Positions 1 to 64,000 of a stretch of DNA of 64,000 bases are shown here, piece by piece. This DNA is from Paenibacillus sp. R14(2021). GTDB lineage: Bacteria; Bacillota; Bacilli; Paenibacillales; Paenibacillaceae. The stretch spans positions 1,054,001-1,118,000 of the forward strand of contig NZ_CP080269.1 of NCBI RefSeq assembly GCF_019431355.1. The letters are read 5' to 3'. Under the pieces are notes generated by a model. The model had not been told where the DNA came from and did not search any database. It was given only the letters and a program-made list of their open reading frames with translations. How positions within the stretch are numbered: position 1 is the first letter of the stretch; every line of letters begins with the position of its first letter. Made by a program: the position numbers and the translations under genes.

Positions 1-1
1 G

Positions 2-1660
2 AAAGGGTTCCAGGGCGACAGCTTGTTTAGCCCGGAAACGATCATCGCCTGCCTGAAGCATTTTATCGCGTATGGCGCGGCGGAAGGCGGGCGCGACTAT
101 AACACGGTGGACATATCCGAAGGAACGCTGCGGAACGTCTACTTGCCTCCTTTCCAAGCGGGCATCGCGGCGGGTGCGGGTTCGGTCATGAACGCGTTCA
201 ACATTTATCAAGGCGTGCCGGTGGCGGGAAACAAGTTCCTGCTCAACGATTTGCTTCGGGACGAGTTGGGCTTCGACGGCATGCTGATTTCCGACTACGG
301 CGCCGTGGAAGAAATTCATATTCATGGCTGCGCGGAAGACGGGAAAGAAGCGGCGCGAATGGCGCTCGAAGCGACGATGGACATTGAGATGGTGACGAGG
401 ACCTATGCGATCCACCTTCCGAAGCTAATCGAAGAAGGCGTCGTGAAGGAAGAACAATTGGATGCGGCGGTTCGCCGAATCCTGACGTACAAATACAAGA
501 TTGGGATCATGGACGATCCATTCCGGTATATCCGGCCGGAGAAGGAAAAAGAGTATCATTTCTCCGCCGAACACTTGAGCGAAAGCCGGGAACTGGCGCG
601 CAAGTCGATCGTGCTGCTCAAGAATGACGGGGTGCTGCCGCTGTCCCCGGCGGACGGCAAGATCGCCGTGGTCGGACCGTTCGCGAGGAGTAAAGATTTG
701 CTCGGTCCGTGGCAATTCTCCAGATACGGTAACGAGACGGTCACTCTGGAGCAGGGCTTACGTGAAACGATCGGCGCAGACCGGCTGTTGGTCGCTGACG
801 GCTGCACTGTAGAAGGATCGATCGAAGGCGGCTTCGAAGAGGCAGTCCGCGCGGCGCAGGAAGCAGACGTCGTCTTGCTGGCACTGGGCGAGTCCAGCCA
901 TATGAGCGGCGAAGCGGCGTCCCGCATGGAAATTACGCTTCCGGACATTCAGCGGCAACTGGCGGAAGAGATCGTCAAGCTCGGCAAACCGACGGTGCTC
1001 GTACTGACGAACGGACGACCGCTTATATTGGATTGGTTCGACCGCAAAGTCAATGCCATCGTGGAGACTTGGTTTCTCGGTTCCCAAGCGGGTTACGCGA
1101 TCGCCGACATTCTGTTCGGAGCGTACAATCCTTCCGGCAAGCTGACGATGAGCTTCCCGTATCGGGAAGGACAGATTCCGGTTTACTACAACCGATTCCA
1201 GACAGGAAGACCGGTAACGGATAAGAACAAGGACGCTAAGTTCATTTCCAAATATGTCGACGGTCCGAACGAGCCGCTGTACCCGTTCGGATACGGCTTG
1301 GGCTATACGACTTTCGAGTACTCGGAGCCCACGTTGGATAAGGAGGTCATGCAGCGCTCGGACACCGTTACCCTTCAAGTGACCGTACGCAATACGGGAA
1401 ATGCAGCGGGGGAAGAAATCGTGCAATTGTATATCCAAGATCTGCACGGCTCCGCCGTTCGGCCGGTGAAGGAATTGAAAGGCTTTCAGCAAGTCGCGCT
1501 GCAGCCCGGCGAGAATCGGGGAATTCGGTTCACCATCTCCGAACAGGACTTGATGTATTATGGGGCGGATTTAACTTATAAAGCCGAAGCCGGCGATTTT
1601 CACGTCTATATCGGTCCGAATTCCAGAGATGTGAAGCAAGCGAAGTTCAAGCTGGTGTAA
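2..1660 (+). CDS. Glycoside hydrolase family 3 beta-glucosidase-type enzyme, 5'-truncated by the window edge
   Basis: Hydrolyses terminal beta-linked glycosyl residues from oligosaccharides (family role); the exact substrate cannot be read. The reading frame is open from base 2, so the gene begins before the window; the TTG at 23 is not a credible start because typical GH3 sequence (GFQGD) precedes it. The N-terminal TIM-barrel part shows KHFIAYG and the nucleophile motif ISDY, whose Asp is encoded at 293-295. The second alpha/beta domain follows (SIVLLKNDGVLPL, ALGESSHMSGEAASR, the latter typical of BglX-like enzymes). A fibronectin-III-like C-terminal domain ends the protein (NTGNAAGEEIVQLYI). 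No signal peptide can be assessed. It ends 41 bases before the next broken glycosidase gene and was probably co-transcribed with it. Confidence 0.93.
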   Translation, partial: KGFQGDSLFSPETIIACLKHFIAYGAAEGGRDYNTVDISEGTLRNVYLPPFQAGIAAGAGSVMNAFNIYQGVPVAGNKFLLNDLLRDELGFDGMLISDYGAVEEIHIHGCAEDGKEAARMALEATMDIEMVTRTYAIHLPKLIEEGVVKEEQLDAAVRRILTYKYKIGIMDDPFRYIRPEKEKEYHFSAEHLSESRELARKSIVLLKNDGVLPLSPADGKIAVVGPFARSKDLLGPWQFSRYGNETVTLEQGLRETIGADRLLVADGCTVEGSIEGGFEEAVRAAQEADVVLLALGESSHMSGEAASRMEITLPDIQRQLAEEIVKLGKPTVLVLTNGRPLILDWFDRKVNAIVETWFLGSQAGYAIADILFGAYNPSGKLTMSFPYREGQIPVYYNRFQTGRPVTDKNKDAKFISKYVDGPNEPLYPFGYGLGYTTFEYSEPTLDKEVMQRSDTVTLQVTVRNTGNAAGEEIVQLYIQDLHGSAVRPVKELKGFQQVALQPGENRGIRFTISEQDLMYYGADLTYKAEAGDFHVYIGPNSRDVKQAKFKLV

Positions 1661-1701
1661 AAGACTGAAGAAACCTTATTCGAAAGGAGAGTGGGCAAAC
1701 G

Positions 1702-2982
1702 GTGCTTTCGAAATTGCATGAAGTATTGGCGGGAAGAGAAGACAACTATATTTTGCCGTTCTTCTGGCAGCACGGCGAGGACGAGCAAGTGCTTCGGGAA
1801 GAGATGGCCCGTATTCACGAATCCGGTATCCGGGCGGTTTGCGTGGAAGCGCGGCCGCATCCGGACTATCTCGGCCCCAAATGGTGGAGCGATATGGACG
1901 TCATCATGGAAGAGGCCAAAGCGCGCGGGATGCGGGTCTGGGTGTTGGACGACGATCATTTTCCGACGGGACATGCGGCCGGCCGCTTGAAGGATGCGCC
2001 GAAGGAGCTTCGCCGCCTCTTCCTGTCGGCCATGCACACCGACGCACTCGGGCCCAGATGCGGCTCGTCGTTCGTTACGGCTCCGCTGCCCCACGTGCCG
2101 GGCATTTTCGAAGGAGGCGGCGGGACCGTCTTGGCCGTCGTTGCCGTCAAGCGCGACCCAGTTACCGGTACGTTAACCGACGAAGCGATCGATTTGACGG
2201 ACGAAGCGAAGGGCGGCAGGCTGATCTGGGACGTTCCCGCAGGCTACTGGAGGATCTTTACCCTCATCGAGAACGAGAAAGGCGGCGACCCATCCAAAGA
2301 CGACTATATCAATCCGCTCGCCGCCGAGTCCGTTCGCGTGCTCATCGATACCGTCTACGAATCGTTTTACGCCCGCTATCGCGACGATTTCGGGGGGACG
2401 TTCGCGGTTTTTTTCTCCGACGAGCCCGGATTTTACAACGATAAAACGACGTTCGATTTCGATTCCAAACTGGGCAAAAAAAACGTCGCTCTGCCGTGGA
2501 GCGCGGATATGCCGAAACTCTACCCTGCGTTCACTGCACCAGTCGCCGATCTGATCGGTGAAATTCCGGGCATACAGCTGGCTGACGAGATTCATATAGC
2601 CATAGCGGATCCCGTGCATGGATTCACCGCCTTCATGCCACAGCAGCGGCAGCAACCGTTTGTATCCGAGCCGAATTCCAGTTCCGGAACGTTCCGGTAT
2701 GAGACCGATTTGTTTTGGTAGAACGAATCAGGCAGCCGAGCGGCGATCGATCTGGGCGAAGTCTACGAGACGGCGGAAGTATTCATCAACGGCGTATCCG
2801 CAGGTGTTCGCATTGCCGCGCCTTACCGGTTTGACCTGACCGGACATCTGCGAAACGGCAGCAATGCGCTTATGATCGAAGTGACGAACACGCTGGTGAA
2901 GGAAAATCCGGATTTCATGTCGCGGATCGCGCAGCATGAACCGAGCGGTTTGCTCGGTCCCGTTCGTTTGATCGTCGGTTGA
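1702..2982 (+). pseudogene. Rearranged remnant of a large GH106/GH2-like glycoside hydrolase
   Basis: The start is the GTG at 1702, behind GAAAGGAGA at 1681-1689. About 275 N-terminal codons read well: FFWQHGE near the start, and FFSDEPGF in the middle, typical of large rhamnosidase-like hydrolases. After SADMPKL at about 2520 the forward frame turns into nonsense, because about 155 bases are inverted. Forward coding resumes at about 2685 (GTFRYETDLFW), is cut by an in-frame TAG at 2719-2721, and continues in the same frame to TGA 2980-2982 as the C-terminal beta-sandwich (DLGEVYETAEVFINGVSAG, then VTNTLVKE). Such proteins are normally around 1,000 residues (family knowledge), so several hundred codons are also missing. 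No active product is expected. The identity of the N- and C-terminal parts is fairly secure; the exact GH family is not. Confidence 0.82.
2521..2676 (-). other. Inverted internal segment of the glycoside hydrolase pseudogene
   Basis: Read on the minus strand, this stretch encodes RLGYKRLLPLLWHEGGES, then GYMNLVSQLYARNFTDQIG and DWCSERRV. This is the continuation expected after SADMPKL in the plus-strand gene. The segment therefore lies in reverse orientation relative to its own gene. A perfect 14-base palindrome CCGGAACGTTCCGG lies just past the right boundary (2684-2697). Boundaries are accurate to roughly 10 bases. Confidence 0.8.
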
Positions 2983-3385
2983 TCGGTCAAACAGTCGAAG
3001 ATCAGTAGGGAAGGTACGAAGGAATGACGTTCGCGTGGTTCTCAATACGAGTGACCTTTATAACGGGAATGATGCTGCGGTTTCAATGAAAAGGCATGAT
3101 GCGATGATTCTGGAGCAAAGAGATCCGGAAAGTAAGAATCAGAACAATACCGGATTTTACCCTCGGCGGAAATTATACCTATAAAAAAACATTCTATGCG
3201 CCAAAAGAATATGAACAGACGTGAACGCGAGTCCCGTCTACCAAAAAGCGGTGGATAATCTGTTCTTAAAGGGGGTGATAAGGAATGGGCGATTGAAGCT
3301 CTGAATAACGATCATATGATGGCTCTGCAAAACATGTTGGCGCAAGTAAGAATGGACGACGGCGAGAAAGATACGTACCTAATGC
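2983..3385 (+). other. Degraded coding debris without an intact gene
   Basis: No intact gene is seen. Short readable stretches remain, such as NTSDLYNGNDAAVSMKRHDA at about 3040-3100 (like a glycosidase C-terminus) and NYTYKKTFYAPKEYEQ at about 3170-3220 (like the sugar-binding domain of a GH2-type enzyme), each closed by stops and in different frames. At 3290-3385 are pieces probably belonging to the esterase remnant that follows. I infer decayed sugar-utilisation genes; the family labels are weak. Confidence 0.45.
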
Positions 3386-3664
3386 GCGTTCCATACGTCG
3401 GACGTTCCGTATTTTCTCCATAATTTCAGCGGCTTGCGCGCCAATTACTGGGCGAAGGAAGATTTTGACCTCGGCGATCTTACGTCTCAATATTTACTCC
3501 ATTTTGCCCGTTCCGGCAACCCGAATGGGGACGGACTTCCGAACTGGACGCCCGCCTCAGGAAAGTATGACTATTTGGACATATCCGCAAGCAGTCATAT
3601 TCAAAAGATGAATGATGATAGAGCCGCACTCTGGACAGTGTATTTGCATGCGATGTATCCATAA
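3386..3664 (+). pseudogene. C-terminal remnant of a type-B carboxylesterase
   Basis: The frame reads AFHTSDVPYFLHNF, then SQYLLHFARSGNPNGDGLP with a Trp-Thr-Pro following. This is the signature of the C-terminal end of para-nitrobenzyl-esterase-like carboxylesterases, where the HTSD/HGSE-type His belongs to the catalytic triad. Only about 92 codons of an expected roughly 500 are in frame. The upstream 100 bases hold more in a shifted frame (MLAQVRMDDGEKDTY). There is no start or RBS, so it is a non-functional fragment ending at TAA 3662-3664, 45 bases before the intact secreted hydrolase. Confidence 0.72.
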
Positions 3665-3709
3665 TTTTCGAGGAATTGATCCTATAATCGAGAGGTAGGA
3701 AAATGGGTT

Positions 3710-5041
3710 ATGAAAAATATCATCCGTAAACACGTAAAGACAGCTGCGTTGTGCACATTAGCAGTCAGCACAGTCCTCTCTTCCAGCACCGGGGTATTGG
3801 CCAAAGGCGTTAAACCATCGTCTTCCTCGTACCGAACGGTTACGGAAGTGGAAGATTGGGGAGCCGTCATCACCAAGGTCATCGTCGATTTGGGCAAGCC
3901 GGTTCCGAAAGGCGCGGTTACGACGGATACGTTCAACGTCCATGTCGTACGAAGTGATAGCCGGTTAACCAATCCCAAATTGGAGGAAGGCGATCGAACG
4001 GTAATCAACGCGTACGTCTCGGATAAAGACGGAAATCGGGTCGTGCAGACAGGCAAATATGCCGTACTGGAAATTGAAATCGGCCCGGATGTAACATTAG
4101 GGTCCGCCCTTAACTTCGCCTATCCGCCGGGATTCAACGCATGGAGTGACAATCAATATACCATTACCCAACAAAAAGAAATCAAAACGCCTGCCGGTTC
4201 GATTACCGGATTGGTTGCGGATACGTTTGCGGGAGGAGTCAGGGAGCTGATCGATGATTTTACGACCGGCCAAGCGACATACAACGGCCAAACGTTGACC
4301 TATGCTGATTTTGCACCAAAAAAAGATAACCATAAGAACCCCTTGATTATATGGCTGCATGGTTTCGGAGAAGGCGGTACGGACCCGACGATGCCAATTG
4401 CCGCCAATAAGGCTGTCAACTTTGCTTCCGAACATATCCAATCCTACTTTGACGGAGTGTATGTCTTGGCGCCTCAAACGCCGACATTTTGGATGGATGG
4501 GGTAACCGGGTTTGGGGACGGCACGTCGAAATACGAGGATTCGCTTATGGCACTCATTCAAGATTATGCAGCGAATAACAAAGACATTGACCCGAATCGA
4601 ATCTACATCGGCGGCGACTCCAACGGCGGATATATGACGATGCTGATGATTCGCGATTATCCGGATTATTTTGCCGCTGCCTTCCCGACATGCGAGGCTC
4701 TAAAGGATACGCTCGTTACGGAGGAAGACATCCGAAACATGAAGGAGCTGCCGATCTGGTTTGTTGCAGCCAAAACAGATAATGTCGTGCCTCCGGATCA
4801 ATACGCCGTGCCAACCTTCAACCGCTTGGCTCTAGCGGGGGCAAAAGACGTCCACATGTCCTTATTCGATAAGGTTATCGATACATCGGGCTTGTACAAG
4901 AAAGCCGACGGTACGCCGTACGAATACGGTGGACATAATTCCTGGATTTATGTCTATAACAACGAAGTCAAAGACACCATCAACGGGAAAGAGACCACTC
5001 TTATGGAGTGGCTGGCTTCCCAATCATTGAGTAAGAGATAA
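3710..5041 (+). CDS. Secreted alpha/beta hydrolase (esterase / prolyl-oligopeptidase-like) with N-terminal Ig-like domain
   Basis: A 443-residue exported hydrolase. The start ATG 3710 has AGAGGTAGG at 3691-3699. Residues 1-31 form a signal peptide ending in VLA-K. Residues about 40-150 form a beta-rich N-terminal domain like the Ig-like domain of Bacillales extracellular esterases. The catalytic domain has the oxyanion HGFGEGG at about 216, the nucleophile elbow GGDSNGGY (Ser about 303), an acid loop KTDNVVP and a catalytic His in GGHNSW. The family hydrolyses esters, including polyester-like and acylated substrates; the actual substrate is unknown. It is the only intact gene of the decayed carbohydrate locus and could act on plant-derived acyl esters (inference). 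Confidence 0.85.
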   Translation: MKNIIRKHVKTAALCTLAVSTVLSSSTGVLAKGVKPSSSSYRTVTEVEDWGAVITKVIVDLGKPVPKGAVTTDTFNVHVVRSDSRLTNPKLEEGDRTVINAYVSDKDGNRVVQTGKYAVLEIEIGPDVTLGSALNFAYPPGFNAWSDNQYTITQQKEIKTPAGSITGLVADTFAGGVRELIDDFTTGQATYNGQTLTYADFAPKKDNHKNPLIIWLHGFGEGGTDPTMPIAANKAVNFASEHIQSYFDGVYVLAPQTPTFWMDGVTGFGDGTSKYEDSLMALIQDYAANNKDIDPNRIYIGGDSNGGYMTMLMIRDYPDYFAAAFPTCEALKDTLVTEEDIRNMKELPIWFVAAKTDNVVPPDQYAVPTFNRLALAGAKDVHMSLFDKVIDTSGLYKKADGTPYEYGGHNSWIYVYNNEVKDTINGKETTLMEWLASQSLSKR

Positions 5042-5043
5042 TC

Positions 5044-5461
5044 TCAAGATAACGAGAAGTAACTTAAACGTCCTTGGTCGTTCCGGTAGGAATGGCCGAG
5101 GGCGTTAATTGTGTTACGGTCGCGAGATGCCGCGTGGTATCCGGGGGGATGCAGGAGCTTGTGCGGGATACGCACAAACTCGATCGAGATCACGTCATGC
5201 TTCCTGAGTTGATGATTCGCCGGCAAGACCGCAACATAGGGATCGTTAACGAGCGGGATCATATCAAGTCCATCACATGGAGCGGCAAGAAACCCGTGGT
5301 CAACGGTTCCTCCCTTGACCCAAGATTCAACCTCCGCATAGCTTCCTTCAAAGAGTTGTAGTACTACGCCGGGATAGCGGCTGCGAAACGCTTGAAAAAT
5401 ACCTGGAATCACGTTAGCCGCAAAGCTGGTGAAGGCGCCGATGCCTCTGCCACAACTTGAT
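5044..5461 (-). pseudogene. Fragment of a LysR-family regulator (effector-binding domain only)
   Basis: The minus strand encodes GIGAFTSFAANVIPGIFQAF, then YPGVVLQLFEGSY and later DHGFLAAP. This is the first half of a LysR substrate-binding domain. There is no helix-turn-helix N-terminus, no RBS and no second half: after PYVAVLPANHQLRKHD the sequence degenerates. It is therefore a dead fragment. The GTG at 5412 gives an open reading frame but lies inside the domain. Convergent to the esterase gene, ending 3 bases from its stop. Confidence 0.7.
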
Positions 5462-5540
5462 TAATCTTGCTATGTTTTGTGCAAGCTTAAATTCCTCTAT
5501 ACATTTTATGCATAAATATACAGAAAGCCATTTGCGGAAA

Positions 5541-5663
5541 TTCTCATTAATTATGAAATCCGCTGCCCTTTTTGAGCTATTGTCCAGTCAAGTTTCTCAA
5601 TAATTTTGAAAGTGCCCCTTGATAAATCAAGCTTTTCCGCTGCTGGTTTCTCAGTAATTCTGA
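5541..5663. repeat. Three periodic copies of TTCTCANTAATTNTGA
   Basis: Copies at 5541-5556 (TTCTCATTAATTATGA), 5594-5609 (TTCTCAATAATTTTGA) and 5648-5663 (TTCTCAGTAATTCTGA) start 53 and 54 bases apart. The 16-base core is nearly invariant while the DNA between the copies is not clearly repeated. The inner part is close to palindromic. Five-turn helical spacing suggests protein-binding sites on one face of DNA, such as an operator array or transposon-end sites; this is inference. Confidence 0.6.
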
Positions 5664-5700
5664 CATCACACATCATTTGCACTTTGAGGATAACGAAAGA

Positions 5701-5743
5701 CAGCTCTGTAAGAATGATCCATCATTCCATCCAGGGCTGCCTT
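5701..5743 (-). terminator. Hairpin downstream of the 5744-6115 gene
   Basis: Outer arms CAGCTCTG (5701-5708) and CAGGGCTG (5732-5739) pair with one mismatch. They enclose a perfect palindrome GAATGATCCATCATTC (5712-5727). It begins right after the stop of the minus-strand gene. On the minus strand it is followed by a short T-rich stretch. The plus strand has an even better T-run, so it may work in both directions. Confidence 0.5.
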
Positions 5744-6115
5744 TTATTTTTCGAATACCTTGGCGATATACTGACCGAACTTCTTCGCTAATTCAGCTTT
5801 GACAAGGCTCCTTAGCATCTCAAATACCCCACGGTACCCCTTGTTCACATACTCGTACTTAAACGCTGATTTCTCGCGGACCTCAGAAGCGTCGACTTTC
5901 CACAGCTTAATATCTGCCGTTCGTAGTTGGTTCCGCGTGTACACGAGATCGGCATGGATCATGTCTTGGAGTTTGAGGAGCGTTGCCAGGTATAGAGACT
6001 TCATAGGTGTTGTCGAAGTCTCCATGTCCTTTCGTTGCTTTTCCACCATATCCAGCATGAGCGGCAGCAGGCAGCACTCTTTGATCATCACAAGTTCTTC
6101 TGGCGTTGAGATCAC
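5744..6115 (-). CDS. Conserved hypothetical small protein
   Basis: About 123 residues, rich in charged and helical sequence (MLDMVEKQRKDMETS, YLATLLKLQDMIHADLV), with no signal peptide or membrane segment. The best start is GTG 6115, preceded by AGAGGTGA at 7-base spacing; an ATG at 6148 is in frame but has no ribosome site. I recall similar small uncharacterised proteins in Bacillales but no function. It lies at the edge of the AT-rich island and may be phage- or island-derived. Confidence 0.6.
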   Translation of the reverse strand: MISTPEELVMIKECCLLPLMLDMVEKQRKDMETSTTPMKSLYLATLLKLQDMIHADLVYTRNQLRTADIKLWKVDASEVREKSAFKYEYVNKGYRGVFEMLRSLVKAELAKKFGQYIAKVFEK

Positions 6116-6429
6116 ACATATCACCTCTGTGGTAGTATATGCGAACATTTGTTCTTTATCAACAGGTTAACGAAATAAAGGTTTTTACTCAATCATTATC
6201 CAAAGTGCTCCGGTCATTCCAAGAGAAGCAATTGAACCTCTTATCTTGTTGGGGCGCCAGCTCAACGCTACATTAATCAGCAGGCCTGCGCGATCATAAC
6301 CACTACAACGATAAGTAACTTCATTCCTATTTGAGGGTTCGACTTCTTCTGCTCCCAGGAAAATCGGTCTAGGTGGTACAGCGGCATCACGTTATAAAGC
6401 ATTTCGTGGACAGTGTGATGGTGGTACAT
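6116..6429. other. Intergenic stretch without a recognisable gene
   Basis: Between the small hypothetical gene and the IS3 element. A minus-strand frame from the IS boundary reads MYHHHTVHEMLYNV and onward for about 50 codons before a stop at about 6279, but it has no homology I recognise. It may be the truncated start of a gene cut by the insertion. Confidence 0.35.
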
Positions 6430-6467
6430 TGACCCTGCCCCGAATAGATAGACACATAGAAAACCTC
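6430..6467 (+). repeat. Left terminal inverted repeat of the IS3-like element
   Basis: 38 bases matching the reverse complement of 6972-7009 at about 31 positions. It includes the shared blocks TAGACAC and TAGAAA. Confidence 0.85.
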
Positions 6468-6492
6468 TATAATATACGTGGAGGGATTTACT

Positions 6493-6948
6493 ATGGTGCA
6501 GCGGACGACAGGTGAAGGCTGGCTCTACCTTGCCGGCGTGCTAGATTTGCATGGCCGAAGACTCGTTGGCTGGGCGATGGATAGTCGTATGAAAACAGAG
6601 CTTGTCTGTGCCGCTCTAAAGCAAGCAATTGGCCGCACAGGTGCATCAAAAGGACTTATTGTACATTCTGATCGTGGTGTTCAATACGCCAGTAAAGACT
6701 ACCAGAAGCTCCTCAAAAAACATGAATTTATCTGCAGCATGAGCCGCAAAGGGAATTGTTATGAAAATTCACCGATGGAATCCTTTTGGGGAAAGTTAAA
6801 GATGGAATGGCTTAATGATTACACATTCAAGACAAGAGCTGAGGCTAAGAAGGCTGTTTTTGAATACATCGAGCTATTTTACAACCGTCGGAGAACGCAT
6901 TCCTCCAACGACTATGTCCCGCCATTCCTGGTCGGGGAAGAGATGTAA
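6493..6948 (+). pseudogene. Fused IS3 transposase remnant (orfA start joined to orfB 3' half)
   Basis: ATG 6493 sits behind GGAGGG (6480-6485) and encodes MVQRTT. The frame then runs straight into the catalytic core of an IS150-type OrfB: EGWLYLAGVLDLHGR, HSDRGVQYAS (second catalytic Asp), NSPMESFW (catalytic Glu) and the C-terminal YNRRRTHSS. The segment with the first catalytic Asp (DITYI-like) and the helix-turn-helix are absent, so transposase activity is not expected. The start signals look like those of the original orfA, so a deletion has fused the two frames cleanly. The 151-residue product might bind ends or interfere with a full-length relative (speculation). Confidence 0.85.
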
Positions 6949-6971
6949 GGATTAGGCTAAATGGTGTCACT

Positions 6972-7009
6972 GAGGGTTTCTACGTGTCTACTTTTTCAGG
7001 GCAAGGTCA
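6972..7009 (-). repeat. Right terminal inverted repeat of the IS3-like element
   Basis: Reads inwards on the minus strand as TGACCTTGCCCTGAAAAAGT and onwards. It pairs with 6430-6467. Confidence 0.85.
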
Positions 7010-7138
7010 CATCTACAAGCTTAGGCTATGATACATTTCGCAACAACCAAGCGTACAGTACTTTAGTACTTAGATCCTAGCTTTACAAGTAAAATCGAGA
7101 AATCAATTGGATGAACTCAAATAACAAGAACAGGAATT

Positions 7139-7165
7139 GGCATCTCACTTTCGAGATGCCTTTTT
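7139..7165 (+). terminator. Rho-independent terminator
   Basis: Perfect stem GGCATCTC/GAGATGCC (7139-7146 and 7153-7160) with loop ACTTTC and a TTTTT run. It is oriented to stop plus-strand transcription leaving the IS element, and lies 40 bases before the convergent recombinase gene end. Confidence 0.85.
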
Positions 7166-7206
7166 CTTTGAGGTGAGGACCGTCGACATCCACAATTTCT
7201 TTCAGC

Positions 7207-8109
7207 CTAGGTGCGAATTGGTTGAATGGTCATCATGGCTTCCCTTTTGGCCCATTCGTTTACAAATGTATATTTTTGAGTAGTACTAATATCAATATGG
7301 CCAAGTAGATCTTGTAACGTTCTCAGATCGACTTTACCGGAAGCCAATAAATTCACAGCAAATGAGTTTCGTAATTTATGAGATGATAATGGAACCCCTT
7401 TATATTGTAGATGGGCTTGTTTGAACGACTCAAGCACTTTTTCTGTAACATCCATAATTGCGCTTATAGAGATTCTTCGTCCAAGACGTGAGATGAACAA
7501 TGCAGTTTCGTTGCTTTTCCTTGGTTGTACTCGTTCAGAAAGACATTTTTGCAGAAGCTCAATTACCGCAGGAGGGAGGGGAATATATCGCCATTTGTCT
7601 CCCTTTCCAAGCACAGTTAGCCGAGCAGCCTTTTCATTAAAGTCACTGATGTTCAATCTATGAATTTCTCCTACGCTGAGTCCGCAGTAGGCCATCATCG
7701 TGACGATAGTAATATCTCGAGTTTGATAGCGAGTATTAACCCATTGAAGCAAGTCTCCGAGATCATCCTGTTCGATGTAAATAGGAGCTTTCCTCTTGAC
7801 GATTTTAGCCTTAAGAACGTCACTAGTCGGATTAGAATAGACTCGATTATGCAAGATCATTACCTTAAAGAAGAGTCGGATTGATGATAGTGATCGGTTC
7901 CAGGCAAGATCCCCGACCCCGCAGTTTCGTAATGTTGTATGGTGTGCCATAACATCGGATTTTTTTATATCTTCGATATGCCTCTTAGAAACACCACGTA
8001 AGAAGACTCTTACATCGTGAAGGTAACCTTTTTGAGTCTCCGGTGAGTAAGAATTTTCTTTCAGCCAAATTTGAAACAACTCAAATTCTTCATAAAACAC
8101 TAAATTCAT
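7207..8109 (-). CDS. Tyrosine recombinase (XerC/D-like integrase), catalytic Arg I replaced by Ser
   Basis: 300 residues; phage-integrase fold that cuts and rejoins DNA through a tyrosine. The N-terminal SAM-like core-binding domain spans about 1-90 (WLKENSYSPETQKGYLHD). The catalytic domain has the beta-hairpin Lys (GKGDKWRYIPLP), HKLRNSF (His and Arg II), LLGHIDISTTQKYT (second His and the nucleophile Tyr). The first catalytic Arg, normally in GLRVSEL, is Ser here (GLSVGEI; AGC codon), so strand cleavage is probably impaired. Start ATG 8109 with AGGGGCGG upstream. It sits in the AT-rich island and may have been its integrase; no tRNA target is visible nearby. Confidence 0.88.
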   Translation of the reverse strand: MNLVFYEEFELFQIWLKENSYSPETQKGYLHDVRVFLRGVSKRHIEDIKKSDVMAHHTTLRNCGVGDLAWNRSLSSIRLFFKVMILHNRVYSNPTSDVLKAKIVKRKAPIYIEQDDLGDLLQWVNTRYQTRDITIVTMMAYCGLSVGEIHRLNISDFNEKAARLTVLGKGDKWRYIPLPPAVIELLQKCLSERVQPRKSNETALFISRLGRRISISAIMDVTEKVLESFKQAHLQYKGVPLSSHKLRNSFAVNLLASGKVDLRTLQDLLGHIDISTTQKYTFVNEWAKREAMMTIQPIRT

Positions 8110-8324
8110 TTATGCACCGCCCCTAGATTAATTCCCATTTCCATTTCTCCTCTGGGTGTTGTTAAATATGATCACTAATCAAAATATTACCTAAAGCGCA
8201 CATAAAAATAACAAGAATGATTTAAAGAAATCATTATTTATGCGGGTAGTCGCTTTATTGTCAAATCAGTGGAATAATTTTATGACAATATGGCTATTCC
8301 TTTGTGATGGAGGAGTTGAACCTT

Positions 8325-8714
8325 ATGAGCAGCCTGATGTTTTTTCTAACTAGTGGAAAGTACAAGAGATTACTTACTTTGGAAAAGCATTTGGAAATTC
8401 TAAAGATAAGAATTCGTCAATATCAAGAAATGGTTGGAGAACCGAGGATAGAGTGGTTTGAACACTCTGTGGTTGGAAAATTTATTAATTTTAGCAAATA
8501 CGAACATAACGAGTTTGGCTTAAAAGAATTTCTGGATGAGCGCGGTTTATTACCCGTTACGACTTCATTGCGTAGGAATGATTTAACTTCAGAAGAGCAA
8601 CTTATCCTTGAACCGAGAAATGCTCCACAGAGATTGGTATTAAAGTTTGTACCGAATCTTTATTACCGCGTCGCGAAAGAAGACCTGGAAGAACTCGAGC
8701 GAGGATTAAGTTAA
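8325..8714 (+). CDS. Hypothetical protein (first part of a stop-split ORF)
   Basis: 129 residues from ATG 8325, which has GGAGG at 8309-8313; an earlier in-frame ATG at 8304 precedes the ribosome site. The protein is basic and helical at the N-terminus (KHLEILKIRIRQYQEM) with no membrane segment, and I do not recognise it. The codon choice is AT-rich, unlike the flanking genome, fitting acquired DNA. It ends in TAA (8712-8714), after which the same frame stays open for 100 more codons. It runs divergently from the recombinase gene. Confidence 0.55.
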   Translation: MSSLMFFLTSGKYKRLLTLEKHLEILKIRIRQYQEMVGEPRIEWFEHSVVGKFINFSKYEHNEFGLKEFLDERGLLPVTTSLRRNDLTSEEQLILEPRNAPQRLVLKFVPNLYYRVAKEDLEELERGLS

Positions 8715-9017
8715 CTTGATATCCTTAGTTTGGTCGGTCAATGGAAGGCGAAGAAGAGCGAATATAGAGTCTTACTTAATAAATGGAACTGGATCTGCCT
8801 CAATTCAACACAGACTCTTAATAAAAGCGATTCATATAATGAATTTGGTACCGTAAGTTTTAAGCAATCTGATCCAGTAATAGATGTTGTCCAGGCGTTT
8901 AACGTGTTAGGGAGAGAAAGGTTTAAGTTGCTGTGCAAGTCCAATGAAGAGTTAATAATAAATCAGAGTCTGCAGGGAAGAATTGCAGTTTTTTTTGGCC
9001 AAGGAAGGGATTTTTGA
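8715..9017 (+). pseudogene. In-frame continuation of the preceding hypothetical ORF
   Basis: The same frame as the gene ending at 8714 runs on without a start signal: LDILSLVGQWKAKKSEYRVL, then NSTQTLNKSDSYNEFG, ending RIAVFFGQGRDF. No RBS precedes any start candidate. An open run of this length directly after a single TAA suggests one original gene of about 230 codons split by a nonsense change. Function unknown. Confidence 0.45.
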
Positions 9018-9061
9018 GCAATACATATGTATAAAATACGGGTTTTGTGTAAAAGTATATT

Positions 9062-9102
9062 AGAAAAAAGCCTACGGCTATTTTTTCCGTGGGCTTTTTT
9101 CT
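9062..9102. terminator. Bidirectional rho-independent terminator
   Basis: Arms AGAAAAAAGCCTACGG (9062-9077) and CCGTGGGCTTTTTTCT (9087-9102) pair along 16 bases with one G-U. Poly-A and poly-T flanks let it act on both strands. It ends the 17.9-9.1 kb minus-strand sugar operon and the convergent plus-strand ORF. Confidence 0.9.
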
Positions 9103-9108
9103 AAACCC

Positions 9109-10728
9109 CTAAACCAACTGCAAAATAACTTCGCGCTCCATGGCGCGGCACTCAATCCCATTTATTCTGCTTGCTTCTGACGAATCACGCGCATCGCTCC
9201 GGATCAACGCCGGCGGCTGCGCGCCGACCAATCGAACCCGATACGAATGTCCATTGAATACATAGTTGATCGCATCAGGCTCTAAATTGATCTTAGGCAA
9301 TTCAGCTGCTGCGTCGCCCCAAATGAATTGGAGCCCCAAGCCCGAACGGCTTGCCGTGAACGCGATTCGCTGCTCCGAACAACGGATCTCGAGCATATGT
9401 TCTCCGCCATCCAAACGAATCAGAATCCGAAGCTCACCAGGTACGGATTCATCCGTTTCCAATGAAATAACCTTGATCGGTACGGCACGGCCTTCTGCAT
9501 CATACACGACTGGCCGCAGTCCTGCCGGCGCGTCTCCGCCGATACTCCAACGGGCGCTGTCTACGACGGGCAGCGTGTCATAATGACTATGCTCATCCGG
9601 GCACGTCTCCCGCAAATACCGCTCCTCGTAAAGCTCGTCGAATCGATGAATATCGCGTATCCAGAGCTCACCGTCATTATTCAGCAAGTTTAACCGATAA
9701 TAGCGGTTATAATACCAGACAGATTGACGGCCTTCCTTCCTCCAATCCGTCAGCGCACATATCGAGGAGGCCGGCGTAACGGGATACCGTCCCTTGAACC
9801 AGCGGCCGGAAGCCTCCAGCGTTTCGACGTACAGCTCTCCTTTCGCCTGTCGGGCGGCAAGAAGCTCCACCTGGTCCGTGAGTCCGTCCCTCATGAGCGC
9901 CCATCCGAAGGAATTCTCCTGCCCCACCTGCGTATAGCCGAAGGAGACCTGCTCCGCTCGAAAGTTCACATCGTAGAACCACCGGACCCACTGCGGGATG
10001 CCGCCTCCGCCTTCTTCTCCCGAATATACCGGCTCCAGCGTAATCACGCTTTGGCCGTTACCGCCAAGCCTAGCATCGTATTGATAGATCGGGTCGCTTC
10101 CCAGCATGCGGAACACCGGTACCGGGATTTGATTGGCTTCGGTCTGTGCCGGCATAAAGCCGTTGAGACGGCTCGGATAATAGGCTTGGTTGTAATAGCC
10201 TCCCCACAGCGTATAGCCGTCTGTTCCCCATTGATCCTTGCAGTTGCAAGAAGCGATAATCCCGTACTTATCGGATAAGTAACCGAGCACATGCGCATCA
10301 AGGAACCACGAGCCGACAGATTTGGGATAATAGCCGAATCGCTCTCGGAAATCCTCCATCAGCACATCTGCGAGCTTCTCCCTCTCCTGCGGCGTATAGC
10401 CAACCGTGAAAGCGATATGCGCGTGCCAATCCCAGGCATAGCGTCCTCGCCATGAGATGCCGGCCTTCTCCGCCAAGGGCTGCACGACCTCCAGCCAGAC
10501 GCCGATCTCCTGCGAAGCATCCGCCTCTTCAAGTAGCAGATTCGCAAACGCCGGGTTGATCAGCGCATCGTACTGGAGCAGCCAGGTTGCCGGCAATCCA
10601 TGCTTTTGCACAAGCGACAGCTGCTCCTTTACCGGCTCGAGAAGATCAATTGGCTCTCTCGGCTCGATGCCACGAATGAAATTAATAATGTTAACCCGAT
10701 TGGGACACGCTGCTGCTGCCTGATTCAT
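9109..10728 (-). CDS. Large carbohydrate-active-like protein (NodB/GH57-like barrel plus beta domain), function unknown
   Basis: 539 residues. The start is ATG 10728, with GGTGGAG nearby and only 20 bases after the binding-protein gene; the longer open frame to 10887 overlaps that gene. The N-terminal half looks like a deacetylase or GH57-type barrel (NIINFIRGIEPREPIDLL, GLPATWLLQYDAL, GYYPKSVGSWFLDAH, SCNCKDQWGTDGYTLWGG). The C-terminal half is beta-rich. The classical NodB TFDDG motif is absent. No signal peptide, so it is probably cytoplasmic and acts on imported sugars or oligosaccharides (inference from operon position). It may match the DUF3863-type families, recalled without certainty. 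Last gene of the operon, with a terminator directly after it. Confidence 0.7.
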   Translation of the reverse strand: MNQAAAACPNRVNIINFIRGIEPREPIDLLEPVKEQLSLVQKHGLPATWLLQYDALINPAFANLLLEEADASQEIGVWLEVVQPLAEKAGISWRGRYAWDWHAHIAFTVGYTPQEREKLADVLMEDFRERFGYYPKSVGSWFLDAHVLGYLSDKYGIIASCNCKDQWGTDGYTLWGGYYNQAYYPSRLNGFMPAQTEANQIPVPVFRMLGSDPIYQYDARLGGNGQSVITLEPVYSGEEGGGGIPQWVRWFYDVNFRAEQVSFGYTQVGQENSFGWALMRDGLTDQVELLAARQAKGELYVETLEASGRWFKGRYPVTPASSICALTDWRKEGRQSVWYYNRYYRLNLLNNDGELWIRDIHRFDELYEERYLRETCPDEHSHYDTLPVVDSARWSIGGDAPAGLRPVVYDAEGRAVPIKVISLETDESVPGELRILIRLDGGEHMLEIRCSEQRIAFTASRSGLGLQFIWGDAAAELPKINLEPDAINYVFNGHSYRVRLVGAQPPALIRSDARDSSEASRINGIECRAMEREVILQLV

Positions 10729-10747
10729 GTCGTCACACTCCACCTGT

Positions 10748-12559
10748 TTATTCCCCGATAATGGCCGGTTTGTCGCTGTAGACGTTGCGGGGAAGCGTCT
10801 GTTTGATATCGACCGTAATTTTGCCTGCAGGCGTATCGCTGTAAGCCTGATATTCCTTGTTGAATTCGGTGATGGTTTCTTCGTCATGGCCGCGAACCTT
10901 CATCTCGTTCAGAAATTGATCATACGCCGTTTGGAAGTCCGCATCGTTCTTCGCGAGCAGCATTTTCGCATAATATTTCATACGAATGTCGTTCTGCACC
11001 GGTCCGTATTTCTCTACGGCGCCGCCAATCGTCGGCTTGATACGAGCAGCCTTAGGCGTCAGACCGAACGTTCCTTGTTTATGGTTAATTTCTTCCGCTT
11101 TGTAGAGCATGGCGTTATAAGCCGGCCAAGGCGATTCCATCGTCTTAATATGCGAGCTGCCTACGCTTGCTAAATTCTTCCACCACCAGAATCCGTATTG
11201 CGTAACGCTCGCCATGCCGCCGTTGTCTCCGCCCCAGAATTTAGGACCACGAAATACATCGTAGTTCTCGACGGCTGCACCATTCTCCATTTTGTAGGCA
11301 CCCGAGCTCTCAGGTCCATATTCCATCAGGACGAACGCTTCATTGGTCTGCATCCAGTCTAAGCCCTTCATGATCTGATCCGGGTCTTTCGCTTTCGCGC
11401 TGATTCCGGCACCATTCGTCCCGAACGGATTGTAGTTTGCATATTGGGCCAATTTCACGTCCTTCATCGTCGGAAGCTCCGTCGGATAGAACCAGCCGTC
11501 AGGGAACCCTTTCTTCTCAAGCTCATTATAGGTGATCGCCTCAGGAATGTTATGGTTCTTCAGCGTCGTTACGTTCGGATTGTCCCATCCGCCGAACAGC
11601 ATCGCACCGTAGCGTAAATTGTTCACTTTCTCTTTGAACAAATCTTTCTTCTGGAACGAGGTCTCTGGATCAAGCAGTCCGTTCAGATCAAGATGGTTCA
11701 ACCATTGAAACGCACTCTTGAAGCCTGGCAGCTTGTAGTCCGGAACGACTGTGCCGTCAGCTTGCTCGTTATAGCCGTTGTCCGTGCTTCGCACGCCGAA
11801 CATAGACATGACGATTTCAAGACCTGCGAAATTCTCGCCGCCAAGCGACAGAGGAATGATATTGCGTCCCTTGTCGTCTTTGAAGTCTTTGATCGCGCTC
11901 AAGTACTTCTCGAATCCATCAATCGTCCGCAGATCGTCGGTTGTCATCCCGGCTTTTTTCAGAATCGTATTCTGAACCCACAAGCCCTGGGCGTTGCCCT
12001 GCCAGGCGGATGGATTATCGATGACCGGCTCATACGCGGAAGGCACGAAGTAGATGTGTCCGTCACTCGCCCGCCAATAATCGATAATCCGCTTGTCGAT
12101 CTTGGCCAGGTTCGGATAGGCATCGGGATTGGTAAAGTAATCGTCCAGCGGAAGCAGCTTCTTCTCGTTGATGAGACGCGACCACACGAGACTATCCGAT
12201 GGTAGAATTATGGCGTCCGGGAAGCTGCCGGCGGCAAGCTTGAGGTTGATCTGCTGCGAGAGGTCGCCCCCGTTGCCGATCTCGACTTTATCCCAGTGCA
12301 GACCGGATTTCTTCATAACCTCCTGCGTAATGGGACCATCCAGATTGATTGGCGTCGTCATCGCCGGCGCATATAACGAATAACTGAGCTGTTCCCCTGT
12401 AGATGCGGCACCTTCGTTCTGACTGGTTTGTCCGCCGACATTTTCGTTTTCATTCGCTTTCCCGTTCTCATTGTTCTTGCCCGAACAACCCGCGAGCAGC
12501 ACGCCGACCAGCGTCGTGCCTAGCACCAACTTACTGCTGTACTTCCATCCATACTTCAT
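10748..12559 (-). CDS. Extracellular sugar-binding lipoprotein of an ABC importer (LplA/YtcQ-like)
   Basis: 603 residues. Lipoprotein signal with lipobox LLAGC (Cys about 25) after a basic N-terminus, then a Ser/Asn/Glu-rich linker. The mature part is a long class of solute-binding protein typical of Paenibacillus oligosaccharide importers (LPLDDYF, GLWVQNTILKKAGM, FGTNGAGISAKAKDPDQ). It hands substrate to the two permeases encoded upstream; the shared ATPase (MsmX-type) is usually encoded elsewhere and is absent here. RBS GGGGGAC before ATG 12559. The ligand is unknown; complex plant polysaccharide fragments are typical for the family. Confidence 0.92.
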   Translation of the reverse strand: MKYGWKYSSKLVLGTTLVGVLLAGCSGKNNENGKANENENVGGQTSQNEGAASTGEQLSYSLYAPAMTTPINLDGPITQEVMKKSGLHWDKVEIGNGGDLSQQINLKLAAGSFPDAIILPSDSLVWSRLINEKKLLPLDDYFTNPDAYPNLAKIDKRIIDYWRASDGHIYFVPSAYEPVIDNPSAWQGNAQGLWVQNTILKKAGMTTDDLRTIDGFEKYLSAIKDFKDDKGRNIIPLSLGGENFAGLEIVMSMFGVRSTDNGYNEQADGTVVPDYKLPGFKSAFQWLNHLDLNGLLDPETSFQKKDLFKEKVNNLRYGAMLFGGWDNPNVTTLKNHNIPEAITYNELEKKGFPDGWFYPTELPTMKDVKLAQYANYNPFGTNGAGISAKAKDPDQIMKGLDWMQTNEAFVLMEYGPESSGAYKMENGAAVENYDVFRGPKFWGGDNGGMASVTQYGFWWWKNLASVGSSHIKTMESPWPAYNAMLYKAEEINHKQGTFGLTPKAARIKPTIGGAVEKYGPVQNDIRMKYYAKMLLAKNDADFQTAYDQFLNEMKVRGHDEETITEFNKEYQAYSDTPAGKITVDIKQTLPRNVYSDKPAIIGE

Positions 12560-12598
12560 GAAGAATGTCCCCCTTTATGGAATAACTTGCCTGATAAG

Positions 12599-13504
12599 CT
12601 ACTCTTTGACGGAACCGATCAGCACGCCTTTCACGAAGAAACGCTGCACGAACGGATAGACGATCAGAATCGGCAGAACGGTAATCATAATGGTTGCCAT
12701 GCGAACCGACTTGGGCGTAATGGCATCCGGATTATACAAGCGGGTCTGATTCATCGTCGTCATCTGGCTGGAGCTGATCATCTGGCTCGCTTCGATCGTA
12801 CTGAGCATGCGCTGCAAATACGTCGGGAGCGGCTGCAGCTGGATATCGTTAACGAAGAAAGCACCGGTAAACCAGTCGTTCCATTGGCCAACCGCCGTGA
12901 ACAAGCCGAGTGCTGCGAACAGCGGCATAGAGAACGGCAGCACAATGTGGGCATATATCCGTATATAGCCTCCGCCGTCAAGCTTAACCGATTCAACGAC
13001 GCTTTCCGGAATCGTGTTCTGGAATGAGGTTTTCATGACAAACATGTTCCAAACACTGAACAGCGACGGAAAGACGTACACCCAGAAGTTGTTGATTAAT
13101 CCGAGATGAATCAATTGAATGTAATAAGGAATGAGACCGCCGCTGAACAGCATCACGAACAGAAATACGAACAACAGCGCTTGCCTGCCCGGCAGTTCTC
13201 TGCGCGAGAGGGCAAAAGCAACGAGCGAGGTGAAGAACAAGGAACCGAATGTACCGATGAGGGTCCGTTTCACCGTCACCCAGAACGCATTAAGAATCGT
13301 ATCATCGGACAGCATGACGCGGTAATTGTCCAGTGTGAGTAAGCGCGGCCACCAGAAAATACCGCCAAGGCTCGCATCCCTTCCCTCGTTAAGGGAGAGA
13401 ATCAGAATATACCAGAAGGGATAGAAGCAAAGAAAAGCAAAAATCGTCAGTACCAGTGTGTTGCCGATCGAAAATGACCGTTCTCCAAGCGTAAGACGTC
13501 CCAT
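12599..13504 (-). CDS. Carbohydrate ABC transporter permease (LplC/YtcP-like)
   Basis: 301 residues with six predicted membrane segments, the first at about 13-35 (TLVLTIFAFLCFYPFWYILIL). The EAA-type coupling loop lies near 190 (ESVKLDGGGYIRIYAHIVLP). The C-terminus is the typical FFVKGVLIGSVKE. Partner of the permease encoded just upstream, with a 15-base gap and probable co-translation. Start ATG 13504 behind GAAGGTGA. Confidence 0.92.
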   Translation of the reverse strand: MGRLTLGERSFSIGNTLVLTIFAFLCFYPFWYILILSLNEGRDASLGGIFWWPRLLTLDNYRVMLSDDTILNAFWVTVKRTLIGTFGSLFFTSLVAFALSRRELPGRQALLFVFLFVMLFSGGLIPYYIQLIHLGLINNFWVYVFPSLFSVWNMFVMKTSFQNTIPESVVESVKLDGGGYIRIYAHIVLPFSMPLFAALGLFTAVGQWNDWFTGAFFVNDIQLQPLPTYLQRMLSTIEASQMISSSQMTTMNQTRLYNPDAITPKSVRMATIMITVLPILIVYPFVQRFFVKGVLIGSVKE

Positions 13505-13519
13505 ACAATCACCTTCCTT

Positions 13520-14428
13520 CTACCATAAGCTGTCTCCGCCCATACGCTTAGAAATCATATTGCAAACGACGAGCAGCACCGTGGAGATAACGCTCATCAC
13601 AAGACCGATGGCGGTTGTCTGCGAATATTGGGCTTGTCCGATTCCGAGCCGCAGCACATAGGTATCGACGACCTCTGCCACACCCATATTAGCCGGGTTA
13701 ATCATGGCATAAATCTGATCGATCCCGACGCTGAGCAATCCGGGAACCGTGAGGATCAGAACGATCGATATAATAGGAACGATACTCGGCAGCGTGATGT
13801 AGCGCATCTGCGCGAAACGCCCTGCTCCGTCCATGACCGCAGCTTCATAGAGCACCGGATTGATGCCGGAAATGGCGGCTAAGTACAAGATGGTGCCCCA
13901 GCCCACTTCCTTCCACATGCTGCTCAGGATAAATATGGGACGGAACCACGTCTCCGACCCTATGAAAGCAATCGGCTGCATCCCCAAGCTGTGAAGCAGC
14001 GAGTTCGCACCGCCTCCGTCGATCGATAGGAACGCGTCGAGAAATCCGACAACCACGATCCAAGAGACAAAATGCGGCAGATAACTCAGAGACTGCACGA
14101 CGCGCTTGAAGCGGAAAGCACGAATTTCGTTGATGAGCAGCGCGAAGACAATGGTGGTCGGAAATACAAATAACAGCCGGAGAAACGTAAGCAGCAGCGT
14201 ATTACCGGTTGCTTTCCAAAAATCGTTGCTCGCTACAAACTCCTTGAAGTTTTGCAATCCAATCCACGGGCTCCTCCAGATACCGTCGCTGAAATTATAA
14301 TCGCGGAAAGCCATTTGCAGTCCCAGCATCGGGATATAGTTGAACAGCACAACTAATGCGATGCCCGGCAGTATGAAACCGTACAATGGGAGGTAGCCCT
14401 TCTGTTTAATCATCCATAGGCGGTTCAT
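13520..14428 (-). CDS. Carbohydrate ABC transporter permease (LplB/YteP-like)
   Basis: 302 residues. ATG 14428 with AAAGGAGAA is preferred; an in-frame ATG at 14515 has no ribosome site. Six membrane segments, beginning YGFILPGIALVVLFNYIPML, and the EAA-type loop EAAVMDGAGRFAQMRYITLP. First gene of the transporter unit; its promoter region lies between 14429 and 14555, after the regulator-gene terminator. A cre-like site is present there. Confidence 0.92.
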   Translation of the reverse strand: MNRLWMIKQKGYLPLYGFILPGIALVVLFNYIPMLGLQMAFRDYNFSDGIWRSPWIGLQNFKEFVASNDFWKATGNTLLLTFLRLLFVFPTTIVFALLINEIRAFRFKRVVQSLSYLPHFVSWIVVVGFLDAFLSIDGGGANSLLHSLGMQPIAFIGSETWFRPIFILSSMWKEVGWGTILYLAAISGINPVLYEAAVMDGAGRFAQMRYITLPSIVPIISIVLILTVPGLLSVGIDQIYAMINPANMGVAEVVDTYVLRLGIGQAQYSQTTAIGLVMSVISTVLLVVCNMISKRMGGDSLW

Positions 14429-14486
14429 GATTCGTTCTCCTTTCTTTTTGCTATTGAAGCACTTATTTGAATATAAGTGAGTATTG

Positions 14487-14500
14487 AAGCGTTTACAATT
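14487..14500 (-). promoter_or_regulatory. Possible catabolite-response (CcpA/cre-like) site
   Basis: The minus strand reads TGTAAACGCTTCAA upstream of the permease/binding-protein operon. The cre consensus TGNAANCGNNNNCA fits except that the final CA is displaced by one base. Carbon-source control of a sugar importer would make sense, but the site is imperfect. Confidence 0.35.
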
Positions 14501-14555
14501 ATCCGATGGCATCATTACTGCTGCTCTGGCACTTTCATGCTTTCATGTAAATAAA

Positions 14556-14585
14556 AAGAGCGATGCCGAAGTGCGCATCGCTCTT
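14556..14585 (-). terminator. Terminator after the AraC-type regulator gene
   Basis: Stem AAGAGCGATGC/GCATCGCTCTT with an A-run on the plus strand (T-run on the minus transcript). It separates the two-component genes from the downstream transporter operon. Confidence 0.85.
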
Positions 14586-14594
14586 GATCCTCTT

Positions 14595-16220
14595 TCAATC
14601 CGATTTGGCATACCCGTGAAAGTCTCGATACTCCTTCGGGCCAAAGCCAGTTACGCGTTTGAATAAGCCGGTAAAATAACCGATGTTCTGGTACCCGACG
14701 CTCTCGGCAATCTCGTAAAGCTTGAGCTCCGGGTGCTGCAGCATTTCCTTCGCCTTCTGAATGCGAATTCGTATGAGCTGATCGGTAAAGGAGATGCCAA
14801 GCTCCACTCTGAACAGCGCTCCCAAATAACTCGGGCTTAAGAATACGGACTCCGCAACCGAGCGTAGCGACAAGTTATCCGGGTAGTGTACATTCATGTA
14901 CTCAAGCGCTTTAAGAACCACGACTTGGGTATGGCTCTTTTTTCGTTCCGCGATGAAGTCGCTCAAGTCTTTAATGATATGGACGGTCTCCTGAAGCAGC
15001 TCCGGCTCCTCCCGGCATTCGAGAAGCTGCTCCCACAGCTTCTGTTCCGCGCCGAATTGACGCGCCACATCGCCGATCTCCGCCGCCATGCGATAAGCGC
15101 CGCTAATCAGATGCATGCATCGACTTCGTGCTTCGGCTCCACGCATAAGCAGGTTCCCCGCGAGATTGCTGAGTATCTCCCCCAGCAGACTCAAGCTGTT
15201 CTGGCTGTCCCCGGCTCCGAGTACCTCGAAGAAATCGGCAGTCAACCCCTCCAGATTCTTCTCGGCTTCTTCACCTTGCTCCATGAGGATTTTCCAGCTG
15301 TATGACCGCTCCTCCCCGCCAAGAAACCGTTGATTGACCGCTCTCTGCGCCAGCCGAAAGCTCTCGCTTAATTGACTCAGCAGCGAAACAGGCGGCCCGA
15401 CCCCGATCCGGGTATTGCAGGCCTCCATCTTCTCGATCTCCGCGCTGAGACGCCGAACGCACGCTTCGGTCTCGGCCTCGATATCTTCACCCGCACAGCA
15501 TCGCAGAATCAGAACAAGATGTCCGCGCTGCGACGTTGTCTTCACCTCCAGCCGCGAACCGCATACGGCTTCCGCAGCTTCCTCGAGCCTGCTCCGTTCT
15601 TGGCGAATCTGCTCCTCCATCGGAAGAGAAGCATACCGATCCGAATGGACGACGAGGGTCAGGACTTGACGCGCTTCCGCAGCCGTAAACAGGTTCAATG
15701 CATCCGCGCGTGCCCGTATAACGTCTTCGCCGACGACAAGACCGTGAATCACCTCTTGTATCAGCTGTTTCTGCGCAATCGGCTTGAAGGCGTCGATCTG
15801 CTCCTTCAGCTGTATTGCTTCCCTGCTGTTCAACTGATTCTGCTCTTCCTCTTGCGAGATCCGCTCTAGAATCGCATTCAGCTCGTCGAAAATAATCGGC
15901 TTAACGAGGAAAGCATCCACGCCGATATCGACTGCCGTTTTGGCATAATGGAATTCCTCATACCCTGTTACCATGATGATCCGCATGCGGGGATTGATCT
16001 TCCGCATTCGGGATGAGAGCTCAAGTCCATCCGTTCCCATTAAACGAATATCCGTAATCAGCAGGTCGGGAACGCAATGCCGAGCACCTTCAATCGCTTC
16101 CTCGGCACCTTCCCATTCACCGGAAACACGCATCTGGTATCGCTCCCATGCAACATGCTTGACGATGGAGCGGCGCTGGCGTTCCTCGTCGTCCACTACG
16201 AATACGTTGATCTGCATCAT
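14595..16220 (-). CDS. Response regulator with AraC-type DNA-binding domain (YesN-like)
   Basis: 541 residues. Receiver domain 1-120 with acidic pair VDDEE, phospho-acceptor Asp in LLITDIRLMGTDG (about residue 57) and Lys in LVKPI. A long middle region of about 300 residues follows, then two AraC helix-turn-helices at about 440-535 (NLSLRSVAESVFLSPSYLGALF, LYEIAESVGYQNIGYFTGLFKR). It should activate the adjacent importer operon when phosphorylated by the kinase encoded 39 bases upstream. RBS GAGGAGGGG before ATG 16220. Confidence 0.93.
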   Translation of the reverse strand: MMQINVFVVDDEERQRRSIVKHVAWERYQMRVSGEWEGAEEAIEGARHCVPDLLITDIRLMGTDGLELSSRMRKINPRMRIIMVTGYEEFHYAKTAVDIGVDAFLVKPIIFDELNAILERISQEEEQNQLNSREAIQLKEQIDAFKPIAQKQLIQEVIHGLVVGEDVIRARADALNLFTAAEARQVLTLVVHSDRYASLPMEEQIRQERSRLEEAAEAVCGSRLEVKTTSQRGHLVLILRCCAGEDIEAETEACVRRLSAEIEKMEACNTRIGVGPPVSLLSQLSESFRLAQRAVNQRFLGGEERSYSWKILMEQGEEAEKNLEGLTADFFEVLGAGDSQNSLSLLGEILSNLAGNLLMRGAEARSRCMHLISGAYRMAAEIGDVARQFGAEQKLWEQLLECREEPELLQETVHIIKDLSDFIAERKKSHTQVVVLKALEYMNVHYPDNLSLRSVAESVFLSPSYLGALFRVELGISFTDQLIRIRIQKAKEMLQHPELKLYEIAESVGYQNIGYFTGLFKRVTGFGPKEYRDFHGYAKSD

Positions 16221-16259
16221 GAACCCCTCCTCATCTCAATTGGCCGCTGCGGCCGGCTT

Positions 16260-17999
16260 CTACTTCTGCGGAATGAACAGCCGCACCGAAGTTCCTTCTC
16301 CTGGCGCGCTTTGGATAAGCAGTTGAAAGGATTGTCCATAATTGCGCTTCAATCGTTCATTCACGTTATATACGCCGAAGCCCCCGCGGTCACTGGTTCC
16401 GTTCGCATGCTCCAGCAAGTGCTGCAGCTGCTCCTGAGTCATGCCGGATCCGTTATCGGCAATCGTGATGCAAAGGTTACCCTGCCGCATGGAAGCGGAT
16501 ATCGTAAGGCGTCCCCTTCCTCCTGTATGTACGAACGCATGAAGCAAGGCATTTTCTACAATCGGCTGCAGCGTTATTTTGACAATGTCGCATGCCAGTG
16601 TCTCTTCCTCCACCTCGAAGACCACTGTCAGTCTTCCGGGATACCGCGATTTGTGAATATCGAGATAAGCCTTCACATGCTCCAATTCTTCTTTGAAGGG
16701 GAGGATGTCCACACCGCGGTTCAAGGCTAGTCTGAAAAATTTGGCCAATGCGTCCACCGTGCTGCTAATTTCGGACGATCCGACGTCCATGGCCATGCTT
16801 TTGACGAGCGCCAGTGTATTGTAGAGAAAATGAGGATTGATCTGCGCCTGCAGCAGGTTCAGCTTCTCTGTTTCGGCCCTGCTCCTGGCTTCGGATATCT
16901 CCTGCACCGATTCATCGAGGCGAATGGACATGTTATTGAATTCCTCTTCAAGATCGGCGAGCTCGTCTTTACTGTGCACTTTGATGGTGAGTCCCATATC
17001 CCCGCTGCGCACCCGTCTCATGCTGCGGATGAGGAAATTCAAACGTTTGGTCGTTTGTAAGCCAAAGCCGGTGAGAACGGTAACAGTCAGAACGACGAAC
17101 AGGACGCTGACCGATATCGCAGCTTGTTTGACTAGACGTAGCTTCTGCCATAATTCCTGCTGGCTTACGATCGTAACGACCTTCCATCCCAGCCGGTTTG
17201 TCTCGTAAACCACTAGGCTTTGCAAGCCGTTGATTTGCGCCGTATAGGAGCCATGATTTGCCTCGTATACCTGTTTCAAATAAGGAAGCTGCCGAATATC
17301 GCCGCCGTCCCGATGATCCATATAATCGGCCAAAACCTTCCCCTCGTTATCCAGCACCATGAAGCCGCCCTTCTTTAACGCCAGCGGATTGGAGATCTGA
17401 TCGAACAAAGCTCTATTCGTCACCTCGACGTGGATAATGCCGTACTTCTCATTCGACAAATAATCCACCAGCCATTTGCTTAAATAGAGGGAAGGCTCGG
17501 AATGATCCTCCTTCCAATTGAAATACCAGTAGAACGAACGATTCTCGTCCTTCATATCGGCATACCAAGGCTCCGCTTCTGCCTTCTCCAGGTTCAAGAC
17601 GGTGCCGCCGTCCTCATGCAGTGAGGGATTGCTTTTATAAAACTGAACGGTCTTCATGGGAAAGTAGGAACGGATTCGACTGACCGTGGAATTAATCTGC
17701 TGAAGGCCCATGACTTCTTCCTCAAGCGATTGATAGGGCTGTGTAAGCGTTGTCGTAATTCCGGAATCGAGTGAGAGCTGCATCAGCATGTTCTGATAAC
17801 CGATAATCCGGTACTCGATGTTATCGTTTAGCTGATAGGCAACCTTCTCCAGCATCTCGCGCGCTTCCTTCTGAGCAAGCGACAGACTCGTGGAAAATAA
17901 ATAATAGCCGATGATCAGAACAGGAATAATCAGAAATAAAATGACGATCAAAATCAACTTTTGCAGCAGCCGAACCCTGTTCCAGTAAACGGAAATCAT
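16260..17999 (-). CDS. Sensor histidine kinase (YesM-like, HisKA-7TM/LytS type)
   Basis: 579 residues. Membrane helices at about 15-35 and 285-310 flank an extracellular Cache-like sensor region. A HAMP domain follows (about 310-365), then the phospho-acceptor motif INPHFLYNTLA (His about 395) and an ATPase domain with NALLHAF and DNGSGM. It probably senses sugar or the loaded binding protein and phosphorylates the YesN-type regulator. RBS GGGGAGGAGAAG before ATG 17999. Confidence 0.93.
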   Translation of the reverse strand: MISVYWNRVRLLQKLILIVILFLIIPVLIIGYYLFSTSLSLAQKEAREMLEKVAYQLNDNIEYRIIGYQNMLMQLSLDSGITTTLTQPYQSLEEEVMGLQQINSTVSRIRSYFPMKTVQFYKSNPSLHEDGGTVLNLEKAEAEPWYADMKDENRSFYWYFNWKEDHSEPSLYLSKWLVDYLSNEKYGIIHVEVTNRALFDQISNPLALKKGGFMVLDNEGKVLADYMDHRDGGDIRQLPYLKQVYEANHGSYTAQINGLQSLVVYETNRLGWKVVTIVSQQELWQKLRLVKQAAISVSVLFVVLTVTVLTGFGLQTTKRLNFLIRSMRRVRSGDMGLTIKVHSKDELADLEEEFNNMSIRLDESVQEISEARSRAETEKLNLLQAQINPHFLYNTLALVKSMAMDVGSSEISSTVDALAKFFRLALNRGVDILPFKEELEHVKAYLDIHKSRYPGRLTVVFEVEEETLACDIVKITLQPIVENALLHAFVHTGGRGRLTISASMRQGNLCITIADNGSGMTQEQLQHLLEHANGTSDRGGFGVYNVNERLKRNYGQSFQLLIQSAPGEGTSVRLFIPQK

Positions 18000-18201
18000 G
18001 CAGCTTCTCCTCCCCCGCCCGAAAATACGCGCAGATTTGTACTTCGATGTTCTTCCGGTTTGGCAAGTAAAAGTATGTCATACGATAATTGTTCTGTAAA
18101 TCGCTTTATTGGCGAACGTTCAGCAGGTGAAAGCGGTTCGGGCATCGTAAATAATACAGCTGCGCTGACCTGAATATCGATCGATACGAACGATAACAGC
18201 C

Positions 18202-18226
18202 AAAAAAAGAGACCTGTTAGGGTCCC
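18202..18226 (-). terminator. Terminator after the Lrp-type regulator gene
   Basis: On the minus strand GGGACC, loop CTAACA, GGTCTC and seven T residues. It lies 22 bases after the gene stop. Confidence 0.7.
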
Positions 18227-18248
18227 TTCATCGTAGTTGCTGCCCGTT

Positions 18249-18686
18249 CTATTCATGAAACAAAAGCGGCCGATCGACGATCGGCGAAGCTAAAATAACC
18301 GAGGTGATGACATCCCCGAAAGGCATGAACCGCTCAACGAGCAAGCTCAGCTCATCCATACTGGTGACCGCTGCTTTAATAATGTAACTTATGACGCCTG
18401 TTACACGGTGACACTCGATGATTTCCTCGAAGCCCTTGATGCGCTGCTCAAACTCCGCAGCCGATATTTTCACTTCCCTGAGTTGAATAATGACCTGTAC
18501 GCTTCTGCCGAGTGCGGCCGGCGATAACCTTGCGCTAAATCCAAGAATGACTCCTTTTTCCTGAAGACGCAGCATTCGCTCCGATATACTGGGTCGGCTT
18601 AATGACAATCGTTTGGACAGTTCACTTACGGTCATGCGCCCATCTTCTTGAAGCAATTCGAGGAGAGTCTTGTCTAGTTTATCCAT
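18249..18686 (-). CDS. Lrp/AsnC-family transcriptional regulator
   Basis: 145 residues. N-terminal winged helix-turn-helix (LLELLQEDGRMTVSELSKRL then SRPSISERMLRLQEKGVI), C-terminal RAM effector-binding domain (VIIQLREVKISAAEFEQRI, ECHRVTGVISYIIKAAV). The RAM domain usually binds amino acids and sets the oligomer. It is divergent from the YitT-type membrane gene with a shared 166-base promoter region, so it probably controls that gene (inference). Start ATG 18686. Confidence 0.9.
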   Translation of the reverse strand: MDKLDKTLLELLQEDGRMTVSELSKRLSLSRPSISERMLRLQEKGVILGFSARLSPAALGRSVQVIIQLREVKISAAEFEQRIKGFEEIIECHRVTGVISYIIKAAVTSMDELSLLVERFMPFGDVITSVILASPIVDRPLLFHE

Positions 18687-18852
18687 CAGTAATGACCATC
18701 CTTCAATTTGAAGATTTTGACGCTAAATTTCATTCAATGTTACTTATTCTAACATGAAATGAATTCAGTTTATTATATATCGTCTTTCGTCTGAAGTATA
18801 TCATGGAATTAGAAGTTAATGCCATGACATACGGGTGCAGGTGAGACGGAAA

Positions 18853-19485
18853 ATGAACAATAATGTTAAGAATTCTTACAGAAGGTGGTTTCAAATTATT
18901 ATGGGCTGCTTGATTACAGCAGCAGGACTGATCATATTGAAGCATTCCCACATTGTTACAGGCGGGACTGCAGGCCTCTCGCTATGCCTCTCGTACTGGC
19001 TGCCGTTCAAATTCCAACCTTTATTCTTCCTTGTGAATCTTCCGTTCTTCGTCTTCTCTTTTATGAAAATCGGCCGATCCTTCACGTTCCGTACGGCTGC
19101 GGCGATCAGTCTGCTAACCGCCTTCTCGAGCATTGATAACGCGCTGGCTGATTTCGCGTTCCCTCCGCTACTCGGCTCCGTTGTGGGCGGTACGATCGTA
19201 GGGGTTGGCATCTGCTCCCTATTCAAGAACGGCGCTTCGCTTGGCGGGTCCTCCATTCTGGCCATTTATCTGCAGCGGAGATATCAATTCGATCCAGGCA
19301 AAACGATCTTCGCCTTCGATAGCATGGTTCTCCTCACCGGCTTCTCGACGCTATCCCTCGGCAGCGGACTGATCTCCGCTGTATCCATCGTCGTAACATC
19401 GGGCATTGTTTCCTTCTACAAAGGGAAGCTCGCAAACGGCAAGCGCGTAAAACAGGAAAATAAATCGGTTGCTTCCGCAGTCTGA
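18853..19485 (+). CDS. YitT-family (YczE/DUF161-type) membrane protein
   Basis: 210 residues from ATG 18853, which has AGGTGAG upstream; an earlier in-frame ATG at 18835 precedes that site. About five or six membrane helices (WFQIIMGCLITAAGLIILK, FFLVNLPFFVFSFMKIG, GGTIVGVGICSLFKNGASLG). The repeated GGTAGLS and GASLGGSSILA motifs are typical of the family. Function unknown, possibly transport. The divergent Lrp gene suggests amino-acid-linked control. A strong terminator follows. Confidence 0.85.
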   Translation: MNNNVKNSYRRWFQIIMGCLITAAGLIILKHSHIVTGGTAGLSLCLSYWLPFKFQPLFFLVNLPFFVFSFMKIGRSFTFRTAAAISLLTAFSSIDNALADFAFPPLLGSVVGGTIVGVGICSLFKNGASLGGSSILAIYLQRRYQFDPGKTIFAFDSMVLLTGFSTLSLGSGLISAVSIVVTSGIVSFYKGKLANGKRVKQENKSVASAV

Positions 19486-19541
19486 TATAAGGTCAGCTGT
19501 ATTCTGTGAAAGAATAATAAGAAATTGATTGAATTGACGAA

Positions 19542-19590
19542 ACAGCAGCAGGCATGGACGAGAAAATGGGTCCTTGACTGCTGCTGTTTT
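19542..19590 (+). terminator. Terminator after the YitT-family gene
   Basis: ACAGCAGCA (19542-19550) pairs with TGCTGCTGT (19579-19587), with a second inner pairing GGAC/GTCC and a TTTT tail. Confidence 0.75.
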
Positions 19591-19679
19591 ACTGAACAAA
19601 CGTTTCAGTTAGTTACATCAACAACACCGTATTTTGGAGCTACACCATTTATATTCGGCAGCCTGTTAGGAAATCTGCG

Positions 19680-20243
19680 TTAAAAATGATTTTTTTCGCT
19701 TCTCCCGGAAATCCACCAATCACTTTGTAACCGAATGCATGGAGAAGGATAGTCGCTCCACCCCGTTAAACGAGGTGTAAAGAGCTTTGAATAGCTAGAA
19801 TTGTCTTTTGCGACAAAAGGAACTGGTGATTCGTTGGATGCTTTGGAATTTCGACGAAGAATCGATAGGCTATCGAACACAAGTGTCAGATGGTTTATCG
19901 GATAGCGCCGCGGAATTCCTGCAAGAATTTCAATGACTTCATCCATTCGAAGCAAGGTCGTAACGAGAGTCGGATTTGCTCCGTCCCAGAGAGAGGGAAG
20001 GTTAGTCAGCCTTTGCTCGTTTCCTGTTTGTGTCTTTACCCGGTGTCGATAAACTGAGAGCGTAGGAAGTTGTTTTAACAGTTGATCGATGCCGGATATG
20101 CCATGACTTGAATCGCTCATAAAAAACTTGATGTCATGCGGGTTAATATCCGCATTAATAAATGCTTGTCTTATCGACTCAATCATCCCTAGAGGGGTGA
20201 CTTTCTTCGCCAACTGAAAGATAACATGTTTAAAGAGCTTCAT
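19680..20243 (-). CDS. Hypothetical protein
   Basis: 187 residues; AAGGGG lies 11 bases before ATG 20243. I recognise no family. It is soluble, with helical start (FKHVIFQLAKKVTPLG) and mixed sequence later (PHDIKFFMSDSSHG, YPINHLTLVFDSL). It is the third of three minus-strand genes of unknown function (with the 20315-20779 membrane protein and the broken lipoprotein gene), so it may belong to that small operon. Confidence 0.5.
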   Translation of the reverse strand: MKLFKHVIFQLAKKVTPLGMIESIRQAFINADINPHDIKFFMSDSSHGISGIDQLLKQLPTLSVYRHRVKTQTGNEQRLTNLPSLWDGANPTLVTTLLRMDEVIEILAGIPRRYPINHLTLVFDSLSILRRNSKASNESPVPFVAKDNSSYSKLFTPRLTGWSDYPSPCIRLQSDWWISGRSEKNHF

Positions 20244-20314
20244 ATACGATATGACCCCTTATTGAGGAAAATATTGATCATTTATTGTCGACCAATGCAG
20301 CTGTTGCCGCGCTG

Positions 20315-20779
20315 TTACCGTTCCGTCTGATAAATAATCTTTCTAAGCATGGCTGTCTGAACTGCTGGTATTTCGTAGCCTTGACCGCTATCGGTTGTAT
20401 CAACGAGCAAGGCGGTACGTTCATCTTCGTCAGCAACGTTTAACATGAATTTCTTTTCGGTTCCATCTTCGAACGCAAGGTACATGAAGAACATTACGCC
20501 ATAATCTAGATCATCTTTCATTTTTACAGCTTTACTGATCGCTTGCTGGAATATGCGTACTTCATCTGTTTTGCTAAAGGTATAATCGTTCCCTCTAAAT
20601 GGCGGTGTCTTCATTGTCTTGCATAAATCCGCACATTCCAGTTCAATGTGAACGATGTCTTTTCCATAAAGAACATCTTTACCAAAGCCCGTGATTCCCA
20701 GAATCAAAAGCAATACCACTATGAGAAACCATTTTCGTTGAATTGTACCCACCGACCTTAAGAGTCTACCTTCCCACAT
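20315..20779 (-). CDS. Hypothetical membrane-anchored protein
   Basis: 154 residues. One N-terminal membrane helix (KWFLIVVLLLILGITGFG) followed by an extracellular alpha/beta domain (HIELECADLCKTM, VMFFMYLAFEDGTEKKFML). ATG 20779 overlaps the true end of the preceding frame (TAG 20766-20768 on the minus strand) by 14 bases, implying translational coupling with the upstream lipoprotein gene before that gene broke. Family not recognised. Confidence 0.6.
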   Translation of the reverse strand: MWEGRLLRSVGTIQRKWFLIVVLLLILGITGFGKDVLYGKDIVHIELECADLCKTMKTPPFRGNDYTFSKTDEVRIFQQAISKAVKMKDDLDYGVMFFMYLAFEDGTEKKFMLNVADEDERTALLVDTTDSGQGYEIPAVQTAMLRKIIYQTER

Positions 20780-22051
20780 TAGCTAGACCCCCGGCATAAT
20801 TTTCTATGTTCCGCAACAAATACACCGCCGCTTGGTCCTGATCGGCCGTTAGTGTCTTGAACGCACGTACAGCGATTGCAAGCTCGGAGAATGCGGCATC
20901 GAACTCTTTTTGCGCTTCTTGAAGCTGATCTGCATGCTCGATGTCCCTAACCAGGTCACCCCTTGGGCTTTAATTTGCACCAGATCTTCATCGAGTGTTC
21001 GACTTAGCTCCTTGTACGTTTTCTCGTCGGGCTTCGATTCGTTCGATTTCATCATGATGTAGACATGTATGCGGTGCCCGTAGAGTCCGAGCGTCCTCCT
21101 ACCGATATGAGCCGCCAACGTCCCGTTGCCTCGAGAGTAGTCGACGTTCGAAAAACCGCTAACAATCGAAGCAGTCACTTTCGTCAAGGCGTCCGCTTGC
21201 CGGGCCAGTTCGACATTTCCTTCGGTAGCGCGTTTAGTCTCATCCTGATAACACCGGCCAATCTCAACGTACATCTGGTCCTGTCCGTGTTCCGAACCGT
21301 CAAAACCTTGCTTGACATATTCATCGTCATAGATCTTGATAATGTCATCTTCGGACAGAGTTGGAGTAGACAGCACTTTGGCGCAAAGTGTCCGATTTAC
21401 CTTCTCTTGATTGGCTTCTAGACCGAATTGTGTTGACGACGAGTCTGCTTGCATGTTTTGCGAATAATAATAATTCGTTACATCGAAGATCGTCCATATG
21501 TTACCGGAGTCATTCAGCTTTCTGTCTTGAGTGAAATCAGATTGAAAACCACGTTCCTTCTGTCTAAAAACAGTTGCAACTCTAACAGCAGTCTTCTGTT
21601 CTTCCGAACGCTATTCCGCAAGTACGATGACATCTTTCTTGCCGTCTTTGTCGACGTCTTTGAACGAGACCGCCGCAAGAGACTCGAAGTTTCGGGCAGC
21701 TGCAAGTTCCGGCTGTGGAAAGGTAAACAAGGTACGCTTGTTCGCGTCCTGGAGAGTGAGCAGGAGTTCACTTCCTCCATCTGGATTCACGCGTTTAGTA
21801 GATACGAACCGCACCTTCCCCCACGATTCGAGTTCAACGTCGAACGTTTGAATCGGAATGTCCTCAACTAACGCCTTGCTTTCCACCTGCGTATCACGCT
21901 GCGTCGCGCCTTTCGTTGCAGCCGTTGAAGATTCGGCCGTATGGGCGGCAGGAGGCTTGCTTCCATTAACCGCTTTGAACGAATTGGTGTCGTTCTGACA
22001 CCCAGCCAATATGAAGACACCTGCGATTAGTACAAGTAACCTTTTCAACAC
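20766..22051 (-). pseudogene. Lipoprotein gene split by an in-frame TAG and a frameshift
   Basis: Original product about 428 residues. Start GTG 22051 has AAAGGAG at 7-base spacing; the signal is LLVLIAGVFILAGC. A TAG at 21611-21613 follows DKDGKKDVIVLAE. The frame then stays open for 52 codons (RSEEQKTAVRVATVF, GNIWTIFDVTNYYYSQN) and on into another 170. Near 20955-20965 (a run of four G, minus strand) the frame must shift by one base to continue as DIEHADQLQEAQKEFDAAF to RNIENYAGGLANVGR and TAG 20766. Asp-rich DVDKDGKKDV resembles a calcium-binding loop. Both lesions together point to a real pseudogene or to sequencing errors; readthrough is less likely. Confidence 0.8.
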
Positions 22052-22205
22052 ACTTGATCTCCTTTGCATGGTACAGGAACCAAGTTTGCATTCCACCTGG
22101 CCGCCGGCATCATTTTTCCCGTTATGTAACGGTTTAAGTCCCTGTGAGCTCTCGAGGAAATCTGCAAGCGATATGAATGAGGTGTAACCTTGACCTCACT
22201 AGATA

Positions 22206-22241
22206 AAACAATCCCTCGGACGCGAATCCGAGGGATTGTTT
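22206..22241. terminator. Strong bidirectional terminator
   Basis: Perfect 15-bp stem AAACAATCCCTCGGA (22206-22220) with its complement at 22227-22241 and a 6-base loop. It abuts the stop codon of the surface-protein gene. Confidence 0.9.
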
Positions 22242-24079
22242 TAGTACAGGATGAGTGATGGCACAAGAATGCGGGCGTCGTTCGCATTGAACTCATAGGT
22301 GTGCGAGAGATGATCTCCATCTGCCGAGGCGGCATGGATGCGACCTCTGTACTTTATCCCTAAGCTCAGTTCAAATCGACCTGACATGTCCGTGGTGATC
22401 TTCTCCGTACTCGCTACGGTATCGCCGTCCAAGAAGTCGACGTAGACCTCAGCTCCGCTCGCTGCCTGTCCGTTCACCGACTTCACTGTGCCTTTCATTG
22501 TACGGCTGCCGAAGAACGCGCTGAAATTAATCGGCGCCATCCCAGGCTGATAGATGAAGGTGACAGGTTTGGGAGACGTCGACGAGGAGCTTGTGAAGAT
22601 CAGCCGATCCCCCTCTGCGTCATTCGCGTTGGCCGGCCGATAGGTAGGGATGCCTGCAGATAACGAGTACTCTTGACCCGCCTTCATGCCTCCGATGGCG
22701 TAATACCCGTTCTTGTACGTACTAGGGATCAGCGTCCCAAAATTCTTTCCTATCCGCAGGGACATTAAAGCTTGAATGGGATTTCCATTCTCGTCCTTCA
22801 CCTGTCCGATTAGCTGTAAATGACCCATCGTTATTTTGCCCAGGTCAAGGGGCGTGCCCGTATAGGTGAACGGCTGCGGAGGAATCGCCGCATAATCGCT
22901 CATATCCGGTATATCTTTCTGCGGCAAATCGACGGTAAACGAGTAGGATTCCCGCATTGCAAGCGCCCCGAAGAAAAAGCTTCCGTCATCCCGCGTCCTC
23001 GTTTGCGTAAACTGACCGGCCCCATCGCTCTTTCTCAGCGACAACGTCATATTGGGAATCGGTTTTCCCGTCTCGTCAACGAGAATGCCGCTTGCTTGCG
23101 CTTCTTGCGTCTTCAATAACCGAAACTCATGCGTGACGTAATCTCCACGATGATAAGTGAACGTAAACGGCTCCGGCGCGCTGTAAGCGGCGTTCCCCGA
23201 TGCATCCAGAATCTTGACCGTCGCGGTGTACGCACGGCCATCCGTTAAGTTGTCGAAGAACTGACCGCCCATCTTGGGGGACCCGTTCATCATGATTGCG
23301 TTATCCCACAGGAGCATCACTTGGTATTGGCCGGCGACAAGCGGATTGCCGCCAGGCGACAAGGCGCGGAAACCCGCCTGTTTTGGTGCGCTCGAGATCA
23401 ATTGCGAACAATTCCCTCGGGTTCTGAATTGGAATTCGCAGCTCTCGATGTCGGTAACATTGGGCCATGCGCCTTGGATGCTGTAATGTTCGCCCTCAAT
23501 TAATCCGTCGAAACGATACCAGCCGTTTGAATCGGTCCGCGCAGCGGCGACCTTCACGAGTTCGTCCTGTACGATCCGGTACAGTTGCAGATCCCTTGCT
23601 TGAGTCTTCCCCAAAGGTGTGACAAGACGGCCTTTCAGCGAATGGCCTGTTTCAATATCGATCCTGCCGGCTGAAGCATTCCAGCGGACGGTGTTCCCGG
23701 TCTCCTCCCCGACAAACCGCAGCGGGACAAAAACGGCGCCGTTCCTCAACTCGGCCGGCACCTGCAGATCGGCCGAGTTGCCATTCACTTGGGCGGAAAG
23801 AGCTCCAACGCGAAGTGCCACCATTGACCATTCATTCTTCCCCGTAACCAATTGCGCGGCCTTGTCCCAGCTCACTGCAAGGCGCAACGCTTCGAAAATT
23901 GGCCGAAAGGGTACCAGCGTTACCCCGTCTTTGATATAGGGAGTGCTCTCCATCGCGATCTGGCGGCCATCCAAATAAACGCCGATAACCTGTTCCTGAC
24001 CTGCTGCCCGGACTTGAGGCAAGACTAGCGCGAAGCTAAGAATAACGATCATCATTGCACGAATTACGCCTTGCTTCAT
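22241..24079 (-). CDS. Secreted surface protein: copper-amine-oxidase N-domain plus carboxypeptidase-regulatory-like repeats
   Basis: 612 residues. ATG 24079, behind GGGGGT, begins a signal peptide ending LPQVRAAG. Residues about 30-145 match the copper amine oxidase N-terminal-like (stalk) domain (DGVTLVPFRPIFEAL, GAVFVPLRFVGEETG). The rest holds four or five beta-sandwich units of the carboxypeptidase-regulatory-like type (GILVDETGKPIPNMTLSL then DDGSFFFG; KDENGNPIQALMSL; KSVNGQAASGAEVYVDF then DMSGRFELSLG). There is no catalytic domain and no sortase motif. A cell-wall-associated structural or adhesion role is likely; the longer open frame to 24166 lacks a ribosome site. Confidence 0.85.
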   Translation of the reverse strand: MKQGVIRAMMIVILSFALVLPQVRAAGQEQVIGVYLDGRQIAMESTPYIKDGVTLVPFRPIFEALRLAVSWDKAAQLVTGKNEWSMVALRVGALSAQVNGNSADLQVPAELRNGAVFVPLRFVGEETGNTVRWNASAGRIDIETGHSLKGRLVTPLGKTQARDLQLYRIVQDELVKVAAARTDSNGWYRFDGLIEGEHYSIQGAWPNVTDIESCEFQFRTRGNCSQLISSAPKQAGFRALSPGGNPLVAGQYQVMLLWDNAIMMNGSPKMGGQFFDNLTDGRAYTATVKILDASGNAAYSAPEPFTFTYHRGDYVTHEFRLLKTQEAQASGILVDETGKPIPNMTLSLRKSDGAGQFTQTRTRDDGSFFFGALAMRESYSFTVDLPQKDIPDMSDYAAIPPQPFTYTGTPLDLGKITMGHLQLIGQVKDENGNPIQALMSLRIGKNFGTLIPSTYKNGYYAIGGMKAGQEYSLSAGIPTYRPANANDAEGDRLIFTSSSSTSPKPVTFIYQPGMAPINFSAFFGSRTMKGTVKSVNGQAASGAEVYVDFLDGDTVASTEKITTDMSGRFELSLGIKYRGRIHAASADGDHLSHTYEFNANDARILVPSLILY

Positions 24080-24211
24080 ACGAATACCCCCACGAATTGT
24101 CATCTTTACCAGGTTCATATTATAGTCGAACTCCCCTGCGAGCGCTAGTCCCAAATAGAGCTGCATAATATGGATCGGCTGCTGTGTCAGCTTAACTTAT
24201 TTTACATAATA

Positions 24212-24234
24212 AAGACCGCCAAAATGGCGGCCTT
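24212..24234 (-). terminator. Terminator after the beta-lactamase-fold gene
   Basis: AAGACCGCCA (24212-24221) pairs with TGGCGGCCTT (24225-24234). It sits between the serine-hydrolase stop and the surface-protein promoter region. Confidence 0.75.
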
Positions 24235-24321
24235 ATATCTAGAATTATGCCTCCTCTTGAATGCCCGTTAAATACTACAGATGACCCTTGTATCGAGCCC
24301 GTTGTCTGCTCTTACCGGTGA

Positions 24322-25776
24322 TCAGGCCAGCGCCGCCGCTTGGCCGCGGATCGTCAAAATGCGTCCCGCCTCCCAGGCGGCGTTTGCCGAGAATTGCAGC
24401 TCGAGCACTTCCCCGTCCGCACGGAGCGCCAACGTATACGTGAACGGCGTCTCCGCGAACAGTAGCCGGGTGTCCATCGTATCGCCGTCCTTCCACGAGA
24501 AACTGCCCTCCACGTGCTGCTCGGCGCCCTGTTTGACGCTTTCGATGCGAATCCGGCTCGCTTTCCACGCGCCTCGGCCCAATTGCACGGTCTGATCACC
24601 GAGGCGTTCGTTGCCGATCACGAGCTCGGCGCCCTGCTCCGAGAAGCGGAGGGCAATCGTTTCGAGCTGCAGCTCGTTCGGCTCCATACGGAAGACGCGG
24701 CCCTCCAGCTGCGCTTCGTTCGGCGAGGACGGCTCCGTCTGCGGCGCGTCGATTCGAAGGAATGCCAGCCGCTCGGCGAGCGCCGCTTGAATCGCTTCAT
24801 TCGGCTCGGCAGCTTCGGCGGCGGACAGGGCAGGAAGCAGCTCGGCCCACACGACGTCCAGCACGGCTTGCATATCGCCAACACTGGATGTGATAGCAAG
24901 CACGGCTTCTTGCTCCGGCATGACGACGCAAAACTGGCCGAACGCCCCGTCACCCCGATACGCGCCATGGCGGCAGCGCCAGAATTGATAGCCGTAGCCC
25001 TGCGTCCAATCGTTCGCGCGCCCGTCGTCGTTATTGATCTGATAGGCGGTAGCCTCATCGATCCATGCGGCCGGCAGGATCTGCTGCCCGGCCCATTCGC
25101 CGCGCTGCAAGTACAGCTGACCGAATTTGGCGATGTCCTCCGTCGTTACGTTCAGCCCCCAGCCCCCGGTCGCGATGCCGCGCGGACAAGTCTCCCAGGT
25201 AGCCTCGGACAAGCCGAGCGGCGCGAACAGGCGCGGCTCCAGGAACGCGAGCAGGGACTGGCCGGTAATCCGGTGAAGAATGGCGGACAGCATGTACGTG
25301 GCTGCGCTGTTGTAGGCGAAATGCGTGCCCGGTGCGAATTCGACAGGCTCCGCCAGGAAGCCTTTCACCCAATTATCGTCCTTCTGAACGCTTCCGGTGA
25401 CGTCCGCGGCATGCCCGGTGCCCATCATCAGCAGATGCCGCACCTGCATCGCAGCGAGATTCTCCGATATCGTGTCGGGGACCTCTTCGGGAAAGAAACT
25501 GATGACGGGATCCTTCACCGACAGCAGCCCTTCCGCTGCGGCAAAGCCGATAGCCGTCGACGCGAAGCTTTTGCTAAGGGAAAACAGCATATGCGGGTAT
25601 TCGGGCCGATACGGCGCCCACCAGCCCTCCGCGGCTACCTCTCCGCGCCGGAGCAGCATGAAGCTGTGAAGCTCCAGCTTTTGTTCCCTGACGGCGTCCA
25701 GGAATGCGATCACCGCTTGTGACGATATGCCCTGCGCCTCCGGCGTCGTTCTTGGCAGAGGAACTTGATTTTTCAT
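24322..25776 (-). CDS. Beta-lactamase-family serine hydrolase (class C / esterase-like)
   Basis: 484 residues. ATG 25776 has GGGAGG upstream; the open frame extends to 25914 without a better start. The SxxK motif SLSK (in FSLSKSFAS, about residue 70), the tyrosine motif YNS (in FAYNSAATY) and a RGDGAFGQ third motif define the fold shared by class C beta-lactamases, D-peptidases and esterases. A C-terminal beta-rich domain (about 380-484) follows. No signal peptide, so it is cytoplasmic and more likely a hydrolase of small esters or peptides than an antibiotic-resistance enzyme. Single-gene unit with its own terminator. Confidence 0.88.
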   Translation of the reverse strand: MKNQVPLPRTTPEAQGISSQAVIAFLDAVREQKLELHSFMLLRRGEVAAEGWWAPYRPEYPHMLFSLSKSFASTAIGFAAAEGLLSVKDPVISFFPEEVPDTISENLAAMQVRHLLMMGTGHAADVTGSVQKDDNWVKGFLAEPVEFAPGTHFAYNSAATYMLSAILHRITGQSLLAFLEPRLFAPLGLSEATWETCPRGIATGGWGLNVTTEDIAKFGQLYLQRGEWAGQQILPAAWIDEATAYQINNDDGRANDWTQGYGYQFWRCRHGAYRGDGAFGQFCVVMPEQEAVLAITSSVGDMQAVLDVVWAELLPALSAAEAAEPNEAIQAALAERLAFLRIDAPQTEPSSPNEAQLEGRVFRMEPNELQLETIALRFSEQGAELVIGNERLGDQTVQLGRGAWKASRIRIESVKQGAEQHVEGSFSWKDGDTMDTRLLFAETPFTYTLALRADGEVLELQFSANAAWEAGRILTIRGQAAALA

Positions 25777-26310
25777 GATTTCGATTCCTCCCGAATTCAT
25801 AATGAAGTACGAGATGCATGCAAATAAATACGCTTTCATGACTGGTGATTCCAACCGAAGAGCGAACGTTTCCTGCTGTGCATGCGGATCTCGTTTGCTG
25901 TTCTCAGCTTGCATGTTATAGTAATTGGATAATTATGTAAAGTGGTCCTAGGGAGCAATTTTGACACTGCAGGTAATGGCGAATTAACAATGTGGTTTTC
26001 GAACCATTCTTCCTGTAACTTCAACGATCACAAGCAGGCTGCCGCAGGCCTGCTCCCCTGTAAAAAACGATGCAGAAGATTTCATTTTAAATAGGCTACA
26101 TAACTATAGTTATGTTAATTATTTGATTGCTATATTTTTGCAATCTGGCCACGGAGTTCCCCCGCCTATGCTAGTTTGGCGATTTGGACATGCGCAACTT
26201 TGTTGTCCCCTGCTTATTTTTGAGGCTTCCGACAACACTGTTTCTCTAGACCCACACGGAGGTTCTCCGTTATTATTGCCTTCGGAGAGTTGAACAGACG
26301 GAGGTTGCGA
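25777..26310. other. Divergent intergenic region
   Basis: 534 bases between the beta-lactamase-fold gene (minus) and the CDF exporter (plus); no gene is recognised. It contains a G/C hairpin (AGCAGGC ... GCCTGCT, about 26033-26054) and a possible leader stem GTTGTC ... GACAAC at about 26199-26238 upstream of the metal exporter. I could not match the leader to a known manganese riboswitch. Confidence 0.4.
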
Positions 26311-27210
26311 ATGGAACGCGCATACGAAGACATTAAACAAGGCGAGATAGGCGCCTGGATCAGTATAGCGGCCTATCTGTGCTTAGCGGCACTGAAGCTT
26401 GCAGTTGGATTATCGGCAAATTCCGAAGCGTTGACGGCGGACGGGCTGAACAATTCGACGGATATCATCGCTTCGGTGGCCGTTCTGATCGGGCTTCGCT
26501 TATCCCGCAAACCGCCTGACAAGGACCACCGGTACGGCCATTTTCGGGCTGAGACCGTCGCGGCGCTTGCTGCTTCGTTCATCATGTTCGGCGTCGGCTT
26601 GCAGGTGCTTTATACATCGGTTACTGCTTTTCAACGTCCGAGCGAGGCTTCGCATGGCAGTGCCGCTGCATGGACGGCGTTGTTCTCGGCGATTGCCATA
26701 TTCGCGGTCTATCTCTACAATGTTCGTCTTGCCAAGCGAATCCAAAGTGCTGCATTGATGGCTGCCGCACAGGACAACCGCTCGGATGCGCTCGTAAGCA
26801 TCGGTGCCTTCGTCGGCATCATTGGTTCAAGCTTGGGGCTGTCGTGGCTTGATCCGCTGACTGCATTACTGGTCGGCCTGATGATCTGCAAGACAGCATG
26901 GGGAATATTCAGGGATGCTGCGCATGCGCTGACGGATGGCTTCGATGATCAAGAACTGCAAGCGATCCGCAGCACGGTTCGGGACGTGCCCGGCGTGGAG
27001 AAGATCATCGATATGAAGGCTCGTATGCACGGCAGCTATAAGCTGGTCGATGTGACCATCGGCGTCCACCACCTGCTTACGGTGACCGAGAGCCATGACA
27101 TTACTGAGCATGTAGAGAAGCAGATCTATGATTCGCATCAGATCTCTCACGTGCACATTCATATCGAGCCCTATAGCCAAACAAGCAAAAAGCATCCTCA
27201 GTCCGGTTAA
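26311..27210 (+). CDS. Cation diffusion facilitator (CDF) metal exporter
   Basis: 299 residues. ATG 26311 with CGGAGG at 6-base spacing. Six membrane helices. The metal-site motifs are ADGLNNSTD in helix 2 and QDNRSDA in helix 5, with the short HRYGH loop after helix 2. The cytosolic C-terminal dimerisation domain contains VHIHIEP. It exports divalent metals (zinc, manganese, iron or cobalt) against protons. The Asn/Asp-type site rather than HxxxD argues against a purely zinc-specific pump and is compatible with manganese; this is inference. A terminator overlaps the gene end. Confidence 0.92.
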   Translation: MERAYEDIKQGEIGAWISIAAYLCLAALKLAVGLSANSEALTADGLNNSTDIIASVAVLIGLRLSRKPPDKDHRYGHFRAETVAALAASFIMFGVGLQVLYTSVTAFQRPSEASHGSAAAWTALFSAIAIFAVYLYNVRLAKRIQSAALMAAAQDNRSDALVSIGAFVGIIGSSLGLSWLDPLTALLVGLMICKTAWGIFRDAAHALTDGFDDQELQAIRSTVRDVPGVEKIIDMKARMHGSYKLVDVTIGVHHLLTVTESHDITEHVEKQIYDSHQISHVHIHIEPYSQTSKKHPQSG

Positions 27211-27230
27211 TGCCGGCGGGGATGCTTTTT
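27187..27230 (+). terminator. Terminator overlapping the CDF gene end
   Basis: AAAAAGCATCC (27187-27197) pairs with GGATGCTTTTT (27220-27230), with an inner CCGG/CCGG stem. The stop codon lies inside the loop region. Confidence 0.88.
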
Positions 27231-27246
27231 GTTCTGATATGCGGTA

Positions 27247-27486
27247 TCAAGGCTCCAACAAGCCGTATTTGAGCTTAATTCGGTCCAGCTTCTCCAGCAT
27301 CGGCCGCGATAAGTACCATAAGAAGATCACGGTCGCAACGGCATGCACCAGGTCAAACCAGAAGCCTGAAGCATACGAAGCCAACAGCGCACCCCAAGTG
27401 AAAGTTGGGGTGAACATCATGACCGAACCGAGGTTGATAATGCCTCCATATATAATTAATGTCGTTAATCCACCGAACACTTCATT
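27247..27486 (-). pseudogene. C-terminal remnant of an ECF-transporter S component (probably cobalamin, CbrT-like)
   Basis: About 75 codons are readable: GGLTTLIIYGGIINLGSVMM, TFTWGALLASYASGFWFD and LVHAVATVIFLWYLSRPMLE. This is the C-terminal third of a membrane S component of energy-coupling-factor vitamin importers. The open frame extends upstream to 27531 only by running through the cobalamin riboswitch. There is no start codon with a ribosome site. An expected 110 or so N-terminal codons are missing, so riboswitch and tail were joined by a deletion. The riboswitch supports vitamin B12 as the original substrate. Confidence 0.75.
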
Positions 27487-27620
27487 CTCCCCCATTCCAG
27501 AATCGGAACAGTGGCTTGCCTGAGAACTCACTCCGCATTTACAGTGGCGGGACCGCGCCGGCTTCGCACCGGACTTCCCTATTAAGCAGCCGGATGAGCA
27601 TTCATCCGGGCGTGCACCTT
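27487..27620 (-). ncRNA. Cobalamin (AdoCbl/B12) riboswitch
   Basis: Read on the minus strand: GGTGCACGCCCGG start, the stem GCCCGGATGAATGCTCATCC-type P2 region, GGGAAGTCCGGTGCGAAGCC, CGGTCCCGCCACTGTAAATG, GAGTGAGTTCTC, the B12 box AGCCACTG and the closing GGAATGGGGGAG. All conserved blocks of the cobalamin riboswitch are present in order. Its aptamer therefore looks intact. It controls whatever follows on the minus strand, which is now only the tail of an ECF S component. Confidence 0.92.
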
Positions 27621-27649
27621 AGCCGTTATCTATGAAATTGTGAAGGTAT

Positions 27650-27678
27650 ATAGTAGCCTGTGCAGGTAGGATTGTCCA
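27650..27678 (-). promoter_or_regulatory. Sigma-A-type promoter for the cobalamin riboswitch transcript
   Basis: On the minus strand, -35 TGGACA (27673-27678), 17-base spacer and -10 TACTAT (27650-27655). It places the RNA start about 20 bases before the riboswitch. Confidence 0.6.
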
Positions 27679-27839
27679 GCTTTGCGAGGAAATACGCGGG
27701 CGGTCTGCTCTGAAGCGGATGCCTGCTGCCTACGACTCTTCTTCAGTAGAGCCGCGAACTCTATTCTATTTATGTTCAGCTCTTCTGTTTCAGTACTAAA
27801 TTATAATTAAACACTACAAAACATCAACTTCATATGTTA

Positions 27840-28107
27840 CGATTGCGGACATGAAATCAAGAGCATCAAGAAAATCGCCGTCGCCCAGCCGAAATCCGTC
27901 CCTGCCGGACAATATGCCAAAGAAACCTTGACTGCGCGCGGCGTCTGGGATACGCTCCAAGATAAGCTTGTCTATGTCGGCGTCTTGAAATAATCGAAGC
28001 ATGCTTTCAAAGCGAACGATTTATACACCTACCTGCAATCCAAAGAAGCAGATCCCGTACTTGTCAAATACGGATTTACGCTGCTAACTAATTCACGACG
28101 GGAATGA
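27840..28107 (+). pseudogene. modA: Remnant of a molybdate-binding protein gene (modA), internally deleted
   Basis: Plus-strand frames read IKKIAVAQPKSVPAGQYAKE, TLTARGVWDTLQDKLVYVG and VLK, then a stop. Past it come SKHAFKANDLYTYLQSKEAD and PVLVKYGFTLLTN. These are two C-terminal blocks of ModA joined by a deletion of the segment between them; the N-terminal half and signal peptide are absent. It precedes modB, as in an intact modAB operon. A non-functional product is expected. Confidence 0.75.
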
Positions 28108-28111
28108 TTCC

Positions 28112-28777
28112 GTGGACTGGAAAACCTTTCTAGCGCCCATCGCGCTTTCGCTTCAAATAGCGGTGATCGCTAGCGTGCTTGTATTCGCTGTATCACTGCT
28201 TATCGCATGGCGAATGGCCAGGGCGCGCTTCTACGGCAAAAGCATCCTCGAAACGCTGCTGCTGCTTCCGCTCGTGCTTCCGCCTACCGTCGTCGGTTTC
28301 GTGCTGCTCGTTATTCTGGGGAGACGCAGCTGGTTCGGCAAATTTTACGAATCGCTGTTCGGCGGGCCGATCCTGTTCACGTGGGAATCCGCGGTCATTG
28401 CGGCAGCGGTCGTTGCGTTTCCGCTTGCGTACCGCTCCATGAAGGCAGGCCTGCAGGGCGTCGATCCCGATCTCGAGAACGCCGCAAGAGCAATGGGTGC
28501 GAGTGAGTGGCAGGTGTTTCGGTATATTTCCGTGCCGCTCTCTTCCCGCTCGTTGACCTCGGGTTACCTGCTCGGCTTCTGCCGCGGTCTTGGCGAATTC
28601 GGAGCGACGCTCATGGTTGCCGGGAACATTCCAGGCCGAACCCAGACGATTCCGACAGCGATCTATGTCGCTTCCGACGGCGGAAGCATGACGCTGGCAT
28701 GGGCATGGGCTGGAACGATGATTGTCATCTCCTTCCTCATGCTGCTCGTGTCCAACCGCATCACCAAGGATTCGTAA
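28112..28777 (+). CDS. modB: Molybdate ABC transporter permease ModB
   Basis: 221 residues; integral membrane subunit that passes molybdate from ModA through the membrane. Five membrane helices; LPLVLPPTVVGFVLL and the coupling loop ENAARAMGASEWQVFRYISVPL are diagnostic, as is CRGLGEFGATLMVAGNIPGR. GTG 28112 is the best start (MDWKTFLAPIALSLQ matches ModB N-termini), with only a weak GGGAATG site. The upstream modA is broken and no modC ATPase follows before the terminator, so the importer cannot be assembled from this locus alone. Confidence 0.92.
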   Translation: MDWKTFLAPIALSLQIAVIASVLVFAVSLLIAWRMARARFYGKSILETLLLLPLVLPPTVVGFVLLVILGRRSWFGKFYESLFGGPILFTWESAVIAAAVVAFPLAYRSMKAGLQGVDPDLENAARAMGASEWQVFRYISVPLSSRSLTSGYLLGFCRGLGEFGATLMVAGNIPGRTQTIPTAIYVASDGGSMTLAWAWAGTMIVISFLMLLVSNRITKDS

Positions 28778-28792
28778 TGCATAGCATCCAAT

Positions 28793-28837
28793 GAAAAACC
28801 CTTCTCCCGGCATTTATGCATGGGAAGAAGGGTTTTC
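28793..28837. terminator. Terminator between modB and the TmrB-like gene
   Basis: GAAAAACCCTTCTCCC (28793-28808) pairs with GGGAAGAAGGGTTTTC (28822-28837). It can serve both convergent genes. Confidence 0.88.
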
Positions 28838-28851
28838 GTGTTCAATAGCCA

Positions 28852-29415
28852 TTATCCGGGTTGAGAGGTTGTCGTCCCTCCCGTACTCGACGTGTCTATC
28901 CGTGCTTTAATGGTATTCACGATATCGTCAATCTCACGACCATCCGTCGGTATGTAGGTTTGGAAGCATGGATCTTGATAGGCTTCCACGCATTTCAAGG
29001 TCTGCTGAAAACACCAATTTCCTTCTACTTCCCCGCGCATTCTTAACCGCTCGAATATCGTTTCCTGGCTGCCGATCAAACAAAAATGATAGGTTTCGGC
29101 GTCTATTTGTTTAAGTCCATTAAATATGTAATGAAAATAGTCCTTATTACAGATGGTCATAGGAACAAGGATCGTTTTCTTGTATTTCTTATGCAGCTGT
29201 TCCGCGACTTGAACGACGAGGATCTTCCATAATTCCATATCTTGAAAATTGTCTGTTTGCTCTTCAGGCGCTTTGAGTTCGCTCGGAATTAGGTTGCGAA
29301 GCATGTAGCCAACTTCTTCTGGGTCGTAGATCATGCTGTTGGCCAAGGATGCCTGAAGCCAGCTCGCAATGGTTGTTTTCCCAACGCCGAAAGCCCCGTT
29401 AATCATAATGATCAT
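28852..29415 (-). CDS. tmrB: TmrB-like P-loop ATP-binding protein
   Basis: 187 residues. Walker A GAFGVGKTT at residues 7-15, then YDPEEVGYMLR and a VPMTI strand, matching Bacillus TmrB (about 197 residues), which gives tunicamycin resistance by binding the drug at the membrane. The C-terminus here is shorter and Ser/Thr/Gly-rich, so the membrane-anchoring amphipathic helix of TmrB may be lost. A nucleotide- or antibiotic-kinase-like role is the alternative. RBS AGGGGG before ATG 29415. Single-gene unit. Confidence 0.8.
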   Translation of the reverse strand: MIIMINGAFGVGKTTIASWLQASLANSMIYDPEEVGYMLRNLIPSELKAPEEQTDNFQDMELWKILVVQVAEQLHKKYKKTILVPMTICNKDYFHYIFNGLKQIDAETYHFCLIGSQETIFERLRMRGEVEGNWCFQQTLKCVEAYQDPCFQTYIPTDGREIDDIVNTIKARIDTSSTGGTTTSQPG

Positions 29416-29477
29416 CCGTATTCGTCCCCCTCTATTTCGATCCTGGTCCTGCCTAATTATACCTTAGACGAGTCCCA

Positions 29478-29795
29478 TTGGCTTCGTATTTTCATAGAGT
29501 GAAGTATGAAAGCGAACCGGAGCTTCTGGATCCAACCGTGGTTTCGCTCTTCGTGCAGCGCGGCGGCGATGGAACGCTTGGAACAGGCACGCAAATCTTG
29601 TTTCAACAGTTTGACGTTCGGCTGCTCAGCACGCTGTACCCGATCAGCATTACAGCAGCCGATTTCCCGCCTGCGGCAGACGTCTTGACAGGTCAAATCC
29701 GTTACTCCCTCTTTATTGCAACGGACGGATTTATCGATTTCGTCGTGTCCGGCCCTGCTGTATTTAACGGTATCGCTGTCGCGGGGTCGACCTAG
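29478..29795 (+). CDS. Hypothetical beta-rich protein, start uncertain
   Basis: Up to 105 residues. The TTG at 29478 has no visible ribosome site, so either the start lies further in or the 5' end is lost. The sequence (YESEPELLDPTVVSLFV, ITAADFPPAADVLTGQIRYS, GPAVFNGIAVAGST) has good coding character and resembles small uncharacterised Paenibacillus proteins as I recall them. No membrane segment. A terminator shared with the convergent ynj-like operon follows. Confidence 0.5.
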   Translation: MASYFHRVKYESEPELLDPTVVSLFVQRGGDGTLGTGTQILFQQFDVRLLSTLYPISITAADFPPAADVLTGQIRYSLFIATDGFIDFVVSGPAVFNGIAVAGST

Positions 29796-29838
29796 TACCG
29801 CTGCCGATCATGTTGTTGACTCTTTTGGCTTCACTATA

Positions 29839-29873
29839 GGGACAGGCCGCCGAACCACTCGGCAGCCTGTCCC
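29839..29873. terminator. Terminator ending the ynj-like operon
   Basis: GGGACAGGC (29839-29847) pairs with GCCTGTCCC (29865-29873), extended by GCCG/CGGC. It lies 15 bases after the CDP-alcohol phosphatidyltransferase stop. Confidence 0.8.
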
Positions 29874-29887
29874 TTCTTGCTCAAACG

Positions 29888-30484
29888 CTATTCCGCTTCG
29901 TTCTTGCTAAGCCATGCGTGAACATCCCGAAGATGCTTGAAGGCTGTAAGCACAAGGAGAGCGAAAAACAGCCACGATAGCTCTAGAATCGCGCCTGGAA
30001 ACAGCATCATCAAGGAGAAAAACACGAACGCTTCCGTTCGCTCCAAAATCCCTGGATTATAATGAAAGCCTTTGGCTCCTGCATTCGTGATAACGTTGCC
30101 CGTAACGAGAAACGTCGTAATCGTAATCAAGATTGCAGCCAAATCAAGTCCTAGGGGCAAATAGGCGTCCGGATGGACGATCGCCAGCGCTAGGATCGAT
30201 GAGCATTCGACGATCCGATCGAATGTAATGTCCAGAATCGTCCCCCATTTGGACGGCTTGGTCATTCTGGCGATCGTGCCGTCGACCGTATCGAGATAAC
30301 CGGACAGCCACAGCACGATAACGGCTGCGATCGGATAACCTGCTGTGAAGACGACACTGCTTCCGACGCCCGCCAGCATCGCGGCCCAGGTAATCGTATT
30401 GGCGGATAATCCTGCTGATCGAAGCAGCTTCGCACCTCTTTCAATGGCCGGCTGCACGGTTTGACGCGCATAGGAATCCAACAT
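29888..30484 (-). CDS. CDP-alcohol phosphatidyltransferase (YnjF-like)
   Basis: 198 residues, multi-spanning membrane enzyme that swaps CMP for an alcohol to make a phospholipid. The full family signature is present: DTVDGTIARM with GTILDITFDR behind it, supplying the four metal-binding aspartates. The alcohol acceptor is unknown. Last gene of the operon, 4 bases after the ATPase stop, with its AAGGAG inside the ATPase end. E. coli YnjF, encoded next to ynjBCD, is the same family, so the linkage is conserved across phyla. Confidence 0.9.
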   Translation of the reverse strand: MLDSYARQTVQPAIERGAKLLRSAGLSANTITWAAMLAGVGSSVVFTAGYPIAAVIVLWLSGYLDTVDGTIARMTKPSKWGTILDITFDRIVECSSILALAIVHPDAYLPLGLDLAAILITITTFLVTGNVITNAGAKGFHYNPGILERTEAFVFFSLMMLFPGAILELSWLFFALLVLTAFKHLRDVHAWLSKNEAE

Positions 30485-30487
30485 GTG

Positions 30488-31567
30488 TTACGTCATCTCC
30501 TTCGGAAGACACCAGACGGTTGGGACAGCCAGGCGTACCCCCGTTTCAGCTCCTCGTATTGCATTCAAATAACCAAGCTGCTTGATTACAATCCTCACGC
30601 CGCTTACTCGCAATGTCACTTCCGTATACTCCCCGCGAAAGAAGCCGTCTTCGATTGTTGCTCGAATCGAAGATAATGAATCAAATTGAAGCCATTCTGA
30701 TCGAATGACAATATCAACCGGCCCGTCCGGCACTTTCGTACAGCTCGGATTTACCTCCAGTTCCCCTAGAACGGTCGTTACTCGTGCCCCCCGCTTCCTA
30801 CCGTCAATCGCATTGTCGAAGCCCATGAAATTCGCTGTCCATCGATTGGCTGGCTCGGAGTAAATGCTGTTCAGCGATCCTAACTGCTGCGCAGCACCAT
30901 CCCGAAGGACGAGAAACCGGTCGCCAAGCGTCAAGGCTTCTTCCCGGTCATGCGTAACCACGATCATCGGAATGTCCCACTTCCGCTTCATATCGACGAG
31001 CCAGCGTCCCATTTGTTTGCGAAGCAGCGGATCCAATTGACTGAAGGGCTCGTCCAGCAGCATCAACTGCGGCTCGATGACAAGCGATCTAGCGAGAGCC
31101 GCTCGCTGCTCTTGGCCGCCGGATAGCGAAGCGATTGGACGACGGTAGAAATCCGCCATGCCAACCTGCTTCAGCATGTCTTCTGCCCTTGCCCTTCGTT
31201 CACGGGCGGGTAGCCCTCGCAGCTTAAGTCCAATCTCGACGTTCGCGCCGACCGTCAGGAATGGAAGCAAGTACGGCTTCTGGAACAGCATGGAGAGGTT
31301 TCGCTTCTCGGGCGGCAGATGGTGAATCGCCTTCCCGTCCATGAAGATGCTTCCCCGGCTTGGCCGCAATAGGCCGGCGATCAGCTGAAGCAGCGTTGAT
31401 TTGCCGCTGCCAGACGGTCCAAGAATGACGAGCAGCTCCCCTTTCTCAAGGGAAATCGACTGCTCGGCTAGGGCAAACGATTTCGCAGCTTCATATTGAT
31501 AGGCTAGGCCGGAGATCTGTAAAAAAGGCTTAGTGAATTGGTTCAGCTCCGCCCGCCTCCTTTCCAT
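30488..31567 (-). CDS. ABC transporter ATPase (YnjD-like) with C-terminal TOBE-type domain
   Basis: 359 residues. Walker A GPSGSGKST, Q-loop FQKPYLLPF, signature SLSGGQEQR, Walker B LMLLDEPF, switch His in VVTHDREEA. About 110 C-terminal residues form a TOBE-like regulatory domain. It energises the two permeases. It overlaps the upstream permease gene by 38 bases; AGGAGG lies just inside the open frame, so translation might begin several codons after the ATG at 31567. Confidence 0.92.
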   Translation of the reverse strand: MERRRAELNQFTKPFLQISGLAYQYEAAKSFALAEQSISLEKGELLVILGPSGSGKSTLLQLIAGLLRPSRGSIFMDGKAIHHLPPEKRNLSMLFQKPYLLPFLTVGANVEIGLKLRGLPARERRARAEDMLKQVGMADFYRRPIASLSGGQEQRAALARSLVIEPQLMLLDEPFSQLDPLLRKQMGRWLVDMKRKWDIPMIVVTHDREEALTLGDRFLVLRDGAAQQLGSLNSIYSEPANRWTANFMGFDNAIDGRKRGARVTTVLGELEVNPSCTKVPDGPVDIVIRSEWLQFDSLSSIRATIEDGFFRGEYTEVTLRVSGVRIVIKQLGYLNAIRGAETGVRLAVPTVWCLPKEMT

Positions 31568-32396
31568 CGAAGCTTCCGTTGCAGGTTCCGTTGTAGCTTC
31601 CGTCGTAGCGATCCTTTTTCAAGGCCATGGCACTGAATATGACGATGAGCAGCGCCGGCATGACGAACAGCATGCATAATGCGCCAACGAGTGAATTGTC
31701 GCCGCTCGCTAACGAACTGAACAGCAGCATCGGAACCGTAACCAAATTACCGCCGCCGACGAAGACCGTCACCAAATATTGGCTCCACGAGATCAGGAAG
31801 CTAAATAACAGACTAAGCGACAAGACCGGCCGCAGCAGCGGCAGCTCGACAAAGTAAAACGTCTGGAGCCGGTTCGCTCCCAATAGGCGAACCTGCTTCT
31901 CGTAACCGATGTCGTAACCGGCATAGAAGCCATGCATCAAATAAACGGCATACGGGATCGCCTGGATCAAATGCGACAGCAGCACACCAAGCCACCGGTC
32001 AGCCAAGCCTAGCTTGAGAAACAAGACATGCACGCCGATCGCAATCGATATGCCGGGAAGCAACAGGGGCGCGATGAGCAGCAAACGAATCGTTTTTCCC
32101 CATCGCTTCACATAAAGACCCAGCGCGCGCGCTGCCGGATACGCGATTAATGCTGCGAGCAAACTAGTCGCTGCAGCCAATCCCAAGCTATGTATAATCG
32201 CATCCTTCACTTGCGAATGCGGCGAGAGCACATAATGCCATGCGCGCCACGACACGGTCGGCAATAAATCGGGAAATCGCCAACCTTTAGCTAATGACCA
32301 CGCAAGGAGCGGAATAAACGGGACAAAAAAAAGCACGATCAGGATGGCATGCCATACGATGAAGCTTTTACGATGACGAATGCTGTTTTGTCGCAT
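31530..32396 (-). CDS. ABC transporter permease (second half of a YnjC-type pair)
   Basis: 288 residues; about six membrane helices (SFIVWHAILIVLFFVPFIPLL, TIRLLLIAPLLLPGISIAIG). The coupling loop is EKQVRLLGANRLQTFYFVELPL. The Lys/Gly/Cys-Asn-rich C-terminal tail overlaps the ATPase gene. With the upstream permease it corresponds to the two halves of E. coli YnjC, which is one fused permease there (recalled). Overlaps the upstream gene by 29 bases. Confidence 0.9.
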   Translation of the reverse strand: MRQNSIRHRKSFIVWHAILIVLFFVPFIPLLAWSLAKGWRFPDLLPTVSWRAWHYVLSPHSQVKDAIIHSLGLAAATSLLAALIAYPAARALGLYVKRWGKTIRLLLIAPLLLPGISIAIGVHVLFLKLGLADRWLGVLLSHLIQAIPYAVYLMHGFYAGYDIGYEKQVRLLGANRLQTFYFVELPLLRPVLSLSLLFSFLISWSQYLVTVFVGGGNLVTVPMLLFSSLASGDNSLVGALCMLFVMPALLIVIFSAMALKKDRYDGSYNGTCNGSFDGKEAGGAEPIH

Positions 32397-33264
32397 AGCC
32401 TTCTCCCCATCTCATATAAAGCACAATAAGCAATAGACTGATGATTGTGATGACGCCGTTTATAGCCATGGCTTCCGATCTGTGCGTCAAGTCCGGATTC
32501 AGATAAGCCTGATAGGCCAGAATCGGCAGCGTTGGCTTGCTTACGGAACCGAGCACATATGGAACTTCGAACGATCCGAACGTATAGGCGAACACGATGA
32601 TCGACGAGGCTGTCAAAGAAGGCAGCATGAACGGCAGCGTGACGAGCCTCCATCGCTGCCAGGCATTCGCACCAAGCAGCTGAAGCTGCTTCTCGTAAGG
32701 AACGATCCAGGACTTTAGAATGCTGAGCACGGACACCGCAATGAACGGAACTTCTTTCCATACATATTCCAGCATGATGCCTATTCCTGCTTGATCGAGA
32801 ATCAGAATCGGAAACTGCGACGGCTGCTGGATCAAGCCGGCCGCATACGCAAGACGCGAGATCAACCCGCTTTGTCCGAGGAGCAGCACGAGTGAAATTG
32901 CACCGACGACATGCGGAACCGGTAGATTGAACTGAAGCATGAAATGGAGCCAGCCCCCCTGCTTGCTGCTGTATCTTCGAAGCCCTTGCGCCAGAATCAG
33001 GGCGAACAATGCCGCGATTACCGTTGAAGCGAGGGATATTCCCAGTGAAAATAAGAGCGAGCGATAGAAGACGGAGGAATGAAACAGTGCCGAATAAGCA
33101 TGCAGCGATAAAGTCGTCTTGCCGATTAGCGGGAAGTAGTCTAAGCTTTGCTCCCCGGTAATGAACAATCCGGCAAGAAACGTTCCTGCCACGAGTAGCA
33201 GCGCGGGAACGAGCATAAGGCTGAGCAGAATCCGCTTAACCGGCTTACTTGCCGAATAATACAT
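32368..33264 (-). CDS. ABC transporter permease (first half of a YnjC-type pair)
   Basis: 298 residues; about six membrane helices, starting ILLSLMLVPALLLVAGTFLA. The coupling loop is EKQLQLLGANAWQRWRLVTLP, closely similar to that of its partner. The gene overlaps the binding-protein gene by 20 bases, so translation is coupled. Substrate unknown. Confidence 0.9.
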   Translation of the reverse strand: MYYSASKPVKRILLSLMLVPALLLVAGTFLAGLFITGEQSLDYFPLIGKTTLSLHAYSALFHSSVFYRSLLFSLGISLASTVIAALFALILAQGLRRYSSKQGGWLHFMLQFNLPVPHVVGAISLVLLLGQSGLISRLAYAAGLIQQPSQFPILILDQAGIGIMLEYVWKEVPFIAVSVLSILKSWIVPYEKQLQLLGANAWQRWRLVTLPFMLPSLTASSIIVFAYTFGSFEVPYVLGSVSKPTLPILAYQAYLNPDLTHRSEAMAINGVITIISLLLIVLYMRWGEGYATKQHSSS

Positions 33265-34528
33265 GGGTTTTCCAGCCTTCTTCCAGAGCCGGCGTATAGG
33301 CTGCCTGAAGATCGGGCAGCTTGTGCTTCAGCAGCTCATCCGCAGGTACGGAAGCATCGCCGCTTTTGGACTTAAGCGCTTCGTACAGCTGCTTGTCGAC
33401 TCCCTCCAGCTTGGAAGGATCGATACCAATGCCGTCTCCCCAGCCCTTTGCCGGATCGGACTTCTCGAACTGCAGCTTCGGCTCTAGAATGAGATTGGCT
33501 ACGACCATCGCTGCGGCCTTGTGCGCGGCATCGTAAGGAATCGCAACATAATGATAGTCGCCGATTGTGCCGGTATCGAAGACGTACGGTCGTGCCGACT
33601 TAGGCAGTTTGCCTTTACCGATGTCGGTCGCGATTCCGCCAATGTCCTGCGTGAACGCAAAGTCCACTTCGTTGTTATTGAACAGCGTTGTAAGCTCGGC
33701 GACTGTTTTCGGGTAGGTTTCCCCTTTACGCCATAAGGATGGCTTAATTTCGTTCAGATAATTCCAAGCTTTCGCGGCTTCGGCATCGAATGCTTGTTGT
33801 TCGAAGGGCTTCGCCCAGTTCTGATAGCCGCCGCTCATCTCGTAAAATAATTGCTTCACAAAGCGCGTGCCCGTAAAGTCTGGCGGTGCATCGTATGTAA
33901 ACCGTCCGGGATGGTTGATAATCCATGCCTTCAAGTCTTGGTAACTGCGCGGCAGCTCTTCTGGCTTAATTCGATTGGAATCGTACACGAATTGGAATTG
34001 CGCACTTCCCCAGACCGATTCGTAGCCCTCCGTATCCAAGCCGAAGTCCTTCTGGACGGCTGGATTCGAATAGTCGACGTATTTCGCATTTGGCAGCTTG
34101 GATGCGAAAGGACCGAACAACGCGTCTGCCTGCTTCAAGGTGGCGAAGTTCTCGCCGTTTATCCAGATCAAATCTACGCTGCCGTCCTTGGCTTTGCCCG
34201 CCTGCTTCTCGTTCAGCACTTTATTCACCGCTTCCGCGGTATCAGCAATCGGTACACGATGCAGGGTAATGTTATATTTCTCTTTCAACTCAGTTCCGTA
34301 CTTCTGGTCTACGAATTCATTGATCGCATCGCTTCCGCCCCACATGTACCAATTGACGGTTTTCCCTCTGGCTTCAGCCAGCACATCATCCCAGCTGCCT
34401 GATAACAGCGCCGCATTCGAATCCGCATCCAAGGCTTTATCGCTCGTACGGCTGTAGGAACACGCAGCTAAGGTCACGCTCAGCATGCATAGGACAAGAG
34501 TGGCGAGAAGATATCGTTTCATTGTCAT
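33245..34528 (-). CDS. ABC transporter substrate-binding lipoprotein (YnjB-like)
   Basis: 427 residues from ATG 34528, with GGGTGG just before; the open frame begins at 34552. Lipobox LAAC. The mature protein starts with a domain very like E. coli YnjB: VNWYMWGGSDAINEFVD, DTAEAVNKVLNEKQAG, SVDLIWINGENFATLKQAD. This family resembles polyamine/thiamine-type binding folds but its ligand is unknown. A 126-base gap separates it from the oxidoreductase gene, so it may have an additional promoter. Confidence 0.9.
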   Translation of the reverse strand: MTMKRYLLATLVLCMLSVTLAACSYSRTSDKALDADSNAALLSGSWDDVLAEARGKTVNWYMWGGSDAINEFVDQKYGTELKEKYNITLHRVPIADTAEAVNKVLNEKQAGKAKDGSVDLIWINGENFATLKQADALFGPFASKLPNAKYVDYSNPAVQKDFGLDTEGYESVWGSAQFQFVYDSNRIKPEELPRSYQDLKAWIINHPGRFTYDAPPDFTGTRFVKQLFYEMSGGYQNWAKPFEQQAFDAEAAKAWNYLNEIKPSLWRKGETYPKTVAELTTLFNNNEVDFAFTQDIGGIATDIGKGKLPKSARPYVFDTGTIGDYHYVAIPYDAAHKAAAMVVANLILEPKLQFEKSDPAKGWGDGIGIDPSKLEGVDKQLYEALKSKSGDASVPADELLKHKLPDLQAAYTPALEEGWKTHVLFGK

Positions 34529-34654
34529 AAGGACCACCCCGGTCTTTATCATTTATGGTTGATGAATGAACCCTAACTACTTAGTTTGTTACAGTTTTAG
34601 CCCTTTATGGTATAAACTATGCGTTCGTTTGTTCGGCAAGCACTGCTCATTACG

Positions 34655-36085
34655 CTATCGAAACCATTTCACGTATGTCTTCATGAGCCGTCCTGCAATT
34701 CCGCCTTGAAACAGCTTATCCCGCCAATATTGATCGGCCGTTTTCATGAAGGCTTCGGAGCGGGCCGGGTACGGATGCACCACATGCGAAATGTCGGGCA
34801 GCTTACGGCCGAAACGTTTCATAAACACGGCTTGCTGCATCCAATCCCCTGCTCCGTGCCCAGCGGCATGAGCGCCTAGTATCAATCCTTTACGATCCGT
34901 AATGACCTTCACGATGCCTTCCGTATTCCGGTCGGTTATGAAGCGGTCCACATGATCGAGCGTTACTTTATATACCCGGATATCATTGCCCATATGCTGA
35001 CGCGCCTCTTCCTCCGTCATGCCCAGATGGAAGATTTCCGGATCCGTATAAACGACCCAGGGCACGTTCGCGTAGCTGACCTTACGTTTCAGGCCGAACA
35101 CCGCGTTACCGACGACAAGCTTTCCTTCCATACCCGCGGCATGCGTGAACGGAAATGGTTTGATTACATCTCCGACCGCATAGATGTGCGGGATGCTGGT
35201 CTGAAGCGTCTTCTTTACGGCGACATGGTCGCCATCCATTTGCACGCCTATTCGCTCAAGGCCAAGGCGGTCAATATTCGGCCTGCGGCCAGTGGCAATA
35301 AACAGGGCTTCTGTCTCGAGGTGGAGCTGCTCCCCGTTTTGAATAATCGTTACCCGTTTCTGTCCATCGGGCAAAGCTTCGACTTTATTCGCACTTGCGC
35401 CAAACATCACGGTCATCTCTTTGTCCAGAGCAGCCTGCACGTAAGGGACGAGATCCGCGTCTTCATTAGCCAGCAGCCGCACTGCACGTTCGAGCACCGT
35501 TACTTGAGTGCCAAGACGGGCAAAGGCTTGCGACAATTCCAGACCGACCGGACCGGCACCGATGACGACCATAGTCTTGGGCAGCGCCTGCATGTCGAAG
35601 ACGCTTTCGTTGGTTAAATAATCGACATCGCGTAAGCCTTCGATCGTTGGAATAGCCGTGCGAGAGCCCGTCGCAATGACGATTCGTTTACCGTACAGCA
35701 CTTCGTCGCCAATCTCGATGAGATGCTTGTCTCGGAATTGGCCGTGGCCTTGGTATACGTCCACGCCCAAGCTGCGGAACCTTTCTCTGCTGTCGTGAGG
35801 CTGAATGGCCGCTTTGGCCGCCTGCACCCTTCCGTAGGCTTCGAGGTAATTGGCTTCGCCCTGCAAGGTCAATCCATAGGCTTCCGCGGCTTTCTTGGCT
35901 GTATGCAGCTCTTTCGCTGCGGCAATCAGCGCCTTGGAAGGCACGCATCCGGTATGTAGGCAATCGCCTCCCGGTTCAGGCTCTTTCTCAATCAAGGCCA
36001 CCTTCACCCCGAAACCCACTGCGCCTGCCGCCACGGTTAATCCGCCGGATCCGCCGCCGATAACAATGAGATCATAGCTTTTCAT
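34655..36085 (-). CDS. FAD-dependent pyridine-nucleotide disulfide oxidoreductase (mercuric-reductase/Lpd-like)
   Basis: 476 residues. FAD-binding GGGSGG at residues 9-14, redox-active disulfide in GGDCLHTGCVPSKA, NAD(P)H-binding GAGPVGLE, second FAD motif YAVGDV, and a dimerisation domain ending HVVHPYPARSEA, which has the catalytic His but Tyr where HPH is usual. The C-terminal vicinal Cys pair and N-terminal metal domain of true mercuric reductase are absent, so mercury is unlikely to be the substrate. It is 18 bases downstream of the TVP38 gene. This MerA-like enzyme plus TVP38 pairing recurs in many bacteria (recalled). The extra C-terminal tail (GRLMKTYVKWFR) may be membrane-associated. 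Confidence 0.92.
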   Translation of the reverse strand: MKSYDLIVIGGGSGGLTVAAGAVGFGVKVALIEKEPEPGGDCLHTGCVPSKALIAAAKELHTAKKAAEAYGLTLQGEANYLEAYGRVQAAKAAIQPHDSRERFRSLGVDVYQGHGQFRDKHLIEIGDEVLYGKRIVIATGSRTAIPTIEGLRDVDYLTNESVFDMQALPKTMVVIGAGPVGLELSQAFARLGTQVTVLERAVRLLANEDADLVPYVQAALDKEMTVMFGASANKVEALPDGQKRVTIIQNGEQLHLETEALFIATGRRPNIDRLGLERIGVQMDGDHVAVKKTLQTSIPHIYAVGDVIKPFPFTHAAGMEGKLVVGNAVFGLKRKVSYANVPWVVYTDPEIFHLGMTEEEARQHMGNDIRVYKVTLDHVDRFITDRNTEGIVKVITDRKGLILGAHAAGHGAGDWMQQAVFMKRFGRKLPDISHVVHPYPARSEAFMKTADQYWRDKLFQGGIAGRLMKTYVKWFR

Positions 36086-36103
36086 CGCAGATGCCCTTCC
36101 TCT

Positions 36104-36745
36104 CTATGCTTTAGGAACCACGCGTTTTTTCAAGATAACCGGAATAATGGTGACAAGCGCAAACACGATCACGGCCAGGATGATGTACGACTTCTTGCCT
36201 TCAAGGAAACTCGAGCCTAGAAAGTTGTAAGCGAACGTGCCGGGCAGGATGCCGAGCAGCGTACCGAACAAGAAGGCGGTAAACCGTACTTTGGCCAGAC
36301 CTGCCCCATAGCTGATCAGATCGAACGGGAATATAGGAATGAACCGGAGAAACAAAATATAGATGAAACCCTTCTGCTGCAGCTGCCCTTCAAGCTTGCC
36401 CCATTTCGTCCTCGCCTTCATCGAAACAAATCGATCTCCCAGCAACCTCGCTAATCCGAAAGCGAGCGCTGCCCCTAGCGTCGCGCCGACGATCGTATAC
36501 ACCGTTCCCCAGAGCGGACCGAAGGCAAGTCCGCCAGCCAAAGAAAGAACGGACGCCGGAAACAAGATCAACGGACGCACGGCATAGAGAAGGATGAACA
36601 GTGCCGGCGCAGCCCAGCCGAAGGTTAATATCCAGGTGCGGATCCCTTCCGGACTCAGATGCAGCACATAGTGATTAAACGCCAGCAGCCCTAGGATGAC
36701 GAGGACGGCCGCTGCGGGTTTTACAAGCTTCGATCTCAGTTTCAT
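36104..36745 (-). CDS. TVP38/TMEM64-family (DedA-like) membrane protein
   Basis: 213 residues with about six membrane segments. The SNARE-associated/DedA core is FLRFIPIFPFDLISYGAGLAK-like with re-entrant loops (RPLILFPASVLSLAGGLAFG). DedA/TMEM64 relatives move lipids or undecaprenyl phosphate across membranes; E. coli YdjX and YdjZ are the closest functional counterparts in context. First gene of the seven-gene operon; AAAGGAG before ATG 36745. Confidence 0.92.
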   Translation of the reverse strand: MKLRSKLVKPAAAVLVILGLLAFNHYVLHLSPEGIRTWILTFGWAAPALFILLYAVRPLILFPASVLSLAGGLAFGPLWGTVYTIVGATLGAALAFGLARLLGDRFVSMKARTKWGKLEGQLQQKGFIYILFLRFIPIFPFDLISYGAGLAKVRFTAFLFGTLLGILPGTFAYNFLGSSFLEGKKSYIILAVIVFALVTIIPVILKKRVVPKA

Positions 36746-36798
36746 GACACGTCTCCTTTACAGGCAGTTTAACCGGGAGCTCCAGTGATTATGAAAAA

Positions 36799-36828
36799 AA
36801 CCAGCAGTTCAAAGCAGAACTGCTGGTT
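36799..36828 (-). terminator. Terminator after the DinB-like gene
   Basis: AACCAGCAGTTC (36799-36810) pairs perfectly with GAACTGCTGGTT (36817-36828). The T-run is on the minus transcript. Confidence 0.9.
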
Positions 36829-36844
36829 GTTCTTGCAACTATCA

Positions 36845-37300
36845 TCATTTCAACGCATTATTCATTCCGTATACGACGCCTTGGTGATAGAACAGATGCA
36901 GCGATGTTGCATAGATCAGCTCGCCAATCGTTTCGGCTTTCAGGAAGTTCTCCTTAACGGGTTCGCCCAGTCTGTCCTTCAACGTTTCCTTGAGATATTC
37001 GCGGTGCAATTTCAGCTGCGCCATCAGCGTATCCCACGCCGGAGCTTCTTCTTCCCAAGCCGTCGGTATCGTGCCGTAAGCGAATAACGCCTGGTAGGAA
37101 TCAGGAAGAACGAGCGGCTGCTCCGACAGACTGAGCACATGGAACTGCGTCACGACAAGAACGTGGCCGAGATGCCAGTGGATATGGTTTTTGAAGCCTG
37201 CGGGAATGATATTGCGTTTCTCAGGTACAGACTGCTCGAATACCTCGATCAATTGATCCATGTGTTTGTCGAAGACATGCCATGCGAATTCCGTTCTCAT
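36845..37300 (-). CDS. DinB-family protein
   Basis: 151 residues of four-helix-bundle type. The three metal-ligand histidines of DinB/YfiT proteins appear as HWHLGHVL and the final LFYHQGVVYG. Members include bacillithiol-dependent transferases, though many are uncharacterised. GGAGG before ATG 37300. Monocistronic between the TVP38 operon and msrAB. Confidence 0.85.
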   Translation of the reverse strand: MRTEFAWHVFDKHMDQLIEVFEQSVPEKRNIIPAGFKNHIHWHLGHVLVVTQFHVLSLSEQPLVLPDSYQALFAYGTIPTAWEEEAPAWDTLMAQLKLHREYLKETLKDRLGEPVKENFLKAETIGELIYATSLHLFYHQGVVYGMNNALK

Positions 37301-37364
37301 CGTATAATTCCTCCAGTAAGTTAGGTTTGATGAATGATGTTGAAGCAGATTGGATAAGGCTTAC

Positions 37365-38498
37365 TTACTCGGCAAACAGCTTGGCATAAGCGCCGTAGCC
37401 TCTTTTCTCGAGATCAGCCTTTGGAATAAAGTCCATCGCTGCGGAGTTCATGCAGAAGCGCAGTCCTGTCGGTTTAGGGCCGTCTTTGAACACGTCTCCG
37501 AGGAAAGAGTCGGCGATGCGGCTTCTGACTTGTACGCCCGAGAAAATGCTGCCATGTTCTTTCAGTACGATGTTGCCTGGCTCGAGCGGCTTCGTAAAGC
37601 TAGGCCAGCCGGTACCCGCGTCGTACTTATCCTTCGAGCTGAACAACGGCTCGCCCGAGACGATATCGACGTAGATGCCCTCTTCTTTGTTATCCCAATA
37701 CGCATTGTTGAACGGTGTTTCATCTTGTCCGTTCTGCGTGACGTTATATTGGAGCTTCGTGAGTGTTTTCAGCTTTTCTTCTTTGTTGAAATCTTTGTCG
37801 TAGCTTTGACCGGCACTGAACTTCACTTCCCGATCCTTACCCCAAACCTTGTCTAGGAAGCCGTCACGGCCGGAAAACATTTCGCTCATCTTATAGCTGA
37901 GCGAATGATTGATATAGTAGTCCTGATGCTCATTCTCTGCTTTGTAGAACGTCGTTGCTGCATCAATCCTCGTCACGATCGGCTTGTTGAACCGTTTGGA
38001 CGCCTCCAGCTCCTTCACGGAAGCTTCCACCGACTTCTGCTGCTCATCGCTTGTATAGAAGACGGCTGATTGATATTCATTGCCGCGGTCGCCGAATTGG
38101 CCTTCCTTATCGGTAGGATCGACGTTGCGCCAGAATACTTGCAGCAGCTCGTCATAAGAGATGACATCCGGGTTATAGTGAACTTCGACCGATTCCAGAT
38201 GACCTGTCGTTTCTGAGCCCACTTCTGCATACGTCGGATTTTCCTTTTGCCCGCCCGTATAGCCTGTATATACGCTCAATACACCGTTAAGCTCTTGGAA
38301 TGCCTCTTCCATATGCCAGAAGCAGCCGCCCGCGAATATGGCGGTATCAGTCGACGTATTTGCGTTCTCATTAATTGTGGTCAGCACGTCCTGCGCCTCG
38401 GCAACTCTGGATTTGTTGAGTGTACCGTAGACGAAATAACCAATTATGGCTATTAGCGCTATGGATACCGCATAGAATCTAACCTTTTTCCTTTTCAT
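37365..38498 (-). CDS. msrAB: Membrane-anchored bifunctional methionine sulfoxide reductase MsrA/MsrB
   Basis: 377 residues. One N-terminal membrane helix ([18 protein letters not shown]) anchors the enzyme outside the cell. The MsrA domain (about 48-205) has the catalytic motif AGGCFW. The MsrB domain (about 230-375) has AGTGWPSF, then [13 protein letters not shown] and the catalytic Cys in [11 protein letters not shown]. The CxxC zinc pairs of many MsrB proteins are missing, which is common in fused forms. It repairs S- and R-methionine sulfoxide in exported proteins, with electrons from an extracytoplasmic thioredoxin-like donor. Confidence 0.93.
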
Positions 38499-38872
38499 AA
38501 TCCCTTACACCTCCGTGAAATCAATTGGGGTTTATGTATCCCCGTTAATCAACTGCTGCTCCCGCATACGTTCTCCGACTGCGACCTTTTCTTCCGCGTT
38601 CATCACTTGTCTCGCGCCGACCGCCTCCCTTTTCCTTACACTTAGCATTTTAACAAGTCGCGGGCGTGGGATAATCTGAGAGAAGTCATGTCTTTGCCGG
38701 TGAAAATCAACGCAATTTACCGTTTCGTCATGCTCGATGAGAAGCACTATGCCAAAAGTCATGTTAAAGCAGCGGCCTCGGCTCGCAATGAAGCAAACGT
38801 CTTAACTGGCGAAGCTTACCAGAAAACAAAAAATACCGCGATTTCCGCGGTATTTGCTCATTGGCTGTTCGA
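38499..38872. other. Intergenic region between msrAB and the MFS gene
   Basis: No convincing gene. A minus-strand frame reads MNAEEKVAVGERMREQQL and a few codons more (about 38530-38603), possibly a small protein or remnant, but without a clear ribosome site. The MFS terminator is at its right end. Confidence 0.4.
38831..38855 (-). terminator. Terminator after the MFS gene
   Basis: AAATACCGCG (38831-38840) pairs with CGCGGTATTT (38846-38855). The run of A before it gives a T-run on the minus transcript. Confidence 0.85.
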
Positions 38873-40219
38873 TTATTTCGCCGTCTCTGCCGCGCTTGAC
38901 GCGCTGCTCAACCGACGGGCGGAATCGGCATACCACAGCAGCACGCATAAGGAGCAGATGCATACCCCGATTAATACGCCGTACACATGCTTGTAGGCGA
39001 GAACTAGCGTGTGCTTCGCTTGCAGCTCGAGCAGCAGACCGCAAACCGCAACGGAGAACGAACCGCCGAAAAACTGGACGAGCTGCATGAAGCCCATGCC
39101 CGAGCCGATCAGCTTGGTCGGCAAAATGCGCGAGGTTTCGTTGTTTAACGATGCGATCGTTGCAGACATCGCCGGCGAGAAGCACAGATAACCGATCAAA
39201 ATAACCGCCCATGAGGCGCTGAGTTCCGCCCGGAAGACAATCAGCACGACCGCCAGCACGATATGCCCTAGAACGAGAAACCGCACATTCCCATAGCGGT
39301 CGATCCAGCGGCCGACGTAGCGCGCGAGAAAGGCAGACAATAGAGCGCCAGGCGCAATGATAAATCCGATCTTAAGCGGCGATTGGCCGTACAGGTTCGC
39401 CAGCGCGAGCGGCATCAAAAACAAATTGCCGAGATTCAGCATCAATGTGCAAAACCCGACGACAAGCAGTTTTCGATAAGCCGGCTTTACGAGCAGCTCC
39501 GAGTTAATAAAGGATTCTTTCGCCCGTTTGAGATGCCAGGCATGCGCCGCTATCGAGACCAGCCCGATGACCAGCCACAGAGCCGAGCGCTGCGTCACGG
39601 CCGTCAGCAGCGCAACCGCATTAACGACGGTCAAGATCGCACCAATCACATCGAACCGAAACGGCTTCGGCTGTTCCTTAGGAAGCAGGCGAAGCAGAAT
39701 CGGAAGCAGGAGAAGAACCAGGCAGGTGACGGCAAATAACCCGTTCCAGCCGAAGTATTCGCTGATGATCCCGCCGACGATCGGCCCGAGCCCGAAAGCC
39801 ATTGCCGAACCTGACGAGATCATCGCTATCGCCCTGCCCCGCCTCTCGTACGGAATGTACCGGCTGGCAAGTACTAACCCGAGGCCTGCCATGGCGCCGG
39901 CCCCCGCCGATTGGACGATCCGAGCAAACAGCAGCGTCTCGAAGGTTGACGCGAAGATGCCGAAGACGGAAGCGAGGCCGAGGATGATGAGCCCGACAGC
40001 GATCAATCTTCGAATCTGCAGCACGTCGGAGAGCCTGCTGTATATCACCGTAGATAAGGCGTAGCCAATGGAGTAACTGGAAATAATCCACGATCCAAGT
40101 GCCGCAGATACGTCGATGTCGTGGATGATACTCGGTAAGGAGACGTTGAACATCGTTGTATTCATGATGACGATGAACAGTCCGAACGTCCAAACCGGCA
40201 TGACAATTTTGTCGTTCAT
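38873..40219 (-). CDS. MFS drug/proton antiporter (14-helix, TetL/DHA2-like)
   Basis: 448 residues with about 14 membrane helices. Motif A-type loop RLSDVLQIRRL after helix 2, and motif C-like GLGPIVGGIISEYFGWNGLF in helix 5, typical of drug:H+ antiporters. The QSAGAGAMAGLGLVLASRYIP helix matches DHA2 exporters. Exact substrate unknown. No adjacent regulator, so expression control is unclear. Confidence 0.88.
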   Translation of the reverse strand: MNDKIVMPVWTFGLFIVIMNTTMFNVSLPSIIHDIDVSAALGSWIISSYSIGYALSTVIYSRLSDVLQIRRLIAVGLIILGLASVFGIFASTFETLLFARIVQSAGAGAMAGLGLVLASRYIPYERRGRAIAMISSGSAMAFGLGPIVGGIISEYFGWNGLFAVTCLVLLLLPILLRLLPKEQPKPFRFDVIGAILTVVNAVALLTAVTQRSALWLVIGLVSIAAHAWHLKRAKESFINSELLVKPAYRKLLVVGFCTLMLNLGNLFLMPLALANLYGQSPLKIGFIIAPGALLSAFLARYVGRWIDRYGNVRFLVLGHIVLAVVLIVFRAELSASWAVILIGYLCFSPAMSATIASLNNETSRILPTKLIGSGMGFMQLVQFFGGSFSVAVCGLLLELQAKHTLVLAYKHVYGVLIGVCICSLCVLLWYADSARRLSSASSAAETAK

Positions 40220-40407
40220 TTTGATGCCGCCTATCTATTCCTTGATAGTTAGATGATGTAATCAGAAGTTCATTTTTGCAAGCCAGCGATGTACTTTGTA
40301 GCGCGCGCCTCATCGCCTCTTCGCTTGGGACCGCTCCTCGATATCGCCCTCGGGTGGCCGTCGTACAAAGAGGCAGATGAAATGCGCGAGCTGATGGAGC
40401 CTAAACG
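40220..40407. other. Intergenic region with a short plus-strand coding remnant
   Basis: The plus strand near 40315-40411 reads LGPLLDIALGWPSYKEADEM then RELMEPKR and a stop. It looks like the C-terminal end of a lost gene, but I do not recognise the family. Nothing else is seen. Confidence 0.3.
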
Positions 40408-40839
40408 TTAACCGACAAGATTCGTTTGGATTTCGATATTGCCGACAGTAGCTCTGTAATACGGGCAGATGCCGTGAGCTTCCTCGATGACTTGCTTCGC
40501 TATGTCGGATGCAACGCCTTTAACCGTAACGTCCAGCTTCACCGCCAGCACGAATTTGTCTTCGGTATCCTTGCCGAGCGTCACTTGGGAAGCGATTTGA
40601 ATGCTATCCGCTTTGATCTTCTTGTTGCGGAGCGCAACGCCCATCGCGCCTTCGAAGCATGCGGCGAATCCAGCTGCAAACAACTGCTCGGGGTTGGTTC
40701 CTTCTCCACCGGGTCCCCCTAATTCTTTAGGTACTCTCATACTCACGTTCAGGTAGTTGTCCGAGGAAACCGCCCTGCCTTCTCTTCCACCTTCAACGTT
40801 TACGGTAGCTGTGTACAATGGTTTTTCGATTTTAATCAT
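40408..40839 (-). CDS. Organic hydroperoxide resistance protein (Ohr/OsmC family)
   Basis: 143 residues. It reduces organic peroxides through two cysteines in FAACFEG and HGICPY, which match the Ohr pair. ATG 40839 with AAAGGAG is preferred over an in-frame TTG two codons earlier. Last gene of the TetR-led operon (TetR, SDR, cysteine hydrolase, Ohr); co-expression suggests a response to electrophiles or peroxides. Confidence 0.92.
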   Translation of the reverse strand: MIKIEKPLYTATVNVEGGREGRAVSSDNYLNVSMRVPKELGGPGGEGTNPEQLFAAGFAACFEGAMGVALRNKKIKADSIQIASQVTLGKDTEDKFVLAVKLDVTVKGVASDIAKQVIEEAHGICPYYRATVGNIEIQTNLVG

Positions 40840-40884
40840 GTTCAAGTCTCTCCTTTGATTTAGGTTTTGGATGGCACTGCTTGA

Positions 40885-41499
40885 TTAAAGCGCTGCAAGC
40901 AGTTCTTCGGTGGTCAAGATCGCATGCGCATAGGTCGGACCGTTAATTTCATGGGCCGCATGCATCCCTTCTTTAGTGAAAGCCGCCGTCGCATCTTTTA
41001 CAAGGGTAACATGGTAACCAAGCTCCATGCCGAACCGCGAGGTCGCCTCGATGCACGTATTGGCCAGCATGCCGACAACGATAATCTTCTGAACGCCGTG
41101 CATTTTTAGCTGGTGGTCCAAATCTGTATTCGCGAATCCGCTGCTCGCCCAATGTTCTTTGGCAATCACGTCTCCCTGCTGAGGTTGAAAATCCGGATGG
41201 AACTCACCGCCCCAGGAATCTTTCGCAAACACTTGTCCTTGTTTAGCTTTAAGCTGGTAAGGCGTCGGATGCTTCCACGTGTCGAAATCACCAGGCTCGG
41301 AGCGGTGATGCGGAACGAAGAACACTTGAATGCCGGCTTTTCGAACCGCAGCAACGATTTTCTTCAAGTGCTCGAGTGTGTTTACGGCATCCGCGACTTC
41401 TTTCGTACGCGGAAATAGCTTGCCTTCGGGCGACAAGAAGTCATTGTAAGGGTCAACGAGAAGAAGACCAGTTGTTGCTGGTTCGTAGGTGTTGGACAT
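40885..41499 (-). CDS. Isochorismatase-like cysteine hydrolase
   Basis: 204 residues from ATG 41499 (GAAGGGAATG upstream); the open frame to 41721 merely antisenses the SDR gene end. Catalytic triad candidates are Asp in VDPYNDF, Lys in AKEHW and Cys in LANTCIEATSR. The family hydrolyses amide or vinyl-ether bonds (isochorismate, nicotinamide, ureidoacrylate); the substrate here is not predicted. It overlaps nothing and sits 34 bases after the SDR stop. Confidence 0.9.
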   Translation of the reverse strand: MSNTYEPATTGLLLVDPYNDFLSPEGKLFPRTKEVADAVNTLEHLKKIVAAVRKAGIQVFFVPHHRSEPGDFDTWKHPTPYQLKAKQGQVFAKDSWGGEFHPDFQPQQGDVIAKEHWASSGFANTDLDHQLKMHGVQKIIVVGMLANTCIEATSRFGMELGYHVTLVKDATAAFTKEGMHAAHEINGPTYAHAILTTEELLAAL

Positions 41500-41533
41500 G
41501 GTTAAACATTCCCTTCTATGCTGAAAAAAATTC

Positions 41534-42310
41534 TTATCCTTGACGGTAAATTGGCGCTCCGAGCGGGGATGCTGCTGCTCCCCCATCCACGACGATTTCA
41601 GCTCCTTGCACATAGGACGAATCATCGGATGCCAGGAACAATGCGACTTTGGCGACCTCTTCTGGATCACCCATCCGTTCCATCGGTATCGAACGCGCAT
41701 GGCCAGCCTCCAGCTTGGCAATGGCTTCCGGTGTCGACTGTTTCCAAATCGGCGTTCGTGTTGCCCCCGGAACCACCGTGTTTACGCGGATGCCTTTCGG
41801 CGACAATTCGGATACGAACACGCGAGCCATGCTGCTGATCGCTCCTTTGCTCGCTGCATAGGCAGACCGTGCCGGATAACCGTCGGTTGAGCGCGTCGAC
41901 CCTGTCAAGATGACTGAGGCACCTTCCTTGAGATGCGGCAGCGCGGATTGTACCGTGATGAAGACGCCGGTAACATTAATGTTAAGAACTTCTTGGAATG
42001 CGGAGACTGAGGTGCCTCCAAGCGGCGTGGGAGCCGCAATGCCAGCATTCGCGTATACAATATCAAGCCGGCCGAATGCTGCTATGGCTTCGGATACGGC
42101 ACGATCCATGCTGTCTGGATCAGCTGAATCTGCTTGAACGGCAATGACATTGCCAGCGCCCAGCTCCTCAGCCGCCGAGTTTAATGTATCTTGATTCCGT
42201 CCGGTGATGACGACCTTTGCACCTTCCGCGACAAACATTTTTGCGCTTGTCAATCCGATTCCGCTGCTGCCGCCCGTTATTAAAGCTACTTTACCATCGA
42301 GTTTACCCAT
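41534..42310 (-). CDS. Short-chain dehydrogenase/reductase
   Basis: 258 residues. Cofactor motif TGGSSGIG, NAG loop, catalytic Ser in LTGSTRS and YxxxK in YAASK. The TGRNQ residue after the second strand favours NADP(H). ATG 42310 with GGAGAGAG upstream; an ATG at 42373 is in frame but lacks spacing. Second gene of the TetR operon. Confidence 0.92.
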   Translation of the reverse strand: MGKLDGKVALITGGSSGIGLTSAKMFVAEGAKVVITGRNQDTLNSAAEELGAGNVIAVQADSADPDSMDRAVSEAIAAFGRLDIVYANAGIAAPTPLGGTSVSAFQEVLNINVTGVFITVQSALPHLKEGASVILTGSTRSTDGYPARSAYAASKGAISSMARVFVSELSPKGIRVNTVVPGATRTPIWKQSTPEAIAKLEAGHARSIPMERMGDPEEVAKVALFLASDDSSYVQGAEIVVDGGAAASPLGAPIYRQG

Positions 42311-42369
42311 TGTTAATTCTCTCTCCTTCACCTTAACATTCATGAAATAAAACAGCTGTAATGCGACTT

Positions 42370-42945
42370 TCATTTCAAGACCGACATATTCATGTCGATG
42401 ATTTGGTTTAATTTTGCCTTATCCATTGTAGTCTTCACCATAACGCGCAGTCCGATTAAGGCATTATTCAAAAAAGCGGCTAGTCTTTCAGCATGCAGTG
42501 TCATCGGTATCTCACCGGATTGCTGACCTTCCACAATAAGATCGAGAATGAGCTGCTCTGTACGTGCCCAATCATGCTGCACCCAATCTCTGGCCTCAGC
42601 ATCATGATTGGCGAGCTCAACCGCTGTATTTACCATAAAGCAGCCCTCAGGATTCTCATCTCGATGCCGGATCGCGTTATCAAATAACGACCGAATGGCT
42701 TCCGCAGCTGACTTGGTATTCGCCATTCGTCGCTGCTGGGATTCCTCGAGCATTTCACTGTACCGTTTTAACGTTTTGATATACAGGGAGCGTTTATCTC
42801 CGAAGGTATCGTACATGCTGCCCTTGTGTATACCCATATGTGTAACGAGCTCCTGCATGGATGTTTTCTCGTAGCCCTGATGCCAGAATAGTCGCATTGC
42901 CTTGAGCAGAACGGCATCTTGGTCGAATTCCTTGGTTCTAGCCAT
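42370..42945 (-). CDS. TetR-family transcriptional repressor
   Basis: 191 residues. Helix-turn-helix at about 25-50 (TSMQELVTHMGIHKGSMYDTFGDKRSLY). The C-terminal part matches the AefR/TetR_C-like ligand domain (PEGCFMVNTAVELA). GGAGGG precedes ATG 42945; the open frame starts at 42981. It is autogenous: two palindromic operators lie right upstream. It leads the SDR/cysteine hydrolase/Ohr operon and probably senses electrophiles or quinone-like compounds (inference). Confidence 0.92.
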   Translation of the reverse strand: MARTKEFDQDAVLLKAMRLFWHQGYEKTSMQELVTHMGIHKGSMYDTFGDKRSLYIKTLKRYSEMLEESQQRRMANTKSAAEAIRSLFDNAIRHRDENPEGCFMVNTAVELANHDAEARDWVQHDWARTEQLILDLIVEGQQSGEIPMTLHAERLAAFLNNALIGLRVMVKTTMDKAKLNQIIDMNMSVLK

Positions 42946-42986
42946 TGCCGTGTTCCCTCCTTTCAGATGCAACTTTATCATATCAA

Positions 42987-43021
42987 GAACGATCGGTCAA
43001 AATAAATTTGAACGATCGTTC
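42987..43021. promoter_or_regulatory. Pair of TetR-type operators
   Basis: GAACGATCGTTC (43010-43021) is a perfect 12-base palindrome. GAACGATCGGTC (42987-42998) is the same site with one change. They lie 23 bases apart, upstream of the TetR gene, where they would cover its promoter. Confidence 0.8.
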
Positions 43022-43265
43022 TTGAATGGAAACGAGGGATGACGGTTTAAATGCATCTGTAGAAGTAAATACTAACAGCCGCGCCGAAAGCGATTGGCGC
43101 CGTCGTATACATTCCGATGCAATTCGTAACCGAGACGATCAAGGCTCCAATCGTAAATGACAAGGTGAACCAAGTCGTTCAGATCGGCAAGCTCGCCGTT
43201 GTGGAACAGTTACCACCCTGGCCGCGACGCGCAGCCGCCCTGAATAATTGAGGTTCCGCACACCA

Positions 43266-43652
43266 TCATCGCTTTCGCCAAAGCCCCCCCGCGCAAGGTG
43301 TGAACCCGCATCTCTCATAGAACGATAGATGCTTCGCATCAAAGGTTAAGGTGATGATTTCGATGCCGCGCCGCTCAGCTTCGTTCACGAGCTGCGTGAC
43401 AAGCCGCTCTCCTATTCCCTGTCTACGATACGCAGGATGAACGATGATATCTTCCAAATACCCATGCTGCAAGCCAGTTCCTGCGATGTATCCAAATGCG
43501 ATAAGCAGCCCCTGCTCGTTTCGTGAACCCGCCCAGAAATTGCATTTCTCTAACAACGTATTGTAGTCCTGATCGCGTCTCTCCCAACCGACAGCTTCTC
43601 GCAGGTCCGGCACTTCATAGGATTCAAGCGCCGGATTCAATTGGATGTTCAT
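43266..43652 (-). CDS. GNAT-family N-acetyltransferase
   Basis: 128 residues. Acetyl-CoA-binding motif VHPAYRRQGIGERLV (R/Q-x-x-G-x-G), with strand EIITLTFDAK and helix HLSFYERCGF. ATG 43652 has GGGAGGG upstream. Substrate unknown. Just upstream on the coordinate axis (43022-43265) no gene is recognised; a plus-strand frame at about 43073-43205 (PKAIGAVVYIPMQFVTET) might be a remnant. Confidence 0.88.
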   Translation of the reverse strand: MNIQLNPALESYEVPDLREAVGWERRDQDYNTLLEKCNFWAGSRNEQGLLIAFGYIAGTGLQHGYLEDIIVHPAYRRQGIGERLVTQLVNEAERRGIEIITLTFDAKHLSFYERCGFTPCAGGLWRKR

Positions 43653-43765
43653 GTGAAATCCCTCCCCACTACCAAACATCCCATTCGAGCGAAATGAAAT
43701 CCTGCCGAGGATCGGCCACGCTTTTATGTTCGTTAACTCGATGTCGCAATGATCCCACTCGCTCC

Positions 43766-45121
43766 CTATTTAACTCTAACATTGATGTCTCCATATATCC
43801 GGGACGGATAGTCCGTAATCGAGAGCGTTAGCGGGTTGGTATAGCTCGTATTCTTAATGAAGTATTGGTACTCATCGCCTGTCGATCCGGTCCTGTTGGA
43901 TTCAAAGCGATGACCCGAAGCATCCGCGTACGTGCTGTCGAATATGCTGAACTGTCGATTCTTATTATCCATCGGGTCCTCTCTCTTAAGTCCGAAGACG
44001 AGAATGCGCTGGCCGTTCTCCGCGCTGGTGCCGATATCCTGGAGCGTTAGCCGGTCGTCCGGTCGGGCGAGCAGCTTCTTGTTCGCAAGGTCAACCTTCA
44101 CTTCCAGTTTCGCTTTGTCCAGCGCGCGGATACTGCTTGCTCGCAGGTAGAGTTTGCTGGGCTTACGGAAGTAATTGCTTTGGATATATAGCAGCTGACG
44201 GTTCTCAGACACGATAGAACCGGAAATGCCGTTACTAATTGTACCGAAGGTTTCACCATGTTCATCCTCGATTCGCAGATTGTCGAAATAGAACAATTTC
44301 TTCGTATTGTTTGGATCGTAAACAACCTCGATTCCGATCCTCGTCGGATAGACGGTCATTTGCCCAAAGGTGATCCGCTGGCCTTCGACGGTAACGGTCT
44401 TGTTAAGCGCATAGGTTTCTCTCCGCCCTTCGAATTTTGTCTTATCGACGGGAATATCAAACGACCATGCCTTACGCTTAGATGCTGTATCGTGATCCTT
44501 GCCGACCTTCATTTGCAGCGATAGAACATCCGGAACTGCAGTGCCCTCTTTGAAATTCAGATCGATTGTGCCTTGCTTGCTTATCCAGTCCTCCTTGAAA
44601 TCCGAAGCCCCATATAAGATGGAGGTATTCTGCTTATTTATCAGCTTCACATCTTGGAGATTTACGATACCCCGTTGACCGTTCATATTCTTAAGCGTGT
44701 AGAAGACGACCACCCGCGATTCATCGGCAAGGATGCCATCTATGGTCAGCTTGATGCCGTCATGCTCTTCAAAGCGGCCAACCTGCTGCATAAAGTCGTT
44801 TTCCAAGGCGAGCTGGAGCCCTTTGTCATAGTTGATAAGCTCGACAAGCGAGCGCAAGCCGGGTATATCACCAACATATGCGGCAACCACTGGGGAGAAT
44901 CGTACAGACGCTACAGATACGAGAAAGAGGAGAACTGCCGTGTAAGAAGCCATTTTAGCCATCCATCTGCTTCTTCTGCGCTGCCTGCCGATCCGAATGC
45001 CGCTCCTAATTCTTTCCTCGATCTCGGAGGGGACGGCAATTTGCTCAATATGCGACTTCATCGCATCCAACTGCGGCCACTTCTGCTCTTTATGATCGCG
45101 ATATTCATTCATGGGATTCAC
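43766..45121 (-). CDS. Anti-sigma factor-like membrane protein (DUF4179/DUF5643 type)
   Basis: 451 residues. The cytoplasmic N-terminal about 55 residues should bind the sigma factor. One membrane helix follows (ASYTAVLLFLVSVASVRFSPVV) and then a large extracellular part with the GIKLTIDGILADESRVVVFYT motif typical of DUF4179 proteins that partner ECF sigma factors. It overlaps the sigma gene by 17 bases. It probably holds the sigma factor at the membrane until an envelope signal arrives. Confidence 0.87.
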   Translation of the reverse strand: MNPMNEYRDHKEQKWPQLDAMKSHIEQIAVPSEIEERIRSGIRIGRQRRRSRWMAKMASYTAVLLFLVSVASVRFSPVVAAYVGDIPGLRSLVELINYDKGLQLALENDFMQQVGRFEEHDGIKLTIDGILADESRVVVFYTLKNMNGQRGIVNLQDVKLINKQNTSILYGASDFKEDWISKQGTIDLNFKEGTAVPDVLSLQMKVGKDHDTASKRKAWSFDIPVDKTKFEGRRETYALNKTVTVEGQRITFGQMTVYPTRIGIEVVYDPNNTKKLFYFDNLRIEDEHGETFGTISNGISGSIVSENRQLLYIQSNYFRKPSKLYLRASSIRALDKAKLEVKVDLANKKLLARPDDRLTLQDIGTSAENGQRILVFGLKREDPMDNKNRQFSIFDSTYADASGHRFESNRTGSTGDEYQYFIKNTSYTNPLTLSITDYPSRIYGDINVRVK

Positions 45122-45644
45122 CGTCCTTTTCCAGCCGCTTACGCAGCCCGCCGAGGGCTTTATGCAGCCAAGTTTTTATGGTGCCTTCCGGCTTCTCCAG
45201 CGTTCTTGCGATCTCGGTAATCGTTAGATCATGATAATACTTCAGCTGTATGACATCCCGATAGTTGGCGTCCAGTTTCTCTATGGCCGATTCTAGTACT
45301 ACTTTCTCTAATAATTCGGATTCGCCGCTGGATAGATGCGACTCTAAGCCGACTGCCATTGCCTGCAGTCTGCCGTTCCTGCGAGACCTCTTGTTTATCT
45401 CGTCCGCGCAATAGTTCATGAGTATACGGATCAGCCAGGTCCCCGCATAACGCGGTTCCTTCAATTTGTGAAGCTGCATATAAGCCCGGCACGTCACCTC
45501 TTGAATAGCTTCCAGCGAATCGTTTTCATTCTTCAAATAGGTGAACGCGATCCGGTACATTTTATCCTGGTGCAGCGTAATGAAACGATAGAAAGCAGCA
45601 TCATCGCCGCGTTGGGCTGCATTAACCAGTGAATCGTTATCCAA
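45105..45644 (-). CDS. ECF-type RNA polymerase sigma factor (SigV/SigX-like)
   Basis: 179 residues from TTG 45644, which has AGGAGAGG at 6 bases; the open frame runs back to 45698 without a ribosome site. Region 2 (FYRFITLHQDKMYRIAFTYL, AIQEVTCRAYMQLHKLKEP, then WLIRILMNYCADEINKRSRR) and region 4 (LDANYRDVIQLKYYHDLTIT, EIARTLEKPEGTIKTWLHKAL) are complete. It directs polymerase to envelope-stress promoters and is controlled by the overlapping anti-sigma gene. Confidence 0.93.
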   Translation of the reverse strand: MDNDSLVNAAQRGDDAAFYRFITLHQDKMYRIAFTYLKNENDSLEAIQEVTCRAYMQLHKLKEPRYAGTWLIRILMNYCADEINKRSRRNGRLQAMAVGLESHLSSGESELLEKVVLESAIEKLDANYRDVIQLKYYHDLTITEIARTLEKPEGTIKTWLHKALGGLRKRLEKDGESHE

Positions 45645-45679
45645 GCGCTTCCTCTCCTGCCACTTTTCTTCTATACCGT

Positions 45680-45708
45680 TAGACGAATGAGACAGCAAAA
45701 TGGTTTTA
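45680..45708 (-). promoter_or_regulatory. Candidate autoregulatory ECF promoter
   Basis: On the minus strand TAAAACC (45702-45708), a 16-base gap and CGTCTA (45680-45685). This fits the Bacillus ECF pattern of an AAC-containing -35 and a CGTC -10. It lies about 36 bases before the sigma start codon, as expected for self-regulation. Confidence 0.5.
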
Positions 45709-45782
45709 CCTTTCTTGCAGATAAAGTGAAGCTTGTCTGCCGATCGTACGCTGTTATTTGTACCGCGGATCCAGCATCTATG

Positions 45783-45818
45783 AAAAAAAAGCCTGTCCAG
45801 TCAATGACCGAACAGGCT
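45783..45818 (-). terminator. Terminator after the COG4705-type gene
   Basis: AGCCTGT (45790-45796) pairs with ACAGGCT (45812-45818). Eight A on the plus strand give a T-run on the minus transcript. Confidence 0.8.
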
Positions 45819-45826
45819 GCTTCCTC

Positions 45827-46627
45827 TCAATATTCCTTAGCCCACGATGTGTCAAGCTTCTTGCTTTGGGCGGGAGAACCGCCGCGGAAGACGACGAGAA
45901 GGACAATAAAGATCGTTAATACGAATGTCACCGGACCCTTGCCAAGCTCCATGCCGCCGCTGCTGTGAGATGCGGACAACCAGTCCGCGAACGAAGCGCC
46001 GACCGGACGCGTCATGATGTATGCGAACCAAAAGGCCCCGATTTCATTCAGCTTGAATAACCAGAAGCCGATCGCCGGAATGGCTAGAATTGCGGTGAAC
46101 ATGATTCCGGAAGCTAGGTAGCCAAGATGCATGTTCGTCGCGGTCATATCTCCGGCCGCCGTGCCAAGCGCGAATGTCGTAAGAACCGTGAGCCAGTAGA
46201 AGGTCTCGCGCCTGCGGGTATAAATACTGTGCACGGACAGTGTTTTCTCTTTCCTGTACCATACGGTGAGTATAGCCGCCAGCGCTGCAACAAAGAAGAG
46301 CGTCGAGGCAAGATACGGGATGCCGAGACCTACGCGAACAACATCGGCAGCCGTCGTACCGAAAATGCTGACCATGATAACGACAAGCCAATAGAAGCCC
46401 GCGACGTACCGGCGGACTTTGAATTGCAGGATCATCGCTGCAACAAAGATAAGTACGCTTAGCGGCGCGGATATGAGCGGGTTCAGACGCTCGAATAAAT
46501 AATCCGAAGCGACCTCCCCCATCCCCGTCGTCAACAGCTTCGTCAACCAAAAGTAAAGCGTGATTTCTGGCACTTTGGCGAGCATGCCAGCTGAATTCCC
46601 TTGCATGGCCGATAATATTTTGTTCAT
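45827..46627 (-). CDS. COG4705-type multi-spanning membrane protein
   Basis: 266 residues. ATG 46627 with GAGGAAAG upstream. About eight hydrophobic helices arranged as an internal repeat: KVPEITLYFWLTKLLTTGMG with EVASDYL, and later ETFYWLTVLTTFALGTAAGD. Each repeat carries the FWLTKLLTT-GE/GD pattern. Function unknown (recalled as an uncharacterised membrane-anchored protein). It lies downstream of the two-component genes but after a terminator, so it has its own promoter. Confidence 0.85.
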   Translation of the reverse strand: MNKILSAMQGNSAGMLAKVPEITLYFWLTKLLTTGMGEVASDYLFERLNPLISAPLSVLIFVAAMILQFKVRRYVAGFYWLVVIMVSIFGTTAADVVRVGLGIPYLASTLFFVAALAAILTVWYRKEKTLSVHSIYTRRRETFYWLTVLTTFALGTAAGDMTATNMHLGYLASGIMFTAILAIPAIGFWLFKLNEIGAFWFAYIMTRPVGASFADWLSASHSSGGMELGKGPVTFVLTIFIVLLVVFRGGSPAQSKKLDTSWAKEY

Positions 46628-46780
46628 GGCTAGCTTCTTTCCTCGTTTCAAATTGAATTTGTTAAAGACATCTTTGCTTGGACGATTCAACTTTAATGCC
46701 CATTCCTAAACCAGGTATGAACCATTCCTTATTTTTTTCTTAACTGTGTCTATCAAGGTGCTATCTTCGCTTAACAGGCC

Positions 46781-46812
46781 AAAAAAAAGAAAGCCCGATT
46801 CGACATCAGGCT
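46781..46812 (-). terminator. Terminator after the response-regulator gene
   Basis: AGCCCGAT (46792-46799) pairs with ATCAGGCT (46805-46812) except for one mismatch. Eight A precede it on the plus strand. Confidence 0.65.
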
Positions 46813-46824
46813 ATCCCTTTTCCA

Positions 46825-47511
46825 TTATCCTTTGAAGCGGTAGCCGCTTCCCCACACGGTCTCGATGTAGGACGGATCGGCGGAATCCGGTTCGATTTTC
46901 TCGCGGATCTTCCGTATGTGCACCGTGACAGTCTGTAGATCGCCAAGTGCATCGATTCCCCAGATTCGCTCGAACAGATGGTCCTTACCGAATACCCGGT
47001 CCGGGTGCTGCGCTAGGAAATAGAGCAGATCGAACTCTTTGGTCGTTAGAACAGCTTCGACTTCATTCACGAATACCTTCCGCGTATCGGGATCAATGCG
47101 CAGACCGCGGATATGGATGTCATTCTTGGCATCCACTCCCCCGACTAGCCGGTCGTATCTGGCAATATGCGCCTTTACTCTGGCGACAAGCTCAGCCGGC
47201 TTGAACGGCTTCGTGATGTAATCGTCAGCGCCTAAGCCGAGCCCCCGTATCACATCAATATCCTCACGCCTTGAAGTGACCATCAGAATGGGAATGTTCT
47301 TCTTCTCGCGGAGCTTCCTGCAGACGTCAAAACCGTTCATCTTCGGCAGCATCAGATCGAGAATGATTAAGTCATACATGCCTGCCAAGCCCATCTGCAG
47401 GCCGATTTCGCCGTCGAGCGCCATGTCGACGCGAAAGCCGTTAATTTCCAAGTAATCCCGTTGAAGCTCCGAGATCGTTATATCGTCTTCGATGAGAAGA
47501 ATGGTTTTCAT
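46825..47511 (-). CDS. OmpR/PhoB-family response regulator
   Basis: 228 residues. Receiver with EDD, phospho-acceptor Asp in LIILDLMLPKMNG and Lys in YITKPF. Winged helix at about 130-228 (VLTTKEFDLLYFLAQHPDRV, TVTVHIRKIREKIEPD, VWGSGYRF). It follows its kinase by 3 bases, the reverse of the usual regulator-first order. It probably controls envelope genes (inference). Confidence 0.93.
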   Translation of the reverse strand: MKTILLIEDDITISELQRDYLEINGFRVDMALDGEIGLQMGLAGMYDLIILDLMLPKMNGFDVCRKLREKKNIPILMVTSRREDIDVIRGLGLGADDYITKPFKPAELVARVKAHIARYDRLVGGVDAKNDIHIRGLRIDPDTRKVFVNEVEAVLTTKEFDLLYFLAQHPDRVFGKDHLFERIWGIDALGDLQTVTVHIRKIREKIEPDSADPSYIETVWGSGYRFKG

Positions 47512-47514
47512 GAT

Positions 47515-48984
47515 TCATCCGTCCCTTGTCATAATGGGGAGACTCAGTTTGATGCTTGTTCCGGCGCCTGATTCGCTGGATGCTGCAATAACGCCGCCAT
47601 GCGCATCCATGATCTGCTTCGCAATAGCTAGACCGAGACCACTCCCGCCGGTATGCGTATTGCGCGATTCGTCCGCGCGGTAGAACCGTTCGAAAATATG
47701 CGGCAGTGCCTCCGGTTCAATCCCGATGCCGTTATCCGCGATCATGATGATCGCCTTATCGCCCTCACGGCAAGCCGTTAATCGAAGCTCCGGTTCGGCT
47801 TTGTCCATATACCTCACACTGTTTTGGATAATGTTGCCCAGGACCCGCTTGAAATGATCTCGATCAAGAGATACGGCGGTGCGCGGCTCGAGCTGAATGT
47901 CGGCATGGAACGCTATCGATCGCTTCTCAAGCTCGAATTGCAGCTCTTCAGTCCAATCGCGCAGGAATGGAACGACATTTACCGTTTCGAACTGAAACGG
48001 CTGCCGGTTCAAATCCAACTTCGAGTATAAGAACAGCTCCTGAATTAAATGGTCCATCTCGTCTGCTTTGACGGCAATCGTTCGCAAATACTTCACGTTC
48101 TTCTCCGGCGTATCCGCGATGCCGTCCATAATGCCGTCGATATAGCCTTTGATAGCTGTCAGCGGGGTCCGGAGATCATGCGAAATATTCGCAATCAATT
48201 CTTTGCGATTCTCTTCGTACTGCAATTGGACGCGAATGGATTGAAGCAAGCGCGAGCGCATCTCCTCGAAAGCGATGCCTAGCTGGCCAATTTCATCCTG
48301 GCCTTTAACCTGCAGCCGGAAATCCAGATTGCCTTCCTTGATTTCACGGGCCGCATCCCGGAGCGCCTGCAGCGGGCGAATGATGCTCTTGGACATGAAC
48401 GTCGTCAGCAGAATATGCGTTACGACCAGCATACACAGCAAGGCGACGAACAAGGTTGGGAAGAATTGGCGAATGAAATAGCTGATTGGATCGATCTTCG
48501 TCATGATGAAGACGGATCCCCTGTCGTTGTTGTGGTATTTAAAATCAAGCTGCATGTACAAATAATCCGAATTGCCCATCCGCTTGACGGGGTATTGGGT
48601 GAAGGCTTCTTTCCACTTAAATGCAGACAAGTCAAGCGAATCCCGCAGCGTCAGCGGAATGTTGGGCGAATGATAGACAACGGAATCGTTTACGCGAACG
48701 GCCATATCTGCATTATTGCGCTGCAGCTCCTTCGCGATCTCGTCTAGGTAGCTAAGGTCCATCAGCAAGTCTGGCTGGCGTCGGATGGATCGTTTGATTT
48801 CATTGGCGATTTGCTCCAGTGATTCCTTATCGAACTGCTCTTGGGTCATCTTATATATGCCTTGTATATTCTGCAGACCGCCTCTGAAGAATATGACCAT
48901 TAGAAGCGAAAGAAGCAGAATCGAAACAAGCGGGATGACCAGCATCGCCGCATAGGACAGCAGCAGCTTTAACCGAATGGACAT
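47515..48984 (-). CDS. Sensor histidine kinase (OmpR-partner class)
   Basis: 489 residues from ATG 48984 (GAGGAGA upstream). Two membrane helices (about 8-30 and 168-190) enclose an extracellular sensor. A HAMP domain follows, then His in ANISHDLRTPLTAIKGYID, N-box, and an ATPase domain with ADNGIGIEPEALPHIFERFY and GSGLGLAIAKQIM. Translation of the regulator gene likely depends on it (3-base gap). Confidence 0.93.
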   Translation of the reverse strand: MSIRLKLLLSYAAMLVIPLVSILLLSLLMVIFFRGGLQNIQGIYKMTQEQFDKESLEQIANEIKRSIRRQPDLLMDLSYLDEIAKELQRNNADMAVRVNDSVVYHSPNIPLTLRDSLDLSAFKWKEAFTQYPVKRMGNSDYLYMQLDFKYHNNDRGSVFIMTKIDPISYFIRQFFPTLFVALLCMLVVTHILLTTFMSKSIIRPLQALRDAAREIKEGNLDFRLQVKGQDEIGQLGIAFEEMRSRLLQSIRVQLQYEENRKELIANISHDLRTPLTAIKGYIDGIMDGIADTPEKNVKYLRTIAVKADEMDHLIQELFLYSKLDLNRQPFQFETVNVVPFLRDWTEELQFELEKRSIAFHADIQLEPRTAVSLDRDHFKRVLGNIIQNSVRYMDKAEPELRLTACREGDKAIIMIADNGIGIEPEALPHIFERFYRADESRNTHTGGSGLGLAIAKQIMDAHGGVIAASSESGAGTSIKLSLPIMTRDG

Positions 48985-49178
48985 GCTGGAATTCTCCTCT
49001 GATTGGCTTCTTGGGTTCAAACATAAGGTATCCGAACGGAAAAAACAAGAGGTACCTGACGGGATCAAGCCTGCACCCTATTCAGCATAACCAAAGCATC
49101 TAAACGAATAGTAAACCAACTCTTAAAATTCTCTTAATTTCTTACCGGTGCGCGGATGTGCAGCCGCCCATGGACATA

Positions 49179-49215
49179 AAAAAGAACCTTCGATCAAGGA
49201 AGATCCAAGGTTCTT
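49179..49215 (-). terminator. Terminator after mqo
   Basis: AAGAACCTT (49182-49190) pairs with AAGGTTCTT (49207-49215), with inner GATC/GATC. The A-run before it is the minus-strand T-tail. Confidence 0.85.
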
Positions 49216-49262
49216 GCTGTCATATGCAGTCACTCATCATTTGCGTTTCGATTACGAGCGAG

Positions 49263-50762
49263 TCAGTTGTAGGCCAGCTCTTTCTTAGCCAAACCAAGCG
49301 ACTCCGCTGTCGAAGCATGAATTTCTTGCAGAAGCTCCGGATTTTTCATAAGTGAAATGCCGTAAGAAGGAATCATTTCTTTGAGTTTCGGCTCCCATGC
49401 TTTCATGTGCTGCGGGAAGCATTTGTTAATGACATCCAGCATGACGTGAACGGCCGTCGAAGCGCCTGGCGAAGCGCCGAGCAATGCGGCAATCGAGCCA
49501 TCGGCGGCGGTAATGACTTCCGTGCCGAATTGCAGCGTGCCTTTGCCGCCGGCTTCGGTATCCTTGATAACCTGCACGCGCTGGCCGGCAGTGACAAGCT
49601 CCCAATCCTCGCTCTTCGCGTTCGGAATGAACTCCCGCAGCTCTTCCATGCGTTTTTCTTTGGAAAGCATCACTTGCTCGATTAAGTATTTGGTCAAGGC
49701 CATGTTCTTGGCGCCTGCTGAAAGCATCGTTACGAGGTTATTCGGTTTGACGGACGTGATCAGGTCGAACACGGAGCCGGTTTTCAGGAACTTTGGCGAG
49801 AAGCCGGCAAACGGTCCGAACAGCAGCGATTTTTTGTTATCAATAAACCGTGTGTCCAGATGCGGAACTGACATCGGAGGAGAGCCAATCTTGGCTTTGC
49901 CATATACCTTAGCATGATGCTGCGCCACGACTTCTGGGTTGTTGCACACCATGAAGATACCGCTTACCGGGAATCCGCCGATATGCTTTCCTTCTGGAAT
50001 TCCGGACTTTTGCAGCAGATGCAGACTCCCGCCCCCGCCGCCAATGAAGACGAATTTGGCCGTATGCTGTTCGATGCTGCCGCTGCTGTTGCGAATTTTC
50101 AATTTCCACGAGCCGTCGCTCTTGCGGACCATGTTGTCGACGCTATGTTTATACTTAATATCGACATTCTTGGTCTTCAAATGGTCGAATAGCATGCGCG
50201 TTAAAGCGCCGAAGTTGACATCCGTGCCGGTGTCGATTTTGGTTGCCGCTATAGGTTCGTTCGCTGGACGGTTTTGCAGAATAAGCGGTATCCATTCCAT
50301 CAGCTTCTTCGGATCTTCGGAGAATTCCATGCCTTGAAAGAGCGGATTCGCAGACATCGCTTCAAAACGTTTCTTCAGGAACGATACATCTTTCTCCCCA
50401 AGCACCAAGCTCATATGAGGCAGGGCCGTAATAAAGTCCTGCGGCTTGCGGATCAGCCCGCTGTTTACGAGGTAAGACCAGAACTGCAAGGACAACTGAT
50501 ACTGTTCATTGATGTTAATTGCTTTACTGATATCTATAGAACCGTCCGATTTCTCGGTCGTGTAGTTAAGCTCGCATAGTGCTGCATGCCCTGTTCCGGC
50601 GTTATTCCATGCGTTAGAGCTTTCCTCGCCTGCGTTTTCGAGCTTCTCAAACACGGATATGTTCCATTCCGGCGCTAATTGCTTCAAGATCGTCCCGAGT
50701 GTCGCGCTCATGATTCCCGCGCCAATTAAGATGACGTCTGTCTTCGTTTCTCTGCTGCTCAT
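49263..50762 (-). CDS. mqo: Malate:quinone oxidoreductase
   Basis: 499 residues. Membrane-associated FAD enzyme that oxidises malate to oxaloacetate and passes electrons to quinone. N-terminal FAD motif [13 protein letters not shown], then [19 protein letters not shown] and PAGKEG-type substrate loops, all classic Mqo. The length is standard. ATG 50762 has AAGGATGG upstream; the longer frame from 50825 lacks a site. Single gene with its own terminator. Confidence 0.95.
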
Positions 50763-50964
50763 GATTACCATCCTTATACCCTGAAATTTACAGAATGGAT
50801 GTAGGCGCTCCTGCTTTGGCGTCACACCGTTTCTGTTTCAATAATAAACCTAACCTCGCGTGCAATATATATTGATAACTATCTACTAGTATTAAATAAT
50901 TATAAGCGATTTGAAAGCTGGTGAAAAGTGAGAAGTCCGCCCATAGAGCCCAAATAACGAACAA

Positions 50965-51011
50965 AACCAAAGCCTTTACCCAGCTGTTTGCAAGGGTTCA
51001 AGGCTTTGGTT
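50965..51011 (-). terminator. Terminator of the ger operon
   Basis: AACCAAAGCCTT (50965-50976) pairs perfectly with AAGGCTTTGGTT (51000-51011), with an inner ACCC/GGGT. It lies about 60 bases after the C-subunit stop. Confidence 0.88.
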
Positions 51012-51067
51012 GTATCCATCATTATTTTGCAATTGCAATCTGATTGGCCTAAGGGCTGCACGGTCTG

Positions 51068-52225
51068 CTAGTCCGGAAGCACTCTACCTTTATATTTGCC
51101 GGTATGGGTCAGCTTCACATGAACGTCAATCTTCTTTAAGGTATCTTCTTTCAAAACCAATTGGTGATGGTCGTTTAAGCGATGCCACAGCTTGGGCTGA
51201 TTGCGATACATAACGCCAAACAAATTGAGCAAGTCGGTCTGCGAAGCAAACCCCTTCATATATGTCGCTCGTATTTCTTCCAGGACTACCTGCGCAGCTT
51301 GAGCTTGCATTGTAGAGACGGAAACGTTTTCCGCCATTTCCTCAACAGAGCCCTTCACCGAGATATAGAGGTTAAAGCGCGCTTCTCCTTGCTGAGCGAC
51401 CATTTGAATTCGATGATGCGGTTTGGTTAAGAATAACGCCCCTGTCGGTTTTTTTGCATCGGGAATCATAACATAGACTTGTTTGGTTATCTTGTTGATC
51501 CATCTTAACCCCTTAAGATCATCCTCGGAATACCACCCCGAGAGATGCTGCTCTTTCATAGCGAAAGCGCCGTCAATTCGATACATGCCTTTTTTCATCT
51601 GGTCCTGATGCCATTCCTTATTGGAAATCGTAAGCGTCGGGAGAATGATCGTTCGCCCCTTTTCGTTTAATTGGGCAATATTTCTGTACCCGTACTGGGG
51701 CTGAATCATGGAACGCTGGGCAAACGTTTCTTCCGGCGAATCCATAAGCGAGTCCAGCGACGACAGATTAAATATCGATTTATTCGAAAGAAGCTCAAGA
51801 AATCGATCCTTCGTGCCATACAGCAGAACATTGTAGCGAACCTCAGGGTAACGGTTGATCGCGTCGTAGGCTTGTCTAAGCGCATTTTTGTTATTTAGCA
51901 GCGCTCCCGTACAAATAACCGCCTTAATATGTCCCCAATAGACGCGCAGCTGCGAAGTCTGATAAATCGATGTCAGTGCTTCCACCATCGTCTTCCCTTC
52001 TCCTCTGCCGATCCATACGGGCGTACTCTTGCCAATCTCGAGCTTCTCGCTTCGGGCTACGTTCGTGAAATTAAGGACTTGGATATACGCGATATAGCGG
52101 CCATTCTGATAATCAAGTCCAAGTGCCGTTACGTACGCCATGTTTTGAATGGTTTTGGAATCCCAGCATCCGGTTAGCATGAACAGTACTACCGCGGCGC
52201 TGCACCATTTAAGGATTGCGCTCAT
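51068..52225 (-). CDS. Spore germinant receptor C subunit, lipoprotein (GerAC/GerKC family)
   Basis: 385 residues. Lipobox LTGC (Cys 20) followed by WDSKTIQNMAYVTALGLD, the family signature. The mature lipoprotein sits on the outside of the inner spore membrane and assembles with the A and B subunits. Domains up to RVYWGHIKAVI and the C-terminal AQVVLEEIRATYMKGF are complete. It overlaps the A-subunit gene by 17 bases. The germinant cannot be predicted. Confidence 0.94.
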   Translation of the reverse strand: MSAILKWCSAAVVLFMLTGCWDSKTIQNMAYVTALGLDYQNGRYIAYIQVLNFTNVARSEKLEIGKSTPVWIGRGEGKTMVEALTSIYQTSQLRVYWGHIKAVICTGALLNNKNALRQAYDAINRYPEVRYNVLLYGTKDRFLELLSNKSIFNLSSLDSLMDSPEETFAQRSMIQPQYGYRNIAQLNEKGRTIILPTLTISNKEWHQDQMKKGMYRIDGAFAMKEQHLSGWYSEDDLKGLRWINKITKQVYVMIPDAKKPTGALFLTKPHHRIQMVAQQGEARFNLYISVKGSVEEMAENVSVSTMQAQAAQVVLEEIRATYMKGFASQTDLLNLFGVMYRNQPKLWHRLNDHHQLVLKEDTLKKIDVHVKLTHTGKYKGRVLPD

Positions 52226-53705
52226 GAGGCTCTTCCCCTTGCTTATCGGAATCTAAGGTGTTTAGGTCACTGGGGCGCCGCTTATATTGATTTAGGGGCA
52301 GCCGAAGAACGGCTTTGACCATGTCTTTGAAGCTCGGCGGCGATAACGGCGATAGGTAAGGAACACCGAAAGAGCTTAAGCTGCACATATAGCCGATCAG
52401 CACCACGATGCTGATGATTAACCCGAACATGCCGAAGGCGGCGGAGATAAAGAAGAACACGAAGCGGATGACGATGACGGAGCCGCTCAAATTCTGACTA
52501 ACTAACGTCGCGCCCGACACGGCTACGATTGCGCCAACCACGACGACGCTCGGTGATACGAATCCGGCTCGAATGGCCGCATCTCCAATCACTAGTCCGC
52601 CCACAACGGTCAGTGTTTGGCCGATGGAGCTGGGAAGGCGAAGCCCGGCTTCCCTGAAAATCTCCAGCAGCACCAGCAGAATAAACATTTCGATTTGCCC
52701 GGAGAACGGCAGGCCGAAGCGTGCCGTTGCAATGGTTGACATTAACCGAAACGGGATCTGATCCGGATGAAACGAAGTGAGCGCGACCCAGACGCCGGGT
52801 AATAAGACGGACAAGCAAAAGCTGAACGCGCGAATCAGACGAGCAAACGAAATGTATTGAAAACTGAAATAGATATCCTCCGGTGATTTCAGTAAGAGCA
52901 TAAATGTGCCCGGGCCGATGAGCACCATCGGGTTGCCGTCCACGATAATGACAAACCTCCCGTTCAACAAGCTGGTGACTGCCTTGTCCGGCCGGCCGGT
53001 ATAATCGAATAAAGGCAGGAGCGCATAGGGTTTATCTGCGATCATCTTCTCTAGGTGATTAATGCTCTGTAGACCATCGACATCGATTCGATTTAGTCGT
53101 TTCCGAACTTCATTCAGCACGCTTGGCGCAATGATATCCGAAAAATAAAACAAGCCTACCTTCGTTCGTGTTCTTCTTCCCAGCGTAAACGTTTCATAGC
53201 AGAGGGATTGGCTGCGGATCCGTTTTCGAATCAAGGCCGCATTAACGGCGATATCTTCCACAAAGCCGTCCTTGGGGCCATTTATTGAGATTTCCGTGCT
53301 GGATTCCTCAGGTGTCCGATCCGGACGGCGTGCGATATCCATGCGAAACAGCAGGTTTGGCTGCGTGAACAGCAGCAGGATATCACCTTGGAAGATCCAC
53401 TCGGACAACTGCTCCTGCGAGGCATGAACGTCGACCGCCGATAGAGGCAGCGGAATGCACATGGTTGACAGCTGCAGCACGTCGTACAGCTTTTGCTGCC
53501 GATGCAGGCTGACCAGCTCTGGAAGAATGACTTTCGCGATCAGAGAGGCATCGCACAGACCTCCGCTGTATACGAGAATAACCTCGCCGTTTCCTCCCTC
53601 CTCCAGTCGATATTCCTGCAGCTCAACGTCCGCAGCCTGCTGGAACAAGGTCTTGAATGTCTGCTTGTTCCAACCTGTAATGGGCTCAAGTTTAGCGCCA
53701 TTCAT
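52209..53705 (-). CDS. Spore germinant receptor A subunit (GerAA/GerKA family)
   Basis: 498 residues from ATG 53705, with AAGGAGGAAAC just before it. Two cytosolic N-terminal subdomains (IFQGDILLLFTQP; later INGPKDGFVEDIAVNAALIR) precede the membrane part with TSLLNGRFVIIVDGNPMVL and FSGQIEMFILLVLLEIFREA. The ATG overlaps the B-subunit TGA (ATGA), so translation is coupled. The A subunit forms the nutrient-gated ion channel. The subunit order here is B-A-C rather than the common A-B-C. Confidence 0.95.
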   Translation of the reverse strand: MNGAKLEPITGWNKQTFKTLFQQAADVELQEYRLEEGGNGEVILVYSGGLCDASLIAKVILPELVSLHRQQKLYDVLQLSTMCIPLPLSAVDVHASQEQLSEWIFQGDILLLFTQPNLLFRMDIARRPDRTPEESSTEISINGPKDGFVEDIAVNAALIRKRIRSQSLCYETFTLGRRTRTKVGLFYFSDIIAPSVLNEVRKRLNRIDVDGLQSINHLEKMIADKPYALLPLFDYTGRPDKAVTSLLNGRFVIIVDGNPMVLIGPGTFMLLLKSPEDIYFSFQYISFARLIRAFSFCLSVLLPGVWVALTSFHPDQIPFRLMSTIATARFGLPFSGQIEMFILLVLLEIFREAGLRLPSSIGQTLTVVGGLVIGDAAIRAGFVSPSVVVVGAIVAVSGATLVSQNLSGSVIVIRFVFFFISAAFGMFGLIISIVVLIGYMCSLSSFGVPYLSPLSPPSFKDMVKAVLRLPLNQYKRRPSDLNTLDSDKQGEEPHERNP

Positions 53706-54805
53706 GCTGTTTCCTCCTTGAACTTCCTGGAAAATAGCGAGATCGAGATGCAAACGAGAGATACGAATAACGCTACCGTGAAGGAGGTCGGGATGTAAAA
53801 CCGGTATATCCATAAATAAATCGTATATCTCTCTATGGGAATTATGGCTATCCCTATATAACTGACCGTAATGATTAGGTTATACCAGCTGCGCTGCCTC
53901 GCGCGACTAAACGGCAGAAGTTCCCCCAATAGAAATTGCGCGAAGCCGATTCGAATCATTGCACCGGTCAGCCACTGAAATACGGATAAAAAATCGACAT
54001 GCTCGATATTGCTGCCCAGCTTGATCAACCGCCATTGCTCATAAGGCGGATCGGACTGTTTAGCCGCTTCGGCGATACCGAATTCGGATATTGCTCCAAA
54101 TATCGGTCCAATCGTGATGTAGACCATAATCACTGCAAAAACAATGATTTTCCAGACTCGAGTTCCCGGCTTCATACGATGTTGAACAGCCACGAACATC
54201 ATCAGCTCGATAAAACCGCCTCCAGCATACAGCATGCCGTGGAAGACCGGCTGCCAACCATGCTCCAGCACCGGCTTTAAGAGCGTCATATCTTTCTGCG
54301 GCATATTCGACAAAGCAACAAAAAAACCGAGAGCGATCACAATGGGAAGCAGAATACCCGCGCTGATCGCGATCATCCGTAAGCCGGACGAAGCGAAGAA
54401 ATGACTGGCCAGGCAAAGAACCAAGATGATGACAAACTTAGGTGTTCCGGGCAAGTAGTCAATATTGGTCCAGACGGAGGATTGCTCGACGGTCGACAGT
54501 CCAATCAGATAGAGCTGCAAACAAATCGGCAGGACAATGATCCAAGAGACAACGATATTCGTCTTGCTTGCCAGCCACGGCTGCAGCTTCTGCTGACCGG
54601 ACCGCTTCATGAACAGGACAAGCAGCGCACACCAAGGAAGCAATAAGAGTCCCGCCAACAAAACCGAAATCCATGCATCTCTTCCCGCTGCATCGAGGAG
54701 CATGGGATTGAGGATAACATGGCTCAACAGCCCGTTCATAAGCATGAAAATCATGCAGACTTGAAAAAAACTGATTTTGCCAACTGACATATCTATGCGG
54801 ATCAC
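53702..54805 (-). CDS. Spore germinant receptor B subunit (GerAB/GerKB, amino-acid-permease-like)
   Basis: 367 residues, about ten membrane helices; binds the germinant (family knowledge). It begins SVGKISFFQVCMIFMLMNGL and has the GGGFIELMMFVAVQHRM helix. The start may be GTG 54805 or ATG 54790; AGGTG lies close upstream of both, and neither spacing is ideal. First gene of the operon, with 110 bases of free DNA before it where a SigG promoter would be expected; I did not locate one with confidence. Confidence 0.92.
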   Translation of the reverse strand: MIRIDMSVGKISFFQVCMIFMLMNGLLSHVILNPMLLDAAGRDAWISVLLAGLLLLPWCALLVLFMKRSGQQKLQPWLASKTNIVVSWIIVLPICLQLYLIGLSTVEQSSVWTNIDYLPGTPKFVIILVLCLASHFFASSGLRMIAISAGILLPIVIALGFFVALSNMPQKDMTLLKPVLEHGWQPVFHGMLYAGGGFIELMMFVAVQHRMKPGTRVWKIIVFAVIMVYITIGPIFGAISEFGIAEAAKQSDPPYEQWRLIKLGSNIEHVDFLSVFQWLTGAMIRIGFAQFLLGELLPFSRARQRSWYNLIITVSYIGIAIIPIERYTIYLWIYRFYIPTSFTVALFVSLVCISISLFSRKFKEETA

Positions 54806-54922
54806 ACACCTGAACTCATTGTTGCGAATCAGTTATATTGTGCCATCTGAGTAACTATTTATACGAAATAAGAAGTAGAAGGAATCACTATCCCTCGGTC
54901 ACGCCTCTTGAATGCATAAAAA

Positions 54923-54943
54923 AAACCGCGGTTTCCGCGGTTT
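54923..54943 (-). terminator. Terminator after the 46-residue gene
   Basis: AAACCGCGG (54923-54931) and CCGCGGTTT (54935-54943) form a perfect stem with loop TTT. The A-run at 54918-54922 is the minus T-tail. Confidence 0.8.
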
Positions 54944-54952
54944 CCTCCATGC

Positions 54953-55093
54953 TCAAGTATGATATTTATCCGTTGGCTGATTGAGTACCCATTCAAGCAT
55001 CTCGATTTGAATGCGTAGAACCTCAGAATCCGTGTTCTTGAGCAGTCCTTGAAGTTGAATCAATTTGGCCTTAATTTGATCCTCGGTTCTCAT
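54953..55093 (-). CDS. Small hypothetical helical protein
   Basis: 46 residues from ATG 55093 (AAAGGGG about 12 bases upstream): RTEDQIKAKLIQLQGLLKN, then IQIEMLEWVLNQ. Two amphipathic helices, no membrane segment. The open frame to 55162 has no better start. It has its own terminator, which supports expression. Confidence 0.55.
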   Translation of the reverse strand: MRTEDQIKAKLIQLQGLLKNTDSEVLRIQIEMLEWVLNQPTDKYHT

Positions 55094-55237
55094 GGTACGG
55101 TAGTACCCCTTTCTTATTGTGCCTGACTCGTTATTAAGAGCTGATCGTAATGAATGAAACACTTAACAGCTGTTTATGCTACTTTCTAGCATATCACGAT
55201 TTGTCACATGCGGCATATGGGGTTACAGCTTGAGGCC

Positions 55238-55984
55238 TTAAGAGATAACAAGGCCTCCGTCGACGGCGATAATTTGTCCGGTAATCCAGCTAACTTCCGG
55301 ATCCGCTACGTTCAAGATCCAAGTCGCAACATCGTCAGGTTCGCCGCGGCGGCCAAGTGGGATCATTTGACGTTCTTGTTCTTTAACCGCTTCGATTTGC
55401 TCGTTTGAAAGACCCATTCGATCCTTAAGGAATGCCGACTCCACAGGACCGGACGCGATAGCGTTCACACGAATCCCCTTGGGAGCGAATTCTAAGGCCC
55501 AACAGCGCGTCAGATGCTCGATTGCTGCTTTACTTGAGCCATAGAGAGACAAGCCCGCGGCTGCTTTACTGCCATACGTACTGGAAATATTGACGATTGC
55601 GCCTTTGGTTTTCTCAAGATGCGGAATTGCGGCAGCGGCAAGCAGCGACGGTCCAACGACATTCACGGCAAAGATATCGTGCATTGCCTTTGCATTCGCT
55701 TGTTCAAGCGGCTGAAGAACGCCTCCGCCAGCATTATTGACGATGACGTCGATGCGCCCCCAATGCGCAAGCGCTGCCGCTACAGTGAGATTTGCTGCTT
55801 CTGGATCGCTGGCATCGGCTACGAATGGTTTGATATTCGGATGGCCGGCAGCGGCTTCTTCCAGTGCTTCTAATCGGCGTCCTGTAATTAGAACGTTGGC
55901 TCCTTTCGCAGCAAATTGCCGCGCGGCTGCAAGGCCGATACCTCCGCCCCCGCCTGTGATGATAACCACTTTACCTTTATACAT
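55238..55984 (-). CDS. Short-chain dehydrogenase/reductase
   Basis: 248 residues. Cofactor motif TGGGGGIG, NNAGGG, Ser in NISSTYG and YxxxK in YGSSK. GAAGGAG lies 9 bases before ATG 55984, which is therefore preferred to the ATG at 55993 that touches the ribosome site. Substrate unknown. Divergent region upstream contains two TTAAnTnnTTAA dyads. Confidence 0.92.
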   Translation of the reverse strand: MYKGKVVIITGGGGGIGLAAARQFAAKGANVLITGRRLEALEEAAAGHPNIKPFVADASDPEAANLTVAAALAHWGRIDVIVNNAGGGVLQPLEQANAKAMHDIFAVNVVGPSLLAAAAIPHLEKTKGAIVNISSTYGSKAAAGLSLYGSSKAAIEHLTRCWALEFAPKGIRVNAIASGPVESAFLKDRMGLSNEQIEAVKEQERQMIPLGRRGEPDDVATWILNVADPEVSWITGQIIAVDGGLVIS

Positions 55985-56381
55985 TCTGTACATCTCCTTC
56001 GTTACAGTTTAATATTTTGATGTTAATAATTAATTGATTAACTAAATGACAAATGGACAATAGCTTTTTGAAATACGTACTTTTACTGCGAACATCGTAC
56101 TTCCCATCGATATACGTTGTTTTCTTCCTTCAATGGACTCCCCCTTAAGTTCACCAGTGAATAATTAACTACTTAACTATACAATTTGGTTCAATCGATG
56201 TCAAGATGACTTTCCCCCTATCCAGCCTTTGCGGAAGCCAAGAAAAATCTGTTATTCGCCTTAGCTTTATTCGATTTACAATCCCATCGCTAATGGCGGA
56301 ACCCGATCCCTCGCCGCCGCTCTTATTAAGGAACGGCAAGGAATACACAACTCCGCCAAAGCCGGTTACACAATTGCTGCT
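55985..56381. other. Intergenic region with two dyad sites
   Basis: 397 bases with no gene seen. TTAATTGATTAA (56030-56041) and TTAACTACTTAA (56165-56176) share the pattern TTAAnTnnTTAA. Such A/T-rich dyads are typical of MarR- or HxlR-type operators; no such regulator is in this window. They may control the adjacent SDR gene. Confidence 0.4.
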
Positions 56382-57350
56382 TTATGCGCTTGTTTTCTGA
56401 TGCTTGATCGGCAAATAATGAATCGATTTAATGAAACGAATTGTTCTTGTTTGCGCGCGCATGACCACGGAATGGGTCTCCGCTTGTTGGTTCGGCAAAT
56501 ATTTGACGCCGCCGAGAAACTCGCTGTTCGTTACTCCTGTTGCTGCGAAGATGACATCATCATCACCAACCAAATCTTCCATGGATAATACTTTATTCGG
56601 GTCAGCAAGTCCCATCGCGACGCATCGATCATACTGGGCTGGATTCTCAGGCAGCAGACGGCCCTGGAATTCACCGCCTAAGCATTTCAAGGCTGCTGCG
56701 GCCAATACGCCTTCTGGCGCACCTCCTGAGCCCAGATAGATATCTATATCCGTCTCCGACATCGCTGGTGCAATAGCGCCAGCGACATCGCCGTCCGACA
56801 AAAGCTTGATGCGCACGCCGAGCTTACGCAGCGTTTGGATCAATGTTTGATGACGTTCTCGTTCGAGCAGCATGACGGTTAACTCCGAAACCTGCTTCTG
56901 CAGGACTTCGGCGGCTTTGGCCAGCGTAACCTCGACGGGATCAAGGACGTTCAGCTTCCCTGCTAAGGCTGGACCGACGGCAAGCTTCTCCATGTACATA
57001 TCCGGAGCATGGAGCAAATTGCCTTTCTTCGCGATCGCGATGACGGACAAGGCATTGTTCAAGCCGCTGGATACAAGCGTAGTCCCTTCCAAGGGATCAA
57101 CGGCTACGTCTACCTCGAGACCCTGTTGGTTGCCCAGCTTCTCGCCGATATAAAGCATCGGCGCCTCATCCATCTCTCCCTCGCCGATGACGACTGTTCC
57201 TTTAATGGATACGGAGTCAAACATCGCCCGCATCGCTGAAGTAGCGGCTTCGTCCGCGCTGTTCTTATCTCCTCTGCCAATCCAAGGCGCTGATTCCAAT
57301 GCAGCCTTCTCTGTTACGCGCACAAGCTCAAGGGCTAACTCACGTTCCAT
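56382..57350 (-). CDS. glpX: Class II fructose-1,6-bisphosphatase
   Basis: 322 residues. Hydrolyses fructose-1,6-bisphosphate in gluconeogenesis. Family motifs IGRGDKNSADEAA, VIGEGEMDEAPML, DPLEGTTLVSSG, and GSGGAPEGVLAAAALKCLGG are complete. ATG 57350 has GGAGGAG at 5 bases. It follows the STAS-like gene at a distance of 45 bases and may be co-transcribed with it. Confidence 0.95.
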   Translation of the reverse strand: MERELALELVRVTEKAALESAPWIGRGDKNSADEAATSAMRAMFDSVSIKGTVVIGEGEMDEAPMLYIGEKLGNQQGLEVDVAVDPLEGTTLVSSGLNNALSVIAIAKKGNLLHAPDMYMEKLAVGPALAGKLNVLDPVEVTLAKAAEVLQKQVSELTVMLLERERHQTLIQTLRKLGVRIKLLSDGDVAGAIAPAMSETDIDIYLGSGGAPEGVLAAAALKCLGGEFQGRLLPENPAQYDRCVAMGLADPNKVLSMEDLVGDDDVIFAATGVTNSEFLGGVKYLPNQQAETHSVVMRAQTRTIRFIKSIHYLPIKHQKTSA

Positions 57351-57395
57351 TGTCTCCTCCACCTTTCGTACCGTAGTCCTGTTTATGTGATCAAG

Positions 57396-57794
57396 TTAGG
57401 CTGCAATTCCTGACAACCATGCGACTGCGTTGTGAATCCCTTCGAATTCGTGGTGGAACAGCTTCACGGTTTCTTTGCTGTTCGTAGTCCTGTCCTCATC
57501 GCTTCCGCTGACTGATTTCGATGGGTTGACGGTAGCGGTATATTTAATGCCGGCATTCACGAGGCGCGGAAGCCATTCTTCCTCCAACCATTTCGTGTCT
57601 TCTGCTACGACTAGGATGTGGCTGCTGTCGAACAAAGCTTTCTTCGCTTTCATAATGACGGCCAGCTCAACCATTTTGTCTAACGGATCGCGGAACTCAT
57701 CGCCTTTGGCAAAGGAATTCCAACGAATGACGACCGATTCTACGACTTCATCCCAAAAAATATGTGCTTTATCTGAACTGTAATAATGTCTCAT
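57396..57794 (-). CDS. STAS/SpoIIAA-like small protein
   Basis: 132 residues. Alpha/beta sequence with KAKKALFDSSHILVVAEDTK matching the SpoIIAA-like/UPF-type fold recalled for small proteins without known function. AGGAGAG before ATG 57794. No membrane segment. First of a possible two-gene unit with glpX. Confidence 0.6.
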   Translation of the reverse strand: MRHYYSSDKAHIFWDEVVESVVIRWNSFAKGDEFRDPLDKMVELAVIMKAKKALFDSSHILVVAEDTKWLEEEWLPRLVNAGIKYTATVNPSKSVSGSDEDRTTNSKETVKLFHHEFEGIHNAVAWLSGIAA

Positions 57795-58114
57795 GCTTCA
57801 TCTCTCCTAAATTGTATTTTCATTTTGGATGCATGGTATATGTTTGAATGCATCTCGCCTAATAGACCGGCAAGGCGCTTGTTAAGTTCGTAGTAACACT
57901 ATAATACGAAATGACTCCATTGAAGTAATTAATATATTTCACATTGGATATAGACGTCATCTATGCCTTAAATCAGATCAAAAAAAACCCGCACATGCAG
58001 GGCTCTAACAACGCGCGGAATGATAAGCAAGCAAGGACAACTCGTAATAAATTCATAGCGGCGAGTGGATACTATTGGTTCGTACGATGATTTTCCACAA
58101 GAAAGGAGATTCAC
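57795..58114. other. Divergent intergenic region
   Basis: 320 bases without a gene. CCCGCACATGCAGGG at about 57987-58001 forms a short hairpin with an A-run before it, so it could stop minus-strand transcripts. The cupin ribosome site AAAGGAG is at the right edge. Confidence 0.4.
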
Positions 58115-58537
58115 ATGATCTTGAACAAGATTTCAATCCTTGCAGCAGCAATTGTGTTGGCCGCCGGAGTCACTTATGCGCTTCAGAGAGTATCCGCCCA
58201 GCAGGAAATCAAGCGCACCGCTCTCCTGCGGCATGATCTCACGATCGACGGACGGGAGGTTCTCCAGGATCGCGTCGACTTCGGCCCGGGAGTCATCTCC
58301 CCCACGCACTCGCATCCAGGAGAGGAGATCGCCTACGTGCTTGAAGGCTCGATTAGGTATGAGCTCGAGGGGCGCCCGCCGGTGACGCTCAATGCCGGCC
58401 AGAACATCTTCATCCCAGCGGGTGCGGTCCATCGGGCAACGAACGTCGGCAGCGACAACGCCTCGGAGCTCGCTACGTACATCGTCAAGAAAGGGAAGGA
58501 ACTGCTCCAGTTGCATCCGTCCAACAGTCTTCCTTAA
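58115..58537 (+). CDS. Secreted cupin-domain protein
   Basis: 140 residues. N-terminal membrane or signal segment (ISILAAAIVLAAGVTYALQ) then a single cupin: THSHPGEEIAYVLEGSIRYE with the two His and Glu metal ligands, and AGAVHRATN with the last His. Single-cupin exported proteins may bind metal or act as small dioxygenases; the role is unknown. AAAGGAG before ATG 58115. GC-richer than the flanks. Confidence 0.85.
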   Translation: MILNKISILAAAIVLAAGVTYALQRVSAQQEIKRTALLRHDLTIDGREVLQDRVDFGPGVISPTHSHPGEEIAYVLEGSIRYELEGRPPVTLNAGQNIFIPAGAVHRATNVGSDNASELATYIVKKGKELLQLHPSNSLP

Positions 58538-59130
58538 TCTCGTTCCAGCCTGTTGTTGGATTCATAACAAGTGCAAACGGCATTCAGGGCTGCTTTGTCC
58601 TCCGCGATCCGTTCAGGTCGGATCGCCCCTGGGATGACTGCCGCGACTGCTGGATTGGCAAGCGAAAACTGCAGAGCGGCCGCCTTAACGCTCACCCCGT
58701 GCCGCTTCGCGATGCTCTTGATTCGCTCAACCTTGGCGATAATTTCAGGCGAGGCGTCTTGATACTCGAAGCGGGTGCCTCCGGCGAGAATTCCCGAGCT
58801 GTACGGGCCTCCGACAACAATATCCAGTCCGAATTCAAACAGGCCTCCTTTTTCTCGCAAGTATCGAAGCGCGGGGTCTTCTAGTTCATCCAGAATTAAT
58901 TGGCCGACTGTACTAAGCACATAGTCGTCGCGTTGTGCTTTGACAGCGCTTCGCCAAGTCGAATTTCAGCCAAGCCCGCAATCGTAGAATGGTGCACTGT
59001 CAAAATAACGAATGCCATGATCCCAAGCTGCATCTACGGTTGACAGCGCCTCTTCTTCCGGAATGTCGCGAAACATATTTCCAAGCGGAGCCGTTCAAAA
59101 ACCCAATTTGCCATGCAATATGTTTGTTCT
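58534..59130 (-). pseudogene. Aldo/keto reductase pseudogene with nonsense and frameshift lesions
   Basis: The minus strand reads KLGF, TGA, then TAPLGNMFRDIPEEEALSTV and DAAWDHGIRYFDSAPFYD at about 58960-59115: the N-terminus of an aldo/keto reductase, where the GFG glycine is a stop. A frameshift near 58925 joins GEALSKH to YVLSTVGQLILDELEDPALR, and a large deletion follows before EFGLDIVVGGPYSSGIL, the C-terminal half. It resembles pyridoxal/D-threo-aldose dehydrogenase-type enzymes. No product expected. Confidence 0.78.
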
Positions 59131-59318
59131 CATCTACACGATTTCCTCCTCAGGGTTGTATGTAGTCCTCATGAACGAATGCAGCTTCCGGCCTCCTGTA
59201 CTAAATGATACCCACTTCGGTAGAATCACTTCCTGCGCGTTGGTGATTTTAAATTTATAACGCCTCGCCGCGTTTTTGACATCCATTATTTCACTTTTTT
59301 TATTGTGCAAAATATAAT

Positions 59319-59347
59319 TGACCATAATAGTATTTGGCGATATACTC
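59319..59347 (+). promoter_or_regulatory. Sigma-A promoter of the glutathione-peroxidase gene
   Basis: TTGACC (59319-59324), a 17-base spacer and TATACT (59342-59347). It lies about 60 bases before the start codon. Confidence 0.75.
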
Positions 59348-59410
59348 ATATCATGAGTTAGGAAGTGCACAACTTAATTTTAGGCAGCATAACTGAAAGG
59401 ATGATTGAAC

Positions 59411-59887
59411 ATGTCCATTTACGATTACAAAGTCAGAACCGTCAAAGGCGAATCCAAATCGCTACACGAATACGAGGGCAAAGTATTGCTGATCGTCAAC
59501 ACGGCGAGTAATTGTATGTTTACGCCTCAATACAAGGAACTTCAGGCGCTTTATGCCAAGTACAAGGACGAAGGCCTTGAAATTCTGGGCTTCCCGACCA
59601 ACCAATTCGGCAGCGGAGAGAAAGGCCCGAATGAAGACATCCATAGCTATTGCGAAATCAATTTCGGTGTCTCCTTCCCGCTCTTTGAGAAAACCGAAGT
59701 GAATGGGAACAACGCCCATCCGTTGTTTCAACACTTGAAACAAGCCGCCCCCGGTGTGCTCGGCTCGAAGTCAATCAAATGGAACTTCACCAAGTTTCTC
59801 GTCGACCGCAGCGGAAACGTACGGAAACGGTTCGGCTCTGCCGAGAAGCCTTCGCAGATGGAAAAAGAAGTAGCCGGCCTGCTGTAA
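59411..59887 (+). CDS. Glutathione peroxidase-like thiol peroxidase (BsaA type)
   Basis: 158 residues. Thioredoxin-fold peroxidase reducing hydroperoxides, probably with thioredoxin rather than glutathione. The peroxidatic Cys is in NTASNCMFTPQY (Cys instead of selenocysteine), followed by GFPTNQFG and KWNFTKFLVDR. ATG 59411 with GAAAGG at 9-10 bases; an in-frame TTG at 59405 is less likely. It has its own promoter. Confidence 0.94.
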   Translation: MSIYDYKVRTVKGESKSLHEYEGKVLLIVNTASNCMFTPQYKELQALYAKYKDEGLEILGFPTNQFGSGEKGPNEDIHSYCEINFGVSFPLFEKTEVNGNNAHPLFQHLKQAAPGVLGSKSIKWNFTKFLVDRSGNVRKRFGSAEKPSQMEKEVAGLL

Positions 59888-60031
59888 GCCAAGCCAGCGT
59901 GACTGGGCACGCCATAATAAGAGCAATCATGCAGATTCCCCTTCTGCCGATTGCCCCTTTTTGCAAAATGTACGGTTTATTTGCGGAGCTCCCCATGAGC
60001 AGCGAGCACAGGTGAAAACGTGAATACGAAA

Positions 60032-60056
60032 ATGAGCGCCTGATACAGGCGCTCAT
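60032..60056 (-). terminator. Terminator after the ABC-F gene
   Basis: ATGAGCGCCTG (60032-60042) pairs perfectly with CAGGCGCTCAT (60046-60056). The minus transcript continues TTTTCG. The 213 bases between the peroxidase and the ABC-F gene hold nothing else that I recognise. Confidence 0.8.
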
Positions 60057-60100
60057 GAGGTACATAGCTATGCTTATTCGTTCTGCCACCATTAAACCGG

Positions 60101-61579
60101 TTAGAGCGCAATAACCTTCGTCGCGATTCGTTTGCAAAATTCGCTGTCGTGCTCGACGAACAGAATCGTCGGTTCGTATTCGAGCAGCAGTTCCTCCAAT
60201 TGGATGCGGGAGATGACGTCGATGAAATTGAGCGGTTCATCCCAAATATGCAAATGGACGCGCTCGGAGAGGCTTTTGGCAAGGAGCACCTTCTTCTTCT
60301 GACCGCCGCTGAACGCGGCCATATCCTTCTCGAATTGGACGCGGGAGAAATCGAGCTTGCGCAGAATCGACTTGAACAGACTTTCGTCAATGCCGCTGTT
60401 TCTCGCGTAATCCGTCAGATTTCCTTGCAGAAACGACGTGTCCTGCGAGACGTACGAAATCTTCAGCTGGCTTCCTCTTCGGAAGGTCCCCGTATGGCTG
60501 ATATCCTCGCCGCGGATGAGCTTGATGATGCTGGATTTGCCGCTGCCGTTCCTTCCCGTGAGCGCGATGCGGTCCCCCTGCTCGATTACAAAATTAACGT
60601 CCCCGCATACGTGCTTGTCGCCGTAATAAATCGACACATGGTCAAGCTCGGTGAGCTGGTGCTTATGATAAACGAGCTGCGAGATTTTCAAGCTGTCCGC
60701 GCTTTCGATATTTTGAAGCAGCTTCGACTTGTCTTCGATCGCGGACTGCTGACGCTGCTCGATGGATTTGGAGCGTTTCATCATTTTGGCAGCCTTGTGG
60801 CCCACGTAGCCTTTATCGATCTTGGAACCGGAATTTCGCGTGCCGTTCTTCGTTTTCTCGACCTCGTGCGACCATCCGCTCGTGCGTTTGGCGGCTTCGG
60901 ACAACCGTTTGATGTCCGATCGCAGCTTCTCGTTCTCGGCCAGCTCGAATTGGTCCTCCCGCTCTTTGTTCGCCCACCACTCGGAGAAATTACCCTTCCG
61001 AATCTCGATCGAAGTTTTGTTGATGGATAGAATATGGTCGACGCAGCGATCCAGGAACGCTCGATCATGAGAGACGAGGATAAAGCCGTTCTTCGACCGC
61101 AAATACTGACTGACAAGCTTACGCCCCTCCATGTCGAGATGGTTAGTCGGCTCGTCGATCAACAGAAACCGGTCTTCCTTCAGGAATAGCGCCGCAAGCA
61201 GCACCTTCGTCTGCTCGCCGTTCGATAAGGAATCGAAAGGCCGGTACATCACGTCTTCGGGCATCTTCAGCAGCGATAGCTCGCGTATCAATTCCCAATG
61301 CTCGTAATCCGCCAAAATACCGTCGATGACGTCCAGCGTTTGATCTGCCTTGTTTGCTACCTCGAACGGAAAATAATCGAAGCCCACCTTCGACGAAATC
61401 GTTCCGCCGTACGCGTATTTCCCAAGCAGCAGATTCAAAAAGGTGGTCTTGCCTCTTCCGTTCCTTCCGGTAAAGCCTAGTTTCCAGTCGGTATCCAGTT
61501 GGAAGCTTACGTTCTCGAAAATGGTATCATAGCTGCCTTCATGGGCAAACGTCAGGTTCGTTACATTAATTAATGACAT
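60101..61579 (-). CDS. ABC-F ribosomal-protection ATPase (Lsa-like)
   Basis: 492 residues, two ATP-binding domains and no membrane segment. Domain 1: Walker A GRNGRGKT, signature SLSNGEQTK, Walker B LLIDEPTNHLD. A long inter-domain linker at about 190-290 (the ribosome-reaching arm) contains KRTSGWSHEVEKTKNG. Domain 2: GRNGSGKS, FSGGQKKK, HIWDEPLNFID. Lsa/Vga/Msr-type proteins displace lincosamides, pleuromutilins or streptogramin A from the ribosome. Sequence features are closest to Lsa. AGGAGG before ATG 61579; it sits behind a leader with attenuator. Confidence 0.92.
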   Translation of the reverse strand: MSLINVTNLTFAHEGSYDTIFENVSFQLDTDWKLGFTGRNGRGKTTFLNLLLGKYAYGGTISSKVGFDYFPFEVANKADQTLDVIDGILADYEHWELIRELSLLKMPEDVMYRPFDSLSNGEQTKVLLAALFLKEDRFLLIDEPTNHLDMEGRKLVSQYLRSKNGFILVSHDRAFLDRCVDHILSINKTSIEIRKGNFSEWWANKEREDQFELAENEKLRSDIKRLSEAAKRTSGWSHEVEKTKNGTRNSGSKIDKGYVGHKAAKMMKRSKSIEQRQQSAIEDKSKLLQNIESADSLKISQLVYHKHQLTELDHVSIYYGDKHVCGDVNFVIEQGDRIALTGRNGSGKSSIIKLIRGEDISHTGTFRRGSQLKISYVSQDTSFLQGNLTDYARNSGIDESLFKSILRKLDFSRVQFEKDMAAFSGGQKKKVLLAKSLSERVHLHIWDEPLNFIDVISRIQLEELLLEYEPTILFVEHDSEFCKRIATKVIAL

Positions 61580-61608
61580 GAAATATCCTCCTGCTTATAA
61601 AAAAATAA

Positions 61609-61638
61609 GAGCCGCAAGAAAGTTACTTCTCGCAGCTC
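61609..61638 (-). terminator. Leader terminator (attenuator) before the ABC-F gene
   Basis: On the minus strand GAGCTGCGAGAAGT pairs with ACTTTCTTGCGGCTC, followed by TTATTTTTTTAT. It lies 30 bases before the ABC-F start. Its 3' arm also pairs perfectly, over 11 bases, with an earlier leader segment. Confidence 0.85.
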
Positions 61639-61742
61639 AAATCCATATACAGCAAATCAAACCCCTCCACGGGGGTTCGATCGGGATATCCGGTTTGAGT
61701 CGATGCGATAACGGAACTTTCTTGCATAGCCAAATAAAACAT
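61623..61742 (-). CDS. 39-codon leader peptide of the ABC-F attenuator
   Basis: ATG 61742 has GAAGG at exactly 7 bases (61750-61754). The peptide begins MFYLAMQESSVIAS and ends LYMDLSCEK; its stop TAA (61623-61625) lies inside the attenuator hairpin. Codons 6-9 overlap the leader segment that competes for the terminator 3' arm. A stalled ribosome could therefore release or block that pairing, as in known antibiotic-resistance leaders. Confidence 0.75.
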   Translation of the reverse strand: MFYLAMQESSVIASTQTGYPDRTPVEGFDLLYMDLSCEK

Positions 61743-61826
61743 GCGAAAACCTTCGTTTTCATCGTTTTATTCCCAGCAAGAAAATTCTACATTACCGCAC
61801 TCAACCCCAATCCTTAAATTACGGGT

Positions 61827-61855
61827 ATCATAACACCATTATGTCTTCAGATCAA
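61827..61855 (-). promoter_or_regulatory. Promoter of the ABC-F leader transcript
   Basis: On the minus strand TTGATC (61850-61855), 17-base spacer and TATGAT (61827-61832), with a TG one base upstream of the -10. The transcript would start near 61820, giving a leader of about 240 bases. Confidence 0.7.
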
Positions 61856-61882
61856 CCCAAAGCCGCTGCCCCTCAAGAATCA

Positions 61883-63847
61883 TTATTTCGTCAGCGCTTT
61901 CCGCTTGCTCTCGCCGATCCCGTTCCAGATAACCGATGGAATCTGTTCGCGCTTGAGCCGATCGAGTATACCCGGGCCGGTCTCCGGCTTCAAATGGATA
62001 TCCGACGCGTTCGGGGAGCCGACTTTGGCCTTTTCGGCGCCGGGATGTCCATGCACGTAGAAGGTTTCGTTCATGCCATTGCCCGATACGGTACAGACCA
62101 CTTCGTTGGTCGGCATTTTGATTTTCAACCGCTTAACGTCACTGTATGTGATCGTATAGTAATTTTTCTCGACGAGCACGCCCAGCAGACGAACCCATTT
62201 CGAGAAGTTGCCCGCCTTGGTGACGTTATTCATCATATTGGCCTGAATCGCCTGCTCGAGCGCGCTCGCGTCCAGCCCGTTCCCCCATGCCTGCTGCTCC
62301 AGAAGCACCCTGGCCGCGTCCCATTCGGCCTTCTCGCACATAGCGAGCGCCGCGAGCAGATCCTTCGCAGTATTCGCTTTGGGCGACAGCGTGACCAGCA
62401 GCTGCATTTTGTTGACATCCGAGGACTTGTACGGCGGCGCCGCGTCCAGCAGCTTCACGATCTCATTGACCGTGTAGGTCTGAACGAGCGTGATGAGATG
62501 GCCGATGACCGCCTGATCCGTGCAGTAGGCGAAGAACTTGCCGACGCACTTGGACAAGTCCAGCAATACGGCTCCCGGCACCCCTCCGTTAAACAAGGCA
62601 AGCAGGAAAGATATATAGATTTTGTTGTCCAAGTACGGCGCCAATCCGTCCGGCTTCAACTGCTGCAGCAGCTGCCCGATTTGGGGCGGAGCGAATAGCT
62701 CGCACAGGTACAGCAGCTTGTCGATCGACAAGCTCGCGTTCAGTGCGAAGGCCTCGCCGTCTTTGCCAAGCATGACGACTTCCATGATTTGCAGCGCATC
62801 GGCGAACAAATTGGACGTCATCCCGAGAACCTTGTCGGCCTGCGGATGATACTTCGCCGCCTTGTAATACGCCGCGTATTGTTCCTTTCGCTCCTCGGTG
62901 ACCTTCTCGTAACCGGGTCCGTTGACTTCCGCCCGCTTATTCACGGCATCCAGCGCGATCTCTTCCTTCTTCGGTTTGGCAAGCCGCTCCTGCTCGGCCA
63001 GAAGCAGCTTGTTGCGTTTGAAATCGGATTTTTCCTTCTTCACCTTGCGCTCTTCGGAAGCCGGTTTGTATTGTTCGTCGAATGCCTGTTTTTTCCGATC
63101 CGACTCCTCTTTATCAATCGAGAATAGCTTGCTTTGCTTGTCGAAATCCGCATATTTCTCGACTTCGGCGTCGACGCGTTCCAAGAGCTTCTCGTTAAAG
63201 TTGAACTTCTTGACTTCATCGAGCTTCTTCCGGGCAAGCGCCAAATTCTCGGCCTTCAGTACGGAGGATACCACGTATTTCAAATGGCCTTTGTTATCGC
63301 CAATCTCTTCCGCGCACGAACGAATGACGGTCATGTGTTCTTCCGTGATGACCGCCGAGCCGGCAGCTTCCTGCGCTCGTAGATACAGCTTCAGCAATTG
63401 AAGATAACGCTCGTTGCCATCGCCCGCTTCGCGTCCGGCCCATACGGCCATCTCTGTGCTTGCGCCGGGCTGCTCGAGAAACTGCATCGTCATCTCCGCC
63501 CGTTCATCGCCGGTAAATGCGCCAGGTACATCTAAGACGGCGGCTCTCACCTTGTTTAAGCCGTAGCTCTCAATTAGCTTGCGCAGAATATCGGCTTTGG
63601 CGGGATCGCCTGAAGCGAGATCAAGGCTGATCGCCCCGATCGACATCAACCCGGACCCAACGCGCTGGATCGGTTCGCCTGCAGTTTTCTTCATCATTTG
63701 CACGACGGCTTGATTGCCAACCATCCGCTGAAGCGCAAGCAAGCGGTTTTGCGAGCCAAGCTCGGCGCCGGCCTTGTGCGGCTGCGAGACCGGATGCGAC
63801 GAAGCGCTATGGGTTTGACGGTTCATATGTCGTTCATTCGTGTACAT
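61883..63847 (-). CDS. Large protein with eCIS-cargo-type LQRxxGNxAV leader
   Basis: 654 residues from ATG 63847 (AGGGAG about 13 bases before it); the frame opens at 63985 near the window edge. An N-terminal disordered, Ser/His/Pro-rich leader is followed by NRLLALQRMVGNQAVVQMMK, the motif seen at the start of extracellular contractile injection system cargo and DUF4157-type toxins. A helical region (DEVKKFNFNEKLLERVDAEV, then KKQAFDEQYKPASEERKVKK) is highly charged and likely coiled coil. The C-terminal third is alpha-helical with ending PSVIWNGIGESKRKALTK. No catalytic motif is recognised and no injection-system structural genes are in the window. It may be a secreted toxin or effector, or an orphan cargo. 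Confidence 0.65.
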   Translation of the reverse strand: MYTNERHMNRQTHSASSHPVSQPHKAGAELGSQNRLLALQRMVGNQAVVQMMKKTAGEPIQRVGSGLMSIGAISLDLASGDPAKADILRKLIESYGLNKVRAAVLDVPGAFTGDERAEMTMQFLEQPGASTEMAVWAGREAGDGNERYLQLLKLYLRAQEAAGSAVITEEHMTVIRSCAEEIGDNKGHLKYVVSSVLKAENLALARKKLDEVKKFNFNEKLLERVDAEVEKYADFDKQSKLFSIDKEESDRKKQAFDEQYKPASEERKVKKEKSDFKRNKLLLAEQERLAKPKKEEIALDAVNKRAEVNGPGYEKVTEERKEQYAAYYKAAKYHPQADKVLGMTSNLFADALQIMEVVMLGKDGEAFALNASLSIDKLLYLCELFAPPQIGQLLQQLKPDGLAPYLDNKIYISFLLALFNGGVPGAVLLDLSKCVGKFFAYCTDQAVIGHLITLVQTYTVNEIVKLLDAAPPYKSSDVNKMQLLVTLSPKANTAKDLLAALAMCEKAEWDAARVLLEQQAWGNGLDASALEQAIQANMMNNVTKAGNFSKWVRLLGVLVEKNYYTITYSDVKRLKIKMPTNEVVCTVSGNGMNETFYVHGHPGAEKAKVGSPNASDIHLKPETGPGILDRLKREQIPSVIWNGIGESKRKALTK

Positions 63848-64000
63848 CCGAAGTCCTGATCTCCCTTGTTTCCAGATCTTTCTATCATACGCGTTTCGTA
63901 ATTTGGCAGCAATCCATACGACGAAAAATAAGCCTTTCTGTGGAATGAACCCTATGTAATTTTTTACTTTACTGATCGTTCTCAATATGTTAGTATGGGT

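Follow-up and report, generated by a model that had tools for sequence, protein, structure and literature searches.

What controls read-through into an Lsa-like ABC-F gene of Paenibacillus sp. R14(2021), and which part of its leader could sense an antibiotic? The gene lies on the minus strand of the window, the 64,000-nucleotide stretch of contig NZ_CP080269.1 analysed here. Its product passes the general ribosome-protection family NF000355 (485 bits, cut-off 380), has Lsa(A) (7nhk, E 1.4e-125) as its best PDB sequence match and narrowly misses the curated cut-off of the NCBIfam Lsa family NF000167 (743.5 against 750 bits), so we call it Lsa-like. Its drug range is likewise presumed, because P. 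larvae gained no lincosamide resistance from an ABC-F of Paenibacillus cineris that is loosely LsaB-like (PMC8116656). A sequence-only reading of this DNA had proposed an attenuator in which a ribosome stalled on a 39-codon upstream ORF (uORF) chooses between two mutually exclusive RNA structures. The elements on which it built are all in place, namely the promoter TTGATC-17-TATGAT, a terminator 30 nt ahead of the ABC-F ATG and an exact 11-base complementarity between GCAAGAAAGTT in the leader and AACTTTCTTGC in the terminator 3' arm (Table 1). The leader, about 240 nt long from its predicted transcription start point, folds to -101.2 kcal/mol; 200 shuffles give -61.6 (sd 4.8), so that z is -8.3, and 0/200 fold as well. 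Promoter-like sites (3 vs 1.8 in shuffles) and terminator-like sites (4 vs 2.4) are not in clear excess when the window region is taken alone. A 700-aa ORF with no Pfam match at E 0.001 lies 5' of the leader on the same strand (61883-63985).

Table 1. The ABC-F gene and its leader: positions in the window and basis of each assignment.
Feature	Position	Strand	Basis
ABC-F gene, Lsa-like, ribosome protection, 492 aa	60101..61579	-	ORF list; profile and structure-sequence matches
Promoter, -35 element TTGATC	61850..61855	-	Sequence; promoter-like pair also in relatives
Promoter, -10 element TATGAT, spacer 17 nt	61827..61832	-	Sequence; relatives
uORF Shine-Dalgarno (SD) region GGGGTTGAG (GGAGTTGA in most relatives)	61800..61808	-	OFF partner is the anti-SD stretch; helix 89.5% of cells paired
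Candidate start-stop uORF, ATG TAG	61787..61792	-	Start and stop in 67/81 non-redundant leaders
Segment 1 TTTTCTTGC	61776..61784	-	Mostly under the footprint expected for a ribosome at the uORF start
Apical hairpin of anti-antiterminator, 5' arm	61755..61771	-	Helix scan, alignment
Apical hairpin of anti-antiterminator, 3' arm	61733..61750	-	Helix scan, alignment
39-codon ORF of the sequence-only reading, judged non-functional	61623..61742	-	Relatives and modelled ribosomes
Segment 2 GCAAGAAAGTT	61715..61725	-	Partner is segment 1 (OFF) or segment 4 (ON)
Switch element with CTCAA	61694..61703	-	Partner is the SD region (OFF) or the terminator foot TTTGAG (ON); 94.8% of cells paired
Segment 3, terminator 5' arm	61626..61638	-	Terminator scan, alignment
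Segment 4, terminator 3' arm and antiterminator partner AACTTTCTTGC	61614..61624	-	Alignment
Terminator stem (61638-61609) and U-tract	61597..61608	-	Terminator scan
ABC-F gene ribosome site GGAGGAT	61585..61591	-	Sequence

We compared the leader with those of 110 related ABC-F loci, made up of the best 30 matches from 59 genomes and the best 80 of 593 relatives in named contigs, some of which share a genome. A script that accepted an ATG up to 25 nt or a GTG up to 15 nt 5' of segment 1 parsed the leader in 92 loci, and a covariance model found it strongly in six and weakly in two of the 18 unparsed ones; by script and model together, it is absent from 10 of the 110 fetched loci. Removal of near-copies (>92% identity) left 81 non-redundant leaders, and 80 of these, without the divergent L026, form alignment A1. 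A promoter-like pair matching at least 9/12 positions is present in 64 of the 81, and the -10 element sits 35-45 nt 5' of the start codon in 77, each taken as the best of a 35-nt range without a shuffled control.

A helix scan of A1 returned the terminator (14 bp) and the pairing of segments 2 and 4 (13 bp) as its two longest helices, each 99% paired, and the 11-base complementarity is thereby kept across the 80 aligned leaders. Next in length were the apical hairpin (9 bp), the segment 1:2 helix (8 bp, 99%) and the SD:anti-SD helix (8 bp, 90%), and the inner helix of the ON state, CTCAA:TTGAG, is one of several candidates of 5-7 bp. In the OFF structure 95.4% of cells are paired, against 50-59% when partners are slid by 1-3 columns, and in the ON structure 97.9%, against 36-53%; these percentages are partly circular because RNAalifold returned only the 1:2 core and the terminator, the other helices coming from the scan of the same alignment. 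Covariation scores are 0.183 for OFF (slid, at most 0.092) and 0.086 for ON (slid, at most 0.043). Two-sided pair changes number 12 in OFF (5.6 in column shuffles, 10-11 slid) and 4 in ON (0.5 in column shuffles, 1-5 slid). We did not accept these counts as proof of structure, since they do not exceed the slid controls, and covariation therefore rests mainly on two terminator pairs. The terminator is paired in 98.9% of cells and shows two-sided changes at 4 of 13 pairs, one of which is A-U in 39 leaders and G-C in 35. Variation in the 1:2 core is one-sided, with no two-sided change, as expected if segments 1-4 constrain one another, a pattern that is also weak evidence. Pairing conservation is strong and covariation modest. 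The earlier proposal that the two structures exclude each other is borne out by alternative pairings conserved in relatives.

The 39-codon ORF exists in the window, but its conservation in relatives, one of the checks put forward with it, fails: a homologous ATG occurs in 29 of the 81 leaders only, opening frames of 4-66 codons. Ribosomes modelled at 15 of its codons in the window (1, 3, ..., 29) give an antiterminator probability of 0.00 and a terminator probability of 0.92, even at codons where the 1:2 helix is broken. We rejected this ORF as the sensor, a role that is now hardly credible. What survives of the sequence-only reading is its logic, that of a drug-stalled ribosome on a uORF releasing an antiterminator, which is the likeliest explanation; what does not is the ORF it named. 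It had overlooked a conserved ATG TAG 50 nt 5' of the 39-codon ORF, which is the better candidate for a sensor.

This start codon is found in 92 of 92 parsed leaders, as ATG except for GTG in L020 and, by alignment, L019, and stands just 5' of segment 1 (TTTCTTGC), an arm of the anti-antiterminator. A stop follows as codon 2 in 75 of the 92 leaders and in 67 of the 81 non-redundant ones (TAA 35, TAG 21, TGA 11; at L019 the script took an ATG TGA further up, but the alignment gives GTG TAA, which could shift one count from TGA to TAA). The other 14 carry ORFs of 2-8 codons, among them MYISC, MDNLSC, ME, MK, MV and MIK, each ended by a stop. Counted from the A of the start codon, segment 1 starts 8 nt downstream in 47 of 81 leaders and therefore ends at +16, where a toeprint is reported on the vmlR uORF (PMC9226507).

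A long, structured and conserved leader could also be a riboswitch or a protein-bound element whose ATG is coincidental and untranslated. We regard this as very unlikely, because the start codon varies to GTG only, because its U is retained despite being largely free of pairing (0.33), and because an SD-like stretch with a conserved pairing partner is conserved upstream of it. Nor does the leader reach the gathering score of any Rfam 15 family, with six sub-threshold matches around it, and we rejected its assignment to a known Rfam element. Initiation at the conserved start codon is, on these comparisons, well supported. The sole Rfam match in the window is a cobalamin riboswitch at 27415-27635 on the minus strand (39.3 bits).

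Modelling a ribosome as a block on the folding RNA changed the preferred structure. In free leaders, the 1:2 helix and the terminator exceed a probability of 0.5 in 81 of 81 and the antiterminator in none; a block over nt -15 to +15 relative to the start codon takes the antiterminator above 0.5 at equilibrium in 73 of 81, and a block in the hairpin loop leaves mean probabilities unchanged. In the window's leader, P-site offsets taken every 6 nt from -24 to +42 flip the switch at 0 and +6 only. The flip depends on the assumed footprint size, since footprints of -5 to +15 (0.99) and -15 to +12 produce it, whereas 0 to +15 (0.04), -15 to +10 (0.36) and -15 to +5 do not. At full length and equilibrium, 8 of the 81 leaders and 12 of 15 leaders parsed from distant families keep the terminator despite the block (3 of 15 flip), and for the leaders that keep it the partly transcribed state, examined after that failure, is a post hoc result. 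Once 3, 5, 7 or 10 nt of the terminator 3' arm have been transcribed, the antiterminator is ahead in 81 of 81 leaders with a ribosome and in 1 of 81 without; with 13 and 20 nt made, it leads in 77 and 75 of 81 with a ribosome. For the 15 distant leaders, the corresponding counts at 3, 5, 7, 10, 13 and 20 nt are 12, 14, 15, 14, 4 and 3 with a ribosome and 0, 0, 3, 2, 0 and 0 without. Segment 4 emerges loop side first, as GTAAC, which in the conserved structures pairs with segment 2 and not with segment 3, making a kinetic head start of segment 2 plausible.

We consider it probable that the leader attenuates transcription in the ribosome-mediated manner of vmlR, and that its sensor would be a ribosome arrested at the start of a one-codon uORF. 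From the sequences, their conservation, the pairings and the folding under a footprint, we infer that the uORF is translated, that a drug is the trigger and that read-through is the outcome. Without drug, a ribosome would initiate at the ATG-stop, terminate immediately and depart; the SD, start codon and segment 1 would then refold onto segment 2 and the anti-SD stretch as the OFF hairpin, letting the segment 3:4 terminator form and end transcription 30 nt ahead of the gene. A drug acting at the peptidyl transferase centre would hold the initiated ribosome, whose footprint, reaching to about +15/16, would cover segment 1. Segment 2 and CTCAA would be freed, CTCAA could take the terminator foot, and segment 2 would capture the emerging segment 4, so that RNA polymerase reads into the resistance gene.

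The vmlR leader of Bacillus subtilis likewise combines an anti-antiterminator containing a very short uORF, an antiterminator and a terminator just ahead of an ABC-F gene (PMC9226507). Here, a terminator lies between promoter and ABC-F gene, the anti-antiterminator and antiterminator are mutually exclusive by pairing and modelled folding, and a short uORF with its putative ribosome site, mostly a start-stop, sits inside the anti-antiterminator. With these structural features present, the leader probably works as vmlR's does, the drug response being presumed. Induction of vmlR requires the uORF start codon, its inducers are drugs that stall initiating ribosomes, and MDN and MDK can serve for the native MIN, with MRK less effective (PMC9226507). 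The two leaders differ in that the vmlR uORF is the tripeptide MIN, where we find a start-stop, and in that vmlR has an extra hairpin hiding the gene's own ribosome site (PMC9226507).

Whether the stop itself matters is a separate question. We lean towards a peptide-less drug sensor. In it no peptide bond is made, and the arrest would directly reflect the state of the peptidyl transferase centre in a ribosome that has initiated or is terminating; a nascent-chain code would play no part, and a shortage of elongator amino acids would have no effect. Such a sensor would serve, in the order and beyond, as a transferable module for resistance mechanisms of at least two unrelated kinds, protection by ABC-F proteins and methylation of 23S rRNA by Cfr-type enzymes. 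Release-factor hydrolysis can be inhibited by peptidyl-transferase drugs. The same switch could also operate with a stop that is incidental: any start codon in this position would suffice because a drug-bound initiation complex stalls regardless of the next codon, and UAA, UAG or UGA would be kept solely for pairing with the flank of segment 2. We give this version a substantial probability that stays somewhat below even. The OFF hairpin engages all three positions of codon 2 in pairing (0.93, 0.88 and 0.81), codon 2 is a sense codon in the 14 leaders named above and in all 15 parsed distant ones, and TGG is not clearly depleted (2 observed vs about 4 expected). On the other side, a tree of 80 proteins shows 19 stop-to-stop changes against 10 between stop and sense. 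Among the five sense-codon leaders with a TAA ahead of segment 1, that TAA is in frame in four (the MV, MK, ME and MIK forms) and out of frame in L004, a pattern with a chance of about 0.05 that was spotted after the fact and is weak. Distant leaders keep GTAA at this place with their ATG in a different frame; the pairing with the flank of segment 2 therefore does not dictate an immediate stop. Since pairing of codon 2 alone favours T-R-R and TGG is not clearly depleted, selection for the stop itself cannot be told apart from the demands of base pairing and is not proven, and we do not claim it. The uORF peptide itself is not conserved: parsimony counts 12 switches between start-stop and peptide forms, three of them forced by well-supported branches, on a quick tree of 89 proteins (the 80 plus 9 of 10 distant ones, with L026 and L217 dropped as truncated) in which 40 of 86 inner branches are unresolved.

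Other ABC-F genes, most with a similar drug range, also follow short uORFs: MAGN for LsaA, MR[I/M] for CplR and MK[L/Q] for VmlR2 (PMC10201436), and MLV for are5sc and MVGDDDISG for tiaA, with toeprints at both in the presence of LSAP drugs (PMC12421871). As given in the cited passages, each of these has at least three codons including Met, and the likeness to our leader is one of short uORFs ahead of ABC-F genes. The LsaA, CplR and VmlR2 uORFs were computed with uORF4u, whose default minimum is nine nucleotides (PMC10219788), so a six-nucleotide start-stop would escape that default, and a finder with a three-codon minimum can overlook a widespread leader class. Start codons followed directly or almost directly by a stop occur in E. 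coli and C. jejuni (PMC11955535, PMC9841429), and E. coli start-stop sites with potential regulatory functions have been cited (PMC11955535); they are internal out-of-frame, overlap or reinitiation sites, and none appears in the passages cited as a drug-sensing attenuator. No start-stop drug-sensing leader was found among the matches listed in a literature search of openly licensed PMC papers. If the proposed reading is true, the smallest possible reading frame is an antibiotic sensor, resistance to initiation-stage drugs can be induced without any leader peptide, and the leader offers a simple RNA for asking whether such drugs also block release-factor hydrolysis of fMet-tRNA.

Covariance-model searches of overlapping samples found the leader in 167 of 296 genomes of the order (E <=0.01), 33 of 299 of the class (E <=0.001) and 22 of 398 of the phylum (E <=0.01, weakest E 0.0084), three of the last being from the window's own genome and family. 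Among 17 other loci of the phylum search (L209-L225), 16 have an ABC-F relative in the stretch retrieved, which in one of the 16, L209, is just a fragment. Of 16 leaders passed to a parser, 15 could be parsed, and 13 of their uORFs read M/V-x-x-x-S-C followed by a stop and two MR or MK followed by a stop. The ABC-F genes of L210, L211, L212 and L216, from distant families, branch among those of Paenibacillales in a quick tree (SH-aLRT 92-94, not starred), a placement suggesting that gene and leader were transferred together.

In the order, we examined 90 matches, made up of 30 loci and 60 hand-picked ones with second copies favoured, a set that overlaps the 81- and 92-leader sets. The gene downstream is a close ABC-F in 65, a Cfr-family methyltransferase in 19 and something else in six, these being truncated, degraded, without a recognisable gene or a 60% ABC-F paralogue. 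Three Cfr-family proteins scanned against TIGR04432 pass its cut-off of 550 with 638.6, 626.6 and 629.3 bits, and the remaining 16 genes were assigned by a sequence motif in the ORF. The script read a start-stop in 78 of the 90 matches (80 with L184 and L194 read by eye), a short peptide frame in nine and no start in one. One shared switch would thus link ABC-F and Cfr-type genes. The nature of these two downstream genes, both tied to peptidyl-transferase drugs (ranges in PMC10201436), speaks against a switch that reports general translation trouble, such as slow initiation or low release factor. A start-stop ORF needs only initiator tRNA and release factor, so any post-initiation block would act on it, and erythromycin and linezolid also induce VmlR weakly (PMC9226507); we nevertheless judge this broader sensing unlikely and retain peptidyl-transferase drugs as the presumed trigger.

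At 19 of 19 loci (L146 to L207), another conserved leader ORF separates the start-stop leader from the Cfr-type gene. In the window's own genome it reads MFEVVHVLVNRSLPVGTVHDQIKRMSEHYPTIDRCT before its stop (L230:1878-1988), and it always ends in D(R/K)CT and a stop, as the script required. It holds an inverted repeat, and by eye a hairpin covers the ribosome site of the Cfr-type gene; this is perhaps a second, translational attenuator. What is left of an lsa gene, a stretch from its last 40 codons, lies between leader and Cfr-type gene at L159 and L172, which suggests that the Cfr-type gene may have acquired the leader through loss of an intervening lsa gene.

The window's genome has two further copies of the leader. 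One, with ATG TAA (C1:5230166-5230370), precedes a broken lsa copy, an intact Cfr-type gene and an lsa paralogue, and the other (C1:5219711-5219902), degraded at its 5' end, precedes a disrupted lsa copy. Both extra leaders, the broken lsa copies, the Cfr-type gene and the lsa paralogue lie within 15 kb (C1:5219711-5234675; L229, L230). The 59-60% lsa paralogue (L027, L028, L029, L030, L194) has, by eye, another short ORF resembling MSTDTVITHDLLRISR near an inverted repeat just 5' of the gene.
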